NCBI RefSeq assembly: GCF_033097365.1
Contig: NZ_AP028461.1
Coordinates: 10,939,501 to 11,003,500, forward strand
Source: Actinoplanes sichuanensis
Lineage (GTDB): Bacteria; Actinomycetota; Actinomycetes; Mycobacteriales; Micromonosporaceae
Direction of reading: 5' to 3'
DNA: 64,000 nt
The position numbers and the translations under genes were made by a program. Below are positions 1-64,000 of this stretch, in pieces; position 1 is the first letter of the stretch; each line of letters starts with the position of its first letter. Under the pieces are notes generated by a model. That model had not been told where the DNA came from. It was given only the letters and a program-made list of their open reading frames with translations, and ran no database searches.

Positions 1-1
1 G

Positions 2-412
2 CTGGACCAGGTCATCTACGAGGGCACGTCGTTCGGCACCGGCGCCCGTACCGGTACCGCCGAGGAGGCGGACTATCTGGGGCTGCCCGGCCTGCTGACT
101 CCGGACCAGGTGACCACCCTGCTCAACAAGCGCCAGGCCGACCAGATGGCGGCTCAGAAACGGCGACAGGCGGAGGAGCCCAAACCCGACGAGACGGTAA
201 AGCCGGAGCCGGTCGTGCCGATGAGCGCGGGGGAGCGGCGCAACAGCCTGCGTCGTCAGCTGAACACGCTGGTGGCGGCCCATCACCACCGGACCAACCT
301 GCCGCACGGGAAGATCCACGCGGAGTTACGCCGGATCTGCGGCGGCCCACCCAGCGCGCAGGCGACGATCGAGCAACTCGAGGAGCGAATCGCTACGATC
401 CAGTCCTTCTGA
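2..412 (+). CDS. C-terminal end of a truncated gene, possibly DEAD/DEAH-type helicase
   Basis: Only the last 136 codons are in the window; the frame is open from the left edge, so the start lies outside. The visible part begins with a GTSFGTGARTGTAEEADYLG stretch, then a charged Lys/Gln/Glu-rich linker (about residues 40-75), then a helical tail with HHHRTNLPHGKIHAELRRIC. The first block is reminiscent of the C-terminal end of actinobacterial DEAD/DEAH helicase-like proteins, but no helicase motif is visible, so this is a weak suggestion. It reads toward the diguanylate cyclase gene 62 nt downstream. Confidence 0.6.
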   Translation: MDQVIYEGTSFGTGARTGTAEEADYLGLPGLLTPDQVTTLLNKRQADQMAAQKRRQAEEPKPDETVKPEPVVPMSAGERRNSLRRQLNTLVAAHHHRTNLPHGKIHAELRRICGGPPSAQATIEQLEERIATIQSF

Positions 413-474
413 GGTCACCGGGTTTCTCTCCGATCCGTCGCTCCGGGGCCGATATGCCGCCGGGGAGGGAATCG

Positions 475-2082
475 ATGCGGGAGATCACACTCGAGGCGGC
501 ACGTCTGCTGGAACGCGCGCAGACGGGTGAGGCCGTCGCGGCCCGGTCCCGGGCCGAAGAGGTGCTCCGCGCGGTCACGGGCGATCTCGTCGACGGCCCG
601 GCCTGCATGCATTTCGTCCGGCTGGTCTCGTTCATCGCCCAGGCCGACCCGGCCGCCGCGGTCGAGGCGGCCGATCTGATGCTCCCGTCTACCGAGCGGG
701 AGGGCAGCGTCGGCTGGCGGGCCTGCGCCCTGGCCAGCCGGGCCTGGCAGCGTCTGCGGCTCGGTCAGATGGACCCGGCCGAGAACGACGTGGACCGGGT
801 GCTGCGTGACCTGGTGGCCGCCGAGGCGCTGGCCGCCGAGGAACGGGAGCCGATCGCCGCGGTCAACTCACTGGTGGCGGTCGCGATCGGCTACTGGGAG
901 CTGCGCCTCTACGAGCTGGCGGCCCCACAGTTCCAGCTGGCGTACGAGATGAGCCGGGCCGACGACGGCCAGAACGGCAACCGGGCCATGTGGCTGCTCA
1001 ACCTGGCCGAGATGCACCTGGGCTGGGCTCTCGAGCTCTACCAGATCTCCCAGGTCGAGGAGGCCGAGGAGCACACCGCCGAGGCCGAGCGGTACGCGAT
1101 GCGCGCCGCCGACGAGGTGTCCGGTGACGACGCCGACGCCTGGCGCGAGAACGCTCTGCTCTACGCCGCCTGCTCACGGGCGGACCGGGACGACCCGGCG
1201 GGCGCCGCCGCCGACATCGAGACCTACCTGGCCCGCCTGGAGGCGCGCGGGTTCATGCCGGCCGCGATGACCATCGGCAAACCGTTCTACGCGGTCGCGC
1301 TGAGCCGCTCCGGCCGCCCGGAGGAGGCGCTGCGGGTGATGGCCGACGCGGTCCGTGATCTGCCGCCGGACGCGGACTGGCTGGCCGTGGCGAGCACCCA
1401 CCGCACCCGCACGGTGCTGATGGCGAACCTCGGTTCGGCCGACGCCGAGGCGGCCCTGGCGTACGGCGACTCGCTGGCCGCCGCACTCTGGCGCCAGCGG
1501 CAGAACACCCTGCACGCCGCCCGCAGCCTGCACGACCTGGAGGCGTTGCGTCTGCAGCACGAGCAGATGGCCCGGGTCGCCGACCTGGACGCGCTCACCG
1601 GCATCGCGAACCGCCGGGCCTTCGACCACGCTCTGGCGGAGGCCCGGACCGCTCCGGACGCGACCCGCCGGCGCAGCGCCGTGCTGCTGATCGACACCGA
1701 CCGGTTCAAACAGATCAACGACACTCGGGGCCACGCGGCCGGCGACGCGGCGCTGCGGGCCATCGCGGCCGCTCTGAGCGCCCAGGCGGGCCCGGAGGAC
1801 CTGGTGGCACGTCTAGGTGGCGACGAGTTCGCGGCGCTGCTCCACGGCTGCGAGGAGGCCGCCGCCACCGATGTCGCCGAGCGCATGGTCGAGGCGGTCC
1901 GGGCGATCCAGGATTGCCCGGCCACCCTGAGCATCGGGATCGCGGTGGCGTCCGACGACGAGTTGCCGGCCGCCCTGGAACGGGCCGACGAGGCCATGTA
2001 CGCGGTCAAGCGGGCCGGTGGCGACGGGGTGCGTCGCTGCGACGAGGACGAGGACGAGGACGAGGCCGCGCTGGCCGCCTGA
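475..2082 (+). CDS. Cytosolic diguanylate cyclase with N-terminal TPR-like region (GGDEF)
   Basis: 535 residues. The first 360 residues are Ala/Leu/Glu-rich amphipathic helices without a membrane segment, like a TPR array. The C-terminal 170 residues are a GGDEF domain, with the metal-binding DTDRFKQIND and an intact GGDEF at residues 448-452, so it should make cyclic di-GMP from two GTP. The four residues preceding the usual five-residue gap before GGDEF are GPED, not RxxD, so the product-inhibition site appears absent. A poly-Asp/Glu stretch lies near the C-terminus. The ATG at 475 is preferred over 454 because GGGAGGGA stands just upstream of it. A strong terminator follows. Confidence 0.88.
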   Translation: MREITLEAARLLERAQTGEAVAARSRAEEVLRAVTGDLVDGPACMHFVRLVSFIAQADPAAAVEAADLMLPSTEREGSVGWRACALASRAWQRLRLGQMDPAENDVDRVLRDLVAAEALAAEEREPIAAVNSLVAVAIGYWELRLYELAAPQFQLAYEMSRADDGQNGNRAMWLLNLAEMHLGWALELYQISQVEEAEEHTAEAERYAMRAADEVSGDDADAWRENALLYAACSRADRDDPAGAAADIETYLARLEARGFMPAAMTIGKPFYAVALSRSGRPEEALRVMADAVRDLPPDADWLAVASTHRTRTVLMANLGSADAEAALAYGDSLAAALWRQRQNTLHAARSLHDLEALRLQHEQMARVADLDALTGIANRRAFDHALAEARTAPDATRRRSAVLLIDTDRFKQINDTRGHAAGDAALRAIAAALSAQAGPEDLVARLGGDEFAALLHGCEEAAATDVAERMVEAVRAIQDCPATLSIGIAVASDDELPAALERADEAMYAVKRAGGDGVRRCDEDEDEDEAALAA

Positions 2083-2109
2083 GCGCTCCCCGACCCGACC
2101 GGACAGCAG

Positions 2110-2141
2110 AACGGGCGCTCCCTGCAGGGGGAGCGCCCGTT
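2110..2141. terminator. Bidirectional terminator between convergent genes
   Basis: A perfect 12-bp stem, AACGGGCGCTCC (2110-2121) with GGAGCGCCCGTT (2130-2141), 8-nt loop, followed by TCTTGT on the plus strand. It lies between the stop of the diguanylate cyclase and the stop of the DUF7455 gene, so it can serve both. Confidence 0.85.
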
Positions 2142-2172
2142 CTTGTCACACGTATCGGTTGGGGGACCGCTG

Positions 2173-2415
2173 CTAGTTGCTGGAGTTCGACATCATGTCC
2201 GCGCCGCGCCAGGTGAACTCGGGTTCAGCCGCGTACTGAACCGCGATCTTCACCAGGTCCTCGGCGTACCGGTTGGCGTGGTGGCCACAGAAAACCAGTT
2301 CACTGCCACCCGCCAGGGTCAAACGGAGCTTCCCGGCTGCATTGCAGCGGTCGCACCGTTCATCGGCTGCGGGGCCGGCCAGACTTCCTGCCGACGGCGT
2401 GAGAGTCGGGGTCAT
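2173..2415 (-). CDS. DUF7455-family small zinc-binding protein
   Basis: 80 residues. CDRCNAAG and FCGHHANRY form a CxxC...CxHH-type metal-binding pair typical of the small actinobacterial DUF7455 proteins, whose function is unknown; they commonly sit beside the principal sigma-factor gene, as here. The ATG at 2415 was chosen over one 11 codons upstream because GAGGAGGAAGG stands directly before it. The C-terminus ends in NSSN. Expression is probably independent of sigA, because a hairpin separates the two genes. Confidence 0.8.
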   Translation of the reverse strand: MTPTLTPSAGSLAGPAADERCDRCNAAGKLRLTLAGGSELVFCGHHANRYAEDLVKIAVQYAAEPEFTWRGADMMSNSSN

Positions 2416-2602
2416 CGCCTTCCTCCTCTGTTCGTCACCGATGAACATGTTCCTCGGCTACTGCTCACACATCGTGCAACACCCTGCACCGTTGCAGCCT
2501 TCCCAGAGTGCCCCGGGGGGACCGGGATCACACCGTGGTTCCAGCTAGTGTGCCGTGATCCAAGGGTGCCACGTCAACGATCACTTCTGCACAACGGTCT
2601 GA

Positions 2603-2630
2603 TCACCACCCGTTGATGTACGGGTGGTGA
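2603..2630 (-). terminator. Terminator downstream of sigA
   Basis: TCACCACCCGT (2603-2613) pairs with ACGGGTGGTGA (2620-2630), an 11-bp perfect stem with a 6-nt loop. It sits 32 nt past the sigA stop on the minus strand. Confidence 0.7.
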
Positions 2631-2661
2631 CCAATTAGACACTGAAAGTTGACCAAAGGTC

Positions 2662-4221
<1,560 letters not shown>

Positions 4222-4367
4222 GAATGACCTTCCGGAGGCGATGAGGTTGGGCACGGCCACGGTCCAGCGCAGCACGCGGGGGCGAGCGTCGCCGGAGTCG
4301 GTTTGTGGGGGCCCCCGGGTCACGGACCGTACCGGTGGCGTGTCCGTGAAGCGGTGGGCAGGGGTGA

Positions 4368-4373
4368 ATTGTA
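4368..4373 (-). promoter_or_regulatory. Candidate -10 box for sigA
   Basis: TACAAT on the minus strand, a good match to TANNNT, about 147 nt upstream of the sigA GTG. I see no good -35 at 16-18 nt. A CACGGAC/GTCCGTG inverted repeat (4321-4348) lies in the deduced leader. Confidence 0.4.
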
Positions 4374-4476
4374 GCGCCGCTTACCGAGATCCTCCGCCCA
4401 CAGCACGCCGCCGGGGGCCGACGACCTCGTCAGAGACGCCTGACGCGAGAATGGTATCGGCGGAAAGGACCCATAC

Positions 4477-5298
4477 GTGAGCGAGATTCCGGTGGTATCG
4501 ACACCCGGCGAGCTGTTGTCCGTGGCGGTGCGGATCGCCCGGGAGGCGGCCGTGACGGCCCGCAGGATGCGGGACGAGGCGATCGGCGACGTCCAGACCA
4601 AGAGCACCGACACCGACGTGGTCACCGCGGCCGACAAGGCGGTCGAGCGGCAGGTGGTGGAGGCCCTCAAGGCGGAGCGACCGGGCGACGGCGTCCTCGG
4701 TGAGGAGTACGGCGACTCGCTGGACCCGGCACCCGGTGCCGTCCGGTGGATTCTCGACCCGATCGACGGCACCGTGAACTACCTCTACGGCCTGCCGCAG
4801 TACGCGGTGTCGCTGGCCGCCGAGCGCGACGGCGAGGTGGTGGCCGGCGTGGTGGTCAACGCGGCCACCGGTGACGAGTGGACGGCGACCGTGGGCGGCG
4901 GCGCCTGGCGGGCCGGGCGGCGCCTGAGCGGCTCGGAGCGGACCACTCTGGACCAGTGCCTGGTGGCGACCGGGTTCGGCTACGACGCGCGGCGGCGGGC
5001 CCATCAGGGGGCGGTGATGGCCCGGTTGATCACCCGGGTGCGTGACATCCGCCGGCTCGGCGCGGCGTCGCTGGACCTCTGTCTGACCGCGGAGGGTTCG
5101 CTGGACGCGTACTTCGAGAAGGGCCTGAACCTCTGGGACCACGCCGCCGGTGGGCTGATCGCGGCCGAGGCGGGCCTGATCGTCGCGGGGCTCTCCGGGG
5201 AGCCGGCCGGCAACCGGATGCTGGTGGCCGCACCGCCGGCGATCTTCCCGGTGCTGCACGACGCGCTGGTCGAGCTGGACGCGGCCGGCGGCCCGTGA
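4477..5298 (+). CDS. suhB: Inositol monophosphatase family phosphatase (SuhB-like)
   Basis: 273 residues, the usual family length. The metal-dependent phosphatase signature is complete: GEEYG (75-79), the metal-binding ILDPIDGTVNY (DPIDGT 94-99) and a C-terminal WDHAAGGLIAAEAG. Such enzymes dephosphorylate inositol-1-phosphate, or related sugar or nucleotide phosphates, in the cytosol; in actinobacteria the product feeds phosphatidylinositol and mycothiol synthesis, but the substrate cannot be told from sequence. GTG start with AAAGGA upstream. Divergent from sigA and convergent with the LytR_C gene, the order seen near sigA in mycobacteria. Confidence 0.9.
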   Translation: MSEIPVVSTPGELLSVAVRIAREAAVTARRMRDEAIGDVQTKSTDTDVVTAADKAVERQVVEALKAERPGDGVLGEEYGDSLDPAPGAVRWILDPIDGTVNYLYGLPQYAVSLAAERDGEVVAGVVVNAATGDEWTATVGGGAWRAGRRLSGSERTTLDQCLVATGFGYDARRRAHQGAVMARLITRVRDIRRLGAASLDLCLTAEGSLDAYFEKGLNLWDHAAGGLIAAEAGLIVAGLSGEPAGNRMLVAAPPAIFPVLHDALVELDAAGGP

Positions 5299-5318
5299 GC
5301 GCGCCGATCGCGTCCTCG

Positions 5319-5873
5319 TCACTCGGTCTCGGGCTCGGTGGTCTCGGTGACCGGCTTGAGGCAGGCGCCCGGCGGCAGGGTCGGCTCACCCTCGGCGCCC
5401 AGCGACTGGTTCACCTCGGTCGTGGTGGCCAGCGCCTGGAACTTGTCGCCGATGATGATGTCGATGACGTCGCCCTTGCGCTTGGCGTTGTAGACCATCG
5501 TCGACTGGGCCAGGAAGTACGCCCGGAGCAGCTGCGCCTTGCCGACGGTGTCCGGCCCGAACCGGATCTCGGCGACGCCCTCGACCTTGGTCTTGCTCTT
5601 GCCCGGCTTCTCGACGACGAAGCGCCGGTTCGCGAACTCGTTGCTGACCTGCTCGGCGAGGTCGGCCTTGCTGGTGCCGTTGTAGACCTTGATCTTGACG
5701 ACGGCCGGGTCGTTCGGGAGCCGGATGTCGGCCAGCGGTGCCCCGGCCGGGCAGTTCGAGCCGTTCACACTGCCGCGCTGGGTGTCCCGGAAGAGGGTGA
5801 CGACGACGAAGACCACTGCGGCCACGGCGAGCACACCGACGACTACCAGCGCTCGGACGCGGGCAAAGCTCAT
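5319..5873 (-). CDS. cei: Membrane-anchored LytR C-terminal (LytR_C) domain protein, Cei-like
   Basis: 184 residues. A short positively charged N-terminus, one membrane helix (about residues 7-28, VRALVVVGVLAVAAVVFVVV), then an extracytoplasmic LytR_C domain beginning VVKIKVYNGTSKADLAEQVS and a charged acidic tail. There is no LCP catalytic domain, so it is a stand-alone LytR_C protein like mycobacterial Cei, implicated in envelope integrity; its position beside suhB and sigA supports orthology. GGAG lies about 8 nt before the ATG. The name is by analogy. Confidence 0.75.
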   Translation of the reverse strand: MSFARVRALVVVGVLAVAAVVFVVVTLFRDTQRGSVNGSNCPAGAPLADIRLPNDPAVVKIKVYNGTSKADLAEQVSNEFANRRFVVEKPGKSKTKVEGVAEIRFGPDTVGKAQLLRAYFLAQSTMVYNAKRKGDVIDIIIGDKFQALATTTEVNQSLGAEGEPTLPPGACLKPVTETTEPETE

Positions 5874-6150
5874 GGGTCGGCTCCAGGATCGGGGGACGGA
5901 CCCGGGTAAGGTGCCCGGGCCTGTCGAGAGGTTAACGTCTGTCCGCCAGGGGCGCGGAAACAGGGAATGCTTCCGGCGCGTTGACGATGATCCAGTGGCT
6001 GGGGCCCCTACTTTGATGTCGCCTCGGTCACATCGGGAACAATGTGCCGCCGGAGTGCGTACAAGCCTGCCGCGTCAGCGGTAATGTTCCGCGCCCACCG
6101 GGGCAGATCCTGAGGCCCGTAGGGGTGTCAGAAATCGGCCGGCGGAACCG

Positions 6151-6176
6151 GGAACCGAAACCCTGCCAATGGCGTT
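6151..6176 (+). promoter_or_regulatory. Possible ECF-sigma promoter for the DUF4193 gene
   Basis: GGAACC (6151-6156), 16-nt spacer, CGTT (6173-6176), resembling the GGAAC-N16/17-CGTT pattern of some actinobacterial ECF sigma factors. A second GGAACC sits at 6144-6149. It lies about 43 nt upstream of the ATG at 6219. Confidence 0.4.
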
Positions 6177-6186
6177 ACAAACGCCA
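6170..6186. promoter_or_regulatory. Palindrome, possible operator, before the DUF4193 gene
   Basis: TGGCGTT-ACA-AACGCCA, 7-bp perfect arms with a 3-nt centre, overlapping the putative -10 of the ECF-like promoter and 32 nt before the start codon. It could be an operator or a small 5'-UTR hairpin. Confidence 0.35.
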
Positions 6187-6218
6187 AGTGACACATCGAT
6201 ACAGGAGAGTGAAGACCG

Positions 6219-6515
6219 ATGGCCACCGACTACGACGCCCCGCGTCGCGATGAGGTCGACCTCGGCGAGGACAGCCTCGAGGAGCTCAAGGCCCGCCGCG
6301 CCGACTCACAGTCGGGCGCAGTGGACGTCGACGAGGTCGAGGTGGCGGAGAGCTTCGAGCTGCCCGGCGCCGACCTCGCCGACGAGGAGCTCACCGTCAA
6401 GGTGCTGCCGATGCAGACCGACGAGTTCCGCTGCTCCCGCTGTTTCCTCGTGCATCACCGCAGCCAGCTCGCGGTGGAACGCAACGGGGAGCTGATCTGC
6501 CGCGAGTGCGCCTGA
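6219..6515 (+). CDS. DUF4193 family zinc-ribbon protein
   Basis: 98 residues. Very acidic N-terminal half (LGEDSLEELKARR, then DVDEVEVAES) and a C-terminal zinc ribbon with CSRC at about 77-80 and CREC four residues from... the end of the chain (ICRECA). This is the architecture of the actinobacterial DUF4193 family; function unknown. CAGGAGAGTGA upstream supports the ATG. It begins the conserved DUF4193-DUF3093-dut-DUF3710 block. Confidence 0.9.
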   Translation: MATDYDAPRRDEVDLGEDSLEELKARRADSQSGAVDVDEVEVAESFELPGADLADEELTVKVLPMQTDEFRCSRCFLVHHRSQLAVERNGELICRECA

Positions 6516-6658
6516 GCGCACTCGCGCGCAGCGCGCCACATCACCCGATCGCGGTAGCCGCGGTCGGGCGTACGGCGTTCACGGGGGGTTTGACAGGGGG
6601 TTTGACCCTGGGTGATGACCGGGCACAGATGCCGGTGACGCCCACGGGAAGGACGACG

Positions 6659-7477
6659 ATGAGCCAGCCGGACCGCGCGACCGAACCCGGTGCCGAGATC
6701 GTGCCCGCTGAGACCACCCCCGCGCCGGAGGAGGCGGGCCGCACCGTCGCGGCCCTCACCGCGGACGACCTGGAGCCCGGTAGCCGGCGCCGGCTTCTCG
6801 GCCGGCTCGCCGGGCAGGTCCGCAGCAGCGGCGCCGGACGGCTGTTCCGGCCGAAGGCGGCTCTGCAGTGGGTCACCGACCAGGTCACCACGCTGGCTCC
6901 GCACGTCCCGGTCCGGGACCGGGAGACCCTGCGCCGGCACTTCCCCGGTCTGGACGACACGGAGCTGGCCGAGCGCCTGATCCGGAACGCGGCCCGGGCC
7001 ACGGCCGGGGTGGGCGCGGCCGGTGGCGGCATCGCCGCGGTCGAGTGGGTCGCCACACCGACCCTGCTCTCCGCACCCGTACTGCTGGCCACCGAGACGG
7101 TGGCCGTGGTGGCGATCGAGATCAAGCTGATCGGCGAGCTGCACGAGATCTACCGCCGCCCGATCACCGGGACCGTCGGCGAGCGGGCTCTGCGGCTGGT
7201 CGAGGCGTGGTCCGGCCGCCGTGGGGTGAACCCGTTGGTCCCCGGCGTCGGCGTGGCCACGGTGCTGGGCACGGCGAGCCGCAAGGAGCTGCAGAAGTCG
7301 CTGATGAAGCGGTTCGGGCGCAACCTGACCACCTTCGGCCCGATGCTCACCGGCGCGGCGGTCGCCAGTTACCTCAACCGGCGGGCCACCCGGCAGGTCG
7401 GCGACAGCGTGCACGCCGATCTGCGTAAGCCGCCGCCGGCGCTGATCACGCCCGCTCGGCGCGAGCTCGGCGACTGA
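6659..7477 (+). CDS. Conserved hypothetical membrane-associated protein
   Basis: 272 residues, not assigned to a named family. An acidic N-terminal 45 residues is followed by a helical segment and a long hydrophobic stretch (about residues 120-170, GVGAAGGGIAAVEWVATPTLLSAP onward) that could form two membrane helices, then a basic C-terminal part with LMKRFGRNLTTFGPMLTGAAVA. The ATG at 6659 has GGGAAGGA 6 nt upstream; the frame is open further upstream without a ribosome site. Its last 32 nt overlap the convergent DUF3093 gene. Confidence 0.75.
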   Translation: MSQPDRATEPGAEIVPAETTPAPEEAGRTVAALTADDLEPGSRRRLLGRLAGQVRSSGAGRLFRPKAALQWVTDQVTTLAPHVPVRDRETLRRHFPGLDDTELAERLIRNAARATAGVGAAGGGIAAVEWVATPTLLSAPVLLATETVAVVAIEIKLIGELHEIYRRPITGTVGERALRLVEAWSGRRGVNPLVPGVGVATVLGTASRKELQKSLMKRFGRNLTTFGPMLTGAAVASYLNRRATRQVGDSVHADLRKPPPALITPARRELGD

Positions 7478-7940
7478 CCTCCAGCAGCGCGGTCGCCAAC
7501 TCGACCGGCCGCCGGGTGCTGACCACCCAGAAGGGGGTCGGGTCATCCGGGTCGTCGAGGAGCACCTGCACGGCCGGACCGATCCAGGCCCGCTGCACCA
7601 CGAAGGCCAGCGGGTGCGAGCCGACCCCCAGCGCCTCCCGCTTGCCCGCGGCGTCCAGCGCGACCACACCGGAGATGAACTCGACCGGCAGGCGGGCGTC
7701 GTCGACCCGGAACTCGTCCGGGGTGACCTCGACCCGCAGCCGGTCCAGCGGGACCAGGATCAGCAGGCTGAGCGGGAGCAGCACCACATAGGGCACCCAG
7801 ATCGGCACCTCGGGGACACCCAGCATCAACTCGGTGGCCAGGATCGCTCCGGCCGTCAGCGCGGCCGGCCAGGCCCACCACGGGAGACTCAGCCGTTCCT
7901 GATGGGCCGCAACCGTGCGGGCCGGGGACTCGGGTGTCAC
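7446..7940 (-). CDS. DUF3093 family membrane protein
   Basis: 164 residues. Two adjacent hydrophobic segments (about residues 20-60) with the WWAWPAALTAGAILATELML and PIWVPYVVLLPLSLLILVP signatures of DUF3093, then a soluble domain ending FWVVSTRRPVELATALLE. The family is restricted to actinobacteria, sits beside dut, and has no known function. The GTG at 7940 has no usable Shine-Dalgarno but is preceded by TACCCT-N6, so a leaderless mRNA is likely. The 3' end overlaps the preceding plus-strand gene by 32 nt. Confidence 0.88.
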   Translation of the reverse strand: MTPESPARTVAAHQERLSLPWWAWPAALTAGAILATELMLGVPEVPIWVPYVVLLPLSLLILVPLDRLRVEVTPDEFRVDDARLPVEFISGVVALDAAGKREALGVGSHPLAFVVQRAWIGPAVQVLLDDPDDPTPFWVVSTRRPVELATALLEVSRRARAERA

Positions 7941-7946
7941 CCTCGA

Positions 7947-7952
7947 AGGGTA
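7947..7952 (-). promoter_or_regulatory. Leaderless -10 for the DUF3093 gene
   Basis: TACCCT, then 6 nt, then the GTG start at 7940. Confidence 0.5.
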
Positions 7953-8045
7953 CGGCGCGCCTCCGTGGCCGGGCGCGGCAGGATGGCAGGGTAGGTGCCG
8001 CCCGAAGTACCCCGTCCGTAGTACGCCAGTGAAGGAACACCCGCT

Positions 8046-8498
8046 GTGACCGATGTGATCGTCCAGGTCCTCCGGATCGACCCGGACCTGCCCCTCCCGG
8101 CCTACGCGCACCCCGGGGACGCGGGCGCCGACCTGGTCGCGGCCGAGGAGGCGGAGATCGCCCCGGGTGCCCGGGTCAAGGTCCGCACCGGTGTCGCGAT
8201 CGCTCTCCCGGACGGCTTCGTGGGCCTGGTTCACCCGCGCTCCGGATTGGCGGCGCGACTGGGGGTGACGGTCCTCAACGCGCCCGGTACGGTCGACGCC
8301 GGTTACCGTGGCGAGATCCTGGTGAACCTGATCAATCACGATCGGGAGAACACCGTCAAGATCTCACGGGGCGACCGGATCGCCCAGCTCGTGATCCAGC
8401 GGGTGGAGCGGGCGGCGTTCCATGCTGTGGACGCCCTCGGCGACACCGCGCGCGGCGCGGGCGGCCACGGTTCGACCGGTGGCCACCAGGCCCTATGA
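8046..8498 (+). CDS. dut: dUTP diphosphatase (dUTPase)
   Basis: 150 residues, the trimeric dUTPase length. All five motifs are present: [35 protein letters not shown] (with the uracil-binding hairpin), [10 protein letters not shown] and the flexible C-terminal [10 protein letters not shown] that closes over the substrate. It hydrolyses dUTP to dUMP and pyrophosphate, keeping uracil out of DNA and feeding thymidylate synthase, whose gene lies at 38.1 kb. GTG start with a GAAGGA site upstream. The conserved DUF3710 gene follows 28 nt later. Confidence 0.97.
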
Positions 8499-8526
8499 GC
8501 TTTGCGAAAAGGAAAGGCTGGCAGTG

Positions 8527-9201
8527 ATGTTCTCCCGTAAGCGCGGTGCCGCGAAGCACGTCCGGTCGGCTGACGCGCCGCCCTCCAAGGCGCTCGCCGA
8601 CAGCCTCGCCTCCGACGGCATGCCGCCGGCGCCCGAGTTCGGCCCGTGGGACGTCAGGTACGCCCCGGAGGGGGTGCAGCGGCTCGACCTGGGCAGCCTC
8701 CGGATCCCCGCGATCGAGGGCGTCGAGGTGCGGGTGCAGGCCAACCCGGACGGCGGTGTCGAGCAGGTCGTCCTGGTCGACGGGGAGAGCGCCCTCCAGC
8801 TGGGCGTCTTCGCCGCGCCGAAGACCGAGGGCATCTGGGGCGAGGTGCGCGAGGAGATCGCCGGTGCGATGGCCGCCGACGGCGTCAGCCCGCGTGAGGT
8901 CGACGGGCGGTACGGCGTGGAGCTCATCGCCCGGGTGAACACCCCGGAGGGCCCGGCGGACGTCCGGTTCGTCGGCGTGGACGGGCCGCGGTGGATGGTG
9001 CGGGCGCTCTACCAGGGCGCGGCCGCCTCCGACCCGGGTCGTGAGGGTGTCCTCGGCCAGGTGCTGTCCGGTCTGGTCGTGGTCCGTGACAACGAGCCCC
9101 GGCCGGTGCGCGAGCCGCTGCCGATGCGCCTGCCGAAGGAGATGGCCGAGCAGGGTCAGGCCGCGGCGCAGCAGGGCGCCAACGGCAATCCGCTGCAGTG
9201 A
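8527..9201 (+). CDS. DUF3710 domain-containing protein
   Basis: 224 residues. The core runs from FGPWDVRYAPEGVQRLDLGS through VRFVGVDGPRWMVRALYQG, characteristic of actinobacterial DUF3710 proteins found just after dut. Function unknown; no catalytic motif or membrane segment seen. The start is ATG 8527, or the adjacent GTG 8524, after AAAAGGAAAGG. The C-terminus is Gln/Ala-rich (GQAAAQQGANG). Confidence 0.88.
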   Translation: MFSRKRGAAKHVRSADAPPSKALADSLASDGMPPAPEFGPWDVRYAPEGVQRLDLGSLRIPAIEGVEVRVQANPDGGVEQVVLVDGESALQLGVFAAPKTEGIWGEVREEIAGAMAADGVSPREVDGRYGVELIARVNTPEGPADVRFVGVDGPRWMVRALYQGAAASDPGREGVLGQVLSGLVVVRDNEPRPVREPLPMRLPKEMAEQGQAAAQQGANGNPLQ

Positions 9202-9289
9202 CCTAGATCACCGGGGCGCTTCGGGCGTAGCGTGGTCGTCGAGTACACGCGCACACTGCGTCACGTCGACGAAGGGTGACGGCGAAGTC

Positions 9290-9667
9290 ATGACGACCGA
9301 AGAGCGCACCGGATTACGGCGGTTCCTGAGCCGGTTGACAGCGACCGACTCGGAGCTGGACGCGGAGGAGCTTCAGCGGGACAGCGCCAAGTGCGGCGCC
9401 GTTCCGGCCGGTGAGTGCCGCCGTGGGCAGGTCGTTTCGGTTTCCGGACGACTGCGCACGGTGGCGTACACTCCACGCACCAACCTGCCGACGCTGGAGG
9501 CCGACCTTTACGACGGCAGTGACGTGGTCACGCTGGTCTTCCTGGGGCGCCGGTCCATCGCCGGCATCGAACCGGGGCGTCAGCTCACCGCGCGAGGCCG
9601 GATCGCGATCCGGGACGACCGCAAGGTGATCTACAACCCCTACTACGAGCTGGAGGCGCCCCGGTGA
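9290..9667 (+). CDS. OB-fold nucleic-acid-binding domain protein
   Basis: 125 residues. After a helical segment and CGAVPAGECRRGQVVSVSGRLRTV comes a five-strand OB-fold pattern: LEADLYDGSDVVTLVFLGRR, then GIEPGRQLTARGRI. This is the small stand-alone OB-fold protein of the dut-ceo block in actinobacteria; partners are unknown. The stop overlaps the start of the DUF3159 gene by 4 nt, so the two are translationally coupled. The ribosome site (GAAGGG) is rather far from the ATG. Confidence 0.85.
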   Translation: MTTEERTGLRRFLSRLTATDSELDAEELQRDSAKCGAVPAGECRRGQVVSVSGRLRTVAYTPRTNLPTLEADLYDGSDVVTLVFLGRRSIAGIEPGRQLTARGRIAIRDDRKVIYNPYYELEAPR

Positions 9668-10476
9668 CACCCGGAAGCGACCCGCGTCACGCCGCGCACG
9701 AGTCGGTCGAGGAGCGGATCGCCGAGCTCGTCGGGGATGCCGAGGAGAAAATCGCCGCGGAGATCATCGCGGAACACGACCTGCGCCCGGTCACCGAGGA
9801 GAAGCCCGACGACGAGGAGCCCTTCCCGTCGATGAGCGAGCAGATCGCCGAGCAGCTCGGCGGTGTGCGCGGCCTGATCGAGTCGAGCGTCCCGGTGCTC
9901 GCCTTCGTGCTGCTCAACGTGATCCTCAGCCTCGAGGCCCTGGGCCTGGAGAAACGCGAGTCACTGCTCTGGGCGATCATCGGCTCGGTCGGCTCGGCGC
10001 TGGTCATCGGCGGTGTCCGGCTGGCCCGCCGGCAGCCGATCCGGCACGCGGTGAACGGCCTCTTCGGCATCGCGCTCGGCGCCTGGCTCGCGTGGCGTAC
10101 CGGGGATGCCAAGGATTTCTATCTCCCCGGCATCCTGCTCACCTTCGGCCAGGCGGCGGTGTTGCTGGTCTCGGTGGCCTTCCGCAAACCCCTCATCGGG
10201 TACGCCTGGGGCATCATGGCCAACAAGGGCAAACAGGACTGGTTCGAGAATTCCCGGCTGTTCCGGACCTTCCAGTGGCTGACCGTGCTCTGGGCCGTGT
10301 CACTCACCGTCCGCGCCGGTATCCAGTTCGTGCTCTACCTGATGGGCGAGGCGAACGCGATCGGCGTCGTCCGGATCCTGGTCAGCTGGCCGATCTACGC
10401 CGCCACCTTCGCCTTCACCATCTGGGCCGTCCACCGGGTGACGTCAGCCCAGCGGCGGGAGACCCCGGTCGCCTAG
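9664..10476 (+). CDS. DUF3159 family integral membrane protein
   Basis: 270 residues. An acidic soluble N-terminus (about 70 residues) precedes at least five hydrophobic helices, with SSVPVLAFVLLNVILSLEAL, LWAIIGSVGSALVIGGVRLA and a conserved WGIMANKGKQDWFENSRLFR loop. DUF3159 proteins occur next to ceoBC in actinobacteria; function unknown. GTG start inside the GTGA overlap with the OB-fold gene. The last 33 nt overlap the convergent ceoC. Confidence 0.9.
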   Translation: MTPGSDPRHAAHESVEERIAELVGDAEEKIAAEIIAEHDLRPVTEEKPDDEEPFPSMSEQIAEQLGGVRGLIESSVPVLAFVLLNVILSLEALGLEKRESLLWAIIGSVGSALVIGGVRLARRQPIRHAVNGLFGIALGAWLAWRTGDAKDFYLPGILLTFGQAAVLLVSVAFRKPLIGYAWGIMANKGKQDWFENSRLFRTFQWLTVLWAVSLTVRAGIQFVLYLMGEANAIGVVRILVSWPIYAATFAFTIWAVHRVTSAQRRETPVA

Positions 10477-11124
10477 CACCACCGCGCGGACCTGGTCCTC
10501 GACCTCGCTGGTGCACACGAAGATCAGCTCGTCGCCGGCCTCCAGCGGGTCGTCGGGCGTCGGCACCACGACCCGCTTACCGCGCAGGATCGCGACCAGC
10601 GCGGCGTCCCGCGGCATCGGCACCGAGCGCACCGGCTGTCCCTCGTAGGGCGCGTCCTTCGGCAGGGTGATCTCCACCAGGTTCGCCTCGCCCTGCCGGA
10701 AGGTCATCAGCCGGACCAGGTCGCCGACCGTCACCGCCTCCTCGACCAGGGCGGCCATCAGGCGGGGCTTGCTCACCGCCACGTCGACGCCCCACTGCTC
10801 GGTGAACAGCCACTCGTTCTCCGCCCGGTTCACCCGGGCCACCACCCGGGGCACCGCGAACTCGGTCTTCGCCAACAGCGACACGACGAGGTTGGCCTTG
10901 TCGTCGCCGGTCGCCGCGACGACCACGTCACAGCCGGCCAGATCGGCCTCCTCCAGGCTGCTCAGCTCACAGGCGTCGGCGAGCACCCAGCGGGCCTCCG
11001 GCACCCGCTCCGGGCAGAGCTGACGCGGGTGCCGCTCGATCAGCATGACCTCGTGCCCGTTGCCGATCAGCTCCTGGGCGATGGACCGGCCCACATTGCC
11101 GGCTCCCGCGATGGCGATGCGCAC
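10444..11124 (-). CDS. ceoC: TrkA-type potassium uptake regulator (CeoC)
   Basis: 226 residues. N-terminal Rossmann RCK_N domain with the dinucleotide motif GAGNVGRSIA (about 6-15) and acidic strand end MLIERHPRQ; C-terminal RCK_C domain (about 140-220, LVEITLPKDAPYEGQPV...GDELIFVCTS). Such proteins bind NAD(H)/ATP and gate potassium transporters from the cytosol. It lies 2 nt downstream of ceoB in the same operon and is divergent from the KimA-like permease, which suggests the three form one potassium module. Confidence 0.92.
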   Translation of the reverse strand: MRIAIAGAGNVGRSIAQELIGNGHEVMLIERHPRQLCPERVPEARWVLADACELSSLEEADLAGCDVVVAATGDDKANLVVSLLAKTEFAVPRVVARVNRAENEWLFTEQWGVDVAVSKPRLMAALVEEAVTVGDLVRLMTFRQGEANLVEITLPKDAPYEGQPVRSVPMPRDAALVAILRGKRVVVPTPDDPLEAGDELIFVCTSEVEDQVRAVVLGDRGLPPLG

Positions 11125-11126
11125 GG

Positions 11127-11792
11127 TCAGTTCCCTTCCTTGTCAGCGCCCTGGGCGACGTCCAGCACCTGGTCCACGGTCTCGTCGGTGACCAGCATGT
11201 AGACCTGGTCACCGTCCTGCAGGACGGTGGACTGCTGAGCCAGCATGCCCAGCCCGAACCGGGCCATGTAGGCGACCCGCGAGCCGGTCCGGTCCTCGAG
11301 CGACTTGACCGTGCGGCCGATCCAGTCCCGGTGCAGGGGCGTCTCGACGATGCTGACCACGCTGGTCGGGTCGCGGAACACCTCGACCCGCTGGTCCGGC
11401 ACCAGGAACCGGTACATCCGGTCGGCGGCCCAGCGGATCGTGGCGATCGTCGGGATGCCGAGGCGCTCGTAGACCTGCGCGCGGCGGGAGTCGTAGATCC
11501 GGGCCACCACCCGGGAGACACCGAACGTCTCACGGGCCAGTCGGGCCGAGATGATGTTGGAGTTGTCGCCGCTGGAGACTGCGGCGAACGCGTCGGCCCG
11601 CTCGACCCCCGCGGCCCGCATCACATCCCGGTCGAAGCCGATACCGTTCACGGTGACACCACCGAAACCGTCGCCGAGACGGCGGAACGCCTCCGCGTCG
11701 CGATCGATCACGGCGACCTGATGACCCTGGGCGTCGAGCTTCTGGGCCAGCGTCGAACCGAGCCGGCCGCACCCCATGATGACCACGTGCAC
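11127..11792 (-). CDS. ceoB: TrkA-type potassium uptake regulator (CeoB)
   Basis: 221 residues. RCK_N domain with MGCGRLGSTLAQ (about 6-17) and AVIDRDAEAF, then RCK_C with TVKSLEDRTGSRVAYMARFG. Paralog of the adjacent ceoC; the tandem pair is typical of actinobacteria. The GTG at 11792 (VHVVIMGCG) is preferred over upstream in-frame starts because GGGAGGG precedes it and the Rossmann strand should be at the N-terminus. Confidence 0.92.
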   Translation of the reverse strand: MHVVIMGCGRLGSTLAQKLDAQGHQVAVIDRDAEAFRRLGDGFGGVTVNGIGFDRDVMRAAGVERADAFAAVSSGDNSNIISARLARETFGVSRVVARIYDSRRAQVYERLGIPTIATIRWAADRMYRFLVPDQRVEVFRDPTSVVSIVETPLHRDWIGRTVKSLEDRTGSRVAYMARFGLGMLAQQSTVLQDGDQVYMLVTDETVDQVLDVAQGADKEGN

Positions 11793-11891
11793 GGTTCGTG
11801 CCCTCCCGAATCTGTACGGACCAGTGTGAGCCTGCCATGCCCCGCGCAGGGACGCTGTCCGGGGCGGGCCACGCGCCGAAAGGTCCGCCCG

Positions 11892-11897
11892 TACGCT
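11892..11897 (+). promoter_or_regulatory. Possible leaderless -10 for the KimA-like permease
   Basis: TACGCT followed by 8 nt and the GTG at 11906; no Shine-Dalgarno is visible. Confidence 0.4.
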
Positions 11898-11905
11898 TGG
11901 CACTC

Positions 11906-13936
11906 GTGGCAAGTACCACCTCTCTAGCCAAACGGCTGCTGCTCGGCCGGCCGTTCCGCTCGGACAAGCTGCAGCACACGCTGCTGCCCAAGCGGATCGC
12001 GCTTCCGGTCTTCGCGAGCGACGCGCTCTCCAGCGTGGCGTACGCGCCCGACGAGATCCTGCTGACGCTCTCGATCGCCGGCGCGGCCGCCTACATGTAT
12101 TCGCCCTGGGTGACGCTCGCGGTGGCGGTGGTCATGGTGACGGTGGTCGCCAGCTACCGGCAGAACGTGTACGCCTACCCGTCCGGCGGCGGTGACTACG
12201 AGGTGGCCACGGTCAACCTCGGGCCCAAGGCCGGCCTCGGCGTGGCCAGCGCGCTGCTGGTCGACTACATCCTCACGGTCGCGGTGTCGATCTCGTCCGG
12301 GGTGAGCAACCTCGGCTCGGTGGTCCCCTGGGTGGCCGAGCACAAGGTCGTCATCGCCATCATCGCGATCGTCCTGCTGAGCGCGCTCAACCTGCGTGGG
12401 CTCCGGGAGTCGGGGGCGGCGTTCGCCGTACCCACCTATCTCTTCATCATCGTGATCGTCGGGATGATCCTCACCGGCCTGGTCCGGGTCTTCCTCCTCG
12501 GCGACGACCTGCGGGCGCCGAGCGCGGACCTGACGATCGTCGCCGAGGAGGACCATCTCAGCCAGTTCGCCTTCGCGTTCCTGCTGCTCCGGACGTTCTC
12601 GTCGGGCTGCGCGGCGCTCACCGGTGTGGAGGCGATCTCCAACGGGGTGCCCGCCTTCAAGAAGCCGAAGAGCAAGAACGCGGCGACCACCCTGCTGCTG
12701 CTCGGCGGCCTGTCGATCGTGATGCTCTACGGCATCATCCTGCTGGCCCAGGCGACCCACCTGAAGTTCGTGGAGAACCCGACGCTGCAGATCATCCCGA
12801 ACGAGGCCTCCGAGGGGTACGTCCAGAAGACCGTCACCACCCAGCTCGCCGAGACCGTCTTCGGCAGCGGGTCGGTCCTGCTCTACCTGGTCGGCGCGGT
12901 CACCGCGCTGATCCTGTTCCTGGCCGCGAACACCGCCTTCAACGGCTTCCCGGTGCTCGGCTCGATCCTCGCCCAGGACCGGTATCTGCCCCGCCAGCTG
13001 CACACCCGTGGTGACCGGCTGGCGTTCAGCAACGGCATCCTCTTCCTCGCGGTCGCCGCGATCGTGCTGATCGTGGCCTTCGAGGCCGAGGTCACCCGGC
13101 TCATCCAGCTCTACATCGTGGGCGTGTTCGTGTCGTTCACGCTCTCCCAGCTCGGCATGATCAGACACTGGAACCGGCTGCTGCGTACCCAGCGGGATCC
13201 GCAGCGCCGCCGCCAGATGTTCCGCTCCCGGGCGATCAACACCTTCGGCATGGTGCTCACCGGCGCCGTCCTGATCGTCGTCCTGATCACGAAGTTCCTG
13301 CTCGGCGCGTGGATCGCGATCGCCGCCATGATCGTCATCTACGGTCTGATGGTGGCCATCCACAGGCACTACACCCGCGTCGCCGAAGAGCTCAAACCGA
13401 CCGACGAGCGGCCCGTCCTGCCCTCCCGCAACCACGCGATCGTGCTGGTCAGCAAGGTGCACCAGCCGACCCTGCGGGCGCTCGCCTACGCACAGGCGAC
13501 CCGGCCGGACACGCTCACCGCGGTCACCGTGAACGTCGACGACAACGACACCCGCGGCATCCAGGCCGAATGGGAGCGCCGGCAGCTGCCCGTGCCGCTC
13601 ACCGTGGTCGACTCGCCGTACCGGGAGATCACCCGGCCGATCATCGACTTCGTGAAGAACACCCGCCGCGCCTCACCCCGCGACGTGGTCACCGTCTTCG
13701 TCCCCGAGTACGTGGTCGGCCGTTGGTGGGAGAACCTGCTGCACAACCAGAGCGCCCTGCGGATCAAGGGCCGGCTGCTCTTCGAACAGGGTGTGATGGT
13801 GGTCAGCGTGCCGTGGCAGCTGCGGTCCAGCCAGGACCGCAACCTCGACCGGATGGACCGGGTGCTCAGCCAGGCGCCCGCCCGCGGCCCCCGCGCCCAG
13901 GGCGGCCTCGAATCCGAGGACGGTGACCGGTCGTGA
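11906..13936 (+). CDS. APC-superfamily permease, KimA-like potassium importer
   Basis: 676 residues. The N-terminal region LPKRIALPVFASDALSSVAYAPDEIL and about twelve hydrophobic helices (about 45-500) match the KimA/YdaO branch of APC permeases. A soluble C-terminal USP-like domain (about 520-660, HAIVLVSKVHQPTLRALAYA, then VFVPEYVVGRWWENLLHNQS) is the other family hallmark. KimA proteins import K+ with protons; the adjacent ceoB/ceoC regulators fit that role here. The GTG at 11906 was chosen from the conserved N-terminus. Overlaps the next start by 4 nt. Confidence 0.82.
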   Translation: MASTTSLAKRLLLGRPFRSDKLQHTLLPKRIALPVFASDALSSVAYAPDEILLTLSIAGAAAYMYSPWVTLAVAVVMVTVVASYRQNVYAYPSGGGDYEVATVNLGPKAGLGVASALLVDYILTVAVSISSGVSNLGSVVPWVAEHKVVIAIIAIVLLSALNLRGLRESGAAFAVPTYLFIIVIVGMILTGLVRVFLLGDDLRAPSADLTIVAEEDHLSQFAFAFLLLRTFSSGCAALTGVEAISNGVPAFKKPKSKNAATTLLLLGGLSIVMLYGIILLAQATHLKFVENPTLQIIPNEASEGYVQKTVTTQLAETVFGSGSVLLYLVGAVTALILFLAANTAFNGFPVLGSILAQDRYLPRQLHTRGDRLAFSNGILFLAVAAIVLIVAFEAEVTRLIQLYIVGVFVSFTLSQLGMIRHWNRLLRTQRDPQRRRQMFRSRAINTFGMVLTGAVLIVVLITKFLLGAWIAIAAMIVIYGLMVAIHRHYTRVAEELKPTDERPVLPSRNHAIVLVSKVHQPTLRALAYAQATRPDTLTAVTVNVDDNDTRGIQAEWERRQLPVPLTVVDSPYREITRPIIDFVKNTRRASPRDVVTVFVPEYVVGRWWENLLHNQSALRIKGRLLFEQGVMVVSVPWQLRSSQDRNLDRMDRVLSQAPARGPRAQGGLESEDGDRS

Positions 13937-15279
13937 GCGTCGCCCCTTCGTCCGCCGGCGCTTCCGCCACTTCCGACACCGAGGATCTCGTCGAGGGTGA
14001 CCGGGTCGAGGTCGTCGTGGGCGCGCCCGCGCACGGCGGCCACTGCGTCGCCCGGATCGGCGGCCCGCACGGCCGGGTCGTCTTCGTCAGGCACGCGCTG
14101 CCCGGCGAACGCGTCACCGCCGAGATCACCGAGATCCATCGCGGCTACCTCCGGGCCGACGCGGTGGAGATCCACGAGGCCTCGCCGGATCGGGTCACCC
14201 CACCCTGCCCGCACGCCCGGCCCGGCGGCTGCGGCGGCTGCGACCTCCAACACGCCTCCGGCGAGGCACAGCTGCGGTGGAAGACCGAGGTGGTCCGGGA
14301 ACAGCTGGTCCGGCTGGCCGGCCTCGACCCCGATCATCTGGTACGGGTGGAAGCACTGCCGCCACCGCTGGACCGTCCCGGTGACGACCCGGGGCAACTG
14401 CTCGGATGGCGCAGCCGGATCCGGTACGCGATCGACGCCGCCGGCCGCCCCGGGCTGCTTCAGCACCGGTCGCACCAGGTGGTGCCGATCGACCGCTGCC
14501 GGATCGCGCACCCCGCCATCCAGGCGCTCGACGTGCTCGCCAACGACTGGCCCAATGTCGACGCGCTGCAGGCGGTCGCGTCCACCGGCGGCGACGTCGC
14601 GGTCCTCGGCCGCCCGTCCGGATCGGCCGGCCCGGCACCCGACGACGACCTCACCGATGCCCCCGAGGGCGGCCCGCTGTTTCGGCTCTCCGGCCCGCCC
14701 GAGGTGATCGAACTCGCCGCCGGCCGCGCGTGGCGGATCCCGCCGCAGGGGTTCTGGCAGGTCCACCCGTCGGCCGCGGACACACTGGTCAACGCCGTGC
14801 TGGAGATGCTCCGGCCGGCCGCCGGAGAGATCGCTTGGGACCTCTACGGCGGCGCCGGTCTGTTCGCCGCCGCCGTGGCCGAACGCACCGGCGGCCGGGT
14901 CACCGTCGTCGAATCGTCCCCGACCGGGGTGGCCGCGGCCCGGGCCAACCTCGCCGGGCTGATCGGCTCCGACGGCCGCCCGCAGGCCGAGATCGTCGAG
15001 GCGCGGGTCGACGTGGCGCTGGCCCGGCGACGGGTGACCGGCCCGGTCGATCTGGTCGTGCTCGACCCGCCCCGGTCCGGCGCCGGTGCCCGGGTGGTCC
15101 GGGCGCTGGCCGCGGCCCGCCCACGGGCGATCGCCTATGTGGCGTGCGATCCGGCGGCCCTGGCCCGCGACCTGAAGACGTTCGTGTCGCTGGGCTGGCG
15201 CCTGGAGAAGCTACGGGCGTTCGACTGCTTCCCGATGACCCAGCACATCGAATGCGTGGCCCACCTGGTCCCGGCCTGA
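13933..15279 (+). CDS. TRAM-domain class I SAM-dependent RNA methyltransferase (RumA/TrmA family)
   Basis: 448 residues. N-terminal TRAM RNA-binding domain (about 20-80, GDRVEVVVGAPAHGGHCVAR), then a cysteine cluster CPHARPGGCGGC that probably holds an iron-sulfur centre, then the methyltransferase with SAM loop DLYGGAGLFAAAVAER, the VVLDPPRSGAG motif and YVACDPAALARDL with the catalytic-type cysteine. Predicted to make 5-methyluridine in rRNA or tRNA; which base is modified cannot be told. GTG start overlapping the permease stop, so probably cotranscribed. Confidence 0.9.
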   Translation: MSVAPSSAGASATSDTEDLVEGDRVEVVVGAPAHGGHCVARIGGPHGRVVFVRHALPGERVTAEITEIHRGYLRADAVEIHEASPDRVTPPCPHARPGGCGGCDLQHASGEAQLRWKTEVVREQLVRLAGLDPDHLVRVEALPPPLDRPGDDPGQLLGWRSRIRYAIDAAGRPGLLQHRSHQVVPIDRCRIAHPAIQALDVLANDWPNVDALQAVASTGGDVAVLGRPSGSAGPAPDDDLTDAPEGGPLFRLSGPPEVIELAAGRAWRIPPQGFWQVHPSAADTLVNAVLEMLRPAAGEIAWDLYGGAGLFAAAVAERTGGRVTVVESSPTGVAAARANLAGLIGSDGRPQAEIVEARVDVALARRRVTGPVDLVVLDPPRSGAGARVVRALAAARPRAIAYVACDPAALARDLKTFVSLGWRLEKLRAFDCFPMTQHIECVAHLVPA

Positions 15280-15286
15280 CGTCCAG

Positions 15287-15304
15287 CGGCCGGTCTCCCG
15301 GCCG
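15287..15304 (+). terminator. Weak hairpin after the RNA methyltransferase gene
   Basis: CGGCCGG-TCTC-CCGGCCG, 7-bp stem with a 4-nt loop, 8 nt past the stop and without a T-run. The rest of 15305-15571 is GC-rich and shows nothing recognisable. Confidence 0.35.
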
Positions 15305-15571
15305 GCATTCAGACCTGTCCCCGCAGTTGGGACGTCCCGGCCGGTGCTCAGGGCTGGCACCGCGCCGCGGTGACAGCCTGAGGATCAGCTGCTGGGGTGA
15401 GCCGGCGCCGAGAGGCCTCGGAGCCGGGTGGGGCGGTGACAGCCCGGTCGGCCGGTCGGTGACGGGCGGATCAGCCCGGCGGGCGCGTTTCGGCCCGGAA
15501 GGGGCAGCCACCTCGCGTAGCGCGGGCGGGGCGGGGTGGCTGCGGTTGAGGGCGGCCCACGGCGTACCGAA

Positions 15572-16432
15572 TCAGGGGTTGGCCCTTTCGGCGGCGGCCA
15601 CCGCGTTGCGGAAGAGCATCGCGACCGTCGTCGGGCCCACGCCACCGACCCGTGGGGTGATGGCTCCGGCCACCTCGGCGCACGACTCCTCGACGTCCGG
15701 CAGCAGGCGGCGGCCCTCGTAGCGGACGCCGGCACCGATCACCACCGAGCCGGGCTTGACGTGTTCCGGCTTGACGATGCCGGGGACGCCGACGGCGGCG
15801 ATCAGGATGTCGGCGCGCTGGGCGTAACGCGGCCAGTCCTTGACGCCGGTGTGCACGACGGTGACCGCGGCGTTGGCGGTCGGCCGTTTCTGGGCGAGGA
15901 GCATGGCGAGCGGGCGGCCGAGGGTGGCGCCCCGGCCGAGGATGACCACCTCGCGGCCGGAGACCTCGACGCCGTGGAAGGCGAGCAGCGCCTCGATGCC
16001 GGCCGGGGTGCAGGGCAGCGGGCCGGGCAGGCCGACGGCGAGGCGGCCCATGTTGAGCGGGTGCATACCGTCGACGTCCTTGTCGGGGTCGAGGGTCTGC
16101 AGGGCCGCGTCGTAGTCCAGGTGGGCCGGGATCGGGTACTGGATGAGGACGCCGTGCACGTCGGAGTCGTCGTTGTAGGCGGAGATGACCTTGAGTAGGT
16201 CGGCCTGGGTGACGTCGCCGCTGAGGTGCTCGTGCGGGGACTCGAAGCCGAGCTCGGCGGCCTGCTTCTGCTTGATCCGGATGTAGCCCGCGGAGGCGTC
16301 GTCGTCACCGACCAGGATGGTGGCGAGGCTGGGCCGGATCCCGCGGTCCTTCAGCTTGGCGACCCGGGCCTTGACGTCGTCGAGGACCGCCTCGGCGACC
16401 GGAGCGCCGGGCAGGAGACGAGCAGTGGACAT
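15572..16432 (-). CDS. folD: Methylenetetrahydrofolate dehydrogenase/cyclohydrolase (FolD), divergent
   Basis: 286 residues. Interconverts 5,10-methylene-, methenyl- and 10-formyl-tetrahydrofolate using NADP. Recognisable motifs: YIRIKQK (catalytic Lys region), PDKDVDGMHPLN, LPCTPAGI, ILGRGATLGRP (nucleotide loop) and GGVGPTT. Two normally conserved sites differ: the usual VQLPLP is IQYPIP, and the usual V(I/L)DVG is VIGAGV. It is therefore a divergent FolD, though the overall fold and length fit. ATG at 16432 with GAGGAG 7 nt upstream. Divergent from dxs. Confidence 0.88.
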   Translation of the reverse strand: MSTARLLPGAPVAEAVLDDVKARVAKLKDRGIRPSLATILVGDDDASAGYIRIKQKQAAELGFESPHEHLSGDVTQADLLKVISAYNDDSDVHGVLIQYPIPAHLDYDAALQTLDPDKDVDGMHPLNMGRLAVGLPGPLPCTPAGIEALLAFHGVEVSGREVVILGRGATLGRPLAMLLAQKRPTANAAVTVVHTGVKDWPRYAQRADILIAAVGVPGIVKPEHVKPGSVVIGAGVRYEGRRLLPDVEESCAEVAGAITPRVGGVGPTTVAMLFRNAVAAAERANP

Positions 16433-16657
16433 GTGTGACTCCTCAGCCGGGAGCCCAGGCGGTCGACTCCGCGTGACGAGCTCCCCGATGGTTCGACCAT
16501 CCCTGTGCCGCCAGTCGCTGCGTGCCCTCCAGGATGCCGGACGGCTTCGCCCGCTGCCCACCCGGGGTGTGGCCGTACACCGGTCGGGGGAGGTCGCGAT
16601 TGTGTGGAGGAATGGTGACGGTCCGTTCGCTCAAGTCGCGTCCGGGCGGCACACGGA

Positions 16658-16663
16658 TAGACT
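16658..16663 (+). promoter_or_regulatory. Leaderless -10 for dxs
   Basis: TAGACT with 8 nt to the ATG at 16672, where no Shine-Dalgarno is present; the intervening bases are a C/T run. Confidence 0.5.
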
Positions 16664-16671
16664 CTTCCCCC

Positions 16672-18582
16672 ATGAGCGACTCCCCCTCGACCCCGGCCGG
16701 CCTGCTGACCAGCATCACCAATCCGGGTGATCTGAAGCGACTGACCGCGGAGCAGCTGACCCTGCTCGCGGCCGAGATCCGTGACTTCCTCGTCGCCAAG
16801 GTGTCGCGGACCGGGGGCCACCTCGGTCCCAACCTGGGTGTGGTCGAGATGACCCTGGCCATGCACCGGGTCTTCGACTCCCCGCGCGACAAGATCCTCT
16901 TCGACACCGGCCACCAGTCGTATGTCCACAAGATCGTGACCGGCCGGCAGGACGGCTTCGATCTGCTCCGCCAGCGTGGTGGCCTCACCGGCTACCCGAG
17001 CCAGGCGGAGAGCGAGCACGACCTGATCGAGAATTCGCACGCCTCCACCGCCCTGTCCTACGCCGACGGTCTGGCCAAGGCGTTCGCACTGCGCGGTGAG
17101 GACCGTCACGTGGTCGCGGTCGTCGGTGACGGCGCGCTGACCGGTGGCATGTGCTGGGAGGCGCTCAACAACATCGCGGCCACGCGCAACCGTCTGGTGA
17201 TCGTGGTCAACGACAACGGTCGCTCGTATGCGCCGACCATCGGCGGTCTCGCCGACCACCTGTCCACGCTGCGCCTCAACCCGGGTTACGAGAAGGTGCT
17301 CGACCTGGTCAAGGACGCGCTGGGCCAGACCCCGGTGGTGGGCAAGCCGGTCTTCGAGGTGCTGCACGCGGTCAAGAAGGGCATCAAGGACGCGGTCAGC
17401 CCGCAGCCGATGTTCGAGGACCTCGGCCTGAAATACATCGGGCCGGTGGACGGTCACGACCAGCAGGCCATGGAGTCGGCGCTGCGGCGGGCCAAGGGCT
17501 TCAACGCGCCCGTCATCGTGCACGCGGTGACCCGCAAGGGCTACGGCTACCGGCCGGCCGAGCAGGACGAGGCGGACTGCCTGCACGGCCCGGGCGCGTT
17601 CGACCCGCAGACCGGCGCGCTGACCGCCAAGCCGTCGCTGAAGTGGACCGCGGTCTTCGCCGACGAGCTGGTCCGGATCGCCGACGAGCGGCTGGACGTG
17701 GTGGGCATCACGGCCGCGATGGCCGAGCCGACCGGCATCGCCGAGCTGGCCAAGAAGTATCCGGAGCGCACCTACGACGTGGGCATCGCCGAGCAGCACG
17801 CCGCGACGTCGGCGGCCGGTCTCGCGATGGGCGGCCTGCACCCGGTGGTCGCGGTCTACGCCACCTTCCTGAACCGGGCTTTCGACCAGGTCCTGCTGGA
17901 CGTGGCGATGCACAACCTGCCGGTGACCTTCGTGCTGGACCGGGCCGGGATCACCGGGCCGGACGGGCCGAGTCACTACGGCATGTGGGACATGAGCGTC
18001 TTCGGTGTGGTGCCGGGGCTGCGGATCGCCGCGCCGCGTGACTCGGCGACGCTGCGTGAGGAGTTGCGCGAGGCGGTCGCGGTCGAGGACGGGCCGACGA
18101 TCGTGCGCTTCCCGACCGGCGCGGTCGCGCCGGACACCCCGGCGATCCGCCGGGTCGGCCAGGTGGACGTGCTCCGCGAGGGCGAAACCCAGGACATCCT
18201 GCTGGTCGCGGTGGGTTCGTTCGTCGGCCTCGCCCTGGAGGCGGCGGAGAAGATCACCGAGCAGGGGTACGGGGTGACCGTCGTCGACCCCCGCTGGGTC
18301 CGTCCGGTGCCGATCGAGCTGACCGGCCTGGCCGCCCAGCACTGGGCGGTCGTGACGCTGGAGGACGGGGTGCGGGCCGGCGGTGTCGGCGACGCGGTGG
18401 CGAGCGCCCTGCGGGACGCGGGTGTGTCCACGCCGCTGCGTGACTTCGGCGTGCCGGTGGGCTTCCACCCGCACGGCACCCGCGCCGAGATCCTCGCCTC
18501 GCTCGGCCTCACCTCGCAGGATGTGGCCCGCGAGGTGGTCGGGTTCGTGTCCCGTCTCGCGGAGCCTGACATCCGGGTCTGA
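16672..18582 (+). CDS. dxs: 1-deoxy-D-xylulose-5-phosphate synthase
   Basis: 636 residues, full length. Thiamine-diphosphate enzyme that condenses pyruvate and glyceraldehyde-3-phosphate, the entry step of the MEP isoprenoid pathway. Seen: [18 protein letters not shown], the ThDP/Mg site [31 protein letters not shown], the transketolase Pyr domain with DVGIAEQHA (catalytic Glu) and [15 protein letters not shown]. In mycobacteria too dxs lies in the sigA-hemE region. Probably translated from a leaderless mRNA. Confidence 0.97.
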
Positions 18583-18611
18583 GCCACTGGGCAACTTCGT
18601 TACTCAAAAGT

Positions 18612-18617
18612 TACCGT
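18612..18617 (+). promoter_or_regulatory. Leaderless -10 for the propeller operon
   Basis: TACCGT followed by 6 nt and the ATG at 18624. It gives the operon its own promoter only 42 nt after the dxs stop. Confidence 0.45.
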
Positions 18618-18623
18618 TGGCGG

Positions 18624-19940
18624 ATGGGTGCGGACACCGTCAGCGGGCCGATGGTCATCGACCTCGGCTACGACCGGGGTGAGCCGATCACGTACGACCG
18701 GCCGGGACGGCGCGCGATGCCGTCCTGGCTGGTGCCGGCCGTGGTCGCGGCGATGGTCCTCTTCTCGCTCACCGCGTCCGGGCCGCCGCCGCCCCCGCTG
18801 TTGGATGCGCTGACCCGGGTCGAGATCGGCTCCGGTGACCCGTACCTGGTGACCGGCACCGGCCAACTGGTGGTCCAGTCGGTCGGTGTGCTCGCCTCCT
18901 ACGATCTGGAGTCCGGCGACCTGCAGTGGCGGGTCGACCAGAAGGTCCCGGTCTACCGGCTGCGATCGGGTGACGGGCTCCTGCTGCTGCGCCCGTGGGG
19001 CGCCGGCAGCACCGAGCCGGGCACCACCGCGGTCGCCCTGGCGACCGGCGACCAGCGATGGCACAACACCCGCAGCGTGGTCGGCTTCGAGGGCACCGGG
19101 CTGGTGTTCTCGGTCGACGGCGTGCGCAGCCAGTCGTCCGGCACCGGCCGCCGGGTGGAGGGGGCCGTCGAGGCGCTCGACCGGGACACCGGGCGGCCCC
19201 GTTGGCGGGTCGAGGTGCCGTCGACCGCGGTCCTGCTGGCCGTGCCGGGCCCGGCCGGCGAGACGGCCCGGATGCTGGTGGTCCGCGACGACCTGCTCGC
19301 CCAGCTGTACGACGGGCGGACCGGCGTCCTGCTCGCCCAGCGGCCGGTGCCGGCCGCCAACTACGACCCGGACAACCCGCTGGTGGCCGGGGGAGTGATC
19401 CTGCTGCGGCACCCGGGGCCCTCCGGCATCGAGGTGTCCGCCTTCGACCCGGCCACACTGCGGCCGCTGTGGACCGCGCCGGCCGGCACCACCCGCGAGG
19501 TGCAGGCGTGTGGCCCGCTCGCCTGCCTGATCGGCCTGGACGGGGTGCGGGCCATCGACCCGGCCACCGGCGACCCGCGCTGGCACCGGCCCGGCTGGCG
19601 GTCGATCGAGACGATCGGGCGACGGTTGATCGCCTACGCGGACGGCCCGAAGTCACCGACCGCGCTGGTCGACCCGTCGACCGGCCGGGTGCTCGTCGAT
19701 CTGACCGGCTGGCGGCCGCTCGGCGGGGCCACCGCCGACGGGGACGTGCTGGTCACCCGGGAGATCGGGGCGGATCCGCGTACCATGGTCGCGGTCGCGG
19801 CCCCGCGCCTGTCCCGGCCGCGGGTGCTCGCCGAGTTGCCGGCCGGCACCGGGGAGTGCCAGTCCGCCCCGGAGCGACTGATCTGCCGGTCGATGTACGG
19901 CGAACTGGTCGTCTGGGCCTATCGGGCCGAGCCGGCGTGA
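18624..19940 (+). CDS. Membrane-anchored PQQ-like beta-propeller protein, paralog 1
   Basis: 438 residues. A cytosolic N-terminus containing MVIDLGYDRGEP, one membrane helix (about residues 35-52, WLVPAVVAAMVLFSLTA), a GPPPPP hinge, then a repeat-rich extracytoplasmic domain with successive beta-sheet blades such as VLASYDLESGDLQWRVD and VEALDRDTGRPRWRVE (the x-D-x-x-T-G-x-x-x-W pattern of PQQ-like propellers). Conserved cysteine pairs occur at ACGPLACLIG and near the end (GECQ...ICRS). No quinoprotein catalytic residues were recognised, so a binding or scaffold role is likelier than an enzyme. First of three tandem homologs leading into a two-component system. Confidence 0.85.
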   Translation: MGADTVSGPMVIDLGYDRGEPITYDRPGRRAMPSWLVPAVVAAMVLFSLTASGPPPPPLLDALTRVEIGSGDPYLVTGTGQLVVQSVGVLASYDLESGDLQWRVDQKVPVYRLRSGDGLLLLRPWGAGSTEPGTTAVALATGDQRWHNTRSVVGFEGTGLVFSVDGVRSQSSGTGRRVEGAVEALDRDTGRPRWRVEVPSTAVLLAVPGPAGETARMLVVRDDLLAQLYDGRTGVLLAQRPVPAANYDPDNPLVAGGVILLRHPGPSGIEVSAFDPATLRPLWTAPAGTTREVQACGPLACLIGLDGVRAIDPATGDPRWHRPGWRSIETIGRRLIAYADGPKSPTALVDPSTGRVLVDLTGWRPLGGATADGDVLVTREIGADPRTMVAVAAPRLSRPRVLAELPAGTGECQSAPERLICRSMYGELVVWAYRAEPA

Positions 19941-19959
19941 TCCTCAGGAAGGTTGTGGC

Positions 19960-21315
19960 GTGGCGCTGATCGAGCTGGATCTGGACGCCCCGCCCGATCG
20001 GATCGCCGGACGCCGTACCCCGCCCCCGTGGCGTTACCGCCACCTCGGCCTGGTCGTGGCGGTGCTCCTGGTGCTGGCCGCGGCCGGCGCGGCCCCGGCC
20101 GGTGGCACCTTCTGGCGTCCGCTCGGCCTGATCCCGGCCCCGCCCGGCGCCGAGTCCACGATCCAGATCGCCGGTGGCCGGGTGTTCACCATCGTGCTCG
20201 CCGGGCAGAGCCGCACCCTCACCGCGTGGGATCCGCAGCCGTCTCCGCACCGGCTGTGGAGTGCCGAGGTGCCGATCAGCGCCACCTTCGACCCGGCGAA
20301 GGGTGTGTTCGGCCCGATCCGGGTGCAGCGGATCGGCGGGCTGCTGCTGGTCGGCGCCGGGCTGTCCAGCACGGTCCTGGACCCGGACACCGGGGCGATC
20401 CGGTGGACCACCCCGAACCGGATCACCCCGGTGCCCGACGGCCTGGCCGTTCTCACCGACCGGATCTTCCGGCCCGGCACCCTCTACGACCAGGAGTCCG
20501 GCGATCCCGGGATGCTCTACTTCTCGGCCGACGGCCGGCCGCACGTGGAGCCGCCGGTCCGGACCGAGGTGCGCGGCCTCGACCTGGCCACCGGCGAGGT
20601 GCTGTGGACCGCCACGCCCGGCGGTTCGGTGACCGCCGAGGCGGCCCGCGGTGCCGGCCCGCCCGCGGTCCTGATCACCTCCTCCGACCGGTTGAGCCTG
20701 CGCGATGCCCGGACCGGCGCGGTGCTGCGCGAGACCGAGCTGCCCGAGGAGGCCGGTTCCGGTCCGGGCACCAGCGACGTGCTCGACGACGTGGCACTGA
20801 TCGGCTATCCGGAGGCCGGGCTCCAAGTGGGGTACGACGTACGGACCCTGGACCGGCTCTGGACCCGTGACCTGCACACCGAGGGGGAGCCGGACAACTG
20901 TGCGGGCCTGCTCTGCACCGGCGGCGACCGGGAGGTGCGGGTGCTGGACCGGCGCACCGGCAAGTCCGCCTGGTCGGCGCCGGCCACCGCCGCCCTGGCC
21001 GCCCGGGCCGGATCGGTGCTGATGAGCGGCCCGGACGGGGACGGCCCGGAGCTCCTCGTCGACGGTGTGACCGGGGCGCCGCGCGCCGACCTGTCCGGCT
21101 GGACCGGCGAGGTGGAGGGCTTCGACGCGCACGCCCTGCTGTTGTGGCGGGACGAGAAGGGCGGTGGCCGGGCGTTCGGGGCGGTGCTGCCCGGGGCCAC
21201 CGAGGTCAGGTATCTGGGGGCGGCCGACGGGCTGGGCGGGGACTGCGGTGGCGACGATCGATACGTAGTCTGTCGGGATGTCCGGGGTCTGCGGGTCTGG
21301 GCCTATCGGATCTGA
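19960..21315 (+). CDS. Membrane-anchored PQQ-like beta-propeller protein, paralog 2
   Basis: 451 residues. Same plan as its neighbours: ALIELDLDAPPD cytosolic start, basic stretch, one membrane helix (about 28-47), then propeller blades such as LDPDTGAIRWTTPN, LDLATGEVLWTATP and LDRRTGKSAWSAP. The two cysteine pairs are kept (NCAGLLCTGG; GDCGG...VVCRD) and the chain ends in LRVWAYRI. GTG start with AGGAAGG 7 nt upstream, 19 nt after paralog 1, so cotranscribed. Substrate or ligand unknown. Confidence 0.85.
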   Translation: MALIELDLDAPPDRIAGRRTPPPWRYRHLGLVVAVLLVLAAAGAAPAGGTFWRPLGLIPAPPGAESTIQIAGGRVFTIVLAGQSRTLTAWDPQPSPHRLWSAEVPISATFDPAKGVFGPIRVQRIGGLLLVGAGLSSTVLDPDTGAIRWTTPNRITPVPDGLAVLTDRIFRPGTLYDQESGDPGMLYFSADGRPHVEPPVRTEVRGLDLATGEVLWTATPGGSVTAEAARGAGPPAVLITSSDRLSLRDARTGAVLRETELPEEAGSGPGTSDVLDDVALIGYPEAGLQVGYDVRTLDRLWTRDLHTEGEPDNCAGLLCTGGDREVRVLDRRTGKSAWSAPATAALAARAGSVLMSGPDGDGPELLVDGVTGAPRADLSGWTGEVEGFDAHALLLWRDEKGGGRAFGAVLPGATEVRYLGAADGLGGDCGGDDRYVVCRDVRGLRVWAYRI

Positions 21316-21345
21316 GACCGGTACGGGCGCACATGGGGGCGGTAG

Positions 21346-22647
21346 TTGCGGGATGCCCTGATCGATCTCGGCGAGGTGCCGTCCGGGGAACCGGAGTCCG
21401 CGCTGCCACGGCCGCCGCTGCCGGCGTACCGCTGGATCCTCGGTCTTCTGACGGTCGTGCTGGCCGCGCTGCTCGGCGGCGCCGGACCACCGCCGCCCTC
21501 GACCGATCCGGTGTTCCTCCCGATCAACCTGGGTGACCGGATCCAGGTCGCCGGGGACCGGCTCTACGTCGCCGGGCTGGTCGGGCCGATCGGCACGGTG
21601 ATGCGGACCTACGCGATCCGGGCCTATCAGCTGCCCGAGGTGACGCCGCTCGGCGAATTCCAGGCCACCGTGCCCGGGGACATCTTCACCTTCTCCGCCA
21701 TCGGTGACGACCTGCTGCTCGTCGCCTTCAACGACGTGCAGTCCTCCGATTCCGGGCTGATGGCGGTCCGGGTGGGTGGCGGCGAGCCGCTGTGGAGGCG
21801 GACGGCGTCGCTCTACGGCCTCGATCAGCAGAGCGGCCTGACGCTGATCCAGGAGAACGTCACCTCGGACCGGTCGGTCTGGCGGGCCCTCGACGCGCGG
21901 ACCGGGGCCGTGCACTGGTCGCTCGAACAGCCGGGCAGCGACCAGGTGACGATGTCGACCGGCTCCTACTGGGCGGGTTATCCGGCGCGGCTCTTCTCGG
22001 TGCGCGACGACGGGCTGATCGAGGTGCGCGACGGGCGCACCGGCACGCTCACCGCGACCGCCCGGCTTCCGCGGCCACCCGGCCCGGACTTCGTGGCCTG
22101 GGCGACGGCCGGGCTGCTGGTCGCCGGGTACGGCACCGAGGAGACGATCGCCTACGACGAGCTGACCATGGCCGAGCGCTGGCGGCGTTCCGGCGAGGTG
22201 CTGCCGGATGCCGGCTTCCCGCAGGACTGCGGGCCGATGATCTGCCTGGCCGGGTTTCCGAGCGGCCTCAGCGTCGTGGACCCGGCCACCGGCCGTGAGG
22301 TGGCGCACTCCGACGGATTCGACACGGCCGAGGTGATCGGTGACCGGGTGCTGGTCGCCCAGGCCAGCCAGACCCAGCCGGAACTGGCCGTGTTAGACCC
22401 GCGGACCGGCCGGACCGCGATCGCCGGGCCGTGGGCCAGCGGCGGTCCCGGCCCGAAACCCGGCACCGCCTGGATCTACCGGCATCAGGCGGTCGGCTAC
22501 GCCCTGCGGTACGGGATCCTCGACCTCGCGACCGGCCGGGTGTGGCTGCGTGGGCGGGCCGAACGGATCGCCGGGGACTGCCGGTTCTCGACCGACGCGC
22601 TGGTCTGCCGGCGGTTGGATTCGTCGATCGCGATCTGGCGCCTCTGA
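21346..22647 (+). CDS. Membrane-anchored PQQ-like beta-propeller protein, paralog 3
   Basis: 433 residues. Begins RDALIDLGEVPSGEP, matching the other two N-termini, then one membrane helix (about 28-45), a GPPPP hinge and propeller blades (LDARTGAVHWSLEQ, VRDGRTGTLTATARL, LDLATGRVWLRG). Cysteine pairs DCGPMICLAG and GDCRF...LVCRR are conserved. The start is assigned to TTG 21346 because the shared ALIDLG block lies directly after it; the ribosome site (GGGGGCGG) is weak, so the exact start is uncertain. 32 nt before the response regulator. Confidence 0.8.
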   Translation: MRDALIDLGEVPSGEPESALPRPPLPAYRWILGLLTVVLAALLGGAGPPPPSTDPVFLPINLGDRIQVAGDRLYVAGLVGPIGTVMRTYAIRAYQLPEVTPLGEFQATVPGDIFTFSAIGDDLLLVAFNDVQSSDSGLMAVRVGGGEPLWRRTASLYGLDQQSGLTLIQENVTSDRSVWRALDARTGAVHWSLEQPGSDQVTMSTGSYWAGYPARLFSVRDDGLIEVRDGRTGTLTATARLPRPPGPDFVAWATAGLLVAGYGTEETIAYDELTMAERWRRSGEVLPDAGFPQDCGPMICLAGFPSGLSVVDPATGREVAHSDGFDTAEVIGDRVLVAQASQTQPELAVLDPRTGRTAIAGPWASGGPGPKPGTAWIYRHQAVGYALRYGILDLATGRVWLRGRAERIAGDCRFSTDALVCRRLDSSIAIWRL

Positions 22648-22679
22648 CGTAACCTGCACCTACGAGTGTGGAGGTCGCG

Positions 22680-23354
22680 GTGCGGGTGCTGGTGGTGGAA
22701 GACGAACGGGACATGGCCGATGCCATCGTCCGGGGGCTGCGCCGCAAGGGGATGGCGGTGGACGTCGCCTACGACGGCCTCGAGGGGCACGAGATGGCGT
22801 ATGTCACCAGGTATGACGTGGTCGTCCTCGACCGTGACCTGCCGGGCATGCACGGCGACGAGATCTGCGCCGCCCTGGTCGAGTCGGGTGCGCTGACCCG
22901 GGTGCTGATGCTGACCGCCAGCTCCTCGGTCGAGGACAAGGTGGAGGGCCTGGAGCTGGGCGCCGACGACTACCTGGCCAAGCCGTTCGACTTCAAGGAG
23001 CTGGTGGCCCGGGTGCAGGCCCTCGGCCGACGGGCCACCCCGGTCGCGCCACCGGTGCTGAGTGTCGGCAACCTGGTGCTGGACCAGTCGCGCCGGGTGG
23101 CGACCCGGGGTGGGGTGACGCTGGAGCTCACCAACAAGGAGTTCTGCGTCCTCGAGGAGCTGCTCAAGGCCAAGGGCGGCGTGGTGTCCAGCGAGGAGCT
23201 GCTGGAGCGGGTCTGGGACGCCAACACCGACCCGTTCACCACGACGGTCCGGGTGACCATCAACACGCTGCGCAAGAAGATCGGCGATCCACCGCTGATC
23301 GAGACCGTGGTGGGCGCCGGCTACCGGGTGCCCGAGCCGGTCGTGGCCTCGTGA
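22680..23354 (+). CDS. OmpR/PhoB-type response regulator
   Basis: 224 residues. Receiver domain with VVEDER (acidic pocket), phosphoacceptor Asp51 in VVLDRDLPG, and the LAKPF lysine; C-terminal winged helix (about 130-220, LELTNKEFCVLEELLKAKGGVVSSEELLERVW, then TVRVTINTLRKKIG). A DNA-binding transcription factor activated by the kinase encoded next. The GTG at 22680 has GGAGGT 5 nt upstream and gives the standard MRVLVVED start. Last-but-one gene of the propeller operon. Confidence 0.95.
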   Translation: MRVLVVEDERDMADAIVRGLRRKGMAVDVAYDGLEGHEMAYVTRYDVVVLDRDLPGMHGDEICAALVESGALTRVLMLTASSSVEDKVEGLELGADDYLAKPFDFKELVARVQALGRRATPVAPPVLSVGNLVLDQSRRVATRGGVTLELTNKEFCVLEELLKAKGGVVSSEELLERVWDANTDPFTTTVRVTINTLRKKIGDPPLIETVVGAGYRVPEPVVAS

Positions 23355-24571
23355 CCGTCTATCCCGGAATCCGTAGTCGCGGCCTGCGGTTCGACGTGCG
23401 GCCCACGCTGCGGCTGCGGCTCACCCTGCTCAACGGGATCCTGCTGGTCGGCGCCGGTGCGGTGCTGGTGCTGCTGGCCTGGCTGCTGGTCAGCGAGTCG
23501 CTGCATCCGGTCGACGCGCTCCAGCAGGGCTCGACGGTGACGCTGCGGGACGGGACCGCCGTCGAGGCGGTGGCCTGGCAGGACGACATGGTCGCGCAGG
23601 CCTCCCGGGAGTTGCTGATCAAGGGGTTCAGCGCGTTGGCCGCGGTCGGCATCGTCGGGATAGCGCTGGCCTACGCGGTGACCGGCCGGGCTCTGCGCCC
23701 GCTGCGTGACGTCACCCAGACCGCTCAGCGGCTCGGTGAGGAGACGCTCGACCAGCGGATCCGCTACTCCGGTGCGGACGGTGAGGTAGCCGAGCTGGCC
23801 CGCACGTTCGACGCGATGCTCGATCGGCTGGCGGCCGCGTTCGAGTCGCAGAAACGGTTCGTGGCGAACGCGTCGCACGAGTTGCGCACCCCGCTCGCGG
23901 TGATGCGGACCGAGATCGACGTGACGCTCAGCGACGACGAGGCCGATGTGGCCGAGTTCCGCCGGATGGCCAAGGTGGTCCGTAACGCCTCGGAACGGGC
24001 CAACGGCCTGGTCGACGCGCTGCTGGTGCTGGCCCGGTCGGAGGCGCAGTCGGGCCGCCGGCTGGTCCGCAAGGTGCCCGCCGATCTTTCGCTGAGCGTG
24101 CAGAACGCGCTGTCCGCGGTGAAGGCCGAGGCGGAGCGGCTGAAACTGGAGGTCACCACCGAGCTGGGGCCGGCTCCGGTGGTCGGTGACCCGAGTCTGC
24201 TGGACCGACTGGCCGGCAACCTCATCGAGAACGCGATCCGCTACAACCACCTGCTGGGCCGGCTGTGGTTGCGTACCGAGTCGTCGGGCGGCCGGGCCAT
24301 GCTGATCGTCGGCAACACCGGTTACGAGGTCGAGCCGGCCGATGTGCCGGGGCTGTTCGAGCCGTTCCGGCGGGGTGGCTGGGAACGGACCGGATCGAGG
24401 GGTTCGGGCCTGGGGCTGTCGATCGTGCGGGCGGTCTGTGACGCACACGGCGGCACGGTCCGTGCGGTGGCCCAGGAGGGCGGCGGGCTGGAGGTCACGG
24501 TGACCCTGCCGGCCGCCGACACGACGCCCGTGGTGGCCGGGGCTGCGAGCGTTCCCCGTATCCGGAACTGA
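23351..24571 (+). CDS. Sensor histidine kinase
   Basis: 406 residues. Two membrane helices (about 27-48 and 93-112) enclose a short extracytoplasmic loop of about 45 residues, too small for a classic sensor domain; HAMP follows (about 112-165). HisKA has the phosphoacceptor His176 in FVANASHELRTPLAV. The ATPase part has DRLAGNLIENAIRYN (N box), a G1 box reading GNTGYEV in place of the usual DxGxG (seen in some actinobacterial kinases) and GSGLGLSIVR. Overlaps the regulator gene by 4 nt, so they form one pair. The small loop suggests that signals may come through the neighbouring propeller proteins. Confidence 0.93.
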   Translation: MTVYPGIRSRGLRFDVRPTLRLRLTLLNGILLVGAGAVLVLLAWLLVSESLHPVDALQQGSTVTLRDGTAVEAVAWQDDMVAQASRELLIKGFSALAAVGIVGIALAYAVTGRALRPLRDVTQTAQRLGEETLDQRIRYSGADGEVAELARTFDAMLDRLAAAFESQKRFVANASHELRTPLAVMRTEIDVTLSDDEADVAEFRRMAKVVRNASERANGLVDALLVLARSEAQSGRRLVRKVPADLSLSVQNALSAVKAEAERLKLEVTTELGPAPVVGDPSLLDRLAGNLIENAIRYNHLLGRLWLRTESSGGRAMLIVGNTGYEVEPADVPGLFEPFRRGGWERTGSRGSGLGLSIVRAVCDAHGGTVRAVAQEGGGLEVTVTLPAADTTPVVAGAASVPRIRN

Positions 24572-24691
24572 AAACAAACTGTCCCTAAGCAGCACCGTTG
24601 CGGGGGCATGCATCGAGGCATCGGAATATATAGTGATCGCTAACAACGTGCTCATGGGGGCCTCGGCGTTATCAACGAGGGGAACAGTTGT

Positions 24692-25027
24692 ATGCGAATC
24701 ACGAACATCAGGGTCAGCCGGTCGATGGCTCGGATGGCCACAGTCGCCATGCTCGCCACCGGCGGCATCGGCATCGCCGCCGCGCCGGCCTTCGCCTTCC
24801 CGTCGGGGTGCTCCACCCCGGACATCGTCGATGACGGTGTGAAGGTCGGAGCCTACAGCAAGTGCACCGGTGGCACCGGCTCCCACCAGATCACCATCGC
24901 CTGCAAGGGCATCGCCGGGGTGAACTGGTTCACCGGTCCCTGGAAGAAGGTCGGGTCGATCTCCTCGAAGGAGTGCCCGCTCGGCACCAGCCTGTACTCG
25001 AAGTTCAACACGCTGTCCAGCACCTGA
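24692..25027 (+). CDS. Small secreted protein with four cysteines
   Basis: 111 residues. Clear signal peptide: basic MRITNIRVSRSMARM, a hydrophobic core and a likely AFA cleavage near residue 36. The mature part, about 75 residues, has four Cys (PSGCSTPD, YSKCTGG, IACKGI, KECPLG), probably two disulfides, and many Lys/Gly/Ser. No family recognised. GAGGGGAAC lies about 8 nt before the ATG. The upstream region is locally AT-rich, including a TATAGT at 24629-24634. A hairpin terminator follows, so it is its own unit. Confidence 0.75.
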   Translation: MRITNIRVSRSMARMATVAMLATGGIGIAAAPAFAFPSGCSTPDIVDDGVKVGAYSKCTGGTGSHQITIACKGIAGVNWFTGPWKKVGSISSKECPLGTSLYSKFNTLSST

Positions 25028-25040
25028 TCGACACATGGCG

Positions 25041-25069
25041 GGGCTGCTCCGGTGCGTCCGGAGCGGCCC
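25041..25069. terminator. Bidirectional terminator
   Basis: GGGCTGCTCCGG (25041-25052) pairs with CCGGAGCGGCCC (25058-25069), a 12-bp stem with one T-G wobble and a 5-nt loop, between two convergent genes. Confidence 0.7.
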
Positions 25070-25085
25070 TGCCGCGTACCCGTGA

Positions 25086-25868
25086 TCAGTTGGTCTTGGT
25101 CTTCGTCTCGATCTCGGCCCGCACCTTCGGGAACTCGGCCTGGATGTCCGGGGCCTTCTTGAAGAACCACATGACCATGCCGACGCTGCCCTCGTCGGCC
25201 CAGCCGCAGACCGCCACGTCGATGCCGGAGACCGAGCTGGTGCCGCACTGCGCGACCCCGCCCAGCGTGCCGGTGTCGGCCGGGGTCAGGCCGCTGACCG
25301 GGGCGTCCTTGCCGAACGTCTGGAACGAGGCGTCCAGCTCCTTCTGTGGGCTGGCGATCAGGGCCTTGGTGGCCAGCGCGGCGACCATGTCCTCCTTGTT
25401 CGGGTCGCCGTAGATGGCGCCGAACGAGCTCTCCGCCCCGGGGTACGCGGACAGGCTCTTCTCCATGTCCGCGGTGATCGCGGCGAACTCCTGGCTCTCC
25501 AGTTTCGGCCGGCCGCCGAGCGTCGCCGGTTCGGTGATGGTGACCGCGGCGAGGTCGTCGGCCGCGTTCTTGCCGACCAGGTAGAGCGCGGTGAACCCGC
25601 CGATGCAGAGGACCGCGACGATACCCAGCGAGATCAGGACGATCGGCAGGACCCGGGACTTGCGCGCGGGCGGCATCGGCGCCGGTGGGAAGCCTCCGAA
25701 ACCGGGCGGTGGCGGGGGCGCGCCGAACGGCTGCTGCGGAGGCTGCTGCCCGTACTGCTGCGGGGGCTGCTGCCCATACGGGGGTGGCTGCTGGCCGTAC
25801 TGCGGCTGCTGCCCGTATTGCGGCTGCTGCCCGTATTGAGGCTCACCCGGGTGAGGAGGGTACGTCAT
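25086..25868 (-). CDS. Membrane-anchored protein with Gln/Pro/Tyr-rich cytosolic tail (paralog of 29504-30367)
   Basis: 260 residues. The N-terminal 80 residues are low-complexity repeats of QYGQQP type ending in a Pro-rich stretch, then one membrane helix (about 85-108, VLPIVLISLGIVAVLCIGG) and an extracytoplasmic domain. The domain has ITEPATLGGRPKLESQEFAAI, a small internal YGDPNKEDMV block and a cysteine pair AQCG / VCGWADEGSVGMVMWF. The same blocks recur in the gene at 29504, so the two are paralogs. Function unknown. The ATG at 25868 is chosen because both paralogs begin MTYPPHPGE. Confidence 0.8.
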   Translation of the reverse strand: MTYPPHPGEPQYGQQPQYGQQPQYGQQPPPYGQQPPQQYGQQPPQQPFGAPPPPPGFGGFPPAPMPPARKSRVLPIVLISLGIVAVLCIGGFTALYLVGKNAADDLAAVTITEPATLGGRPKLESQEFAAITADMEKSLSAYPGAESSFGAIYGDPNKEDMVAALATKALIASPQKELDASFQTFGKDAPVSGLTPADTGTLGGVAQCGTSSVSGIDVAVCGWADEGSVGMVMWFFKKAPDIQAEFPKVRAEIETKTKTN

Positions 25869-25951
25869 CGATGCTCCAGAGCTTGTGATGTCGGAGGATC
25901 GTACCGGCGAAGCGGCGACCGCGATGACCTCTGACCGGGTGAAAACGAGAA

Positions 25952-25980
25952 GCCCCCGCACCTTCGCAAGGCGCGGGGGC
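25952..25980 (-). terminator. Terminator after fadB
   Basis: GCCCCCGC (25952-25959) with GCGGGGGC (25973-25980), with an inner CCTT/AAGG stem, followed on the minus strand by TTCTCGTTTTC. It lies 22 nt beyond the fadB stop. Confidence 0.85.
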
Positions 25981-26002
25981 ACTCGTTTGTGCACCATCTG
26001 CG

Positions 26003-28063
26003 TCAGGCGCGGACGTTCGCCACCCCGTCGGCCAGGAAGCGCTTGCCGGTCACCTTCTCCGCGGTGCCGCTGCGGTCCAGGTACGGCGTGACACCACCCA
26101 GGTGGAACGGGTACCCGGCGCCGAGGATCATGCACAGGTCGATGTCCTGTGCCTCCGCGACCACACCCTCGTCGAGCATGATCCGGATCTCCTCGGCCAG
26201 GCCGTCGAGCGCCTTCTGGCGTACCTCGTCGGCGGTCAGCGGAGCGTCGCCGACCTCCAGCAGCGCGATGACCTCGGGGTTGATCTCCTTGTCCACCATC
26301 ACCGGCAGTTTGGAGTCGACGATCCGCTTGAGGTTGGGGGAGTCCACGTACCGGTCCGGGAACGCGGCGTGCAGGGTCTCGCCCACGTGGTAGGCCACGG
26401 CCGGGCCGACCAGCTGGAGCAGGGCGATCGGGCGCATCGGCAGGCCCAGCGGGTCCATCGCCACGTTCACCACGTCCAGCGGGGTGCCCGCGTCGACGGC
26501 CTGGAAGATCTCGCTGGTGACCCGGGTCAGCAGGCGGTTGACCACGAACGCCGGAGCGTCCTTGACCAGCACCGACGACTTCTTCAGGGTCTTGCCGACC
26601 TCGAACGCGGTGGCCAGCGTGGCGTCGTCGGTCTTCTCGCCCCGGATGATCTCCAGCAGCGGGAGTACGGCGACCGGGTTGAAGAAGTGGAAGCCGACCA
26701 GCCGCTCCGGGTGCTCCAGATCGGCGGCCATCTCGGTGATCGACAGCGAACTGGTGTTGGTCGCGAGGATCGCCTCGGGCTTCACGATCTTCTCGAACTC
26801 GGCCCAGATCTGCTTCTTCAGGTCGAGGTTCTCGAAGACCGCCTCGATCACGAAGTCCGCGTCGGCGAAGACCGACTTGTCGACCGAGCCGCTGACCAGC
26901 AGTCGCAGCTTGGCGGCGGTGCCCTCGTCCATCCGCTTCTTGGCGACCAGCTTGTCGATCTCGGCGTGCACGTAGCCGACGCCCTTGTCGACGCGCTCCT
27001 GGTCGAGGTCGGTCAACACGACCGGCACCTGCAGGCGACGCAGGAACAGCAGAGCCAACTGCGAGGCCATCAGGCCGGCGCCGATGATGCCGACCTTGGT
27101 GACCTTGCGGGCCAGCGACTTGTCCGGGACACCGACCGGGCGCTTGGCCCGCCGCTGGACCAGGTCGAACGAGTACAGGCTGGCCCGGGACTCGTCGCCC
27201 AGGATCAGGTCGGCGAGGGCCTCGGTCTCGGCCGCCGTGCCGTCGGCGAAGGAGGCGGTCTTGGCCAGGGCCAGCAGCTCGACGGCCTTGTTGGCGGCCG
27301 GGACGGCGCCGTGCAGCTTCTCGTCCAGCATCGCCTTGACGAACTCCAGGACGCCGTCCCAGTCCTTGCGCTCGATCTCCGGGCGCTCCACCGTGACGTC
27401 ACCCTTGACCACACCGGCCGCCCAGGCCAGCGAGTCCTCCAGGAAGTCGGCCGCCTCGAAGAGGGCGTCGGCGACACCCATCTCCTTGGCCTGCTTCGGT
27501 CGCAGCTGCTTCTGGGTCAGCGGGTTCTGCAGGATGACCGTGGCGGCGTTGATGATGCCGATCAGGTTCGGCAGGATCTGCGAGCCGCCCCAGCCGGGGA
27601 TCAGGCCGATCGCGACCTCGGGCAGCGCCAGCGCGGCCGCGCCGGTCGAGACGGTGCGGTAGTGGCAGTGCAGCGCCACCTCGAGGCCGCCGCCCATGGC
27701 CGCGCCGTTGATGAACGCGAACGTCGGGATCTCGCTGTTCTTCAGACGAGCGAAGACCCGGTGGCCCAGCTCGCCCAGCGCGACCGCCTGCTCGCGGGAG
27801 TTGATCAGCGGCATGCCGGTGATGTCGGCGCCGACGCAGAAGATGTACGGCTTACCGGTGACCGCGATGAACGCCGGGTCCGCCTCGGTGGCCGTGGTGA
27901 TCGCCTCGTCCAGCGACTTCAGGCCGCCCGGGCCGAAGCTGTTCGGCTTCTTGTAGTCGAAGCCGTTGTCGAGGGTGATCAGTGCGGCCGGCTTGGCCAG
28001 CCCGGGTACCTGCACCAGGCGGACGATCGCCTTGGTGACTACCTCGTTCGGATTCTCGATCAC
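26003..28063 (-). CDS. fadB: Fatty-acid oxidation multienzyme: enoyl-CoA hydratase / 3-hydroxyacyl-CoA dehydrogenase
   Basis: 686 residues. The N-terminal crotonase domain (about 1-280) has the oxyanion-hole segments CVGADITGM and FINGAAMGGGLEVALHC. Next comes an NAD-binding 3-hydroxyacyl-CoA dehydrogenase domain with KVGIIGAGLMASQLA, ILATNTSSLSI and the catalytic-His HFFNPV motif, then two C-terminal helical domains. It hydrates trans-2-enoyl-CoA and oxidises the 3-hydroxy product during beta-oxidation. The GTG at 28063 overlaps the fadA stop by 4 nt, so it is coupled to the thiolase with which it forms the trifunctional complex. Confidence 0.95.
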   Translation of the reverse strand: MIENPNEVVTKAIVRLVQVPGLAKPAALITLDNGFDYKKPNSFGPGGLKSLDEAITTATEADPAFIAVTGKPYIFCVGADITGMPLINSREQAVALGELGHRVFARLKNSEIPTFAFINGAAMGGGLEVALHCHYRTVSTGAAALALPEVAIGLIPGWGGSQILPNLIGIINAATVILQNPLTQKQLRPKQAKEMGVADALFEAADFLEDSLAWAAGVVKGDVTVERPEIERKDWDGVLEFVKAMLDEKLHGAVPAANKAVELLALAKTASFADGTAAETEALADLILGDESRASLYSFDLVQRRAKRPVGVPDKSLARKVTKVGIIGAGLMASQLALLFLRRLQVPVVLTDLDQERVDKGVGYVHAEIDKLVAKKRMDEGTAAKLRLLVSGSVDKSVFADADFVIEAVFENLDLKKQIWAEFEKIVKPEAILATNTSSLSITEMAADLEHPERLVGFHFFNPVAVLPLLEIIRGEKTDDATLATAFEVGKTLKKSSVLVKDAPAFVVNRLLTRVTSEIFQAVDAGTPLDVVNVAMDPLGLPMRPIALLQLVGPAVAYHVGETLHAAFPDRYVDSPNLKRIVDSKLPVMVDKEINPEVIALLEVGDAPLTADEVRQKALDGLAEEIRIMLDEGVVAEAQDIDLCMILGAGYPFHLGGVTPYLDRSGTAEKVTGKRFLADGVANVRA

Positions 28064-29256
28064 TTGGCCGCGCCTTCCCAGTACGGGTTCTCCCAGATGA
28101 CGGTGCCGCCCATGCCGATGCCGATGCACATGGCGTTGATGCCGTAGCGCACGTCGGGGCGCTCGGCGAACTGCCGGGCCAGCTGCGTCATCAGGCGGAT
28201 CGCCGAGGACGCGAGCGGGTGGCCGATGGCGATCGCGCCGCCCCACGGGTTGACCCGCGGGTCGTCGTCGGCGATGCCGTAGTGGTCGAGGAAGGCCAGC
28301 ACCTGGATCGCGAAGGCCTCGTTCAGCTCGAACAGGCCGATGTCGTCGATGGTGAGACCGGCCTTCTTCAGCGCCTTCTCGGTCGACGGGATCGGGCCGT
28401 AACCCATGATCTCCGGCTCGACGCCGACGAACGCGTAGGACACCATCCGCATCGCGACCGGCAGGCCCAGCTCACGGGCGGTCGCCTCGTCGGCCAGGAT
28501 CGCCGCGGTGGCGCCGTCGTTCAGGCCGGCTGCGTTACCGGCGGTGACCCGGCCGTGCGGGCGGAACGGGGTCTTCAGGGTGGCCAGCTTCTCCAGCGAC
28601 GTCTGGCGCGGGGCCTCGTCGACGGTGGCCAGGCCCCAGCCCAGCTCGGCCGAGCGGATCGCGACCGGCACCAGGTCCGGCTGGATCTTGCCGTCGGCGT
28701 ACGCCTTGGCGGTCTTGATCTGGGAGTTGAGGCCGTAGGCGTCGGCCCGCTCCTTGGTGATGTGCGGGAGCCGGTCGTGCAGGTTCTCCGCGGTCGAGCC
28801 CATCACCAGGGCGGACGGGTCGACCAGCTTCTCGGCCAGGATCCGCGGGTTGGGGTCGACGCCCTCACCCATCGGGTGCCGGCCCATGTGCTCGACGCCA
28901 CCGGCGATGGCGATGTCGTACGCGCCCATCGCGATGCCGCCGGCGACATTGGTCACCGCGGTCATGGCGCCCGCGCACATCCGGTCGACGGAGTAGCCGG
29001 GCGTGGTCTTCGGCAGGCCGGAGAGCAGGGCGGCGGTCCGGCCGAGGGTCAGGCCCTGGTCGCCGATCTGGGTGGTGGCCGCGATCGCGACCTCCTCCAC
29101 CTTCTCGGGCGGGAGGTTGGGATTCCGCTTCAGCAGTTCGCGCATACAGCGGATCACCAGGTCGTCGGCGCGGGTCTCGGCATACATGCCGCCCGCCTTG
29201 CCGAACGGGGTGCGGACGCCGTCGACGAAGACGACCTCGCGTACTTCACGGGGCAC
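28060..29256 (-). CDS. fadA: Acetyl-CoA acyltransferase (3-ketoacyl-CoA thiolase)
   Basis: 398 residues. Catalyses thiolytic cleavage of 3-ketoacyl-CoA, the last beta-oxidation step. Active-site Cys in VDRMCAGAMTAV (about 93), catalytic His in GHPLASSAIRLM, and the second Cys in INAMCIGIGMGG. GTG start with AAGGAGG 6-7 nt upstream, one of the strongest ribosome sites in the window. First gene of the fadAB operon; a 16-bp inverted repeat upstream may be a repressor site. Confidence 0.96.
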   Translation of the reverse strand: MPREVREVVFVDGVRTPFGKAGGMYAETRADDLVIRCMRELLKRNPNLPPEKVEEVAIAATTQIGDQGLTLGRTAALLSGLPKTTPGYSVDRMCAGAMTAVTNVAGGIAMGAYDIAIAGGVEHMGRHPMGEGVDPNPRILAEKLVDPSALVMGSTAENLHDRLPHITKERADAYGLNSQIKTAKAYADGKIQPDLVPVAIRSAELGWGLATVDEAPRQTSLEKLATLKTPFRPHGRVTAGNAAGLNDGATAAILADEATARELGLPVAMRMVSYAFVGVEPEIMGYGPIPSTEKALKKAGLTIDDIGLFELNEAFAIQVLAFLDHYGIADDDPRVNPWGGAIAIGHPLASSAIRLMTQLARQFAERPDVRYGINAMCIGIGMGGTVIWENPYWEGAAK

Positions 29257-29298
29257 AGCAAGCCTCCTTGCGGGCGTGAACCCAAATGTGTCGGCAAT

Positions 29299-29314
29299 GC
29301 TACTCGCCAGTAAC
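29299..29314. promoter_or_regulatory. Candidate TetR-type operator upstream of fadA
   Basis: GCTACTCGCCAGTAAC: half-sites GCTACTCG and (reverse) GTTACTGG agree at six of eight positions. It lies 43 nt upstream of the fadA start and overlaps a TAGCAT that could be the fadA -10, as expected for a repressor site controlling beta-oxidation. Confidence 0.4.
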
Positions 29315-29503
29315 TAGTAGCGGCCAGGGGCTCCGAGAAAAGGTCACATTCGCGAGCCGTACGTCATCATCGACCCGGGGAACCTGGACTGAACGGAAAA
29401 TCCAGGACCGGCCGAACCGGTGTGTGAAGTCACCGGACGAGGGACCGTGCAAGGCCCCTGAGCACCGATAAGATCCATCGACTTCACGATTCCTGGAGCG
29501 TCG

Positions 29504-30367
29504 ATGACGTACCCACCGCATCCCGGTGAGCACAACCCCGGCGGTTGGGGGCAGCCCCAGCCGCCGCAGTACCCGCATCAGCCCGACCCCACCCGGCCCT
29601 ACTCGGCGCCGCCCGCATACGACCCCAACCAGCCGTACGGTGCGAGCCCGCAGTACGGCCCGCCCGGCTACCCTCCGCCGTTCCCACCGCCGCAGCCACC
29701 GCGGAAGTCCACGAACACGCCCATCGTGATCGGTGTGGTGGCGCTCTTCCTGGTGCTCTGTGTCGGTGTCGTCACCTCGCTCTACCTGATCGGCAAGAAC
29801 GCCTCGGACGCCGACGACCTGGTCGACGCGTCGGGTGACAAGCGCACCGAGGCCACCGCCGAAGCCACCGCCGAGCCCACCATCGAAGCGACCACGCAGG
29901 CGCCCCGGGCCACCATCAAGATCACCGAGCCGGCCAAGCTCGGCGGGCGCCCCAAGCTCACCGGCGCGGAGTTCGAGGGCATCACCGAGGAGTTCCGGGC
30001 CGAGATCGCCTCCGACCCGACCGCCGGCGACTCGTTCGGAGCGTTCTACGGCGACCCGACCAAGGAGAACATCGTCATCGCGGTCGCCGTCGAGACCGAG
30101 GTACCGCTGCCCGGGGTGGCGCTCGGCGGGATCTTCAACGGCATCGGCAGTGGGGGACTCAAGGTCACCAACCTGACCGAGGCGAGCACCGGCAAGTTCG
30201 GCGGCGCGGCCAAGTGTGGCGACGCCGACGGCGACGGTGTGCCGGTGGCCATCTGCAGCTGGGCCGACGAGGGCAGCATCGGCATGATCATGTGGCACTC
30301 CAAGAAGGCCAAGCAGATCAAGGCCGAGTTCCCGAAACTGCGCGCCCAGATCGAGACCCGGAGCTGA
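29504..30367 (+). CDS. Membrane-anchored protein with Pro/Tyr-rich cytosolic tail (paralog of 25086-25868)
   Basis: 287 residues. Pro/Tyr-rich N-terminus (MTYPPHPGEHNPGG..., about 1-70), one membrane helix (about 75-98), a Thr/Glu/Ala linker (EATAEATAEPTIEATT), then the same extracytoplasmic domain as its paralog: ITEPAKLGGRPKLTGAEFEGI, GDSFGAFYGDPTKEN, and the cysteine pair AKCG / ICSWADEGSIGMIMW. The linker and an extra internal segment make it longer. Divergent from fadA and about 43% identical by eye in the C-terminal part to the paralog beyond fadB. Function unknown. Confidence 0.8.
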   Translation: MTYPPHPGEHNPGGWGQPQPPQYPHQPDPTRPYSAPPAYDPNQPYGASPQYGPPGYPPPFPPPQPPRKSTNTPIVIGVVALFLVLCVGVVTSLYLIGKNASDADDLVDASGDKRTEATAEATAEPTIEATTQAPRATIKITEPAKLGGRPKLTGAEFEGITEEFRAEIASDPTAGDSFGAFYGDPTKENIVIAVAVETEVPLPGVALGGIFNGIGSGGLKVTNLTEASTGKFGGAAKCGDADGDGVPVAICSWADEGSIGMIMWHSKKAKQIKAEFPKLRAQIETRS

Positions 30368-30370
30368 CGC

Positions 30371-30417
30371 GATCTTGTGAGGCTGCGCCGTCACGGCGGC
30401 CGCAACCTCACAAGATC
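30371..30417. terminator. Bidirectional terminator
   Basis: GATCTTGTGAGG (30371-30382) pairs perfectly with CCTCACAAGATC (30406-30417); the interior has a further GCCG/CGGC stem. It sits between the convergent paralog gene and the RNase D gene. Confidence 0.85.
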
Positions 30418-30425
30418 GGTAGGGG

Positions 30426-31733
30426 TCAGGCCGGGTCGGGCAGGACCTCGGCCAGTTGGGTGGCCAGCAGGGTGACCTGCCAGTTGCGTGCGCCGAACCC
30501 GCGCAGCGTGTCACCGACCGTCCGTGAGCTGACCTCGTCCGGCGGTGACCACGCCAGGCGGCGGATGAAGTCCGGGCTGATCAGGTTTTCCGGGGGCAGG
30601 TTGTGCTGCTCGGCGGTGCCGACGACGACCTGCCGGCAGCGTGCCAGCCGGGCTGCCGCGACCGGGTCACGCTCGGCCCAGCGGTGCGGCGGCGGCGGAC
30701 CCTCGACCGGCTGGTTCACCGGCAGAGCGTCATCGGGCAGGGACCGCGCCTGATCCAGCGCGTCCAGCCAGATCCGGGCCAGCCGACGCACCGAGCGGCC
30801 ACCGAAACCGGGAATGCCGAGCAGGGTGCGCTCATCCTTCGGATCCGCCTCGGCCGCGGCGACTATCGCCGAGTCGGGCAGCACCCGGCCGGGCGCCGAG
30901 TCACGCCGGGCGGCGACACCGTCGCGCGCGTACCAGAGCGCGCGGACCCGGGATTGGGCACGCGCGCCACGAACCCGGTGAATGCCCGACGTGCGACGCC
31001 ACGGGTCGGGGCGGACCCGGGGCGGCCGGTCGGCGCCGGCCACCAGGGCGGCGAACTCCTCGGCCGCCCACGCCGTCTTGTCCTGCCGGTCCAGCTCGTC
31101 GGCGAGCACGTCCCGCAGATCGGTGAGCAGCTCCACGTCGAGCGCCGCGTAGGTCAGCCACGACTCCGGCAGCGGACGGGTCGACCAGTCCGCTGCCGAG
31201 TGGTGTTTCTCCAGCGAATAGCCGAGCAGCTGCTCGGTGAGGGCGGCCAGCCCGACCCGCTCGAACCCGGCCAGTCGGGCGGCCAGCTCGGTGTCGAACA
31301 GCCGCCGCGGCCGCATGCCCAGCTCGGCCAGGCAGGGCAGGTCCTGGCTGGCGGCGTGCAGCACCCACTCGGTGTCGGCGAGAGCCGCGTCCAGCGTGCG
31401 CAGGTCGTCCAGCGGCAACGGGTCGATCAGCACCGTGCCGGACCCGGCGCGACGCAGTTGTACCAGGTAGGCGCGCTGGGTGTAGCGGTATCCGGACGCG
31501 CGCTCGGCGTCCACGGCGATCGGGCCGGTGCCGCCCGCCATCCGGGAGACCACGTCGGCCAATTCGTCCGAGGTCTCCACCGGGGCGGGCGTGCCGTCAC
31601 GTGGGGCGGTCAGGGGTGTCGCGGGGCGGGAATCCTCGGGACCGCCAGATGTCGGGTCGGGCGGCACAAGGTGCGGTCCGTCCCCTGCCGTGTCCGGCGA
31701 GTCCCGACGGCGCAGGGGTGCTTCGTCGGTCAC
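30426..31733 (-). CDS. Ribonuclease D-like 3'-5' exonuclease with HRDC domain
   Basis: 435 residues. A disordered Pro-rich N-terminus (about 1-55) is followed by the DEDD exonuclease domain: PIAVDAERASGYRYTQRAYLVQL (Exo I), LHAASQDLPCL (Exo II) and WLTYAALDVELLTDL (Exo III with Tyr). An HRDC-type helical domain follows (RALWYARDGVAARRD). It would trim RNA 3' ends. The gene sits next to DUF3000 and hemE as in other actinobacteria. The GTG at 31733 is preceded by TACGGT-N6 and no Shine-Dalgarno, so a leaderless start is proposed; an ATG at 31757 would overlap that -10. Confidence 0.9.
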   Translation of the reverse strand: MTDEAPLRRRDSPDTAGDGPHLVPPDPTSGGPEDSRPATPLTAPRDGTPAPVETSDELADVVSRMAGGTGPIAVDAERASGYRYTQRAYLVQLRRAGSGTVLIDPLPLDDLRTLDAALADTEWVLHAASQDLPCLAELGMRPRRLFDTELAARLAGFERVGLAALTEQLLGYSLEKHHSAADWSTRPLPESWLTYAALDVELLTDLRDVLADELDRQDKTAWAAEEFAALVAGADRPPRVRPDPWRRTSGIHRVRGARAQSRVRALWYARDGVAARRDSAPGRVLPDSAIVAAAEADPKDERTLLGIPGFGGRSVRRLARIWLDALDQARSLPDDALPVNQPVEGPPPPHRWAERDPVAAARLARCRQVVVGTAEQHNLPPENLISPDFIRRLAWSPPDEVSSRTVGDTLRGFGARNWQVTLLATQLAEVLPDPA

Positions 31734-31739
31734 TCCGTA

Positions 31740-31745
31740 ACCGTA
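31740..31745 (-). promoter_or_regulatory. Leaderless -10 for the RNase D gene
   Basis: TACGGT, 6 nt, then the GTG at 31733. Confidence 0.5.
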
Positions 31746-31879
31746 CGGGGGTAGCACCCCCGCTGTGCGCAGCAGGGCTCCCGGCGCGTCGATTCTCGAT
31801 CTTCCGGGGGGTTCATCCGTTTGCCGCTCCGGTCCGTACCACCTGTCGCAGCGCCGAGACCACCGGGAGGCCGCGCCGT

Positions 31880-32854
31880 ATGTCCAGCCCGTTCGAGCCC
31901 TTCACACCAGCCAACGGTGGGCGCCGTGCCCAGGAGTGGAACTGGCAGGAGGAGCAGTACCAGGCGCAGGACCCGTGGTCTCAGCAGCAGCCTCAATACC
32001 AGCAGTACGAGCAGCCCCAGTACCAGCAGCAGTACCAGTACCAGCAGCCGGTCTACGAGGCGCCGCAGCAGCAGTACCAGCAGGCCTACACGCCGCCGGA
32101 GCCGCGGGAGCGCAAGAACAGGTACAAGCCGGCCCTGTTCGGTCTGGTCGCCGCGCTGGTCCTGGTCTCGGGCTGGCAGGCGTTCCGGGTGGAGACCATC
32201 ATCCAGAACAACAACGACATCGCCGACGTGGTCAACTCCTCCCAGGACCGCGTCGAAAAGCTGGAGAAGCAGCAGACCGCGGCCAACTTCGACTCGGAGG
32301 GCATCGCCGAGGACGTGCTGCCCAGCGTCTTCCGGGTGCGGGCCGGCGAGTTCACCGGCACCGCGTTCGCGGTCAGCGAGGCCAACGGGCGGACCAGCCT
32401 GTTCACCAACTTCCACGTGGTGGAGGAGATCTTCGAGGACGGCGAGCGGCAGGTGACGCTGGAACGCGAGACCACCCGGATCAACGCCACCATCGTCAAG
32501 GTGGACAAGGAGAAGGACCTGGCCCTGCTGCGGGCCAACCGGGAGATCAAAGCGCTCGGGATCGCCGCCGGCAAGGTGAAGTCCGGCCAGCAGGTGCTGG
32601 TGGCGGGTGCGCCGCTCGGCCTGGAGGACTCGGTCACCACCGGCGTGATCAGCGCCTTCCGCAACACCGAGGACGGGCCGACGATCCAGTTCGACGCCCC
32701 GATCAACCCGGGCAACTCCGGCGGGCCGGTGGTCAACTCGAGTCGCCAGGTGGTCGGCATCGCCACCGCGAAGGCCCGCGACGCCGAGGGCATCGGCCTG
32801 GCCATCCCGATCGAGGTCGCCTGCGAGACCCTCGGGGCCTGCGGAAACGGTTAG
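31880..32854 (+). CDS. Membrane-anchored trypsin-like serine protease
   Basis: 324 residues. The N-terminal 75 residues are rich in Gln and Tyr (QQQPQYQQYEQPQYQQQY), then one membrane helix (about 83-100, ALFGLVAALVLVSGWQAF), a short coiled linker, and an extracytoplasmic DegP/trypsin-2-type domain. Catalytic triad: His in FTNFHVVEEIF, Asp in KEKDLALL, Ser in NPGNSGGPVV. There is no PDZ domain, unlike HtrA. GGGAGG stands 9 nt before the ATG. The tail composition resembles that of the protein at 25086. Its last 4 nt overlap the convergent DUF3000 gene. Confidence 0.9.
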   Translation: MSSPFEPFTPANGGRRAQEWNWQEEQYQAQDPWSQQQPQYQQYEQPQYQQQYQYQQPVYEAPQQQYQQAYTPPEPRERKNRYKPALFGLVAALVLVSGWQAFRVETIIQNNNDIADVVNSSQDRVEKLEKQQTAANFDSEGIAEDVLPSVFRVRAGEFTGTAFAVSEANGRTSLFTNFHVVEEIFEDGERQVTLERETTRINATIVKVDKEKDLALLRANREIKALGIAAGKVKSGQQVLVAGAPLGLEDSVTTGVISAFRNTEDGPTIQFDAPINPGNSGGPVVNSSRQVVGIATAKARDAEGIGLAIPIEVACETLGACGNG

Positions 32855-33417
32855 ACCCGTAACTGCCGGTCGCTCAGCGAGGCCACGCCGGGCGGCGGCA
32901 GGCCGGCCGTCGAGGCGAGCATCGCCAGCCAGCCCTGCAGGTGCGCGCCGAAATCGCCGGAAGTCGGCGTCCAGGACGCCCGCACCTCCAGGTCGGCGGT
33001 CGGGTCCGGACCGGCCAGCTCGCCGAACCGGGTGGACGCGGTCTGCGTGACCGTGCCGCCGATCGCGGTGTAGGCCGCCGCGTACTGGTCCAGCCCGTCG
33101 GTCAGCCAGGTCCAGGCCACTGCCGGCAGCAGCGGGTCGGAGGCCAGATCATCCTCCAGCTCCGCGGTGATCAGCGTGACCAGCCGCAGGTCACCGCGCC
33201 AGGCGTCGTGCCCGGCCGGATCGTGCAGCAGGATGAGCCGGCCGCTCGCCACCTCGTCACCGGCGCGGAGCACGGTGGCGCTGAGGGCGAACGAGAACGG
33301 CGCGAGCCGCTGGGGCGCGGCGATCTCCTCGAGCAGGATCTCCGGCCGCGGCGACTCCGCGCGCAACCCGGCGACGGCGCGGGTGAACGCCTCGGGGGCA
33401 GCGGAGGGGGACGCCAT
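32851..33417 (-). CDS. DUF3000 family protein
   Basis: 188 residues. Matches the actinobacterial DUF3000 family by sequence ([46 protein letters not shown], a Trp-rich [11 protein letters not shown]) and by its position between RNase D and hemE. Function unknown, no membrane segment. The TAA stop shares bases with the TAG stop of the convergent protease gene. Divergent from hemE with an 82-nt gap. Confidence 0.88.
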
Positions 33418-33487
33418 GGGGAAAGCCTATGCCGATCTCGCCGCCGTCCCGTGCTCGGCGCGCCGCCGGGACGATTCACTCGCGTGG

Positions 33488-33493
33488 CACGAT
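33488..33493 (+). promoter_or_regulatory. Possible leaderless -10 for hemE
   Basis: CACGAT, 6 nt, then the GTG at 33500. The first base departs from TANNNT; the spacing fits a leaderless start, and no Shine-Dalgarno is present. Confidence 0.35.
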
Positions 33494-33499
33494 GTTTCG

Positions 33500-34534
33500 G
33501 TGACGGTTCTTGAGGATTCCCCCTTCGTCCGGGCGTGTCGTGGTCTGCCCGTTACGCACACCCCGGTCTGGTTCATGCGGCAGGCCGGGCGCTCGCTGCC
33601 GGAGTACCGCAAGATCCGCGAAGGCGTCGGCATGCTCGAGTCGTGCCGTCGGCCCGATCTGGTCACCGAGATCACCCTCCAGCCGGTGCGCCGGCACAAC
33701 GTGGACGCGGCGATCTTCTTCAGTGACATCGTGGTGCCGATCGCGGCCGCCGGCATCGATCTGGACATCGTGGCCGGCACCGGCCCGGTGGTGGCCGAGC
33801 CGATCCGCACCGAGTCTGATCTGGCCCGGTTGCGCCAGTTGGCACCGACTGACGTCGACTTCGTCACCGAGGCGGTGAAGCTGCTGGTGGCCGAGCTCGG
33901 CGAGACCCCGTTGATCGGCTTCGCCGGCGCTCCGTTCACGCTGGCCAGCTATCTCATCGAGGGCGGTCCGTCGCGGACCTATCTCAAGACCAAGGCGATG
34001 ATGTACGGGGCCCCCGACCTGTGGAACGCCCTGCTGGCCCGCCTCGCCGACATCACGCTGACGTTCCTCCGGGTCCAGGTGGACGCCGGGGTCAGCGCCG
34101 TCCAGCTGTTCGACTCGTGGGCGGGCGCGCTCTCCGAGGCCGACTACCGGCGGCACGTGATGCCGCACTCGGCGCGGGTGCTCAACGGCCTGCTCGACGC
34201 GGGCGTGCCCCGGATCCACTTCGGTGTCGGCACCGCGGTGCTGCTGGAGGCGATGGGTGAGGCCGGTGCCGACGTGGTCGGTGTGGACTGGCGTACCCCG
34301 CTCGACGAGGCGACCAGGCGGATCGGCCCGGACCGTTCGGTGCAGGGCAACCTGGACCCGGCGATCCTCTTCGCCGGGTGGGAGACCGTGGAGCGCGAGA
34401 CCAGGCGTGTCCTGGCGCAGGGCGCGTCGGCCCCCGGGCACGTCTTCAACCTGGGCCACGGCGTGATGCCGGAGACCGACCCGGAGATCCTGACCCGGCT
34501 GGTCGCCCTGGTTCACGAGGTTTCCGGGTCCTAA
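33500..34534 (+). CDS. hemE: Uroporphyrinogen III decarboxylase
   Basis: 344 residues. Removes four carboxyl groups from uroporphyrinogen III to give coproporphyrinogen III. Signatures: [17 protein letters not shown] near the N-terminus, the catalytic-Asp segment [25 protein letters not shown], and [14 protein letters not shown] near the end. First gene of the heme cluster hemE-hemY-chdC. The GTG at 33500 is chosen because it places the conserved [16 protein letters not shown] block normally. Confidence 0.96.
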
Positions 34535-34620
34535 GGCCCTGGAGCGCGGGATCCGTCGGGCACAAGGATCGCGTCACAGCGGCGGACCCCGGTGGCCGGA
34601 GCCGGGCGCGACCTGGGAGT

Positions 34621-36015
34621 GTGAAGAGCGTGCGGAAGCGGATCGCGGTCATCGGCGGCGGCATCGCGGGCCTTGCGGCGGCGGTGCGGCTGCGGGATCT
34701 CCATCCGTCCGGGGTCGACATCATCGTGTACGAGCGAAGCACCACCCTGGGTGGCAAGCTCCAGACCGGTGAGCTGGGCGGACGTCGGGTCGAGCGGGGT
34801 GCCGAGTCGTTTCTGAACAGTGGCTCCGACGGCGCCGAGTCGGCGGCCGTGGCACTGGCTCGGCGACTCGGTCTCGGTGACTCCCTGGTGCACCCGGCGG
34901 CCCGGCCGGCCGCGTTGGCGATCGGCGGCCGGCTCGCCCGGATCCCCACCGGCACCCTGGTCGGGGTGCCCGGCGACCTGTCCGTGCTGGACGGTGTGGC
35001 CCGGCCCGCCGGCGGCGCCGATGTGGACCGTGGCGTGCCGCTGCTGGCGCCCGGTGCCGATGTGGCGGTCGGTGCCCTGGTCCGCGAGCGGTATGGCGAC
35101 GAGGTGGTGGACCGGCTGGTCGACCCGATGCTCGGCGGGGTCTACGCGGGGCGGGCCGACCGGCTGTCCCTGCGCGTGACGATGCCGCAGCTGGCGGCCA
35201 CCGCGGAGACCGAGCACACGCTGGTCGACGCGGTCCGGGCGGCGCAGGCCCGCGGTCGGCGTATCCCGGGGCGGCCGGTCTTCGCGGCCGTCGACGGTGG
35301 GATGAGCCGTCTGATCAGCGCCGCCGCGTCGGCGTCGGGGGCACGCCTGGAGCTCGGGCTGCCGGTGCGCGAGCTTTCCCGTACCGCTGCGGGCCGTTGG
35401 AAGTTGATCTTCGGATCGGCGCCGGCGCCGCGGGTGGACGAGGTGGACGCGGTGATCCTCGCGGTTCCGGCCAAGCCGGCGGCGCGGCTGCTCGGTGACG
35501 CCGGGGCGGAGATCGCGGCCCTGGAGTATGCGAGTGTCGCGCTCGCCGCACTGGCCCTGCCCGCGGAGACGGCGCTGCCGGAGTTGTCCGGTTTCCTGGT
35601 CCCGCCGGGCGAGGGGACGCTGGTCAAGGCGGCCACGTTCTTCACCACGAAGTGGCCGCATCTGGCCGACCGGCCCGGCCCGGTGGTGGTGCGGGTGTCG
35701 CTGGGGCGCGCCGGCGAGGAGGAGCGGCTGCAGCTCGACGACGCGTCGCTGCTGGCCGTGGCCCGCCGGGAGTTGAGTGAGCTGATCGGCGCCACCCTGC
35801 CGGAGCCGGCCGAGTCGTGGGTGCAGCGCTGGGGTGGTGGCCTTCCGCAGTACGCGCCGGGTCATGCCGACCGGGCGGCGCGGGTGCGGGCCGGGTTGCC
35901 GGAGGGCCTGGCGGTCGCCGGGGCGGCGTTCGACGGCGTCGGCATCCCGGCGTGTGTGGCCAGTGGCGAGCGTGCGGCAGACGATGTGAGCAAGTTTCTG
36001 GAGGGGAATCGATGA
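34621..36015 (+). CDS. hemY: Coproporphyrinogen III oxidase / protoporphyrinogen oxidase (HemY/CgoX)
   Basis: 464 residues. FAD-dependent amine-oxidase fold with the dinucleotide motif [16 protein letters not shown] at the N-terminus, [22 protein letters not shown], and a C-terminal FAD contact [25 protein letters not shown]. Because chdC follows, it most likely oxidises coproporphyrinogen III to coproporphyrin III (CgoX role). The GTG at 34621 or the one at 34630 could be the start; the former is listed. ATGA overlap with chdC. Confidence 0.93.
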
Positions 36016-36713
36016 CCGAGCAGACCAATGCGGCCCGCATCAAAGAGCTGAACGCGACGATCCGGTACACGATGTGGTCGGTGTTCCGGGTGTCGTCGCC
36101 GCTGCCGGCGCTGCGCGACGAGGTGGCCGGTGAGGTCGACGGCCTGTTCGAGCAGCTCGGCGGCAAAGACGTGACGGTTCGCGGCACCTACGACGTGTCG
36201 GGCCTGCGCGCCGACGCCGACATCATGATCTGGTGGCACTCCAGCTCGTCGGACGCGCTGCAGGACGCCTACGGACTGTTCCGCCGCACCGCGCTGGGCC
36301 GCCACCTGGAACCGGTCTGGTCGCAGATGGCGCTGCACCGCCCGGCCGAGTTCAACCGCAGCCACCTGCCGGCCTTCCTCGCCGGTGAGGATCCCCGCGC
36401 CTACCTGTGCGTCTACCCGTTCGTGCGGTCCTACGACTGGTATGTGCTGCCCGACGAGGAACGGCGCGCGATGCTGGCCGAGCACGGGCAGATGGCCCGA
36501 CCGTACCCGGACGTGCGGGCCAACACGGTCGCGTCGTTCGCGCTCGGCGACTACGAGTGGATGCTCGCCTTCGAGGCCGACGAACTACACCGGATCGTCG
36601 ACCTGATGCGTGACCTGCGGGCCTCGAAGGCCCGGCTGCACGTCCGCGAGGAGGTGCCGTTCTACACCGGCCGCCGCCGCTCGGTCACTGAGCTGATCGC
36701 GAATTTGCCATAG
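36012..36713 (+). CDS. chdC: Coproheme decarboxylase (HemQ/ChdC)
   Basis: 233 residues. Final enzyme of the coproporphyrin-dependent heme pathway, oxidatively decarboxylating coproheme to heme b with peroxide. Family features: YTMWSVFR near the N-terminus, the [25 protein letters not shown] block carrying the catalytic tyrosine, and [31 protein letters not shown]. Its start overlaps the hemY stop (ATGA). The ferrochelatase of this pathway is not in the window. The last 29 nt overlap the convergent acetyltransferase gene. Confidence 0.95.
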
Positions 36714-37140
36714 GCACGTGGGGGATCCCGTCCTCCAGGAACTCCGGGCCGGTCGTCTCGAACCCGTATCTCCCGTAGAACCCGGCGAGGTGCGCCTGGG
36801 CGTCGAGTACGGCCGGCCGGTTACCGATCACCGCCAGGGCGTGTTCGATGAGGCGCCCGGCCAGACCGGCGCCACGGGCCTCCGGGGCGGTCACCACCCG
36901 GCCGATCCGCTCGACTCCGTGGTCGCTGAGGATCCGCAGGTAGGCCCGGACCTTCTTCCCCTGCGCGAACCACAGATGCCGGGTTCCGGGCTCATCGTCC
37001 CGTCCGTCCGGATCAAGGTAGGCACATTCCTGCTCGACCACGAAGACCTCGCTGCGCAGCTTGAGAATTTCGTAGAGGGTGGTGGTGTCCAGGTCGCGGA
37101 AGGACGCCACCCGCAGCTCGTCATGAGGTTCGGGATGCAT
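36685..37140 (-). CDS. GNAT N-acetyltransferase, ElaA-like
   Basis: 151 residues. The N-terminal part [28 protein letters not shown] is typical of ElaA-type acetyltransferases; the acetyl-CoA loop is [22 protein letters not shown], and the C-terminal strand is [15 protein letters not shown]. Substrate unknown. The ATG at 37140 is preceded by TATGTT-N6 and no Shine-Dalgarno; the frame is open upstream but nothing there fits the family. Confidence 0.88.
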
Positions 37141-37146
37141 CGGCAC

Positions 37147-37152
37147 AACATA
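37147..37152 (-). promoter_or_regulatory. Leaderless -10 for the ElaA-like gene
   Basis: TATGTT, 6 nt (GTGCCG), then the ATG at 37140. Confidence 0.5.
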
Positions 37153-37191
37153 CGCGGCAGTGCGACGTTGTACCGGTGAAGGGAGGGCTTC

Positions 37192-37446
37192 ATGATCAAG
37201 ACGAGTAAGTTGTTCGGGAGCAAGACGAGGGTGACCTTCTCCCTGCCGGCGGACGTGCCGGCCGGGACGGTCAGTGTGGTCGGTGACTTCAACGGCTGGG
37301 AGCCCGGAAAACACGAGCTCCAGGTGCGGCGCAACGGCACCCGGACGGTCAGCGTGCCGCTCGAGCCCGGGCACTACAAGTTCCGCTATCTGGCCACCGA
37401 CGGCGTCTGGCTGGACGACGAGGATGGCAGCGAACTTCATCTATAA
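37192..37446 (+). CDS. Stand-alone CBM48 / early-set (glycogen-binding-like) domain protein
   Basis: 84 residues. A single E-set domain of the AMPK-beta/isoamylase N-terminal type: VTFSLPADVPAGTVSVVGDFNGWEP followed by VPLEPGHYKFRYLATDGVWLDDED. The aromatic DFNGW motif is the carbohydrate contact in relatives. No catalytic part, so it would act as a glycogen-binding or regulatory protein. GGGAGGG lies about 6 nt before the ATG. Divergent from the acetyltransferase and followed by wrbA. Confidence 0.9.
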   Translation: MIKTSKLFGSKTRVTFSLPADVPAGTVSVVGDFNGWEPGKHELQVRRNGTRTVSVPLEPGHYKFRYLATDGVWLDDEDGSELHL

Positions 37447-37484
37447 ACGTTTCGGTCGGGCCTCGGGGGAGATCTCCTGTAGTC

Positions 37485-38087
37485 ATGGCTGATGTGAAAC
37501 TGGCGATCATCTATTACTCGTCGACCGGCACCATCCACTCCATGGCTTCTCGGTTGAGCGAGGCGGCTGAGAAGGCCGGTGCCGAGGTGCGGCTGCGCCA
37601 GGTCGCCGAGCTGGCTCCCGCGGAGGCGATCGCGTCCAACGCGGCGTGGAGCCAGCACTTCGACCGGACCAAGAACGAGCCGAAGGCGGCCGCCGACGAT
37701 GTGGTCTGGGCCGATGCCGTGCTCTTCGGCACACCCACCCGATACGGCAACGTCGCCAGCCAGCTCAAGCAGTTCCTGGACACCCTGGGCCCGCAGTGGG
37801 CGCAGGGTCAACTGGCGAACAAGGCGTACGCCGGGTTCACCGCCTCGATGACCGAGCACGGCGGGCAGGAGTCGACGCTGCTGGCGCTGTACAACACCAT
37901 CTACCACTTCGGTGGGGTGGTGGTGGCGCCCGGATACACCGATCCGCTGAAGTTCGCCGACGGCAACCCGTACGGCGTCTCGCATGTCACCGGAGGCGGC
38001 AACGACGCCCCGCTGGGTGACGCGCAGCACGCGGCACTCGATCACCTCGCCCAGCGCATCGTCAGCATCGGCGGCAAGCTCCGCTAG
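37485..38087 (+). CDS. wrbA: NAD(P)H:quinone oxidoreductase, WrbA family
   Basis: 200 residues. Flavodoxin-like fold: FMN phosphate loop [12 protein letters not shown] (10-21), [19 protein letters not shown] and the FMN-binding [15 protein letters not shown] C-terminal loop. Two-electron reduction of quinones, protecting from redox cycling. The WrbA insertion APGYTDPL...[11 protein letters not shown] is present. The GGGGAGA site is about 12 nt from the ATG, rather far. Confidence 0.94.
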
Positions 38088-38090
38088 TTT
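38085..38090 (+). promoter_or_regulatory. Leaderless -10 for thyA
   Basis: TAGTTT, 7 nt, then the ATG at 38098. It overlaps the wrbA stop codon. Confidence 0.45.
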
Positions 38091-38097
38091 GGTCGGC

Positions 38098-38895
38098 ATG
38101 GCTGTCGACACCCAATACGAAGACCTCCTGCGGCGCGTCCTGGAGTCCGGCACTCCCAAGAGCGACCGCACCGGTACGGGGACGCTCAGCCTCTTCGGTG
38201 AGCGTCTCCGCTACGACCTGTCCCAAGGGTTTCCGCTGGTCACGACCAAGCGGGTGCATTTCAAGTCGCTCGCCGTGGAGCTGCTCTGGTTCCTCCGCGG
38301 AGACACCAACGTGCAGTGGCTGCGCGACCAGGGCGTGACGATCTGGGACGAGTGGGCGGCTCCGGACGGTTCGCTCGGGCCGGTCTACGGCAAGCAGTGG
38401 CGGTCCTGGCCGACGTCGCGGGGTGATGTCGATCAGCTGGCCGAGGTGGTGGAGAGCATCCGGACGAATCCGGACTCCCGGCGCATGATCGTGTCCGCCT
38501 GGAACGTGTCCGACATCCCGGACATGGCACTCGCACCCTGCCACGCGCTGTTCCAGTTCTACGTGGCCGACGGCAGGCTCTCCTGCCAGCTCTACCAGCG
38601 CAGCGCCGACCTCTTCCTGGGTGTGCCGTTCAACATCGCCAGCTACGCGCTGCTCACCCAGCTGATCGCCGCGCACGTCGGTCTGGAGCCGGGCGACTTC
38701 ATCTGGGTCGGTGGCGACGTGCACATCTACACCAACCACATCGAACAGGTGAGAGAGCAGCTCACCCGCGAGCCTTACCCGTTCCCGACACTGGAGGTCA
38801 AGCCGCGGGAGAGTCTCTTCGAGCACGAGTTCGAGGACTTCACCGTGGTCGGCTACCGGCACCACCCGCTGATCAAGGCACCCGTCGCGGTATGA
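38098..38895 (+). CDS. thyA: Thymidylate synthase
   Basis: 265 residues, the short bacterial ThyA form. Converts dUMP to dTMP with methylenetetrahydrofolate. Signatures: [25 protein letters not shown], the catalytic Cys in [30 protein letters not shown] and [10 protein letters not shown]. Followed with a 4-nt overlap by folA, which regenerates the folate cofactor; dut (8.0 kb) makes the substrate and folD (15.6 kb) the one-carbon donor. Confidence 0.98.
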
Positions 38896-39368
38896 CCATC
38901 CACATGATCTGGGCCGAGGCCCGCGGCCGGGTGATCGGTGCCGGCCCGACGATCCCCTGGCGGGTTCCGGGCGAGCAGCGGACCTTCAAGGAACGGACGA
39001 TGGGCGCCGCGGTCGTGATGGGCCGGGCCACCTGGGATTCGCTGCCCCGGCGCCCGCTGCCCGGTCGGGAGAACATCGTGCTCACCCGTTCGCGGGACTG
39101 GTCGGCGCCCGGCGCCACCGTGGTGCACTCGCTCGACGAGGTGAAGGCCGACGACTTCTGGGTGATGGGCGGCGGCGAGATCTACGCCGCCTTCCTGCCG
39201 CGCGCCGGCCACATCGTGCGCACCCGGATCGAGCTCGACGTGGCCGGTGACGTCCACGCCCCGGAGCTCGGTGACGACTGGGTCGTCACCGAGTCCAGCG
39301 GGACGATCACCGCGGAGAACGGTGTCTCCTACGTGATCGAGGATCTCAGGCGGCGGGATCCAGCCTGA
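38892..39368 (+). CDS. folA: Dihydrofolate reductase
   Basis: 158 residues. Reduces dihydrofolate to tetrahydrofolate with NADPH. Motifs: [25 protein letters not shown] (the acidic residue at the active site is Glu in GEQ), [20 protein letters not shown] and the [15 protein letters not shown] glycine motif. ATG overlaps the thyA stop. The last 23 nt overlap convergent msrB. Confidence 0.95.
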
Positions 39369-39744
39369 TCGACAGGCTGTTCACACAGTGCCGCGTGTTC
39401 TTCGGGGTGAAGCCCTCACCCCGGAACACGTGACCCAGGTGTGAGTCGCAGTTGGCGCACCTGATCTCGGTGCGCACCATCCCGAGGGTGCGGTCCTCGA
39501 TCTCCCGGACCGCGCCCGGGATCGCGTCGTCGTAGGACGGCCAGCCGCAGTGGCTGTCGAACTTGCTGCCGCTCTCATACAGTGCCGCGCCGCAGGCCCG
39601 GCAGTTGTAGACGCCCTCGGTCTTGGTCTCCACGTACTCACCACTCCACGGCCGCTCCGTACCGGCCTCGCGGAGCACGTAGAACTCCTCCGGGGACAGG
39701 CGGATGCGCCACTCGTCCTGAGTGGTAGGCAGATCGGTCGTCAT
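39346..39744 (-). CDS. msrB: Peptide methionine-R-sulfoxide reductase
   Basis: 132 residues. Repairs methionine-R-sulfoxide. The zinc site is CRACG / CANC, SHCGWPSYDD is the family signature, and the catalytic Cys lies in [10 protein letters not shown]. The ATG at 39744 is preceded by TACGGT-N7 without a Shine-Dalgarno. In mycobacteria msrB is also near the heme genes. Confidence 0.97.
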   Translation of the reverse strand: MTTDLPTTQDEWRIRLSPEEFYVLREAGTERPWSGEYVETKTEGVYNCRACGAALYESGSKFDSHCGWPSYDDAIPGAVREIEDRTLGMVRTEIRCANCDSHLGHVFRGEGFTPKNTRHCVNSLSIRLDPAA

Positions 39745-39751
39745 GCTGTCA

Positions 39752-39757
39752 ACCGTA
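39752..39757 (-). promoter_or_regulatory. Leaderless -10 for msrB
   Basis: TACGGT, 7 nt, then the ATG at 39744. Confidence 0.5.
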
Positions 39758-39808
39758 CGTCGCACGCCCGGTCCGCCAGGAGTGATGTTCACCCGGAGTT
39801 GACCGGTC

Positions 39809-40288
39809 ATGGAAGGTGCTTCTCCCGCGACGTTCCGGCCGACCTGGCAGCAGGGTCTGGGCCACGGTCTCTACCTCGGCGTGTACGGCGCTGTGGCGAC
39901 TGTCACGACAGGGGTGATGGTGGCTCTCCTGTGGTCCGGCCCACCCGGCTGGACGTGGGCCGCGCTGATCGTGACGCCCCTGGTCACGGGTGCTCTGGCC
40001 GGTCTGCTGGCGGGGCGTCGGACCGGCGTCGAGGTGGGTGCGCGCGGGATCCGTACCTCATCGGTCTTCGAAGAGGGTGTCGCGCCGTGGAGTCGGGTGG
40101 TGGACCTGCGGGCCGAGCGGCGCGGGCGGCGCAACGTGGTCTCGGTCTATCTGGATTCGGGGGCCAGCGTGCAACTGCACGCACCGTACAGCGGGGGATT
40201 GTTCGCGGCGGATCCCCAGTTCGAGCTCAAGGTGTTCGCGCTGTCCCATTTGTGGCGGAGTCACCGTTTCGGTGGTCTTCCGGGCTGA
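39809..40288 (+). CDS. Small membrane protein with PH-like domain
   Basis: 159 residues. Two membrane helices (about 20-45 and 50-68, VATVTTGVMVALLW and ALIVTPLVTGALAGLLAG) then a beta-rich cytosolic domain (VEVGARGIRTSSVFEEGVAPWSRVVDLRAERR) resembling the bacterial PH-like modules attached to membrane hairpins. Function unknown. The ribosome site before ATG 39809 is weak. Divergent from msrB. Confidence 0.75.
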   Translation: MEGASPATFRPTWQQGLGHGLYLGVYGAVATVTTGVMVALLWSGPPGWTWAALIVTPLVTGALAGLLAGRRTGVEVGARGIRTSSVFEEGVAPWSRVVDLRAERRGRRNVVSVYLDSGASVQLHAPYSGGLFAADPQFELKVFALSHLWRSHRFGGLPG

Positions 40289-40386
40289 AGACCCGCCGGA
40301 GGGTGTTTCCGGGTAAAACGGGCAATTACCGTTAAGCTCCCGTGCGACCATGGAACGTACCTTCCGCAACAGAACGGATACTCCTC

Positions 40387-40959
40387 ATGAGCTTTTCGCG
40401 CCGTCCGGCCGCTGGAATCGCCACGGTCGGTGCCTCAGTTCTTGCTGCTCTGGCCCTCGGTGGTGCCCCCGCCATGGCGGCTGACGTCATGATGAAGACC
40501 GGTCACGCGATCATCACGCCGACCCCCGATACCGGGGACCAGCGCGGCAACCCGGGCTACGGCGGCACTGTCCAGCAGGTGCCCGGCACTCCGGCCACCA
40601 CGACCCCGGCGCCGGCTGTGACGACCCCGGCCCCGGCCGGCACCGTCAAGGCGGCGACCGCCACGCCGACCCGTGGCGGCCCCGGTTACACGCCGTCGCA
40701 GGGCATCAGCGGTTCGCCGTCCCCGTCGGTGACGCAGAGCCTGCCCACCGGCACCGTCAAGGAGACCCCGGGCACCGGCGTCAACTCGGCGACCGCGGGC
40801 CCGCGGCCCTCCACCAGCGCCGGTGGCCAGGGCGTCAGCTCGGGCACCCGCCTCGCGGTGACCGGCGCCCCGCTCGGTGGCACCCTCGCCCTCGGCGGCC
40901 TGATGCTGGCCGGCGGCGTGGCCGCGGTCTGGTACACCCGTCGCCGCCGCAGCGCCTGA
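40387..40959 (+). CDS. Secreted Pro/Thr/Gly-rich surface protein with LAVTG sorting signal
   Basis: 190 residues. Signal peptide (about 1-31, cleavage after AMA), a low-complexity Pro/Thr/Ser/Gly region with repeated TPAPA and GTVK segments, and a C-terminal sorting signal: LAVTG (about 156-160), a hydrophobic helix and a basic YTRRRRSA tail. LAxTG is the motif used by class E sortases of actinobacteria, so covalent attachment to peptidoglycan is expected. No sortase gene is in the window. The start at ATG 40387 is chosen from the signal peptide; no clear Shine-Dalgarno. Confidence 0.85.
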   Translation: MSFSRRPAAGIATVGASVLAALALGGAPAMAADVMMKTGHAIITPTPDTGDQRGNPGYGGTVQQVPGTPATTTPAPAVTTPAPAGTVKAATATPTRGGPGYTPSQGISGSPSPSVTQSLPTGTVKETPGTGVNSATAGPRPSTSAGGQGVSSGTRLAVTGAPLGGTLALGGLMLAGGVAAVWYTRRRRSA

Positions 40960-41017
40960 CGATCATTCTCGGCACGGCCGTCCGGTTCGCCGGGCGGCCT
41001 GCGCCCCTCGTTGCCCG

Positions 41018-41023
41018 TAGGCT
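41018..41023 (+). promoter_or_regulatory. Leaderless -10 for the LigD-type polymerase gene
   Basis: TAGGCT, 6 nt, then the ATG at 41030. Confidence 0.5.
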
Positions 41024-41029
41024 CGGGAC

Positions 41030-42049
41030 ATGCCGAAAGCAGCCGCTGAAGAGCATGAGATCGCCGGCCACATCGTGCGCCTGAGCAGCCCCGACAAGAT
41101 CGTCTTTCCGGGCCGCGGATTCACCAAACGGGACGTCTTCGACTACTACCTGGCGGTCGGCGACGGCATCCTGCGGGCGCTCCACGACCGTCCCACCACG
41201 CTCCAGCGCTTCCCCGACGGCATCGAGGGCGAGGCGTTCTACCAGAAACGCATCCCCACCCGCGGCGTCCCCGACTGGATCAAGACCGCGACGATCAAAT
41301 TCCCCAGCATGCGTACGGCCGACGAGCTCAGCCCGGCCGACCTGGCCCATGTCGCCTGGGCCGCCCAGATGGGCACCGTGGTCTTCCACCCCTGGCCGGT
41401 GCGCGCCGCCGCCCCCGACGAACCCGACGAACTGCGCATCGACCTCGACCCGCAGCCCGGCACCGGTTTCGCCGACGTGATCGCCACCGCCGGAGTGGTC
41501 CGCGAGGTCCTCGCCGAGCTGGGCTGGACCGGCTACCCGAAGACCTCGGGCGGCCGCGGTGTCCACATCTACGTGCGGATCGCCCCACGCTGGTCGTTCG
41601 TGGACGTGCGGCGTGCCGTGATCGCCCTGGCCCGTGAGGTGGAGCGCCGCAACCCGGCCGGCATCACCACCTCCTGGTGGAAGGAGGAGCGCGGCGAGCG
41701 GGTCTTCCTCGACTACAACCAGATGGCCCGGGACCGGACCATCGCCTGCGCCTACTCACTGCGGGCCAACGCCCGGGCCACCGTCTCCGCCCCGGTCACC
41801 TGGGCCGAGCTGGCCTCGGCCGAGCCCGACGACTTCGACCTGCGGACCATGCCGGCCCGGTTCGCCGAGGTGGGCGACCCGCACGCGGGCATCGACGACG
41901 TCGCCCACGACCTCACCCCGCTGCTGGAGTGGGTCGAGCGCGACGAGAAGGCCGGCCTCGGCGACCTGCCCTACCCGCCGGACCATCCGAAGATGCCCGG
42001 CGAGCCCAAGCGGGTGCAGCCCTCCAAGGACCGCGACCTAAAGCAGTAG
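41030..42049 (+). CDS. Stand-alone LigD-type polymerase (primase-polymerase) domain protein
   Basis: 339 residues. Matches the polymerase domain of NHEJ LigD: LSSPDKIVFPGRGFTKRDVFDYYLAVG, catalytic Asp pair in LRIDLDPQPG, YPKTSGGRGVHIYVRI, and a third acidic motif in VFLDYNQMARDRTIACAYSLRA. No ligase or nuclease domain is fused. Predicted to add or fill in (ribo)nucleotides at DNA ends. A separate ATP-dependent ligase is 2.5 kb away, but no ku gene is in the window. Its last 12 nt overlap the convergent acetyltransferase. Confidence 0.92.
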   Translation: MPKAAAEEHEIAGHIVRLSSPDKIVFPGRGFTKRDVFDYYLAVGDGILRALHDRPTTLQRFPDGIEGEAFYQKRIPTRGVPDWIKTATIKFPSMRTADELSPADLAHVAWAAQMGTVVFHPWPVRAAAPDEPDELRIDLDPQPGTGFADVIATAGVVREVLAELGWTGYPKTSGGRGVHIYVRIAPRWSFVDVRRAVIALAREVERRNPAGITTSWWKEERGERVFLDYNQMARDRTIACAYSLRANARATVSAPVTWAELASAEPDDFDLRTMPARFAEVGDPHAGIDDVAHDLTPLLEWVERDEKAGLGDLPYPPDHPKMPGEPKRVQPSKDRDLKQ

Positions 42050-42532
42050 TTTCATGCCCTCGTGGGACGCCTCGAAGCCGAGGGCGGCATAGAAGCGGTG
42101 CGCGTCGGTGCGCCGCTTGTCCGTGGTGAGCTGGACGATCGCGCAACCCCGCTCGCGGGCCCGGTCGATCGTCCAGCGGATCAGCTCGCCGCCCAGGCCG
42201 CGGCCACGGCGACCCGAGTCGATCCGGACCGCCTCGATCAGCATCCGCTCGGCCCCGTTGCGGCTCAGGCCCGGGATGAACGTGAGCTGGCACGTCCCGA
42301 TCACCTCGTCGCCGTCGACGGCCACGATCAGCTCGTTGCGGTCGTCGGCGTCGATCGCCTCGAACGCCGCCCACACCGCCGCGTCGACCGCCTCCGGCAC
42401 GGCTCCCTCTCTGCTGCCGAACCCCCGCTTGCGGCTGATCTCATCATCGGCGAGCAGGGTGAGAACGGCTGGTACATCGGCACGGGTGGCGATCCGGATC
42501 TGCATGATCGAAAGCTTGTCACGGGCTGTCAT
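42038..42532 (-). CDS. GNAT N-acetyltransferase
   Basis: 164 residues. Standard GNAT fold: IRIATRADVPAVLTLLADDE, ELIVAVDGDEVIGTCQLTFI, acetyl-CoA loop EAVRIDSGRRGRGLGGELIRW and RFYAALGFEASHEGM. Substrate unknown. The ATG at 42532 follows GAAGGT; a second ATG at 42505 would remove nine residues. Confidence 0.9.
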   Translation of the reverse strand: MTARDKLSIMQIRIATRADVPAVLTLLADDEISRKRGFGSREGAVPEAVDAAVWAAFEAIDADDRNELIVAVDGDEVIGTCQLTFIPGLSRNGAERMLIEAVRIDSGRRGRGLGGELIRWTIDRARERGCAIVQLTTDKRRTDAHRFYAALGFEASHEGMKLLL

Positions 42533-42549
42533 GGGACCTTCACGTCGGG

Positions 42550-42555
42550 CACGAT
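42550..42555 (+). promoter_or_regulatory. Possible leaderless -10 for the potassium channel gene
   Basis: CACGAT, 6 nt, then the ATG at 42562; identical to the hexamer before hemE. Confidence 0.35.
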
Positions 42556-42561
42556 GACCTC

Positions 42562-43014
42562 ATGGACGCGCTGCTCTGGTTGCCGCGACTGCTGTACCGC
42601 GCCGTGGTCTGGCTGGCCAACTCACCCAAGACGCTGCTGATCGCGTACTCGATCCTGATCGTCGTCTGCGGTGTTCTCTACCGGCATTTCGAGCATCGGA
42701 GCATCGGCGACTCGATCTGGTGGGCCGTCGTGACCGCCTCCACCGTCGGCTATGGCGACATCTCCCCGACCTCCTGGCAGGCCCGGGTGATGGCCGGGAT
42801 CCTCATCTCGGTCATGGTGCTGCTGGTCATCCCGCTGATCACCGCGCATTTCGCCAGCCGGCTCATCGTCGACAACGATGCCTTCCGCCACGAGGAGCAG
42901 GAGGAGATCAAGCACCACCTGCGGGTGATCCGGGCGATCCTCGAGGAGCGTCAGAGCGACCCGGTCACTTCGGAGGGCAGCGCAAACCCTCCTGAGGGAC
43001 CTTCAGATCGATGA
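42562..43014 (+). CDS. Two-helix potassium channel
   Basis: 150 residues. Two membrane helices (about 27-45 and 78-100) around a pore loop with the selectivity filter TVGYGD (STVGYGDISPT). The C-terminal cytosolic tail is short, with HEEQEEIKHHLRVIRAILEERQ, probably a tetramerising coiled coil; no RCK domain. Homotetrameric K+ channel. Third potassium-related locus in the window. The last 50 nt overlap the convergent hydrolase gene. Confidence 0.93.
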   Translation: MDALLWLPRLLYRAVVWLANSPKTLLIAYSILIVVCGVLYRHFEHRSIGDSIWWAVVTASTVGYGDISPTSWQARVMAGILISVMVLLVIPLITAHFASRLIVDNDAFRHEEQEEIKHHLRVIRAILEERQSDPVTSEGSANPPEGPSDR

Positions 43015-44533
43015 GGTACGCGTCGACGGCGTTCCGGATGCAGGCGGTCGACGGGTAGGCGGTGTGGCCCTCGCCCTCCCACGTCAGTACATGCCCGACA
43101 CCCAGCATGTTCGCCAGGTCGGCGGTGTTCTCGTACGGCGTCGCCGGGTCGCCCGTGGTGCCGACCACCACGATCGGCGGGGCGCCCTCGGCCTTGCCCG
43201 CCGGATACGGGTCACGCTCGCCGCCCCAGTAGGTGCACGGCAGCATCCCGATCGCCAGCGCCGGGCCGAACATCGGGTACTTCTTGCGCCACTCGCCCTG
43301 GAGCTTGCGCACCTCCGCCGCGGTCGGCGCCTTGTCGGTGTCCGCGCAGTTCACCGCCAGGTTGGCGTCGAACAGATTGGAGTAGGTGCCGTCCGGCTCG
43401 CGCTCCGCGTACGAATCGGCCAGTTCGAAGACGCCCTCGGCATCACCCGCGGCCAGACTGTCGATCGCCTCGGCCAGGCTGGTCCAGCCCGACTCGGTGT
43501 AGAGCGACGAGATCACGCTCAGGAAGATCCAGCCCGGCGTCGCCTCCCGCCCGTCCGCGCCGCGCACCGGCGAGACCTCCGCCTTCGCCAGCGCGTCGGT
43601 CACCGCGCCCCGGGCATCCGGCGCGATCGGACACTTCGTGGCGTTCTGCGAGCACCAGTCGGTGAAGTTGGTGAACGCCCGCTCGAAGCCCTTCGCCTGC
43701 TGCTCCGAGCCGGACACGTAGTCCTCGGTCGGGTCCACCGCACCGTCCAGCACCAGGGCCCGCACGTTCTTCGGGAACAGTTGCGCGTAGGTCGCGCCGA
43801 GCAGTGTCCCGTACGAGAAACCGAGGTAGGTCAGCTTCTCGTCGCCGACCGCGGCCCGCAGCGCGTCCAGGTCGCGGGCGGCCTGCTCGGTCGCATAGGT
43901 GCGCAGGCTCGGGCCGTACTCAGTGGCGCAGCCGTCGGCGATCTTCTTGTTCAGCGCTGCGATCTCGTCGAACGCGGCCTGGTCGACCGGATCCGGATCG
44001 GCGGCGAAACTCGCGTCCTGATCCTTCGCCGAGATGCACTTCACCGGATCGGACTCACCGACGCCGCGCGGGTCGAACCCGACGATGTCGAACCGGTCGG
44101 TGATCTCGGTGGGCAGGCCGCCGAACGCCTGCCCGAAGGTCAGGTAGACCGCCACGTCGATGCCCGAGCCGCCGGGGCCGCCCGGGTTCAGCAGCAGCGA
44201 GCCGATCCGCTCCTTCTGCCGGTTCGACCGGATGCGGATCATGTCGATGCCGTACGTCTCCCCGGCGACCGGTTTCGCCCAGTCGGTGGGCACATCGACC
44301 GTGGCGCACTCGTAGGTCATCCCCTCCGCGGTGCGGCCGACCAGCTCACGGGGCACCTCCGGGCACGGTTTCCACCGGGGTCCGGACCCGGAACCGGCCG
44401 GCGCCGGGGTGCTCGCGCCACCCTGGCGGGCCGGCTCGTCCGAGCCCTCCGGAGCGAACGAGGGCAGCGTGCACCCAGCCGTCAGGACCAGCACGGAGAG
44501 GACTGCGACAGCCAGGCGTGAGCGACGATCCAC
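42965..44533 (-). CDS. Secreted alpha/beta-hydrolase lipoprotein (TAP-like)
   Basis: 522 residues. Lipoprotein signal with lipobox LTAGC (Cys21). An alpha/beta-hydrolase domain with LLLNPGGPGGSG (oxyanion region), FDPRGVGESD and the nucleophile GFSYGT; the C-terminal TAP-like part ends with GTTGDPATPYENTADLAN (Asp) and WEGEGHTAYPS (His). This is the actinobacterial secreted tripeptidyl-aminopeptidase/esterase family. The GTG at 44533 follows TAGGGT-N6, leaderless type. Its 3' end overlaps the channel gene by 50 nt. Confidence 0.92.
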   Translation of the reverse strand: MDRRSRLAVAVLSVLVLTAGCTLPSFAPEGSDEPARQGGASTPAPAGSGSGPRWKPCPEVPRELVGRTAEGMTYECATVDVPTDWAKPVAGETYGIDMIRIRSNRQKERIGSLLLNPGGPGGSGIDVAVYLTFGQAFGGLPTEITDRFDIVGFDPRGVGESDPVKCISAKDQDASFAADPDPVDQAAFDEIAALNKKIADGCATEYGPSLRTYATEQAARDLDALRAAVGDEKLTYLGFSYGTLLGATYAQLFPKNVRALVLDGAVDPTEDYVSGSEQQAKGFERAFTNFTDWCSQNATKCPIAPDARGAVTDALAKAEVSPVRGADGREATPGWIFLSVISSLYTESGWTSLAEAIDSLAAGDAEGVFELADSYAEREPDGTYSNLFDANLAVNCADTDKAPTAAEVRKLQGEWRKKYPMFGPALAIGMLPCTYWGGERDPYPAGKAEGAPPIVVVGTTGDPATPYENTADLANMLGVGHVLTWEGEGHTAYPSTACIRNAVDAYLIDLKVPQEGLRCPPK

Positions 44534-44539
44534 GCAACG

Positions 44540-44545
44540 ACCCTA
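44540..44545 (-). promoter_or_regulatory. Leaderless -10 for the hydrolase lipoprotein gene
   Basis: TAGGGT, 6 nt, then the GTG at 44533. Confidence 0.5.
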
Positions 44546-44568
44546 TCCGGTCCGCGCCGGTCGCCCCG

Positions 44569-45636
44569 TCAGCGGCTGGTGAGCACCTCGGCCAGATCGA
44601 ACCGCACCGGCCGCTCCAACTGCTCATATGTGCAGGTCAGCGGGTCGCGGTCGGGGCGCCACCGTTCGAACTGGGCGGTGTGCCGGAATCGGACACCCTC
44701 CATGTAGTCGTAGCGGACCTCGACCACCCGTTCGGGTCGCAGCGGCGTGAACGACAGGTCCTTGCCCGCGTTCCACCTGCTCACCTCGTTCTTGCGGGGT
44801 GTCCGCTCGCCCTGCTCGTGCGCCGCCCAGTTCCACGGATGTCCCTCGAACGTGGTGACCAGCGGCTGCAACTCCTCGAACAGCTCCTCCCGGACCGCCA
44901 TCGGGAACGAGCCGATCACCCCGACGCTCACCAGGACACCGCGCTCGTCGTGCAGGCCCAGCAGCAGCGAGCCGATCCGGTTCTCGGCCGACTTGTGCAC
45001 CCGGTAGCCGGCCACCACGCAGTCGGCGGTGCGCTTGTGCTTGACCTTCGCCATCACCCGCTTGTCCGGCTGGTAGGTCAGGTCACGGGACTTCGCGATC
45101 AGACCGTCCAGCCCGGCGCCCTCGAACTCGGCGAACCAGCGACGAGCCGTCTCCAGATCGTCGGTCGCCGGAGTCACGTACACCGGAGGTTTGGCGTTTT
45201 CCAAGGCTTTCATCAGCATTTCGCGTCGTTTGTGGAACGGCAGCTCGGTCAGATCCTCGTCACCGAGCGCGAGCAGATCGAACGCCACGAAACCGGCCGG
45301 AGTCTGCTCGGAGAGCAGCTTGACCCGGCTCGCCGCCGGATGGATGCGCTGCTGGAGGGCCTCGAAGTCGAGCGTGTTCCGCTCGGTGTCGGCCACGATC
45401 ACCTCGCCGTCGATCACCGCGCGCTCCGGGAAGTTCGCCCGGATCGCCTCGACCACCTCGGGGAAGTAGCGGGTCATCGGCTTCTCGTTGCGGCTACCGA
45501 TCTCCACCTCGTCGCCGTCCCGGAAGACGATCGACCGGAATCCGTCCCATTTGGGCTCGTAGATCTGGCCGGGCGGGATGTCCGCGACGGGTTTGGCGAG
45601 CATCGGCTTGACCGGTGGGTTCAGCGGGAGCTGCAT
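44569..45636 (-). CDS. ligC: ATP-dependent DNA ligase (LigC type)
   Basis: 355 residues. Nucleotidyltransferase domain with the AMP-accepting Lys in EPKWDGFRSI (motif I), VIDGEVIV (motif III/IIIa region), GLDGLIAKSRD (motif IV) and VMAKVKHKR (motif V); a C-terminal OB domain follows. No polymerase or nuclease domain. Length and motifs fit mycobacterial-type LigC, an auxiliary repair ligase. Divergent from a MerR regulator across 55 nt, with a dyad between. Confidence 0.93.
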   Translation of the reverse strand: MQLPLNPPVKPMLAKPVADIPPGQIYEPKWDGFRSIVFRDGDEVEIGSRNEKPMTRYFPEVVEAIRANFPERAVIDGEVIVADTERNTLDFEALQQRIHPAASRVKLLSEQTPAGFVAFDLLALGDEDLTELPFHKRREMLMKALENAKPPVYVTPATDDLETARRWFAEFEGAGLDGLIAKSRDLTYQPDKRVMAKVKHKRTADCVVAGYRVHKSAENRIGSLLLGLHDERGVLVSVGVIGSFPMAVREELFEELQPLVTTFEGHPWNWAAHEQGERTPRKNEVSRWNAGKDLSFTPLRPERVVEVRYDYMEGVRFRHTAQFERWRPDRDPLTCTYEQLERPVRFDLAEVLTSR

Positions 45637-45642
45637 TCGATC

Positions 45643-45648
45643 AGTGTG
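45643..45648 (-). promoter_or_regulatory. Possible leaderless -10 for ligC
   Basis: CACACT, 6 nt, then the ATG at 45636; no Shine-Dalgarno is visible. Confidence 0.35.
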
Positions 45649-45653
45649 CCCCC

Positions 45654-45684
45654 TTTACTCGGCCCCTGGGGCAGGCTCCACCAT
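45654..45684 (+). promoter_or_regulatory. Candidate MerR-type promoter/operator
   Basis: TTTACT (45654-45659), a 19-nt spacer and CACCAT (45679-45684), 7 nt before the merR ATG. The spacer holds a perfect dyad GCCCC-T-GGGGC (45662-45672). A 19-bp spacer with a dyad is the hallmark of MerR-activated promoters. Confidence 0.45.
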
Positions 45685-45691
45685 CGAATCC

Positions 45692-46522
45692 ATGAACACG
45701 CGGGGGATCGCGACGATGACCATCGGAGAGTTCGGGCGGAGGGCCGGGCTCACCGTCAAGGCCCTGCGGCTCTACGAGGGGTCCGGGCTGCTGCCACCGG
45801 CCGAGGTGGATCCCAGCGGATACCGGCGATACACCTCGGCGCAGCTCGACCGGGCCGTCCGGATCGGCCTGCTACGCCGGCTCGGCATGCCCCTCGCGGT
45901 CATCGCCGAGACGCTCGACGTGCCCGACACCGCGGCGGTCCGTCGGCTCGATCAGTGGTGGGCCGCCGAGGAGGCGGCGGCCGCGGCCCGGCGGGAGAGT
46001 TACATCTGGCTGCGCACCCGGCTCGCCCACGGTGACGAGCCGGAGCGGCGATACGAGGTCCACATCGCCACGAGCCCGGCCCGTAAGGTCGCGACGCTGG
46101 CGATCGAGGTCGACCAGGAGCACCTGGTGCCCGGGATGGGAGCCGCCGAGTGGGAGATCCGGCGTCACCTGGAGGAGCAGGGCGCGTCGACCACCGGCGA
46201 GCACTGGGCGATCTATCACGGACAGGTGACCCCCGACAGCGAGGCACGGGTGGAGGTCTGCGTGCCCTACGCGGGAGTCCTCGAACCGGCCGGGCGGATC
46301 ATCCTGCGGATCGAGCCGGAGCGCCTGATCACCTACGCCGAGGTCACTCGTGACGACTGCTTCTATCCGCGCATCGTGGGGGCCTACGGGGCGGTCAGCG
46401 AGCACGTCCGGGCCGCCGGGCTGATCGTCACCGCCCCGCCCCGGGAGATCTATCTGGACAGCTGGGACAGGCTCGCCGCCACCGACCCGTTCGTGCACGT
46501 GGCCCAACCGTTCGAAGGGTGA
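45692..46522 (+). CDS. MerR-family transcriptional regulator with effector-binding domain
   Basis: 276 residues. N-terminal MerR helix-turn-helix TIGEFGRRAGLTVKALRLYEGSGLLPPAEVDPSGYRRY, a coiled dimerisation helix (about 85-120), and a C-terminal GyrI-like effector domain (about 130-250) with the pattern of BmrR/TipA-type multidrug or small-molecule binding. Start ATG 45692; an in-frame ATG at 45716 is an alternative. The downstream gene begins 5 nt later, so they are probably cotranscribed. Confidence 0.88.
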   Translation: MNTRGIATMTIGEFGRRAGLTVKALRLYEGSGLLPPAEVDPSGYRRYTSAQLDRAVRIGLLRRLGMPLAVIAETLDVPDTAAVRRLDQWWAAEEAAAAARRESYIWLRTRLAHGDEPERRYEVHIATSPARKVATLAIEVDQEHLVPGMGAAEWEIRRHLEEQGASTTGEHWAIYHGQVTPDSEARVEVCVPYAGVLEPAGRIILRIEPERLITYAEVTRDDCFYPRIVGAYGAVSEHVRAAGLIVTAPPREIYLDSWDRLAATDPFVHVAQPFEG

Positions 46523-46527
46523 GACCG

Positions 46528-47487
46528 ATGGACTACACACGACAGACACGTTTCTCCGACCCGGGCCGCCACCTGAGCCGCCTCGCCGCTCTCGCCGGCC
46601 CTCCTCTCGCCGCTGCCGGCCCCTCCGATCTCGTCGCCGAGGTCGGTGCGGCCGTCCGCAACCTCGTCGTGCACTACCGGGCGTCCGGGCTGGACTTTCC
46701 GCCCGACCGGCTCGCCGAGATCGACAGCCGGTGGGTGGAGACCATGCTCGACACCCTTCCGCCCGATCAGCCGCTCGACGAGCCGCGCCCGGCCGAGCAG
46801 CGGATCGTCGGCTGCTGCCGCGACTTCACCCTGCTCACCGTCGCCGCGTTGCGGGCCAGGGGCATTCCGGCGCGCAGTCGGGTCGGGTTCGCCGACTACT
46901 TCGACCCGGGTTTCCACGGCGACCACGTGATCACCGAGTTCCACGACGGCACCCGCTGGGTCGCCGCCGACACTCAGCTCGATCCGGGTGACGGATTCCC
47001 GGTCGACGTCACGGATGTCCCACTGGGTCCCGGCGGGTTGCGCCCCGCGGCCCAGTGCTGGCTCGCCTTCCGACGAGGCGAAATCGACCCCGAGACCTAT
47101 GGGGTGGGCCCCGGCGTGCCCATCCACGGCCCTCTCATGATCAGGAAGTATCTACTGACCGAGCTGGCCCACCGATACGGTGACGAAACCCTGCTGTGGG
47201 ACTTCTGGGGTGCCGACGCGGCCCTGCTCGGCGACCTGGGCGGCCGCCCGCTCGTCGAGGTGTGGTCCGACCTGCCCTCGTGGGATTCCGGTGAGGTGAC
47301 CCTGCTCGACGAGATCGCCGAGCTGCTCGTCGCGGCCGACGCCGGCGACATCTCAGCCGAGGACCGCCTGGCCAAGCTCTACGCGACCGACCCACGGGTG
47401 CATGTCGGCGACACCGTCACCTGTCACTCACCACGAGGCCTCGGCTACGACGTCGACGTCCGCCGTCCGTCCCCGCCGGCCCGCTGA
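46528..47487 (+). CDS. Transglutaminase-like (cysteine-protease fold) domain protein
   Basis: 319 residues, cytosolic. Triad-like motifs: Cys in GCCRDFTLLTVAALRARGIPARSRVGF, His in FHGDHVITEFHDGTRWV, Asp in VAADTQLDPGDG. Such proteins may be peptidases or amide hydrolases; the substrate is unknown. The ATG at 46528 has GAAGGGTGAG directly upstream, partly formed by the end of the merR gene, so coupling is likely. Three 36-bp tandem repeats follow the stop. Confidence 0.87.
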   Translation: MDYTRQTRFSDPGRHLSRLAALAGPPLAAAGPSDLVAEVGAAVRNLVVHYRASGLDFPPDRLAEIDSRWVETMLDTLPPDQPLDEPRPAEQRIVGCCRDFTLLTVAALRARGIPARSRVGFADYFDPGFHGDHVITEFHDGTRWVAADTQLDPGDGFPVDVTDVPLGPGGLRPAAQCWLAFRRGEIDPETYGVGPGVPIHGPLMIRKYLLTELAHRYGDETLLWDFWGADAALLGDLGGRPLVEVWSDLPSWDSGEVTLLDEIAELLVAADAGDISAEDRLAKLYATDPRVHVGDTVTCHSPRGLGYDVDVRRPSPPAR

Positions 47488-47503
47488 TTCCCGCCCAACC
47501 GGT

Positions 47504-47611
47504 CGCCTCGCCACTGCGGCCGGTTGGGGTGTGGCGGGCCGCCTCGCCACTGCGGCCGGTTGGGGTGTGGCGGGCCGCCCCGCCACCGCGGCCGGTTCGG
47601 GTGTGGCGGGG
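47504..47611. repeat. 36-bp tandem repeat, three copies
   Basis: Units begin at 47504, 47540 and 47576 (CGCCTCG/CGCCCCG). The first two are nearly identical and the third has a few substitutions. Each contains CGCCAC...GTGGCG arms that can form a hairpin. It fills the gap between two convergent genes, where it may serve as a terminator. Confidence 0.85.
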
Positions 47612-47616
47612 TGCGG

Positions 47617-47991
47617 TCAGCGGACCAGGAGGTCGACGAGGCGGTTCAGTTCGTCGGCGGGGACGGCCGTCAAGCCCATGTGCACCGGCCCCGCGCGCAG
47701 GATCGTGCTGCGGGGGGCCACCAGCCAGCGGAAGCGTTCGCCGAGGCGCATCTGCCCGGAGGCCCCGTCACCGGTGCAGGTCTGCTCCCACGCCTGCAGT
47801 GCCACGCGGATGCCCTCGACGTCGGCTGCCGGGTCCAGCGCCCGCAGTCGAGCCTCGTCCAGGTGCGTCCGCGCGGACAGGAAGTCGTGGCGCTGGCTGT
47901 AGAGCAGCACGCCGACGTTGATCAGCTCACCACGTTCGATCCGTGGCACGGCCTGGACGATCGCGTACTCGTAGGGGGTCAGTGTTGTCAC
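47617..47991 (-). CDS. DUF3037 family protein
   Basis: 124 residues. LTPYEYAIVQAVPRIERGELINVGVLLYSQ is the DUF3037 N-terminal signature. The family is frequently encoded next to a HipA-like kinase-fold protein, as here; function unknown. The GTG at 47991 overlaps the stop of that gene (GTGA) and has GGAGG about 10 nt upstream, which argues for it over the GTG at 48000. Confidence 0.9.
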   Translation of the reverse strand: MTTLTPYEYAIVQAVPRIERGELINVGVLLYSQRHDFLSARTHLDEARLRALDPAADVEGIRVALQAWEQTCTGDGASGQMRLGERFRWLVAPRSTILRAGPVHMGLTAVPADELNRLVDLLVR

Positions 47992-48710
47992 GGCAGCCAC
48001 GCCTCCGGCCGCGCCGCCCGCTGCGACAGGTGGTTCCGGTAGGCGTCCCGGTCACCGTCCTCCAGCCACTCCGCCGGGACCAGGGCGATCACCTCCGCCA
48101 GCAGCTCGGGGGTGATCCGTTCGGCCAGCGCCGGACCCTCGGTCGCGAGCTCCGTGGCGTAGGGCTTCAGCACGTGGTCGTCCCACTTGTAGGGCCGGTG
48201 CACGACGCTCTCCGCGCGCGGCCAATTGTGGTGGAAGTAGAGGGTCGCCCCGTGGTCGATCAGCCACAGCCCGCCGTGCCACATCAGCAGGTTCGGGTTG
48301 CGCCAGCTCCGGTCGACGTTCTCGACGAACGCGTCGAAGGCGATCACCCGGCTGGCCAGCCCCGGCTCGACATGGTGGGGCACGGGGTCGTAACCGAGCG
48401 CTCCGGGCAGGAAGTCCATCCCCAGATTGCCGCCGGCGCTGGCCTTGATCAGCTCCTGCACCTCTTCATCCGGCTCGGCCCGGGCGACGACCGGATCCAG
48501 CTCGACCCGGGCGAGTTTCGGCACCGGCAGCCCGAGACGCCGGGCCAGCTCACCGGCGATCACCTCGGCGACGAGTGCCCGAGGCCCCTGGCCGGCCCCA
48601 CGGAACTTCACCACATAGGTCCCGAGATCGTCGGCCTCGACCACACCGGGAAGCGATCCACCCTCCCGCAACGGCGTGACATACCGGATAGCAGTGACCT
48701 CACGAAGCAC
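47988..48710 (-). CDS. HipA-like kinase-fold protein
   Basis: 240 residues. Looks like a compact HipA/PI3K-like kinase: GTYVVKFRGAGQGPRALVAEVIAGELARRLGLPVP (the nucleotide-binding Lys in VVKF), then the catalytic loop FDAFVENVDRSWRNPNLL and the metal-binding Asp in LWLIDHGATLYF. It lacks the N-terminal part of classic HipA and there is no HipB antitoxin gene nearby. Operon with DUF3037 (4-nt overlap). The GTG at 48710 is preceded by TAGGGT-N7; the GTG at 48719 would lie within that -10. Confidence 0.87.
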   Translation of the reverse strand: MLREVTAIRYVTPLREGGSLPGVVEADDLGTYVVKFRGAGQGPRALVAEVIAGELARRLGLPVPKLARVELDPVVARAEPDEEVQELIKASAGGNLGMDFLPGALGYDPVPHHVEPGLASRVIAFDAFVENVDRSWRNPNLLMWHGGLWLIDHGATLYFHHNWPRAESVVHRPYKWDDHVLKPYATELATEGPALAERITPELLAEVIALVPAEWLEDGDRDAYRNHLSQRAARPEAWLP

Positions 48711-48717
48711 GCCGCCC

Positions 48718-48723
48718 ACCCTA
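48718..48723 (-). promoter_or_regulatory. Leaderless -10 for the HipA-like/DUF3037 operon
   Basis: TAGGGT, 7 nt, then the GTG at 48710. Confidence 0.5.
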
Positions 48724-48747
48724 CGGCCGTCCGCGCCCTGCCGAGCC

Positions 48748-49070
48748 GGCGCCCTGACCGGGTATGCCGTTTGCCTGCGGCTGTTCGTGCTGCGCCGGAT
48801 CGGCGCCCTGACCGGGTATGCCGTTTGCCTGCGGCTGTTCGTGCTGCGCCGGATCGGCGCCCTGACCGGGTATGCCGTTTGCCTGCGGCTGTTCGTGCTG
48901 CGCCGGACCGGCGCCCTGACCGGGTACGCCGTTTGCCTGCGGCTGTTCGCGCCCCGCCGGACCGGCGCCCTCGCCGTTTTCTTACGGCCGTCCGTGTCTC
49001 GCGGGACCGGCGCCCTGACCAGGTACGCCGTTTTTTACGGCCGTTCGTCTCACGCGGGACCGGCGGCCTG
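48748..49070. repeat. 54-bp tandem repeat, about six to seven copies
   Basis: GGCGCCCTG marks the units at 48748, 48802, 48856, 48910 and 48964 (exactly 54 apart), then 49009, and a GGCGGCCTG variant at 49062. The first three or four units are nearly identical; later units shorten and drift, with TTTTCTTACGGCCG replacing the middle. There are no unique spacers, so it is not CRISPR-like. Confidence 0.9.
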
Positions 49071-49242
49071 ACCGGGTAGGCCGTTTTCTTACGGCCGCTT
49101 CACCCACTCCGCCGCCAGGCGCCGCATTTCTCGGGACCGACGCATACGCCCGGCGGTCGCGTTGGAGGCCCTGAGTGGGCAATGCCTCGCGGGGGAGGCT
49201 CGGGGCCCGTGGTTGCGGTCGGGTGCGGGTGGCCGTACCGGA

Positions 49243-50319
49243 TCAGTAAGGGTTTCTGGTTCCTGGGAGGCGGCCTCGCAGCAGGCCGCCGAAGCGTCCG
49301 GGCAGATCGGGGGTGTCGGCCAGGGGTGGGCTTTCGGTGCCTGCGGTGTCGGCCATGCCGGCCAGGAGTTCTCGCAAAGCGCTCACAGCGTCGGTTTTCG
49401 GGCGCCAGCCGAGTTCGGCGGCGGCTCGGTCGCAGCTCATCAGCGGTGCCTTCAGCGCCAGGCGCACCCATCCCCGGTCGACCGGCTGCATCCTGAGTTG
49501 CCAGGTCAGCGCGGCGGCGCCCTCCAGAAGCAGACCAGGGACACGCAGCGGTACGCCGTGGAAGGCACGCCCCACGATGTCGGCGTCGAGGACGGGGCCG
49601 GCGGCCAGGTTGACGGCGCCCCGCATGTCGGCGCGGAGTACCCGCAGGTAGGCGTCGGCCACGTCGTCGGCGTGCACCGCCTGCATGCGGAGGCCCGGGT
49701 GCTGCGGGACGATCGGGATGCGGCCGAAGCGAAGCAGGCTCGCGGGCAGCAGTGGTCCGGCGAAGTAGCGCGCGATCTCGGTGCCCGCGTCGCGTTGGAA
49801 GATCAGGCCCGGGCGGAGCCGGACGATCCGCATCGTGGGATGGTCCGATTCGATCTCGTCGAGCATCCGTTCCACGAGTGCCTTGTGCCTGCTGTAGGAC
49901 GATTCGGGTACTCCGGTGCGCAGCCACGTCTCCCGGACGAACGCCCGCTTCGGGCCCGGCGCGTAGACGCCGACCGACGACGCGTGCGCCAGGACCGGGA
50001 CGCCGGCCCGGATCGCGGCCCGGAAGACCGCGCGGCTGCCGAGGACGTTCGTCAGGTACAACCGGCGCTGATCGTGGCTGGGCTGGATCTGCCAGGCCAG
50101 GTGCACGACCGCGCCGGCTCCGGTGAACACCTCGGCCAGACGATCAGTGGCGTCGTCGGCGCCGATGTCGACCGGGTGCCAGGTGACGTCCGCGTACGGG
50201 CCGGTGGGTGACGGCGGGCGGCGGCAGACACCCGCGAGTTCAAGATCGGGTTCGGAACGCAGGCGGCGCAGCAGGGCGGTGCCGGAGTTCCCGCTGGCGC
50301 CCACGATCACTACACGCAT
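49243..50319 (-). CDS. NAD-dependent epimerase/dehydratase family protein (atypical/extended SDR)
   Basis: 358 residues. N-terminal NAD(P) motif VIVGASGNSGTALLRRL, substrate-site YxxxK in SSYSRHKALVERML, and HADDVADAYLRVL typical of nucleotide-sugar or related extended SDRs. A C-terminal basic tail ends GTRNPY. Substrate unknown. Starts at ATG 50319; the ribosome site is unclear. The stop codon is followed by the recurrent TGAT(T/C)CGGTACG sequence discussed in the findings. Confidence 0.88.
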   Translation of the reverse strand: MRVVIVGASGNSGTALLRRLRSEPDLELAGVCRRPPSPTGPYADVTWHPVDIGADDATDRLAEVFTGAGAVVHLAWQIQPSHDQRRLYLTNVLGSRAVFRAAIRAGVPVLAHASSVGVYAPGPKRAFVRETWLRTGVPESSYSRHKALVERMLDEIESDHPTMRIVRLRPGLIFQRDAGTEIARYFAGPLLPASLLRFGRIPIVPQHPGLRMQAVHADDVADAYLRVLRADMRGAVNLAAGPVLDADIVGRAFHGVPLRVPGLLLEGAAALTWQLRMQPVDRGWVRLALKAPLMSCDRAAAELGWRPKTDAVSALRELLAGMADTAGTESPPLADTPDLPGRFGGLLRGRLPGTRNPY

Positions 50320-50463
50320 GGGTGTTGCGGTACCCCTGAGCGGGACGTTGAACCGCCCTTTTCGGTGGCCGGTTTACGTCGAGCCGGTGGCGTTCCATTC
50401 GAAAGGGCGCGGTTGTGGATTTCCTGTGAGCGGGCGCTATCGAAGACGGGCGCTGCGGGCCGG

Positions 50464-51267
50464 CTATCCGGAATTGGTCCCGTTCCGCTTTCCCGCATCC
50501 GGGTCCTCGTTTCCGGCCGTGCGGTCCGTGTTTCCGGTGGTCGGGCTCTTTTCTCGGGCCGCCTTGCCGGCGTAGAGCCGATCCGGGATCGCCGGCAGGG
50601 CATTGGCCAGCAGGATGGCGGCCCGATACTTTCCGGGAACGACCACACGGCGGCGCGGTCGGGTCAGTGCCCGTTCCACGGCGGCCGCCACGATTTCCGG
50701 GCCGGGCAGGCCGGAACGGTGCGCCGTCATCTCGGTGGCTATGTGACCGGGCTCGACGAGAGTGACACCGATACCGGTGCCGGCCAGTTCCCGGCGTACC
50801 GAGTCGTTCATCCCGCGCAGTGCGAACTTGGTCGCCGAATAGATGCCGCTGATACCGATCTCGCCGGCCACCGAGCCGATGTTCACGATCGAACCGGACC
50901 GTTGCCGCCGCATGATCGGGACGACCGCCCGCATCAGCCGGATCGGGGCCAGCAGATTCACCTCGACCGTCGCTCGTACCTCGGCCTCGTCGGCCAGGAC
51001 CGACTTGTCACCGCCGATCCCCGCGTTGTTGATCAGAGCGTCGATCCGGCCGGACACCGTCAGAGCCCGCTCCACCAGCGCATCCACGGCGGCCGGCTCG
51101 GTGACGTCGGTCGGCACCGGCATCGCCGACCCGATCTCCGCGGCCACCGACTCCAGTTCGGCGGCGCGACGCGCGGCGAGGACCACGGTGTCACCGCGGG
51201 CCGCCAGGCGTATGGCGACCGCCCGCCCGATCCCGCTCGACGCACCGGTCACGATGACGACGGCCAC
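50464..51267 (-). CDS. Classical short-chain dehydrogenase/reductase
   Basis: 267 residues. TGASSGIGRAVAIRLAARG (cofactor), NNAGIGG, and catalytic SerTyrLys with NIGSVAGEIGISGIYSATKFA. A C-terminal extension (about 235-267) is charged and Gly/Asn-rich without a motif. Substrate unknown. GTG start with GGGGAGG 4-5 nt upstream. Lies downstream of lsr2 but separated by a strong terminator. Confidence 0.93.
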   Translation of the reverse strand: MAVVIVTGASSGIGRAVAIRLAARGDTVVLAARRAAELESVAAEIGSAMPVPTDVTEPAAVDALVERALTVSGRIDALINNAGIGGDKSVLADEAEVRATVEVNLLAPIRLMRAVVPIMRRQRSGSIVNIGSVAGEIGISGIYSATKFALRGMNDSVRRELAGTGIGVTLVEPGHIATEMTAHRSGLPGPEIVAAAVERALTRPRRRVVVPGKYRAAILLANALPAIPDRLYAGKAAREKSPTTGNTDRTAGNEDPDAGKRNGTNSG

Positions 51268-51285
51268 GAACCTCCCCTTTCGACG

Positions 51286-51323
51286 GCAAACGGCGCCACC
51301 CGTCGACGGGTGGCGCCGTTTGC
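51286..51323 (-). terminator. Terminator after lsr2
   Basis: An 18-bp perfect stem, GCAAACGGCGCCACCCGT (51286-51303), with its complement at 51306-51323 and only 2 nt between, 9 nt past the lsr2 stop. No T-run follows, as is common in this group. Confidence 0.85.
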
Positions 51324-51332
51324 TCGAGGAAA

Positions 51333-51680
51333 CTAGCGCTTGCTGTGGTACGCCTCGACGACCTCACTCGGGATCCGTCCACGTTCCGAGACGGTGAAGC
51401 CGTTCTTGTTGGCCCACTCCCGAATGGCCTGATTCTGGTCGCGGCTGGAACGGCTCGAGACGGCCGGAACTGCGCGACGGGCAGGGGTCGGAACGTTACC
51501 GTTCCGGCCCAGCCGGGTGGCTGCGGAGAGGAACGGTTCCAAAGCTTTACGCAGCTTGCCGGCGTTCTTCTCGGACAGGTCGATCGTGTAGTTGACGCCG
51601 TCGAGGCCGAATTCGACGGTGCGGTCCGCTTCCGTACCGTCGAGGTCGTCGGTCAGCACGGTAATTATCTGCTTGGCCAT
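51333..51680 (-). CDS. lsr2: Lsr2 family nucleoid-associated protein
   Basis: 115 residues. N-terminal dimerisation domain [41 protein letters not shown]-terminal DNA-binding domain with [28 protein letters not shown], where RGR contacts the minor groove of AT-rich DNA. It silences AT-rich, often horizontally acquired genes (H-NS analogue). The ATG at 51680 is fixed by the family N-terminus; GGAG is about 11 nt upstream. The frame stays open upstream but has no family match. Confidence 0.97.
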
Positions 51681-51880
51681 GGTTGTTCGACTCCTACAGC
51701 GAGTTATTCGGCTGACGCTGCGCGCACACGCCAGTCCAGCTCGCGAATGCTCGTCGTCGCATTCATTCTGTCGTCCGGAAGGCGGCCAGTGCAAATTGCC
51801 CGTTCTGGCATGTCGCAATTGCCTGGTACGAACCGGCCCGCAGGCCTTTTCGCCGATGTGAATGTGCGGTAACGTCGCAG

Positions 51881-51896
51881 GTGGGAGCGCTCCCAC
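51881..51896. promoter_or_regulatory. LacI-family operator (CebR-box-like palindrome)
   Basis: GTGGGAGCGCTCCCAC, a perfect 16-bp palindrome; its inner 14 bp TGGGAGCGCTCCCA equals the consensus bound by cellobiose-type LacI regulators (CebR) in Streptomyces. It lies 16 nt upstream of the ATG of a tiny ORF. Confidence 0.75.
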
Positions 51897-51912
51897 TTCC
51901 TCTGGAGGGTAG

Positions 51913-51999
51913 ATGAGACGCGCCGTGCAAGTCGTGACACCGGCTGGCCTGGTGGCCTTCGCGGTCGCCACCGCGATCGTCGCCGCCGAGCCGGCCTGA
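51913..51999 (+). CDS. 28-residue membrane/signal-peptide-like small ORF
   Basis: Starts [16 protein letters not shown], followed by an Ala/Val-rich hydrophobic stretch and ends AAEPA. Basic N-terminus plus one hydrophobic segment is either a single-pass micropeptide or a signal peptide cut off from a lost secreted protein. TGGAGGG is 4 nt from the ATG, a very good ribosome site. A CebR-type operator lies just upstream and a palindromic hairpin 9 nt downstream, so the unit looks complete. Too short for homology by eye. Confidence 0.5.
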
Positions 52000-52008
52000 G
52001 CCCCGCCC

Positions 52009-52026
52009 GCGCTCGAAATCGAGCGC
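52009..52026 (+). terminator. Palindromic hairpin after the 28-codon ORF
   Basis: GCGCTCGA-AA-TCGAGCGC, 8-bp perfect arms, 9 nt past the stop. Without a T-run, so terminator function is tentative. Confidence 0.45.
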
Positions 52027-52421
52027 TGGTCCGCAGCGTAGTGGACCTTGCGCGCCCGACGCCACCGCCAGGTGGCCCTCGACCCGAGCCGCCTCGTCGC
52101 CGATTCTCCGGTGCCGGGGCGGTTCGCCGTTTCCGGGTTCGGCGGTCACTCACAACCTTCGCCGCCGGGGCAAATGATCACCCGGGAGTGGTCGGCCCGG
52201 CCGCCTGCTCGGGTCGCCTGTCTGGTTCAGCGCGGTCGCGGGCGGGGTCGCCTTCCCGGCGGACTCGTGCCCGCTCGGGTCGATGCCATGTTTAGCCCGG
52301 CTCCGGTTGATTCGCCCCGGGGTGTTCGGTTTAGCTGACTCGCTCGTTGCGGTCCGCTTGGGCGACCGGTCCGGGCTGGGCTTTTCCTGTCGTTTGCTCC
52401 TCGTCGTTCATTTCGGCGTTC

Positions 52422-52505
52422 GCTCCTGGCAGCTCGCACCTAGAGGTTCACTCCTGATTGATTGCTCCTGGCGGTTCGCTCCTAGGGGCGTGCTCCTGGT
52501 TGTTT
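52422..52505. repeat. 14-bp degenerate tandem repeat, six copies
   Basis: Units start at 52422, 52436, 52450, 52464, 52478 and 52492; consensus GCTCCTGGCGGTTC. The GCTCCT half is best kept (GCACCT and ACTCCT in two units). A possible further copy lies at 52506. Confidence 0.8.
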
Positions 52506-52696
52506 GTTCTGGTTGTCGGCTGATGTGCCGCCGCTCGGTGCTTGCTCGTCGGCTGTTCGAGGTCCCTGCTGCGGCCTGTGATTCTGGGGTGATTTGTGAG
52601 GTTGGGTGCGGGTCGTGGAAGCGGCGGCGGTTCGTGAGGTGGTCGAAATGGCGGAAAGGCTGTAAGCATGTAATCACGTAAGTTTGGGAGGTTGAG

Positions 52697-53248
52697 ATGC
52701 GAGTTCGTTTTGCCCAACAGGGTGGTCGTGCTGAGCCGCCCGCCGCTGACGACGCCGCCGCCTGGATCGCCGGTGCGGTTCCGGATGGCTGGTTCGCCGA
52801 GCGGCCCGAAGTCGTCATCGATCGTGACGAGATCATCATCTGGGGCCGGCTGCCTCGGCCCGAGATGGGCGAAGAGGTGACCGAGGCTGATGCGGCCGCG
52901 GCCCAGGCCGGGCGGATCGCCCAGTTCCGCGAGGACACCCGGGACGCCCGGATCCGGGTGGCTCGTCAGGTCGAGCACCGCTACCAGCGCAAGGTCGCGT
53001 GGGGTGCCCGCTGCGGCGACGCGTCGGAGTTGTTCACCCACCTGTCGGCGCCGGTGATGACCCGGCTGCGCCAGCCGGAGCGGCAGGTTCTCGACACCCT
53101 CGTCGACGCGGGGGTGGCCCGGTCCCGGTCCGAGGCGTTGGCCTGGTGCGTCAAGCTGGTCGGCCGGCACACCGAGGACTGGCTCACCGACCTTCGCACC
53201 GCCATGACCCAGGTCGACGAGCTCCGCCGCCGGGGCCCGGACGCCTGA
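52697..53248 (+). CDS. Conserved hypothetical protein with ribbon-helix-helix-like C-terminus
   Basis: 183 residues, family not recognised. The N-terminal half is acidic (DAAAWIAGAVPDGWFAERPEVVIDRDEIIIWGRLPRP). A charged helix EDTRDARIRVARQVEHRYQRKVAWG follows, and the C-terminal part reads LDTLVDAGVARSRSEALAWCVKLV, the pattern of a ribbon-helix-helix or similar small DNA-binding helix pair. GGGAGG is 5 nt before the ATG at 52697. A regulator role is an inference. Confidence 0.78.
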   Translation: MRVRFAQQGGRAEPPAADDAAAWIAGAVPDGWFAERPEVVIDRDEIIIWGRLPRPEMGEEVTEADAAAAQAGRIAQFREDTRDARIRVARQVEHRYQRKVAWGARCGDASELFTHLSAPVMTRLRQPERQVLDTLVDAGVARSRSEALAWCVKLVGRHTEDWLTDLRTAMTQVDELRRRGPDA

Positions 53249-53295
53249 CCCCGGTCGCCGAAAATCCGGCGTGGTGGCCTGCGCTGCGCATCAGA

Positions 53296-53344
53296 CCGCT
53301 GGTCACCACGCCGCGGGTATGGATTTCCGCGCGGTGACCAGCGG
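53296..53344. terminator. Bidirectional hairpin between convergent genes
   Basis: CCGCTGGTCACC (53296-53307) pairs with GGTGACCAGCGG (53333-53344), with further CCGCG/CGCGG pairing inside. It lies between the hypothetical gene and the GGDEF-EAL gene. Confidence 0.7.
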
Positions 53345-53445
53345 GCCTGGTGGGGCCGTTGGTGACCACGTTGCGGGCGGTAGACCGGCGTGTGGTGAGC
53401 CGCGGCGTGGATCGGGCCACAGAGCATCATGCGGTTCAGGGTGGG

Positions 53446-56400
53446 TCAGACGGCAATGGACTGGGGGCTTCGGAGCCAGGCCAGCACCTCGGTCGGACCC
53501 AGCGGACTGGAGAACAGGAACCCCTGGCCCAGCGGGCAACCCAGACGGACCAGGACGTCCCGGTGGGCGACGTCCTCGATGCCCTCGGCCACGACGGTCA
53601 GGCCCAGCGACTGGGCGAGGCTCACGATTCCGCTGACCAGGGCCATCGGCTGCTGCCCGAGGATCATGTCGTCGATGAACGTCTTGTCGATCTTGATGAC
53701 GTCGATCGGGCGGGACCGCAGGTAGCCGAGGGACGAGTAGCCCGTACCGAAGTCGTCGATCGCGATCCGGATGCCCATCTCGCGCAGGACGCCCAGGTCG
53801 GTCCAGATCCGTTCGTCGTCCTTCACCAGCAGTGTCTCGGTGATCTCCAGCATCAGCGACTCGGGCGGGACCCCGGTATGCGCGAGCGCCGTCCGGACCT
53901 GCTCGACGAACCCGCTCTCCCGGAACTGCCGGACCGACACGTTGACGCTCATGTACGGCGCCTGCCCGGCCGGCAGGATGCGCCGCCACTCGGCGACCGT
54001 ACGCAGCGCCTCCTCCAGCACCCAGCGGCCCATCGGCAGGATCAGCCCACTCTCCTCGGCGACCTCGATGAACTGGTCCGGCGTGACGACGCCCCGCTTC
54101 GGGTGATGCCAGCGGACCAGCGCCTCGAAACCGACCGCGGTACCGGACGGCAGGTCGACGATCGGCTGGTAGTGCAGCAGGAAATGACCTTCGTTGACGG
54201 CGTGGTCGAGCGCCGACCGCAGTTCCAGCCGTTCGACCATCTCGTTGTGCAGGTGCGCCTGGTAGCGGCGCCACTGGTTCTTTCCGGCGCCCTTGGCCAC
54301 GTACAACGCGAGGTCGGCCTGGCGCAGCAACTCGTCGGCGTCGCCGCCCTCGGGGGTGGTGGTGATGCCGATGCTGGCCATCGCGTACAGCGGCTTGGCG
54401 TCCGTCATGATCGGCTCGGCGAGAGCGGTGAAGATCCGGTTGGCGGTCTCCTCGACGGCGCCGGGGTCGTTGACGTTCTCCACGATCGCGGCGAACTCGT
54501 CACCACCGAGCCGGGCCGCGGTGTCGTCGGCCCGCAGCGCCCCGGCGATCCGGTGCGCCACCTCGATCAGCAGCTGGTCGCCGACCGCGTGACCGAGCGT
54601 GTCGTTGACCATCTTGAAGTCGTCCAGGTCGATGAAGAGCACACCGATCACCGAGCCGTCGCGGGTGCTTCGGGCCACCGCGTGGGCCAGTCGGTCGTTG
54701 AAGAGCACCCGGTTCGCCAGGCCGGTCATCGCGTCGTGGAACGCCTGGTGGGTGAGCTCGTTCTGCAGGCGACGCTGCTCGGTGACGTCGCGCATGGTGA
54801 TGACCAGGCCGGACACCGTCGGTTCGGTACGCAGGTCCCGGCAGTGCAGTTCGAGGAGCACCTCGGTACGCCGGTTGCCCCGCGCCCGGAAGTCGAGCTG
54901 CTGCTCCAGCTGGTGCCCGCCTCGGACGGCCGTGAGCACGTCACCGAGCCGGGCCCGTTCGCCAGGGTGGATCACCTCGGGCAGCAGGGCCCCGGTCGGG
55001 TCGCTGCCGAAGACACCGACCGCGGACGGGCTGGCGTACTGGATCCGGTCGTCCTCGTCCAGGATCGTGATCACGTCGGCGGTGTTCTGGATCAGCGTCC
55101 GGAAGTAGGTCTCGCTGTTACGCCGGGCCACCTCGTGCCCGAGCGCGATCCGTTCCAGCGCCAGCGCCACCTGCGCGGCCAGCACCTCCACCGACCGCTG
55201 CAACTCCAGCAGCGCCCAGGTCGGTGCGCCCACGTGCAGGACACCCACCAGCGGGTCGCCGCCCGGACGGTCCTTCAGGACCATCGGGCAGCGCAGCGTC
55301 TTGGTGAACTGGGTGAGGCGTACCGCCACCGCCCAGTCCACGTCACGCGTGGTGACCAGGCGGGCCGCGGTGCCTGTCGCCCGGTCCACGGAAGCCTGCG
55401 CGGCGGCCTCCGGCGACTGCGGCTCGGTCTGCGCGATCGCTATCGCCAGCACCACCCCGTGCGGCACGTCACCCGGGATCAGTTGGGCGACCGCGGTGCG
55501 TACGGCCAGCCCGACCGCCTCACTGTCGACGGCCGAGACGAGCACCGCCGAGGCCTCCCGCAGCGCCCGTTCCCGGGACATCGCCTGCCGGAAGCTCGCC
55601 ATGATGCCGGCCATCCGGGCCAGCACCAGCGCCACCATCAGCGTGCTGAGCGCGGCCACCACGGTCAGGCCGGCGAACTGGCCGTCCCGGAACATCTTCA
55701 CCAGCAGCACGGTCGGCGCGACCATGGCCGCGAATCCGAGCAGCGCCAGCCGGGCGTGACTGGTCTCGGCGGGCGGTGCCTCGGCCGGCCGGGTCAGCTC
55801 GGCCATCGACGGGATCAGCGCGGCCAGCCCGGCCGCCGTGTAGAGCGCCAGATGACCGAATCCGGACGCCCGGCCCACGTCGGCGACGAGCAGCGCCACC
55901 ACCCCGGCACCGAGCAGATAGCCGGGCGCGACCAGCCGGCCCGGCATGGTCGCCAGCCGGACCAGCAGCCCCATGCAGAGCAGGTCGGCGACCGGCATGG
56001 CGATCTCGGTCCACCCGGTGGCGGCCGACCCCTCCAGCCGCGGGCCGACCACGAACGTCCAGATCAGCAGTGCCACCCCGGACGTGACGGTGAGCGCGTC
56101 GAGCAGGCCGGCCATGTCCCGGGACGCGCTGGTGCGGCGGTCCACGAAACCGGCCAGGGCGACGGCCAGCGCGGCGTACGCGACCAGCAGCAGCGCGATC
56201 CCGGCCGGTTCCAGCCAGGTCAGCCAGTTGGTGATGAACGACGGGGCGTACGCGGCGGCGCCACCGGCCGCGGACAGGACGACCGCCCCGGCCAGCACCC
56301 ACCACGGTTTGACGTCGTCCGGCTGACTTCGCCGGATCCCCACGGAGAGCGCCACCACGGCGGACACCCCGGCGACCAGCCGCAGGGGCGCCTGCAGGCC

Positions 56401-56475
56401 CGGCTGCAGCCCGAAGGCCACGGCGAGCACCACCATCCAGGCGCCGAAGATGGTGGCAGGCCACCGTGTCGGCAT
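53446..56475 (-). CDS. Membrane GGDEF-EAL cyclic-di-GMP protein with PAS domain
   Basis: 1009 residues. The N-terminal part (about 1-300) has some nine to ten membrane helices of a sensor type, then a GAF-like region (about 300-440), PAS (about 453-575, YFRTLIQNTADVITILDEDD), GGDEF (GGDEF at 657-661) and EAL (EAL at 784-786 in GFEALVRWHHP). The RADD at 648-651 keeps the RxxD inhibitory site. EAL motifs ITETLL, IDDFGTGYSSL, IKIDKTFI and VVAEGIE are intact, so both synthesis and breakdown of c-di-GMP are possible. ATG 56475 with GGGAGGGAG upstream. An antisense frame open along its whole length is a shadow. Confidence 0.92.
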   Translation of the reverse strand: MPTRWPATIFGAWMVVLAVAFGLQPGLQAPLRLVAGVSAVVALSVGIRRSQPDDVKPWWVLAGAVVLSAAGGAAAYAPSFITNWLTWLEPAGIALLLVAYAALAVALAGFVDRRTSASRDMAGLLDALTVTSGVALLIWTFVVGPRLEGSAATGWTEIAMPVADLLCMGLLVRLATMPGRLVAPGYLLGAGVVALLVADVGRASGFGHLALYTAAGLAALIPSMAELTRPAEAPPAETSHARLALLGFAAMVAPTVLLVKMFRDGQFAGLTVVAALSTLMVALVLARMAGIMASFRQAMSRERALREASAVLVSAVDSEAVGLAVRTAVAQLIPGDVPHGVVLAIAIAQTEPQSPEAAAQASVDRATGTAARLVTTRDVDWAVAVRLTQFTKTLRCPMVLKDRPGGDPLVGVLHVGAPTWALLELQRSVEVLAAQVALALERIALGHEVARRNSETYFRTLIQNTADVITILDEDDRIQYASPSAVGVFGSDPTGALLPEVIHPGERARLGDVLTAVRGGHQLEQQLDFRARGNRRTEVLLELHCRDLRTEPTVSGLVITMRDVTEQRRLQNELTHQAFHDAMTGLANRVLFNDRLAHAVARSTRDGSVIGVLFIDLDDFKMVNDTLGHAVGDQLLIEVAHRIAGALRADDTAARLGGDEFAAIVENVNDPGAVEETANRIFTALAEPIMTDAKPLYAMASIGITTTPEGGDADELLRQADLALYVAKGAGKNQWRRYQAHLHNEMVERLELRSALDHAVNEGHFLLHYQPIVDLPSGTAVGFEALVRWHHPKRGVVTPDQFIEVAEESGLILPMGRWVLEEALRTVAEWRRILPAGQAPYMSVNVSVRQFRESGFVEQVRTALAHTGVPPESLMLEITETLLVKDDERIWTDLGVLREMGIRIAIDDFGTGYSSLGYLRSRPIDVIKIDKTFIDDMILGQQPMALVSGIVSLAQSLGLTVVAEGIEDVAHRDVLVRLGCPLGQGFLFSSPLGPTEVLAWLRSPQSIAV

Positions 56476-56546
56476 CGGTGCTCCCTCCCGACGTACCCCC
56501 TTGTCGAACTGATCGGCCCGGTTGCCGCACATCTGAGTGGCGACGG

Positions 56547-56552
56547 CACAAT
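56547..56552 (+). promoter_or_regulatory. Possible leaderless -10 for the methyltransferase gene
   Basis: CACAAT, 7 nt, then the GTG at 56560. Confidence 0.35.
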
Positions 56553-56559
56553 CGCAGGC

Positions 56560-57189
56560 GTGCTTCTGGAGTTCGTTCGTGCCCACACCGTGTCGGCGCC
56601 GGTCCCGTTCGTGCCCGAGGTCTCGCTGTTCCAGGCGGCGGACCCGATCGCCCTGTGGGAGGCCACCGAGTCGGCCGGGCCCCCGCAGCCGCCGCCGTTC
56701 TGGGCGTTCGCGTGGGCCGGCGGTCAGGCTCTGGCCCGGCACGTCCTCGACGACCCGGACCTGGTCGCCGGGCGCAGCGTCCTCGATCTGGCGACCGGTT
56801 CCGGCCTGGTCGCGGTCGCTTCGGCCAAGGCCGGCGCGACGCCGGTGACGGCCAACGACATCGATCCGCTCTCGCTCGCCGCGGCACAGGCCAATGCCGA
56901 GGCCAATGGGGTACGGGTGACGACAGTCGAAGCGGACCTGCTGGACAGCGACGACAGGTACGGTGTCGTGCTCGCCGGTGACGTCTTCTACAGCCGGGAG
57001 ATGGCCGGGCGGGTGCTGCCGTTCCTGCGCCGGGCCGCCGGTCGTGGCTCACTGGTGCTGGTCGGTGACCCGGGCCGGGCCTACCTGCCGGAGGGTCTGA
57101 TCCAGCGGGCGGTCTACGACGTCCCGGTGATCGAGGAGTTGGAGAGCATGCCGATCCGCCGCACCACCGTCTGGCAGGTCACCGCCTGA
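56560..57189 (+). CDS. SAM-dependent methyltransferase, ETFB/PrmA-like
   Basis: 209 residues. SAM site VLDLATGSGLVAVASAKAG, TANDIDPLSLAAAQANAEANG and VLAGDVFYSREMA, with an aromatic PPFWAFAWAGGQALARHVLD segment typical of the protein-lysine methyltransferase group related to ETFB-KMT. Target protein unknown. GTG start, no Shine-Dalgarno. Divergent from the GGDEF-EAL gene, with 84 nt between. Confidence 0.87.
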   Translation: MLLEFVRAHTVSAPVPFVPEVSLFQAADPIALWEATESAGPPQPPPFWAFAWAGGQALARHVLDDPDLVAGRSVLDLATGSGLVAVASAKAGATPVTANDIDPLSLAAAQANAEANGVRVTTVEADLLDSDDRYGVVLAGDVFYSREMAGRVLPFLRRAAGRGSLVLVGDPGRAYLPEGLIQRAVYDVPVIEELESMPIRRTTVWQVTA

Positions 57190-57297
57190 CCGCGGTGACG
57201 GCGACGGGCATGCATGAGCCGGCGGCGGGCGGGTCTCCGGACGGACCGCCTGCGGCGTCCGCCGCGTGCCACGGGATCCGGCGTAGGTCGTACCGAA

Positions 57298-58011
57298 TCA
57301 GAGGTTGAGAAGTTCGAAGCCGTCGGCGACGGTGACGTCCGGTTCGGCCTGGTCGCCGCCGGAGTCCTCGCGGCCGGACGGCATCAGGATGGCCGTGCCG
57401 ATGTCGGCGCGCCGGGCGCACGCGATGTCGCGCCGCCGGCTGTCGCCCACGAACCAGCAGGCCGACGGTGCGATGCCGAGGGCGTCGGTGGCATTCCAGA
57501 TCATCTGCGGGTTGGGTTTGCGGACGCCCGCCTCGTCGCTGTAGACCTGCACCGCGAAGAGCCGCCCGACCCCGGCCTTGGCCAGGTAGTCGCGGTGCGC
57601 CGCCCCGCAGAGCGTGTTGCTGACGACGCCGAGCGGGACATCCTTCGCCGCGCAGGCGGTGAGGAACTCGGCGATGCCCGGCCGCAGTGTCCAGCCCTCA
57701 CGCCACGCCCAGTCGTAGCTGAGGCGGGTGATCTGACCGCGGACCCTGGCCTGGGCCAGCGGCGGCCAGTCGTGGATCACGAACCGATCCCAGACGGCGA
57801 GATGCGACAACTCGTCCGGCCAGTCCTCGTCACGCCACGCGGCGTAGGCGGCGGCGCCGTCGATCAGCGACTGCTGGATCCGGCCCGGGGAGAGCGCGCC
57901 CTCGATCAGGTTGTAGAGGCGCAGCACCAGATCGGGACGCTCGGCCCGGAACGGCGCGTCGGCGAGGACCCCGCCGAAGTCGAGCAGGACCGCCGCCGGC
58001 CGGATCACCAT
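57298..58011 (-). CDS. HAD-superfamily hydrolase
   Basis: 237 residues. Motif I AVLLDFGGVLAD (the usual DxD second Asp position is Gly, DFGG, as in several HAD subfamily members), motif II VVSNT, motif III Lys in GVRKPNPQMI, motif IV VGDSRRRDIACARRADIG. Phosphatase of unknown substrate. Its ATG overlaps the stop of ppgK by one base (TGATG), so it is in an operon with the glucokinase; a sugar-phosphate substrate is possible. Ends with the recurrent TGATTCGGTACG sequence. Confidence 0.9.
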   Translation of the reverse strand: MVIRPAAVLLDFGGVLADAPFRAERPDLVLRLYNLIEGALSPGRIQQSLIDGAAAYAAWRDEDWPDELSHLAVWDRFVIHDWPPLAQARVRGQITRLSYDWAWREGWTLRPGIAEFLTACAAKDVPLGVVSNTLCGAAHRDYLAKAGVGRLFAVQVYSDEAGVRKPNPQMIWNATDALGIAPSACWFVGDSRRRDIACARRADIGTAILMPSGREDSGGDQAEPDVTVADGFELLNL

Positions 58012-58778
58012 CAGCGCTGCCCCAGCGTCCAGGCGCGGACCCCGCCGACGATGCCCGCCGTGTTGGGCACCACGACCACGTCGTCGCCCATCCGGGCCAG
58101 CTGCGTCGGAGTGATCAGCCGGGAGTTGCCGCCGCCCAGGTAGACCCGGTCCCACAGGAAGACCGGGCGGAAGCCCTCGACCACGTTGCGCACCCGGCGC
58201 GACCAGAGCGCGTCGCCGAGCCGGCGGCGCTCATGCTCGCCGATGTACGTGTCATAGGACATCCCCCACCGCACCGGGGCCTGCGACATCTCCAGGTGCG
58301 GGGCCAGCTCCCCCCCGTCGAAGAGCGCGCAGCCCAGCCCGGTGCCGAGGGTCAGCACCAGCTCACAGCCGGTCCCGGCGACCACCCCGGCGCCGTGCAC
58401 CTCGGCGTCGTTGAGCACCAGCGTGGGCAGCCCGAACGCGTCGGCCAGCGCGGTCCGTGCGTCGAACCCGTGCCACGCCTGCACCAGCTCCGGATCGACC
58501 TTGGTCCGCGGCCCGGACCGGGTCACGTAGTGCGGGGTCGCCACCACCACGCCGTGCCGGATCATGCCGGGCATGCCGACGGTGACCCGGTCCGCGTGCG
58601 GCAGCTGCTCACCGAGGGAGACCAGCGTCTTGACGAACAGGTCGGGTGGCAGGGGATAGGGCGTCGGCACCCGGATCGGCTGGGCCCGCATCGTCCCGGC
58701 CTCGTCGAGGACGGACCCCTTGATGCCGCCGCCGCCACAGTCGATCGTCAGGGTGAATGCCACCCGGCCAGTGTGCAT
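58011..58778 (-). CDS. ppgK: Polyphosphate glucokinase (ROK family)
   Basis: 255 residues. LTIDCGGGGIKGSVLD (phosphate-binding), GMPGMIRHGVV, catalytic Asp in LVLNDAEVHGAG and the LTLGTGLGCALFDGGELAPHLEM segment match actinobacterial polyphosphate/ATP glucokinases. Phosphorylates glucose using polyphosphate or ATP. In mycobacteria ppgK lies beside suhB and sigA; here it is 54 kb away. ATG 58778 with GGGGAGGTGA upstream. Confidence 0.88.
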   Translation of the reverse strand: MHTGRVAFTLTIDCGGGGIKGSVLDEAGTMRAQPIRVPTPYPLPPDLFVKTLVSLGEQLPHADRVTVGMPGMIRHGVVVATPHYVTRSGPRTKVDPELVQAWHGFDARTALADAFGLPTLVLNDAEVHGAGVVAGTGCELVLTLGTGLGCALFDGGELAPHLEMSQAPVRWGMSYDTYIGEHERRRLGDALWSRRVRNVVEGFRPVFLWDRVYLGGGNSRLITPTQLARMGDDVVVVPNTAGIVGGVRAWTLGQR

Positions 58779-58819
58779 GCGGATCACCTCCCCGGACAGT
58801 GATTGTGCCGGGTGTCCGG

Positions 58820-60160
58820 TCAGCCCGCCTCCTCCGCCCAGACCCGCCAATTGTCCAGAACCCCGTGCAGCGCCGGCGTCAGCCAGCCCGGCGCAGACCG
58901 CCGGAAAACACCCGGATCCATCGATCCGGCACCCGCCGGCAATGCTCCGACCAGGTGCGGAACGAGCTCGCCGAGATTCGCCCAGTGCACCAGCTCGGGC
59001 TCGGCCGGCCAGGCACCGAGGATCACCTTGGCGTGCACGCCGCGACGATCCAGCGCCTCCAGGGTCAGCGCGGTGTGATTCAAAGTACCCAGTCCGGCGC
59101 GCGACACCACGATCGTTCCGGCGCCGAGCGTGGTGGCCAGATCGGCGAACGTCCACGCCTCCCCGGACGGTCGTAGACCCATCGGCACCAGCAGGCCACC
59201 GGCACCCTCGACCAGCACCAGGTCGTGTTTCGCGGCCTCCGCACGGACCGCGTCGACCACGTCGTACAGGTCCAGCGGGGGCAGCCCGGCGACCTTGGCC
59301 GCGGCGAGCGGGGCGAGCGGCTCCGGGTACTCGGAGAGGGTCCGCACGGTGTCCGGTGCGGCCAGGCGGGTGACCACGTCGGCGTCGGTCGGCGCGCCCG
59401 TCGCGATACCTGTCTGACCGGGTTTGATCACGGCGACCCGGAGACCGGCGGCCTGGGCGGCCGCGGCCATCGCGGCGGTCGCGATGGTCTTGCCGACCTC
59501 GGTGTCGGTGCCGGTGACCAGCACGATCCCATGCCATTCCGGCGGATCCGAGGCCTTCTCCGGACCGCGTTCCTCTTCCTCATTCGGTACGGACGACGGC
59601 CCGGCCGCTTCGACGAGAGAGGTCTCGTCGCCCGGCCCGGTGTCGAGGTCAGGTCCCGCGATGTCGCCTTCGTGTGGTTCCGCCCCGGTGCCCGGCTCGA
59701 CCGGTCCTCCGGTGTCCGGTCCCGCCTCGCCGGGCGTGGTGGCCGTCGCCGTGCGGCCGGTTTCGGGCTCCGCAGCGCTGGCCGTCTGCGGACTCGCGGC
59801 GCCGCCTCCGGTCGGGTCCGTGGCGCCGCTTCTGTTCGGGTCCGCGGGGCCGCCTCTGTTCGGGTCCGCCGCGTCGTCTTCGCTCGGGCTCGTGGTGCCG
59901 CCGAAGACCGGTGTGACCACCCGGTCGGTGTCTGTTTCGGTCGAATCATCGGACCGTGGTGTCACCGGGACCGGCCGTGGCTCCAGTCGATGCCCGCCGC
60001 CGTGCGCCTGCAACGGATCCGGCGCCGCCGAGACCACCCGGACCGGCGCCGGCGCGGCGACCGGAAGCCCGTGCCCGCCCCCTCCACGCTCGGGCCGTGG
60101 CGGCGGCGAGACCAGGGACAGGTGGGGCCGGGATGTCGCCTCAGGGGGGTCGGCGGTCAT
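58820..60160 (-). CDS. bioD: Dethiobiotin synthetase with long disordered N-terminal extension
   Basis: 446 residues, about twice the normal length. The enzyme occupies the C-terminal 235 residues: P-loop VTGTDTEVGKTIATAAM (Lys224), KPGQTG and LVEGAGGLLVPM, converting 7,8-diaminopelargonic acid to dethiobiotin with ATP and CO2. Residues 1 to about 210 are Pro/Gly/Asp/Thr-rich low complexity with repeats such as DPNRGGPADPNRSGATDP. The ATG at 60160 overlaps the bioF stop (ATGA), which supports translation of the whole frame, but an internal start cannot be excluded. Confidence 0.88.
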   Translation of the reverse strand: MTADPPEATSRPHLSLVSPPPRPERGGGGHGLPVAAPAPVRVVSAAPDPLQAHGGGHRLEPRPVPVTPRSDDSTETDTDRVVTPVFGGTTSPSEDDAADPNRGGPADPNRSGATDPTGGGAASPQTASAAEPETGRTATATTPGEAGPDTGGPVEPGTGAEPHEGDIAGPDLDTGPGDETSLVEAAGPSSVPNEEEERGPEKASDPPEWHGIVLVTGTDTEVGKTIATAAMAAAAQAAGLRVAVIKPGQTGIATGAPTDADVVTRLAAPDTVRTLSEYPEPLAPLAAAKVAGLPPLDLYDVVDAVRAEAAKHDLVLVEGAGGLLVPMGLRPSGEAWTFADLATTLGAGTIVVSRAGLGTLNHTALTLEALDRRGVHAKVILGAWPAEPELVHWANLGELVPHLVGALPAGAGSMDPGVFRRSAPGWLTPALHGVLDNWRVWAEEAG

Positions 60161-61308
60161 GGTGCGCACTCCAGGATCACGGTCAGGGCTCGGGCGAAAG
60201 CCTCCTCGGGGACGCCCGCGTTCACGGTCAGGCGAAGTCGCGAACTGCCGTCCGGAGTCGACGGCGGCCGGAAACAGCCCACCGCCACCCCTCGATCACG
60301 GCAGTCGGCGGCCCAGGCCACGGCGGCCTCCGGGCCGGGGGCGGGCACCGACAACACACCGGCCGCCGGATCACCCGCGGGCCGGCCGGCGGCCCGCAGA
60401 CCGGCGGCCAGCCGGGCGCCCCGGCGGAACAGCACGGCACGCCTGTCGTCGGCGGCCCGGGCCACCTCGACGGCGGCGAGCACCCCGGCGACCACGGCCG
60501 GCGGCGGGGCGGTGTCGTAGATGAAGCTGCGCCCGGTGTCGACCAGGTGCCGGACCAGCTGACCCGGACCGGCCACCACGCCCCCGGCGCCACCGAGCGA
60601 TTTGGACAGCGTGGCGGTGACGATCACGTCGGGCGCACCGGCCAGGCCGGCGGCCGCGACCCCGCCCGCCCCCGACGCGCCGAGCAGGCCGAGGGCGTGC
60701 GCGTCGTCGACGATCAGCAGGGCGCCGCGGGCCGACGTGACCGCGTGCAGGGCGGCGAGCGGGGCGAGATCGCCGTCGACCGAGAACACCGACTCGGTGA
60801 CCACGGCGGCCCGGCCCGGATGCGCGTCGAGCAGGGCGGCCACGGCGGCCGGATCGTTGTGCGGCGCCACCTTCACCGGTAGGCCGGAGATCCGGCAACC
60901 GTCGATCAGGGACGCGTGGTTGTAGGCGTCGGAGACGACCAGGTCACACACCGCGGACAGGGCCCGGACCACGGCCAGGTTGGCCAGATAACCGGAGGAG
61001 AAGACCAGCGCCGACTCGCAGCCGATCCAGCCGGCCAGGGCCTCCTCCAGGGCGGCGTGCGGGTCGGTCGTGCCGCGGACCAGACGTGAGCCGGTGGCGC
61101 CCAGACCGTACGTCTCGAGGGCCTGCCGTGCCGCGTCGACCACCCGGGGGTGATCGGAGAGACCGAGGTAATCGTTCCCGGCCAGATCGATGACCGTGTC
61201 ACCGGCCGATCGCGGCCGGAGGTGACGGGTGAGCCCCGCCTTGGCCCGCTCGTGGGCCAGCCGGTCGAGCGTCTCCAACCAGTCCGCCAAGACACCCCCA
61301 TTGATCAC
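60157..61308 (-). CDS. bioF: 8-amino-7-oxononanoate synthase
   Basis: 383 residues. PLP enzyme condensing pimeloyl-thioester with alanine. Seen: IDLAGNDYLGLSDHPRV, GSRLVRGTTDPHAALEEALAGW, FSSGYLANLAVV, VTESVFSVDGDLAPLAAL, DDAHALGLLG and the PLP lysine in VTATLSKSLGGAGG. Operon bioF-bioD; no bioA is in the window. The GTG at 61308 gives the fullest N-terminus; TTG 61290 preceded by GGGGGTG is an alternative. A TAGTTT lies 9 nt before the GTG (61318-61323). Confidence 0.94.
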   Translation of the reverse strand: MINGGVLADWLETLDRLAHERAKAGLTRHLRPRSAGDTVIDLAGNDYLGLSDHPRVVDAARQALETYGLGATGSRLVRGTTDPHAALEEALAGWIGCESALVFSSGYLANLAVVRALSAVCDLVVSDAYNHASLIDGCRISGLPVKVAPHNDPAAVAALLDAHPGRAAVVTESVFSVDGDLAPLAALHAVTSARGALLIVDDAHALGLLGASGAGGVAAAGLAGAPDVIVTATLSKSLGGAGGVVAGPGQLVRHLVDTGRSFIYDTAPPPAVVAGVLAAVEVARAADDRRAVLFRRGARLAAGLRAAGRPAGDPAAGVLSVPAPGPEAAVAWAADCRDRGVAVGCFRPPSTPDGSSRLRLTVNAGVPEEAFARALTVILECAP

Positions 61309-61317
61309 CAGACTGGC

Positions 61318-61323
61318 AAACTA
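61318..61323 (-). promoter_or_regulatory. Candidate -10 for bioFD
   Basis: TAGTTT on the minus strand, 9 nt before the GTG at 61308, so the mRNA would start within or next to the start codon. Confidence 0.35.
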
Positions 61324-61337
61324 TCACCCAGCTCCGA

Positions 61338-61353
61338 CAGTCCTACCGGACTG
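61338..61353. promoter_or_regulatory. Inverted repeat between divergent bioF and bioB promoters
   Basis: CAGTCC-TACC-GGACTG, 6-bp perfect arms with a 4-nt centre. It lies midway between the bioF and bioB -10 hexamers, a good place for one operator controlling both. Confidence 0.45.
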
Positions 61354-61362
61354 GGAACTCTG

Positions 61363-61368
61363 TAGGGT
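61363..61368 (+). promoter_or_regulatory. Leaderless -10 for bioB
   Basis: TAGGGT, 6 nt (ACGGGC), then the ATG at 61375. Identical to the hexamers before the hydrolase lipoprotein and HipA-like genes. Confidence 0.5.
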
Positions 61369-61374
61369 ACGGGC

Positions 61375-62370
61375 ATGCCAGAGATCCTCGACCACGCCCG
61401 TACCCGGGTGCTCGACGACGGCGCCGGCCTCGACGAGGCAGGCCTCCTGGAGGTTCTTCGTCTACCCGACGAGGACCTGCCGGAGCTCCTTCAGCTCGCC
61501 CACGACGTCCGGATGAAATGGTGCGGTCCGGAGGTCGAGGTCGAGGGCATCGTCTCGCTGAAGACCGGTGGCTGTCCCGAGGACTGTCATTTCTGCTCAC
61601 AGTCGGGCCTGTTCGCATCCCCCGTCCGGGCGGTGTGGCTCGACATTCCCTCCCTCGTGGAGGCCGCGAAGCAGACGGCGGCCACCGGAGCGACCGAGTT
61701 CTGCATCGTCGCCGCCGTCCGCGGGCCGGACAAGCGCCTGATGGACCAGATGCGGGCCGGTGTCCAGGCGATCAAGGAGGCGGTCGACATCCAGGTCGCC
61801 GCCAGCCTCGGCATGCTCACCCAGGAGCAGGTCGACGAGCTCACCGAGATGGGTGTGCACCGCTACAACCACAACCTGGAGACCTGCCGCTCCTACTTCC
61901 CCAACGTGGTGACCACCCATTCGTGGGAGGAGCGCTGGAGCACGCTGACCATGGTCCGGGAGTCCGGCATGGAGGTGTGCTGCGGCGGCATCCTCGGCAT
62001 GGGGGAGACGCTGGAGCAGCGGGCCGAGTTCGCCGCCCAGCTGGCCGAGCTCGATCCGCACGAGGTCCCGCTCAACTTCCTGACGCCCCGACCGGGCACC
62101 CCGTTCGGTGACCGTCCGGTGGTCGAGGGGCGTGACGCGCTGCGCGCCATCGCCGCGTTCCGGCTGGCCATGCCACGGACCATCCTGCGGTACGCGGGCG
62201 GGCGCGAGATCACCCTGGGCGATCTGGGCACGCGCGACGGCCTGCTCGGTGGCATCAACGCGATGATCGTCGGCAACTACCTGACCACGCTGGGCCGCCC
62301 GGCGACCGCCGACCTGGAGCTTCTGAAAGACCTGAAGATGCCGGTCAAGTCCCTGTCGGCGACCTTCTGA
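61375..62370 (+). CDS. bioB: Biotin synthase
   Basis: 331 residues. Radical-SAM enzyme inserting sulfur into dethiobiotin. The [4Fe-4S] motif is [11 protein letters not shown]; later [24 protein letters not shown], the auxiliary-cluster Cys in [13 protein letters not shown] and Arg near the end ([14 protein letters not shown]). Its stop overlaps by one base the start of the small cysteine-rich bsaP-like gene. Divergent from bioFD across 66 nt. Confidence 0.97.
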
Positions 62371-62537
62371 TGTACTGCGATCGCTGTGGCGAGCCCGGCA
62401 CACACCCGGGGTGCGCGGCCGCGCGCGAGCTGGAGCCGCCACGTTACTGCTCCGACTGCCGCCGCCGGATGAAGGTGCAGGTGGTTCCGACCGGCTGGAC
62501 CGCCACCTGCGTCGAACACGGCGAACGCCGAGGCTGA
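62370..62537 (+). CDS. bsaP: Biotin synthase auxiliary protein (BsaP-like)
   Basis: 55 residues, starting at ATG 62370 inside TGATG with the bioB stop. Six cysteines: [10 protein letters not shown] (CxxC), GCAAAR, YCSDCRRRM (CxxC) and ATCVEHGE. Actinobacterial bioB is commonly followed by such a short Cys-rich protein; in mycobacteria BsaP is needed for biotin synthase to work and carries an iron-sulfur centre. Position, size and CxxC pattern fit; the exact assignment is by analogy. Confidence 0.8.
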   Translation: MYCDRCGEPGTHPGCAAARELEPPRYCSDCRRRMKVQVVPTGWTATCVEHGERRG

Positions 62538-62597
62538 CCCGGCCCGACCGGGGTCGCTGCGCGCCGCGCTGGATGAACAGCCAGGGTGGAGACCCTT

Positions 62598-62628
62598 GGG
62601 TGGCGGCGGGCGATGCCCGCCGCCACCC
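62598..62628. terminator. Bidirectional terminator
   Basis: GGGTGGCGGCGGGC (62598-62611) with GCCCGCCGCCACCC (62615-62628), a 14-bp perfect stem with loop GAT, 60 nt after the bsaP stop and 37 nt from the convergent next gene. Confidence 0.85.
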
Positions 62629-62665
62629 CTCTCACCCACGCACCCGGAGGTGGCGGGAGACCGGA

Positions 62666-63706
62666 TCACGCCGAGGTGGCGGGGGTCTCGTCGTTGACGC
62701 GTGGGCCGGCCGTCCGCAGGGTGACGGTGACCATCGCGCCGTCCCGCTCGATCGGCCCCGCGCCGACCCGCCGCAGCGTGCGCAGCATCGCCGCGTTGCC
62801 CGCTCCGATGTGGGCGACCACCGCCGCCACCCCGATCTTCGCGGCGTGCGCCCGGAGCCGCCGGAGCAGCGCCGTGCCGAGGCCGCGCCGCTGCCAGTCG
62901 TCGGCGACCAGCACCCGGACCTCACCGAGATCACCCTCGGCGAGAAGGGTCGCCATGGCCACCACCGCGCCGCCGGGCGCGACCGCGAGCAGGGTCAGCC
63001 CACCGGCCGGCTCCAGCAGCCGCCGCAGCCGGCCGTCGACCGGAACCCCGGCCGGGTAACGCTGCCGGAGCGTGGCGGGGGAGCACTCGTCGTGGAACTC
63101 GCCGACCGCGGCCACATCGTCCGGCCCGGCGGCGCGCAGCACCATCTCGGCGCCGTCCGGCAGGAGCAGGGAGACCTGCTCGCGGTGCCGCCGGTGGACC
63201 GCCGTGGCCACCTCGACCAGCGCCTGGGCCCGGGCGAACTCGGCCGGGGTGAACGCGGGCAGCGCCCGGAGTACCTCCAGTGAGCCGCCGGCCGGGTCGG
63301 TCAGCGTCATCCGCCCGCCGTGGAAGCCGGGCAGGTCACCACCCTGGGGCCGCCACCGCACCTCGGTCGCGTCGAGCAGGGTGACCAGCGCCTCGCCGAG
63401 CGAATCCGGCTCGTGGACGAGTCGCCCGGCCAGCGCCAGCGACCGGGTCGGCTGATCGGCCAGCCCCTGCGCCTCGGCCCGGGCCACGAACGCGTCGCGC
63501 CCGCGGCCCTTGGCCACCGCGGCCAGCAGATCAGCCTCGGTCAGCTGGTCCGGCGCGTCCACCAGGAAGTCGTCGACCGCGCCGTCCTCGGTGGTGTGCA
63601 CCTGGACCGCGAGGATGTTCACCGACCGCAGGGCCAGGCTCGCGGTCAGCACCGAGAGGTAACCGGGCCGGTCGTCGACCGTCGCCCGAACACGCCACAG
63701 GGCCAT
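62666..63706 (-). CDS. ACT domain - GNAT acetyltransferase fusion protein
   Basis: 346 residues. The N-terminal 75 residues look like an ACT ligand-binding domain (WRVRATVDDRPGYLSVLTASLALRSVNILAVQVH). A middle region with LVTLLDATEV follows, and the C-terminal third (about 190-335) is a GNAT fold with VRVLVADDWQRRGLGTALLRRLRAHAA. The pairing suggests an acetyltransferase tuned by a small molecule, perhaps an amino acid. The ATG at 63706 has AGGAG 8 nt upstream; the GTG at 63715 is too close to that site. Confidence 0.85.
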   Translation of the reverse strand: MALWRVRATVDDRPGYLSVLTASLALRSVNILAVQVHTTEDGAVDDFLVDAPDQLTEADLLAAVAKGRGRDAFVARAEAQGLADQPTRSLALAGRLVHEPDSLGEALVTLLDATEVRWRPQGGDLPGFHGGRMTLTDPAGGSLEVLRALPAFTPAEFARAQALVEVATAVHRRHREQVSLLLPDGAEMVLRAAGPDDVAAVGEFHDECSPATLRQRYPAGVPVDGRLRRLLEPAGGLTLLAVAPGGAVVAMATLLAEGDLGEVRVLVADDWQRRGLGTALLRRLRAHAAKIGVAAVVAHIGAGNAAMLRTLRRVGAGPIERDGAMVTVTLRTAGPRVNDETPATSA

Positions 63707-63793
63707 CTGGGGCACTCCTTTCCTCCGCTTCCAGAGTGCACCCCCGTTGTTGCGCGGGTATTGCTTGAGCTGCGAAAACCGGGGTTAGGACGA

Positions 63794-64000
63794 TCACACC
63801 CGGTTGGCCGCGGCGGGCGCGGAGACGGAGTCCAGCCGGTCGCCGAGGATGACCGCGGCGGCGCGGACCAGCTGGGCCACCCGATCCACCTCGGTGACGT
63901 GGAAGGCGGCGGCGGGCAGATCGTCCTCGTCGGTCCGGGCGACGACCAGCACCAGGCCACCCCGGCCGAACGGGGCCACCGCGTAACGCGCGCCACCCGG
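63794..64000 (-). CDS. C-terminal end of an uncharacterised gene (cut by window edge)
   Basis: Only 68 codons remain; the frame is open to the right edge so the start lies outside. The visible part reads YAVAPFGRGGLVLVVARTDE, then FHVTEVDRVAQLVRAAAVILGDRL, a beta-strand followed by a long helix, with an Ala-rich C-terminus. Not recognised. It is the same strand as the ACT-GNAT gene and 87 nt upstream of it. Confidence 0.6.
   Translation of the reverse strand, partial: PGGARYAVAPFGRGGLVLVVARTDEDDLPAAAFHVTEVDRVAQLVRAAAVILGDRLDSVSAPAAANRV

Follow-up and report, generated by a model that had tools for sequence, protein, structure and literature searches.

For the many histidine kinases that possess next to no outer domain, the nature of the signal is an open question. 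In the window, as we call the whole 64,000-nucleotide stretch of Actinoplanes sichuanensis DNA that was analysed, three genes for membrane-anchored beta-propellers stand in front of such a kinase and its response regulator, raising the question of whether the propellers supply the sensor that the kinase lacks. The propeller family is little studied, and its members are good candidates for these absent outer sensors. The reading that we favour, at a probability of roughly one in two, is that the C-type propellers, joined in Actinoplanes by the A and B types, serve a kinase with a minimal loop as its outer subunits, sensing the signal or modulating the kinase. A family rich in antibiotic producers carries, with this locus, a defined candidate sensor beside a near-loopless kinase.

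A tandem set of propeller, regulator and kinase genes

As the original prediction described, three homologous propeller genes directly precede those of an OmpR-type regulator and a kinase, all co-directional and tightly spaced (Table 1). The gaps from PropA to the regulator are 19, 30 and 20 nt, the last becoming 32 nt if the regulator starts at GTG 22680, probably the true start, as judged by eye from the preceding GGAGG. The regulator and kinase genes share a 4-nt overlap. Across 31 Actinoplanes-group loci, the median gap within the gene set is 19 nt (120 gaps, one 3213-nt outlier included). The genes are presumably co-transcribed. A scan for promoter and terminator consensus sequences gave no score above those of shuffles. 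The upstream neighbour, which we take from its sequence to be dxs, probably lies outside the signalling unit.

Table 1 Features of the propeller-kinase locus, in window positions
Feature	Position	Strand	Remarks
dxs (presumed), 1-deoxy-xylulose-5-phosphate synthase	16672..18582	+	gene call; conserved upstream neighbour
Direct repeat GTTAC-N6-GTTAC	18599..18614	+	ends 9 nt before PropA ATG
PropA, single-helix anchored beta-propeller, subfamily A	18624..19940	+	438 aa, ATG; topology, AlphaFold2 model, tree
PropB, PropA-like architecture, subfamily B	19960..21315	+	451 aa, GTG; tree
PropC, PropA-like architecture, subfamily C	21346..22647	+	433 aa, TTG; tree
OmpR/PhoB-type response regulator (receiver and winged helix)	22668..23354	+	Pfam
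Histidine kinase: TM-short loop-TM, HAMP, HisKA (H176), HATPase_c	23351..24571	+	Pfam, hydropathy

The propeller proteins

PropA, PropB and PropC align pairwise by BLASTP at 31% identity across 259 columns (E 9e-13), 30% across 400 (2e-26) and 29% across 254 (8e-10), and the following predicted features were present in all three: an N-terminal block (VIDLG in PropA, LIELD in PropB, LIDLG in PropC), one membrane helix placed by hydropathy at residues 31-49, 29-47 and 30-48, respectively, a propeller, and two cysteine pairs (C296/C301 and C412/C421 in PropA, C314/C319 and C429/C438 in PropB, C295/C300 and C412/C421 in PropC). The orientation is, by prediction, N-in and C-out. The family is marked by its two cysteine pairs together with I(D/E)L(G) near the N-terminus: all four cysteines are kept in 91/91 aligned rows, and I12 and L14 in 87/91, the remaining four being gapped. 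Two disulfides probably staple each propeller. I(D/E)LG ranks with the best-conserved positions and is in itself a puzzling cytoplasmic signal.

Against the Pfam gathering score of 27.6 bits for PQQ_2 (PF13360), PropA (51.5) and PropB (39.4) score above and PropC (24.3) below. The AlphaFold2 model of PropA (pLDDT 90.9) probably has nine blades. Among its best Foldseek matches are BamB and BamB-like PQQ_2 propellers (E 5e-14, TMq about 0.4-0.45), and the sequence profile also matches BamB (57 bits). BamB is a lipoprotein with eight blades that helps assemble outer membrane proteins, whereas the proteins here are helix-anchored, and none reaches the TIGR03300 (BamB) cut-off of 285.2 (PropA 26.7, PropB 13.8, PropC no row).

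The kinase and its small outer loop

The regulator combines Response_reg (95 bits) and Trans_reg_C (75.7 bits), and the kinase HAMP (41.7 bits), HisKA (52.3 bits) and HATPase_c (74.4 bits), all above their cut-offs, placing the pair in the OmpR family of two-component systems; D55 of the regulator, numbered from the 22668 start, lies in DRDLPG. Hydropathy places the kinase helices at residues 29-47 and 88-106, and in the AlphaFold2 model, which is only moderate (pLDDT 69.5, pTM 0.44), helices 18-50 and 73-130 flank a small beta-hairpin at 62-72. From the helix positions and the hairpin, the outer segment comprises about 40 residues, bearing out the predicted extracytoplasmic loop of about 45. 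It holds no cysteine, the only one in the kinase being residue 363.

An outer loop that serves as an obligatory propeller dock was rejected. Five kinases with an adjacent propeller (L059, L076, L077, L078, L085) have lost all or most of the loop, and it is present in three genomes, G040, G051 and G074, with no checked propeller match bearing both hallmarks. The association of loop with propeller was not significant (Fisher p 0.057, counts entered by hand) and would weaken further if the fragmented genome G077 were counted as propeller-less.

Conservation across genera

With one locus taken per genus, 28 of 39 Micromonosporaceae genera carry one to five propellers that lie upstream of the best-matching kinase and share its strand (28/38 by script, L058 being added by hand as zero; propellers in L070 and others were counted from six-frame segments). 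A propeller directly abuts the regulator in 22 of the 39, and a second one is present at L068, L077 and L081. Six genera (L060, L066, L073, L076, L084, L088) keep the propeller-regulator-kinase grouping although the stretch examined has no dxs upstream of it. The recurrence across genera puts the arrangement beyond chance, though related genera are not independent of one another. The tabulation that the original prediction called for, of whether a propeller always accompanies this kinase family, returned a common but not invariable association, with copy number at the locus ranging from 0 to 5.

Eleven loci had no propeller in the stretch examined. Three are in genomes with clear members elsewhere (G066, G076, G079), seven in genomes with only weak matches, none of those checked bearing both hallmarks (G040, G043, G046, G051, G065, G069, G074), and the last is in the fragmented assembly G077. 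Among the weak matches, that of G040 is near full length (91 bits) and has the C-terminal CX8C only, and that of G046 is divergent (49 bits), with an IELG motif and no cysteine pairs; a kinase-linked propeller, that of G075, is also without the CX8C pattern. A genome of another family (L138) has dxs, regulator and kinase, the last with a similar loop, and no propeller match.

In a survey of the class that scored only five candidates per genome, 16/296 genomes had a propeller match at E ≤ 1e-15. Three belong to the family of the window and yielded ten matches, which score 109-529 bits; outside the family, 13 genomes gave partial PQQ-type matches of 58-73 bits only.

Unlinked propellers and subfamilies

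Homologs common without a kinase had been named in advance as evidence against a sensor role, and this was found in part: among 42 propeller matches from 13 genomes picked for the purpose, 26 are not beside this kinase. In addition, 20 loci were examined that had been chosen for being unlinked. Unlinked propellers carry the N-terminal motif in 28/29 segments, and the motif was thus rejected as specific to kinase-linked copies. They recur in particular places. In seven Actinoplanes loci the propeller gene follows that of a GGDEF protein and converges on prfA (by Pfam on L121 and by similarity clusters on the rest); in three loci it comes after a PP2C protein (Pfam on L137), and in three it precedes a semialdehyde dehydrogenase gene (Pfam on L129).

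In the tree, A, B and C appear as distinct subfamilies that predate the Actinoplanes group, and a recent triplication was rejected on this separation. In three other genera (g48, g27, g20; 13 genomes), C is the best-scoring type for each of the 15 kinase-linked loci typed, and all 15 unlinked loci typed are A (7) or B (8). Exceptions occur: no intact C was found in four Actinoplanes-group loci (L101, L103, L111, L116), a second B occupies the place of C in L114, and L071, from another genus, has linked copies on the A and B sides of the tree.

It is conceivable, as a long shot, that the family forms a new class of one-helix receptors, in which an outer, stapled and probably nine-bladed propeller would be joined to a cytoplasmic I(D/E)LG docking peptide that binds a common inner partner, with outputs wired by subfamily, C to the kinase and others to GGDEF or PP2C proteins.

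A conserved repeat before PropA

In 31/31 Actinoplanes-group loci, PropA is preceded by a direct repeat laid out like an MtrA box, lying inside the dxs-PropA gap in 29 and overlapping the dxs stop in the other two. The pattern GTTAYN6GTTAY has 15 exact matches in the 12.1-Mb genome vs 5 for the reversed pattern; by eye, the other 14 form no evident regulon. Of the 20 positions in the published MtrA consensus, the window copy agrees at only 12, and unrelated stretches reach 12 and 13. The repeat suggests a candidate site at which an OmpR-type regulator, either MtrA or that of the set itself, would exert a second layer of control.

Comparison with known systems

The original prediction drew a parallel to LpqB, a propeller lipoprotein, which holds as an analogy but not as a relationship. 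Far from the window in the same genome, a match to MtrB (669 bits, C1:8571683) adjoins a propeller of PF10647 (55.5 bits, C1:8569935). PF10647, which we take to be the LpqB domain, gave no row at E ≤ 1 in PropA, PropB or PropC, and the one match in the genome is this other propeller. PropA, PropB and PropC have no lipobox cysteine, their first Cys being at residues 296, 314 and 295, respectively, and the NCBIfam cut-offs for MtrA and MtrB were not reached by the regulator (150.3 of 300 bits) or the kinase (125.5 of 450). The LpqB lipoprotein is encoded downstream of mtrB, whereas here the regulator-kinase pair comes after one to five propellers anchored by a helix. In both systems the genes for an OmpR-type regulator, a HAMP kinase and an extracytoplasmic propeller protein are grouped, and MtrAB-LpqB is sometimes called a three-component system (PMC10714768). 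Separate proteins also modulate actinobacterial kinases in HbpS-SenS-SenR (PMC4991794) and TapA-MtrB (PMC12338722), but neither partner is described, in the available parts of these papers, as a tandem beta-propeller family. The arrangement here would be a new form of accessory-protein two-component system.

The best match of the kinase in L148 and L149, two genomes that we take to be Streptomyces, scores 252 and 250 bits, respectively, and lies in what is presumably the cutRS neighbourhood. Orthology to CutRS was rejected as not reciprocal: with L149 as the one Streptomyces-type query tried, its kinase matches another kinase of the A. sichuanensis genome best (325 bits) and ours third (245). 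The repeat differs from the CutR motif TAWATAAA, and a CutR-type binder for it was rejected on this ground. CutS, of the CutRS/CssRS type, senses via two outer cysteines (PMC12802291), and here conserved outer cysteine pairs are found in the propellers, whereas the kinase has no cysteine in its loop.

Proposed mechanism and alternatives

The locus may encode a multi-component envelope-sensing system, in which a kinase with two membrane helices and about 40 outer residues would share its membrane with one to five single-pass propellers, the propeller outside and the I(D/E)LG peptide inside. The propeller, probably stapled by disulfides, would sense the envelope state or a ligand and set kinase activity through its own helix or the outer hairpin, upon which the kinase would phosphorylate the receiver aspartate of the regulator. 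The C subfamily would be the likeliest direct partner, with A and B as further inputs that Actinoplanes has kept in the set. The proposal of propellers as external sensors is strengthened by the tight co-directional set, the tiny loop and the linkage in 28/39 genera, and weakened by the many unlinked propellers and the kinases without clear ones. Natural variants, with zero to five copies and subfamilies clustered or dispersed, make the accessory-sensor idea directly testable.

Less probable, though the strongest competitor, is that the propellers are outputs, envelope proteins such as BamB-like scaffolds or binders controlled by the regulator or MtrA and adjacent to it through shared regulation. 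This would fit the many family propellers that are found at conserved sites not linked to the kinase (GGDEF/prfA, PP2C, semialdehyde dehydrogenase), the kinase in genomes without clear family members, and the conserved repeat of MtrA-box layout before PropA. An output gene need not sit in cis, however, and the propellers head a tight co-directional set, with regulator and kinase behind them, that is kept where dxs is not upstream, with kinase-linked loci of a single subfamily in three genera.

We consider it unlikely that the propellers merely entered an old dxs-regulator-kinase locus and persist there by slow rearrangement with no functional tie. Such a locus without propellers does exist, in L061, L063, L079, L082, L087 and L092 and in the other family (L138), and kinship makes the genera non-independent; yet six genera keep propeller, regulator and kinase with no dxs upstream within the stretch examined, and copy number at the locus varies. 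That the propellers are PQQ-dependent or other enzymes is very improbable in spite of the PQQ_2 matches of PropA and PropB and profile matches to PDB quinoproteins, as TIGR03075 gives PropA 10.9 bits vs a cut-off of 480, with no row in PropB or PropC, and BamB, eIF2A and designed propellers head the list of fold matches, with quinoproteins and hydrolases ranking lower.

Gene set in Actinoplanes sichuanensis

The chromosome carrying the window measures 12.1 Mb and belongs to the Actinoplanes group. As the original prediction had it, three homologous helix-anchored beta-propeller genes (PropA, PropB and PropC) stand directly 5′ of an OmpR-type response regulator gene and a histidine kinase gene. 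NCBIfam searches with the regulator and kinase returned VanR-O and a heavy-metal sensor kinase as top models, both under the cut-off. The genes 5′ of the set, judged from their sequences, we take to be those for RlmD, FolD and Dxs, and the opposite-strand genes 3′ of it, named in the same way, are presumably FadB, then FadA. A small secreted-looking protein, whose start is probably further upstream than called, is encoded between the kinase gene and FadB; it has no Pfam match, and its label is absent from the other loci in the gene orders compared. Two ORFs in opposite orientation that look homologous by eye bracket fadB-fadA and share MTYPPHPGE, a membrane helix, ITEPA.LGGRPKL and C.WADEGS.GM.MW.

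Coordinates of the gene set, neighbouring ORFs and related loci (window positions unless a locus, L, is named)
Feature	Location	Strand	Basis
PropA	18624-19940	+	gene call
PropB	19960-21315	+	gene call
PropC	21346-22647	+	gene call
Response regulator	22668-23354	+	receiver and winged-helix domains (Pfam)
Histidine kinase	23351-24571	+	HAMP, HisKA, HATPase_c domains (Pfam)
Small secreted-looking protein	24734-25027	+	
ORF pair, first	25086-26135	-	by eye
ORF pair, second	29504-30367	+	by eye
Antisense C39-like peptidase	L064:6997-8187		
Antisense C39-like peptidase	L065:7045-8220		
Antisense C39-like peptidase	L068:7064-8242		
Antisense C39-like peptidase	L088:7197-8264		
Antisense C39-like peptidase	L089:6755-8053		
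Antisense C39-like peptidase	L091:7115-8371		
Protein in usual propeller place	L067:6532-8133		
GGDEF-propeller place, example	L121:4943-9132		Pfam on L121
PP2C-propeller place, example	L137:6059-8269		Pfam on L137

Conservation of the propeller-kinase link

The kinase was matched (E ≤ 1e-60) in 140 of 150 Micromonosporaceae genomes and 41 of 44 genera, and PropA relatives were found in 54 of the 150 genomes at E ≤ 1e-20, a cut-off that overlooks divergent members. One kinase locus from each of 38 further genera was sampled together with the window, giving 39 loci, with exclusion of genera g28 and g57, whose kinase matches reached no better than about 1e-60 to 1e-71. A same-strand propeller lies 5′ of the kinase set in 28 of the 39 loci, window counted, and directly abuts the regulator in 22, indicating that the propeller-regulator-kinase arrangement is real and conserved. 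The predicted gene set stands in the window. A constant pairing with this kinase family is not supported, no propeller being present in the stretch examined at 11 of the 39 loci. The propeller nearest the regulator is inverted in L095, and six genera have a propeller 5′ of the set yet no dxs upstream within the stretch examined. Six genera have an antisense gene for a C39-like peptidase just 5′ of the regulator; in five of them (L064, L065, L068, L088, L091) it separates the propeller from the regulator.

For the loci lacking a propeller, genome-wide profile searches found clear family propellers elsewhere in genomes G066, G076 and G079; in G066 the distance is about 9 kb, in the upstream direction and with the strand unchanged. 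Genomes G040, G043, G046, G051, G065, G069 and G074 gave only matches of ≤ 91 bits, and none of those checked combined both hallmarks of the family, the N-terminal I(D/E)L(G) motif and the two cysteine pairs (CX4-5C, CX8C). The G040 match is near full length with the C-terminal CX8C present; in G046, a 49-bit propeller-like protein (L187) has the N-terminal IELG motif without the cysteine pairs and may have diverged from the family; the kinase of that genome has lost its loop. G077 is a fragmented assembly whose weak match resembles these. In L067, the usual propeller place holds a protein that begins with a glycine-rich, kinase-like segment and also has a membrane helix and a linker rich in proline and glutamine; Pfam gave no match for it.

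Subfamilies and unlinked propellers

Homologs commonly found without a kinase had been named as evidence against the prediction, and this is partly what was seen, as only 16 of 42 propeller matches were kinase-adjacent in a selection of 13 genomes from g48, g27 and g20, all three of them genera. Subfamily profiles, applied to 30 loci (12 of the 42 matches are not among them as separate loci), typed all 15 kinase-linked loci as C and the 15 unlinked loci as A (7) or B (8). More distant genera do not follow this rule cleanly, the two linked copies of L071 falling on the A and B sides, and no intact C was seen in the Actinoplanes-group loci L101, L103, L111 and L116. A tree of 109 rows, built by a quick method and with 37 of 106 inner branches drawn open or supported below 80, gives one origin each to the A, B and C copies of the sampled Actinoplanes, at support 99, 100 and 94 respectively. 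In it, C clusters with kinase-linked copies from other genera (99 for one genus, 90-94 for wider sets).

Twenty loci picked for their position away from the kinase carry neither this family's regulator nor its kinase; weak hits (≤ 46 bits) occurred in L124, L125, L128 and L134. Their propeller segments carry I(D/E)L in 28/29, CX4-5C in 29/29 and CX8C in 28/29. Unlinked propellers occupy conserved places, with neighbour domains assigned by Pfam at one locus per group and through similarity clusters at the others: in seven Actinoplanes loci (L118-L123, L127) one to three propellers of the family come immediately 3′ of a GGDEF gene, convergent to prfA, and in three g48 loci (L135-L137) B-type propellers lie 3′ of a PP2C phosphatase gene.

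Kinase outer loop and known systems

Most of the family conserves the outer loop of the kinase. It is gone, wholly or for the most part, in 10 of the 39 loci, and a propeller is adjacent in five of these 10 and absent from beside the kinase in the other five. In L138, from another family, the kinase has the loop, and its gene is a near neighbour of dxs and the regulator gene, with one interposed ORF on the opposite strand; no propeller match was found in its genome at E ≤ 1e-8. Because this one outgroup genome has the loop without propellers, the loop as an obligatory propeller dock was ruled out. A sensor role for the propellers, with putative coupling to the kinase, is the best-supported reading. 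No paper on this propeller family with this kinase was recognised in open-licence PMC (mainly titles and abstract starts), and the layout is undescribed as far as these searches go. Among the studied systems considered, CutRS is the kinase's closest relative, and it senses outer disulfide state (PMC12802291). The conserved propeller cysteines invite a putative parallel with such a disulfide signal.

Direct repeat before PropA

The PropA start is closely preceded by the direct repeat GTTAy-N6-GTTAy in 31/31 Actinoplanes-group loci examined (30 distinct, as L052 and L104 share one contig), and in two of the 31 the repeat overlaps the dxs stop; 200 rounds of letter shuffling gave 0 occurrences. 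Its layout is similar to that of the S. coelicolor MtrA repeat (PMC5650626). Of the 20 positions in the A. deccanensis MtrA consensus, some relatives match up to 19 and the window repeat only 12, no improvement on the 12 and 13 reached by unrelated stretches of L050 and L098. An 11-bp repeat could serve any OmpR-type regulator, and therefore the set's own regulator, instead of MtrA, is a rival candidate binder. Separately, GTTACTCACGTGTTAC was seen in five copies in G000 (L166-L169, L171, near position 1501) with no called gene close; these copies are perhaps rRNA operon leaders.
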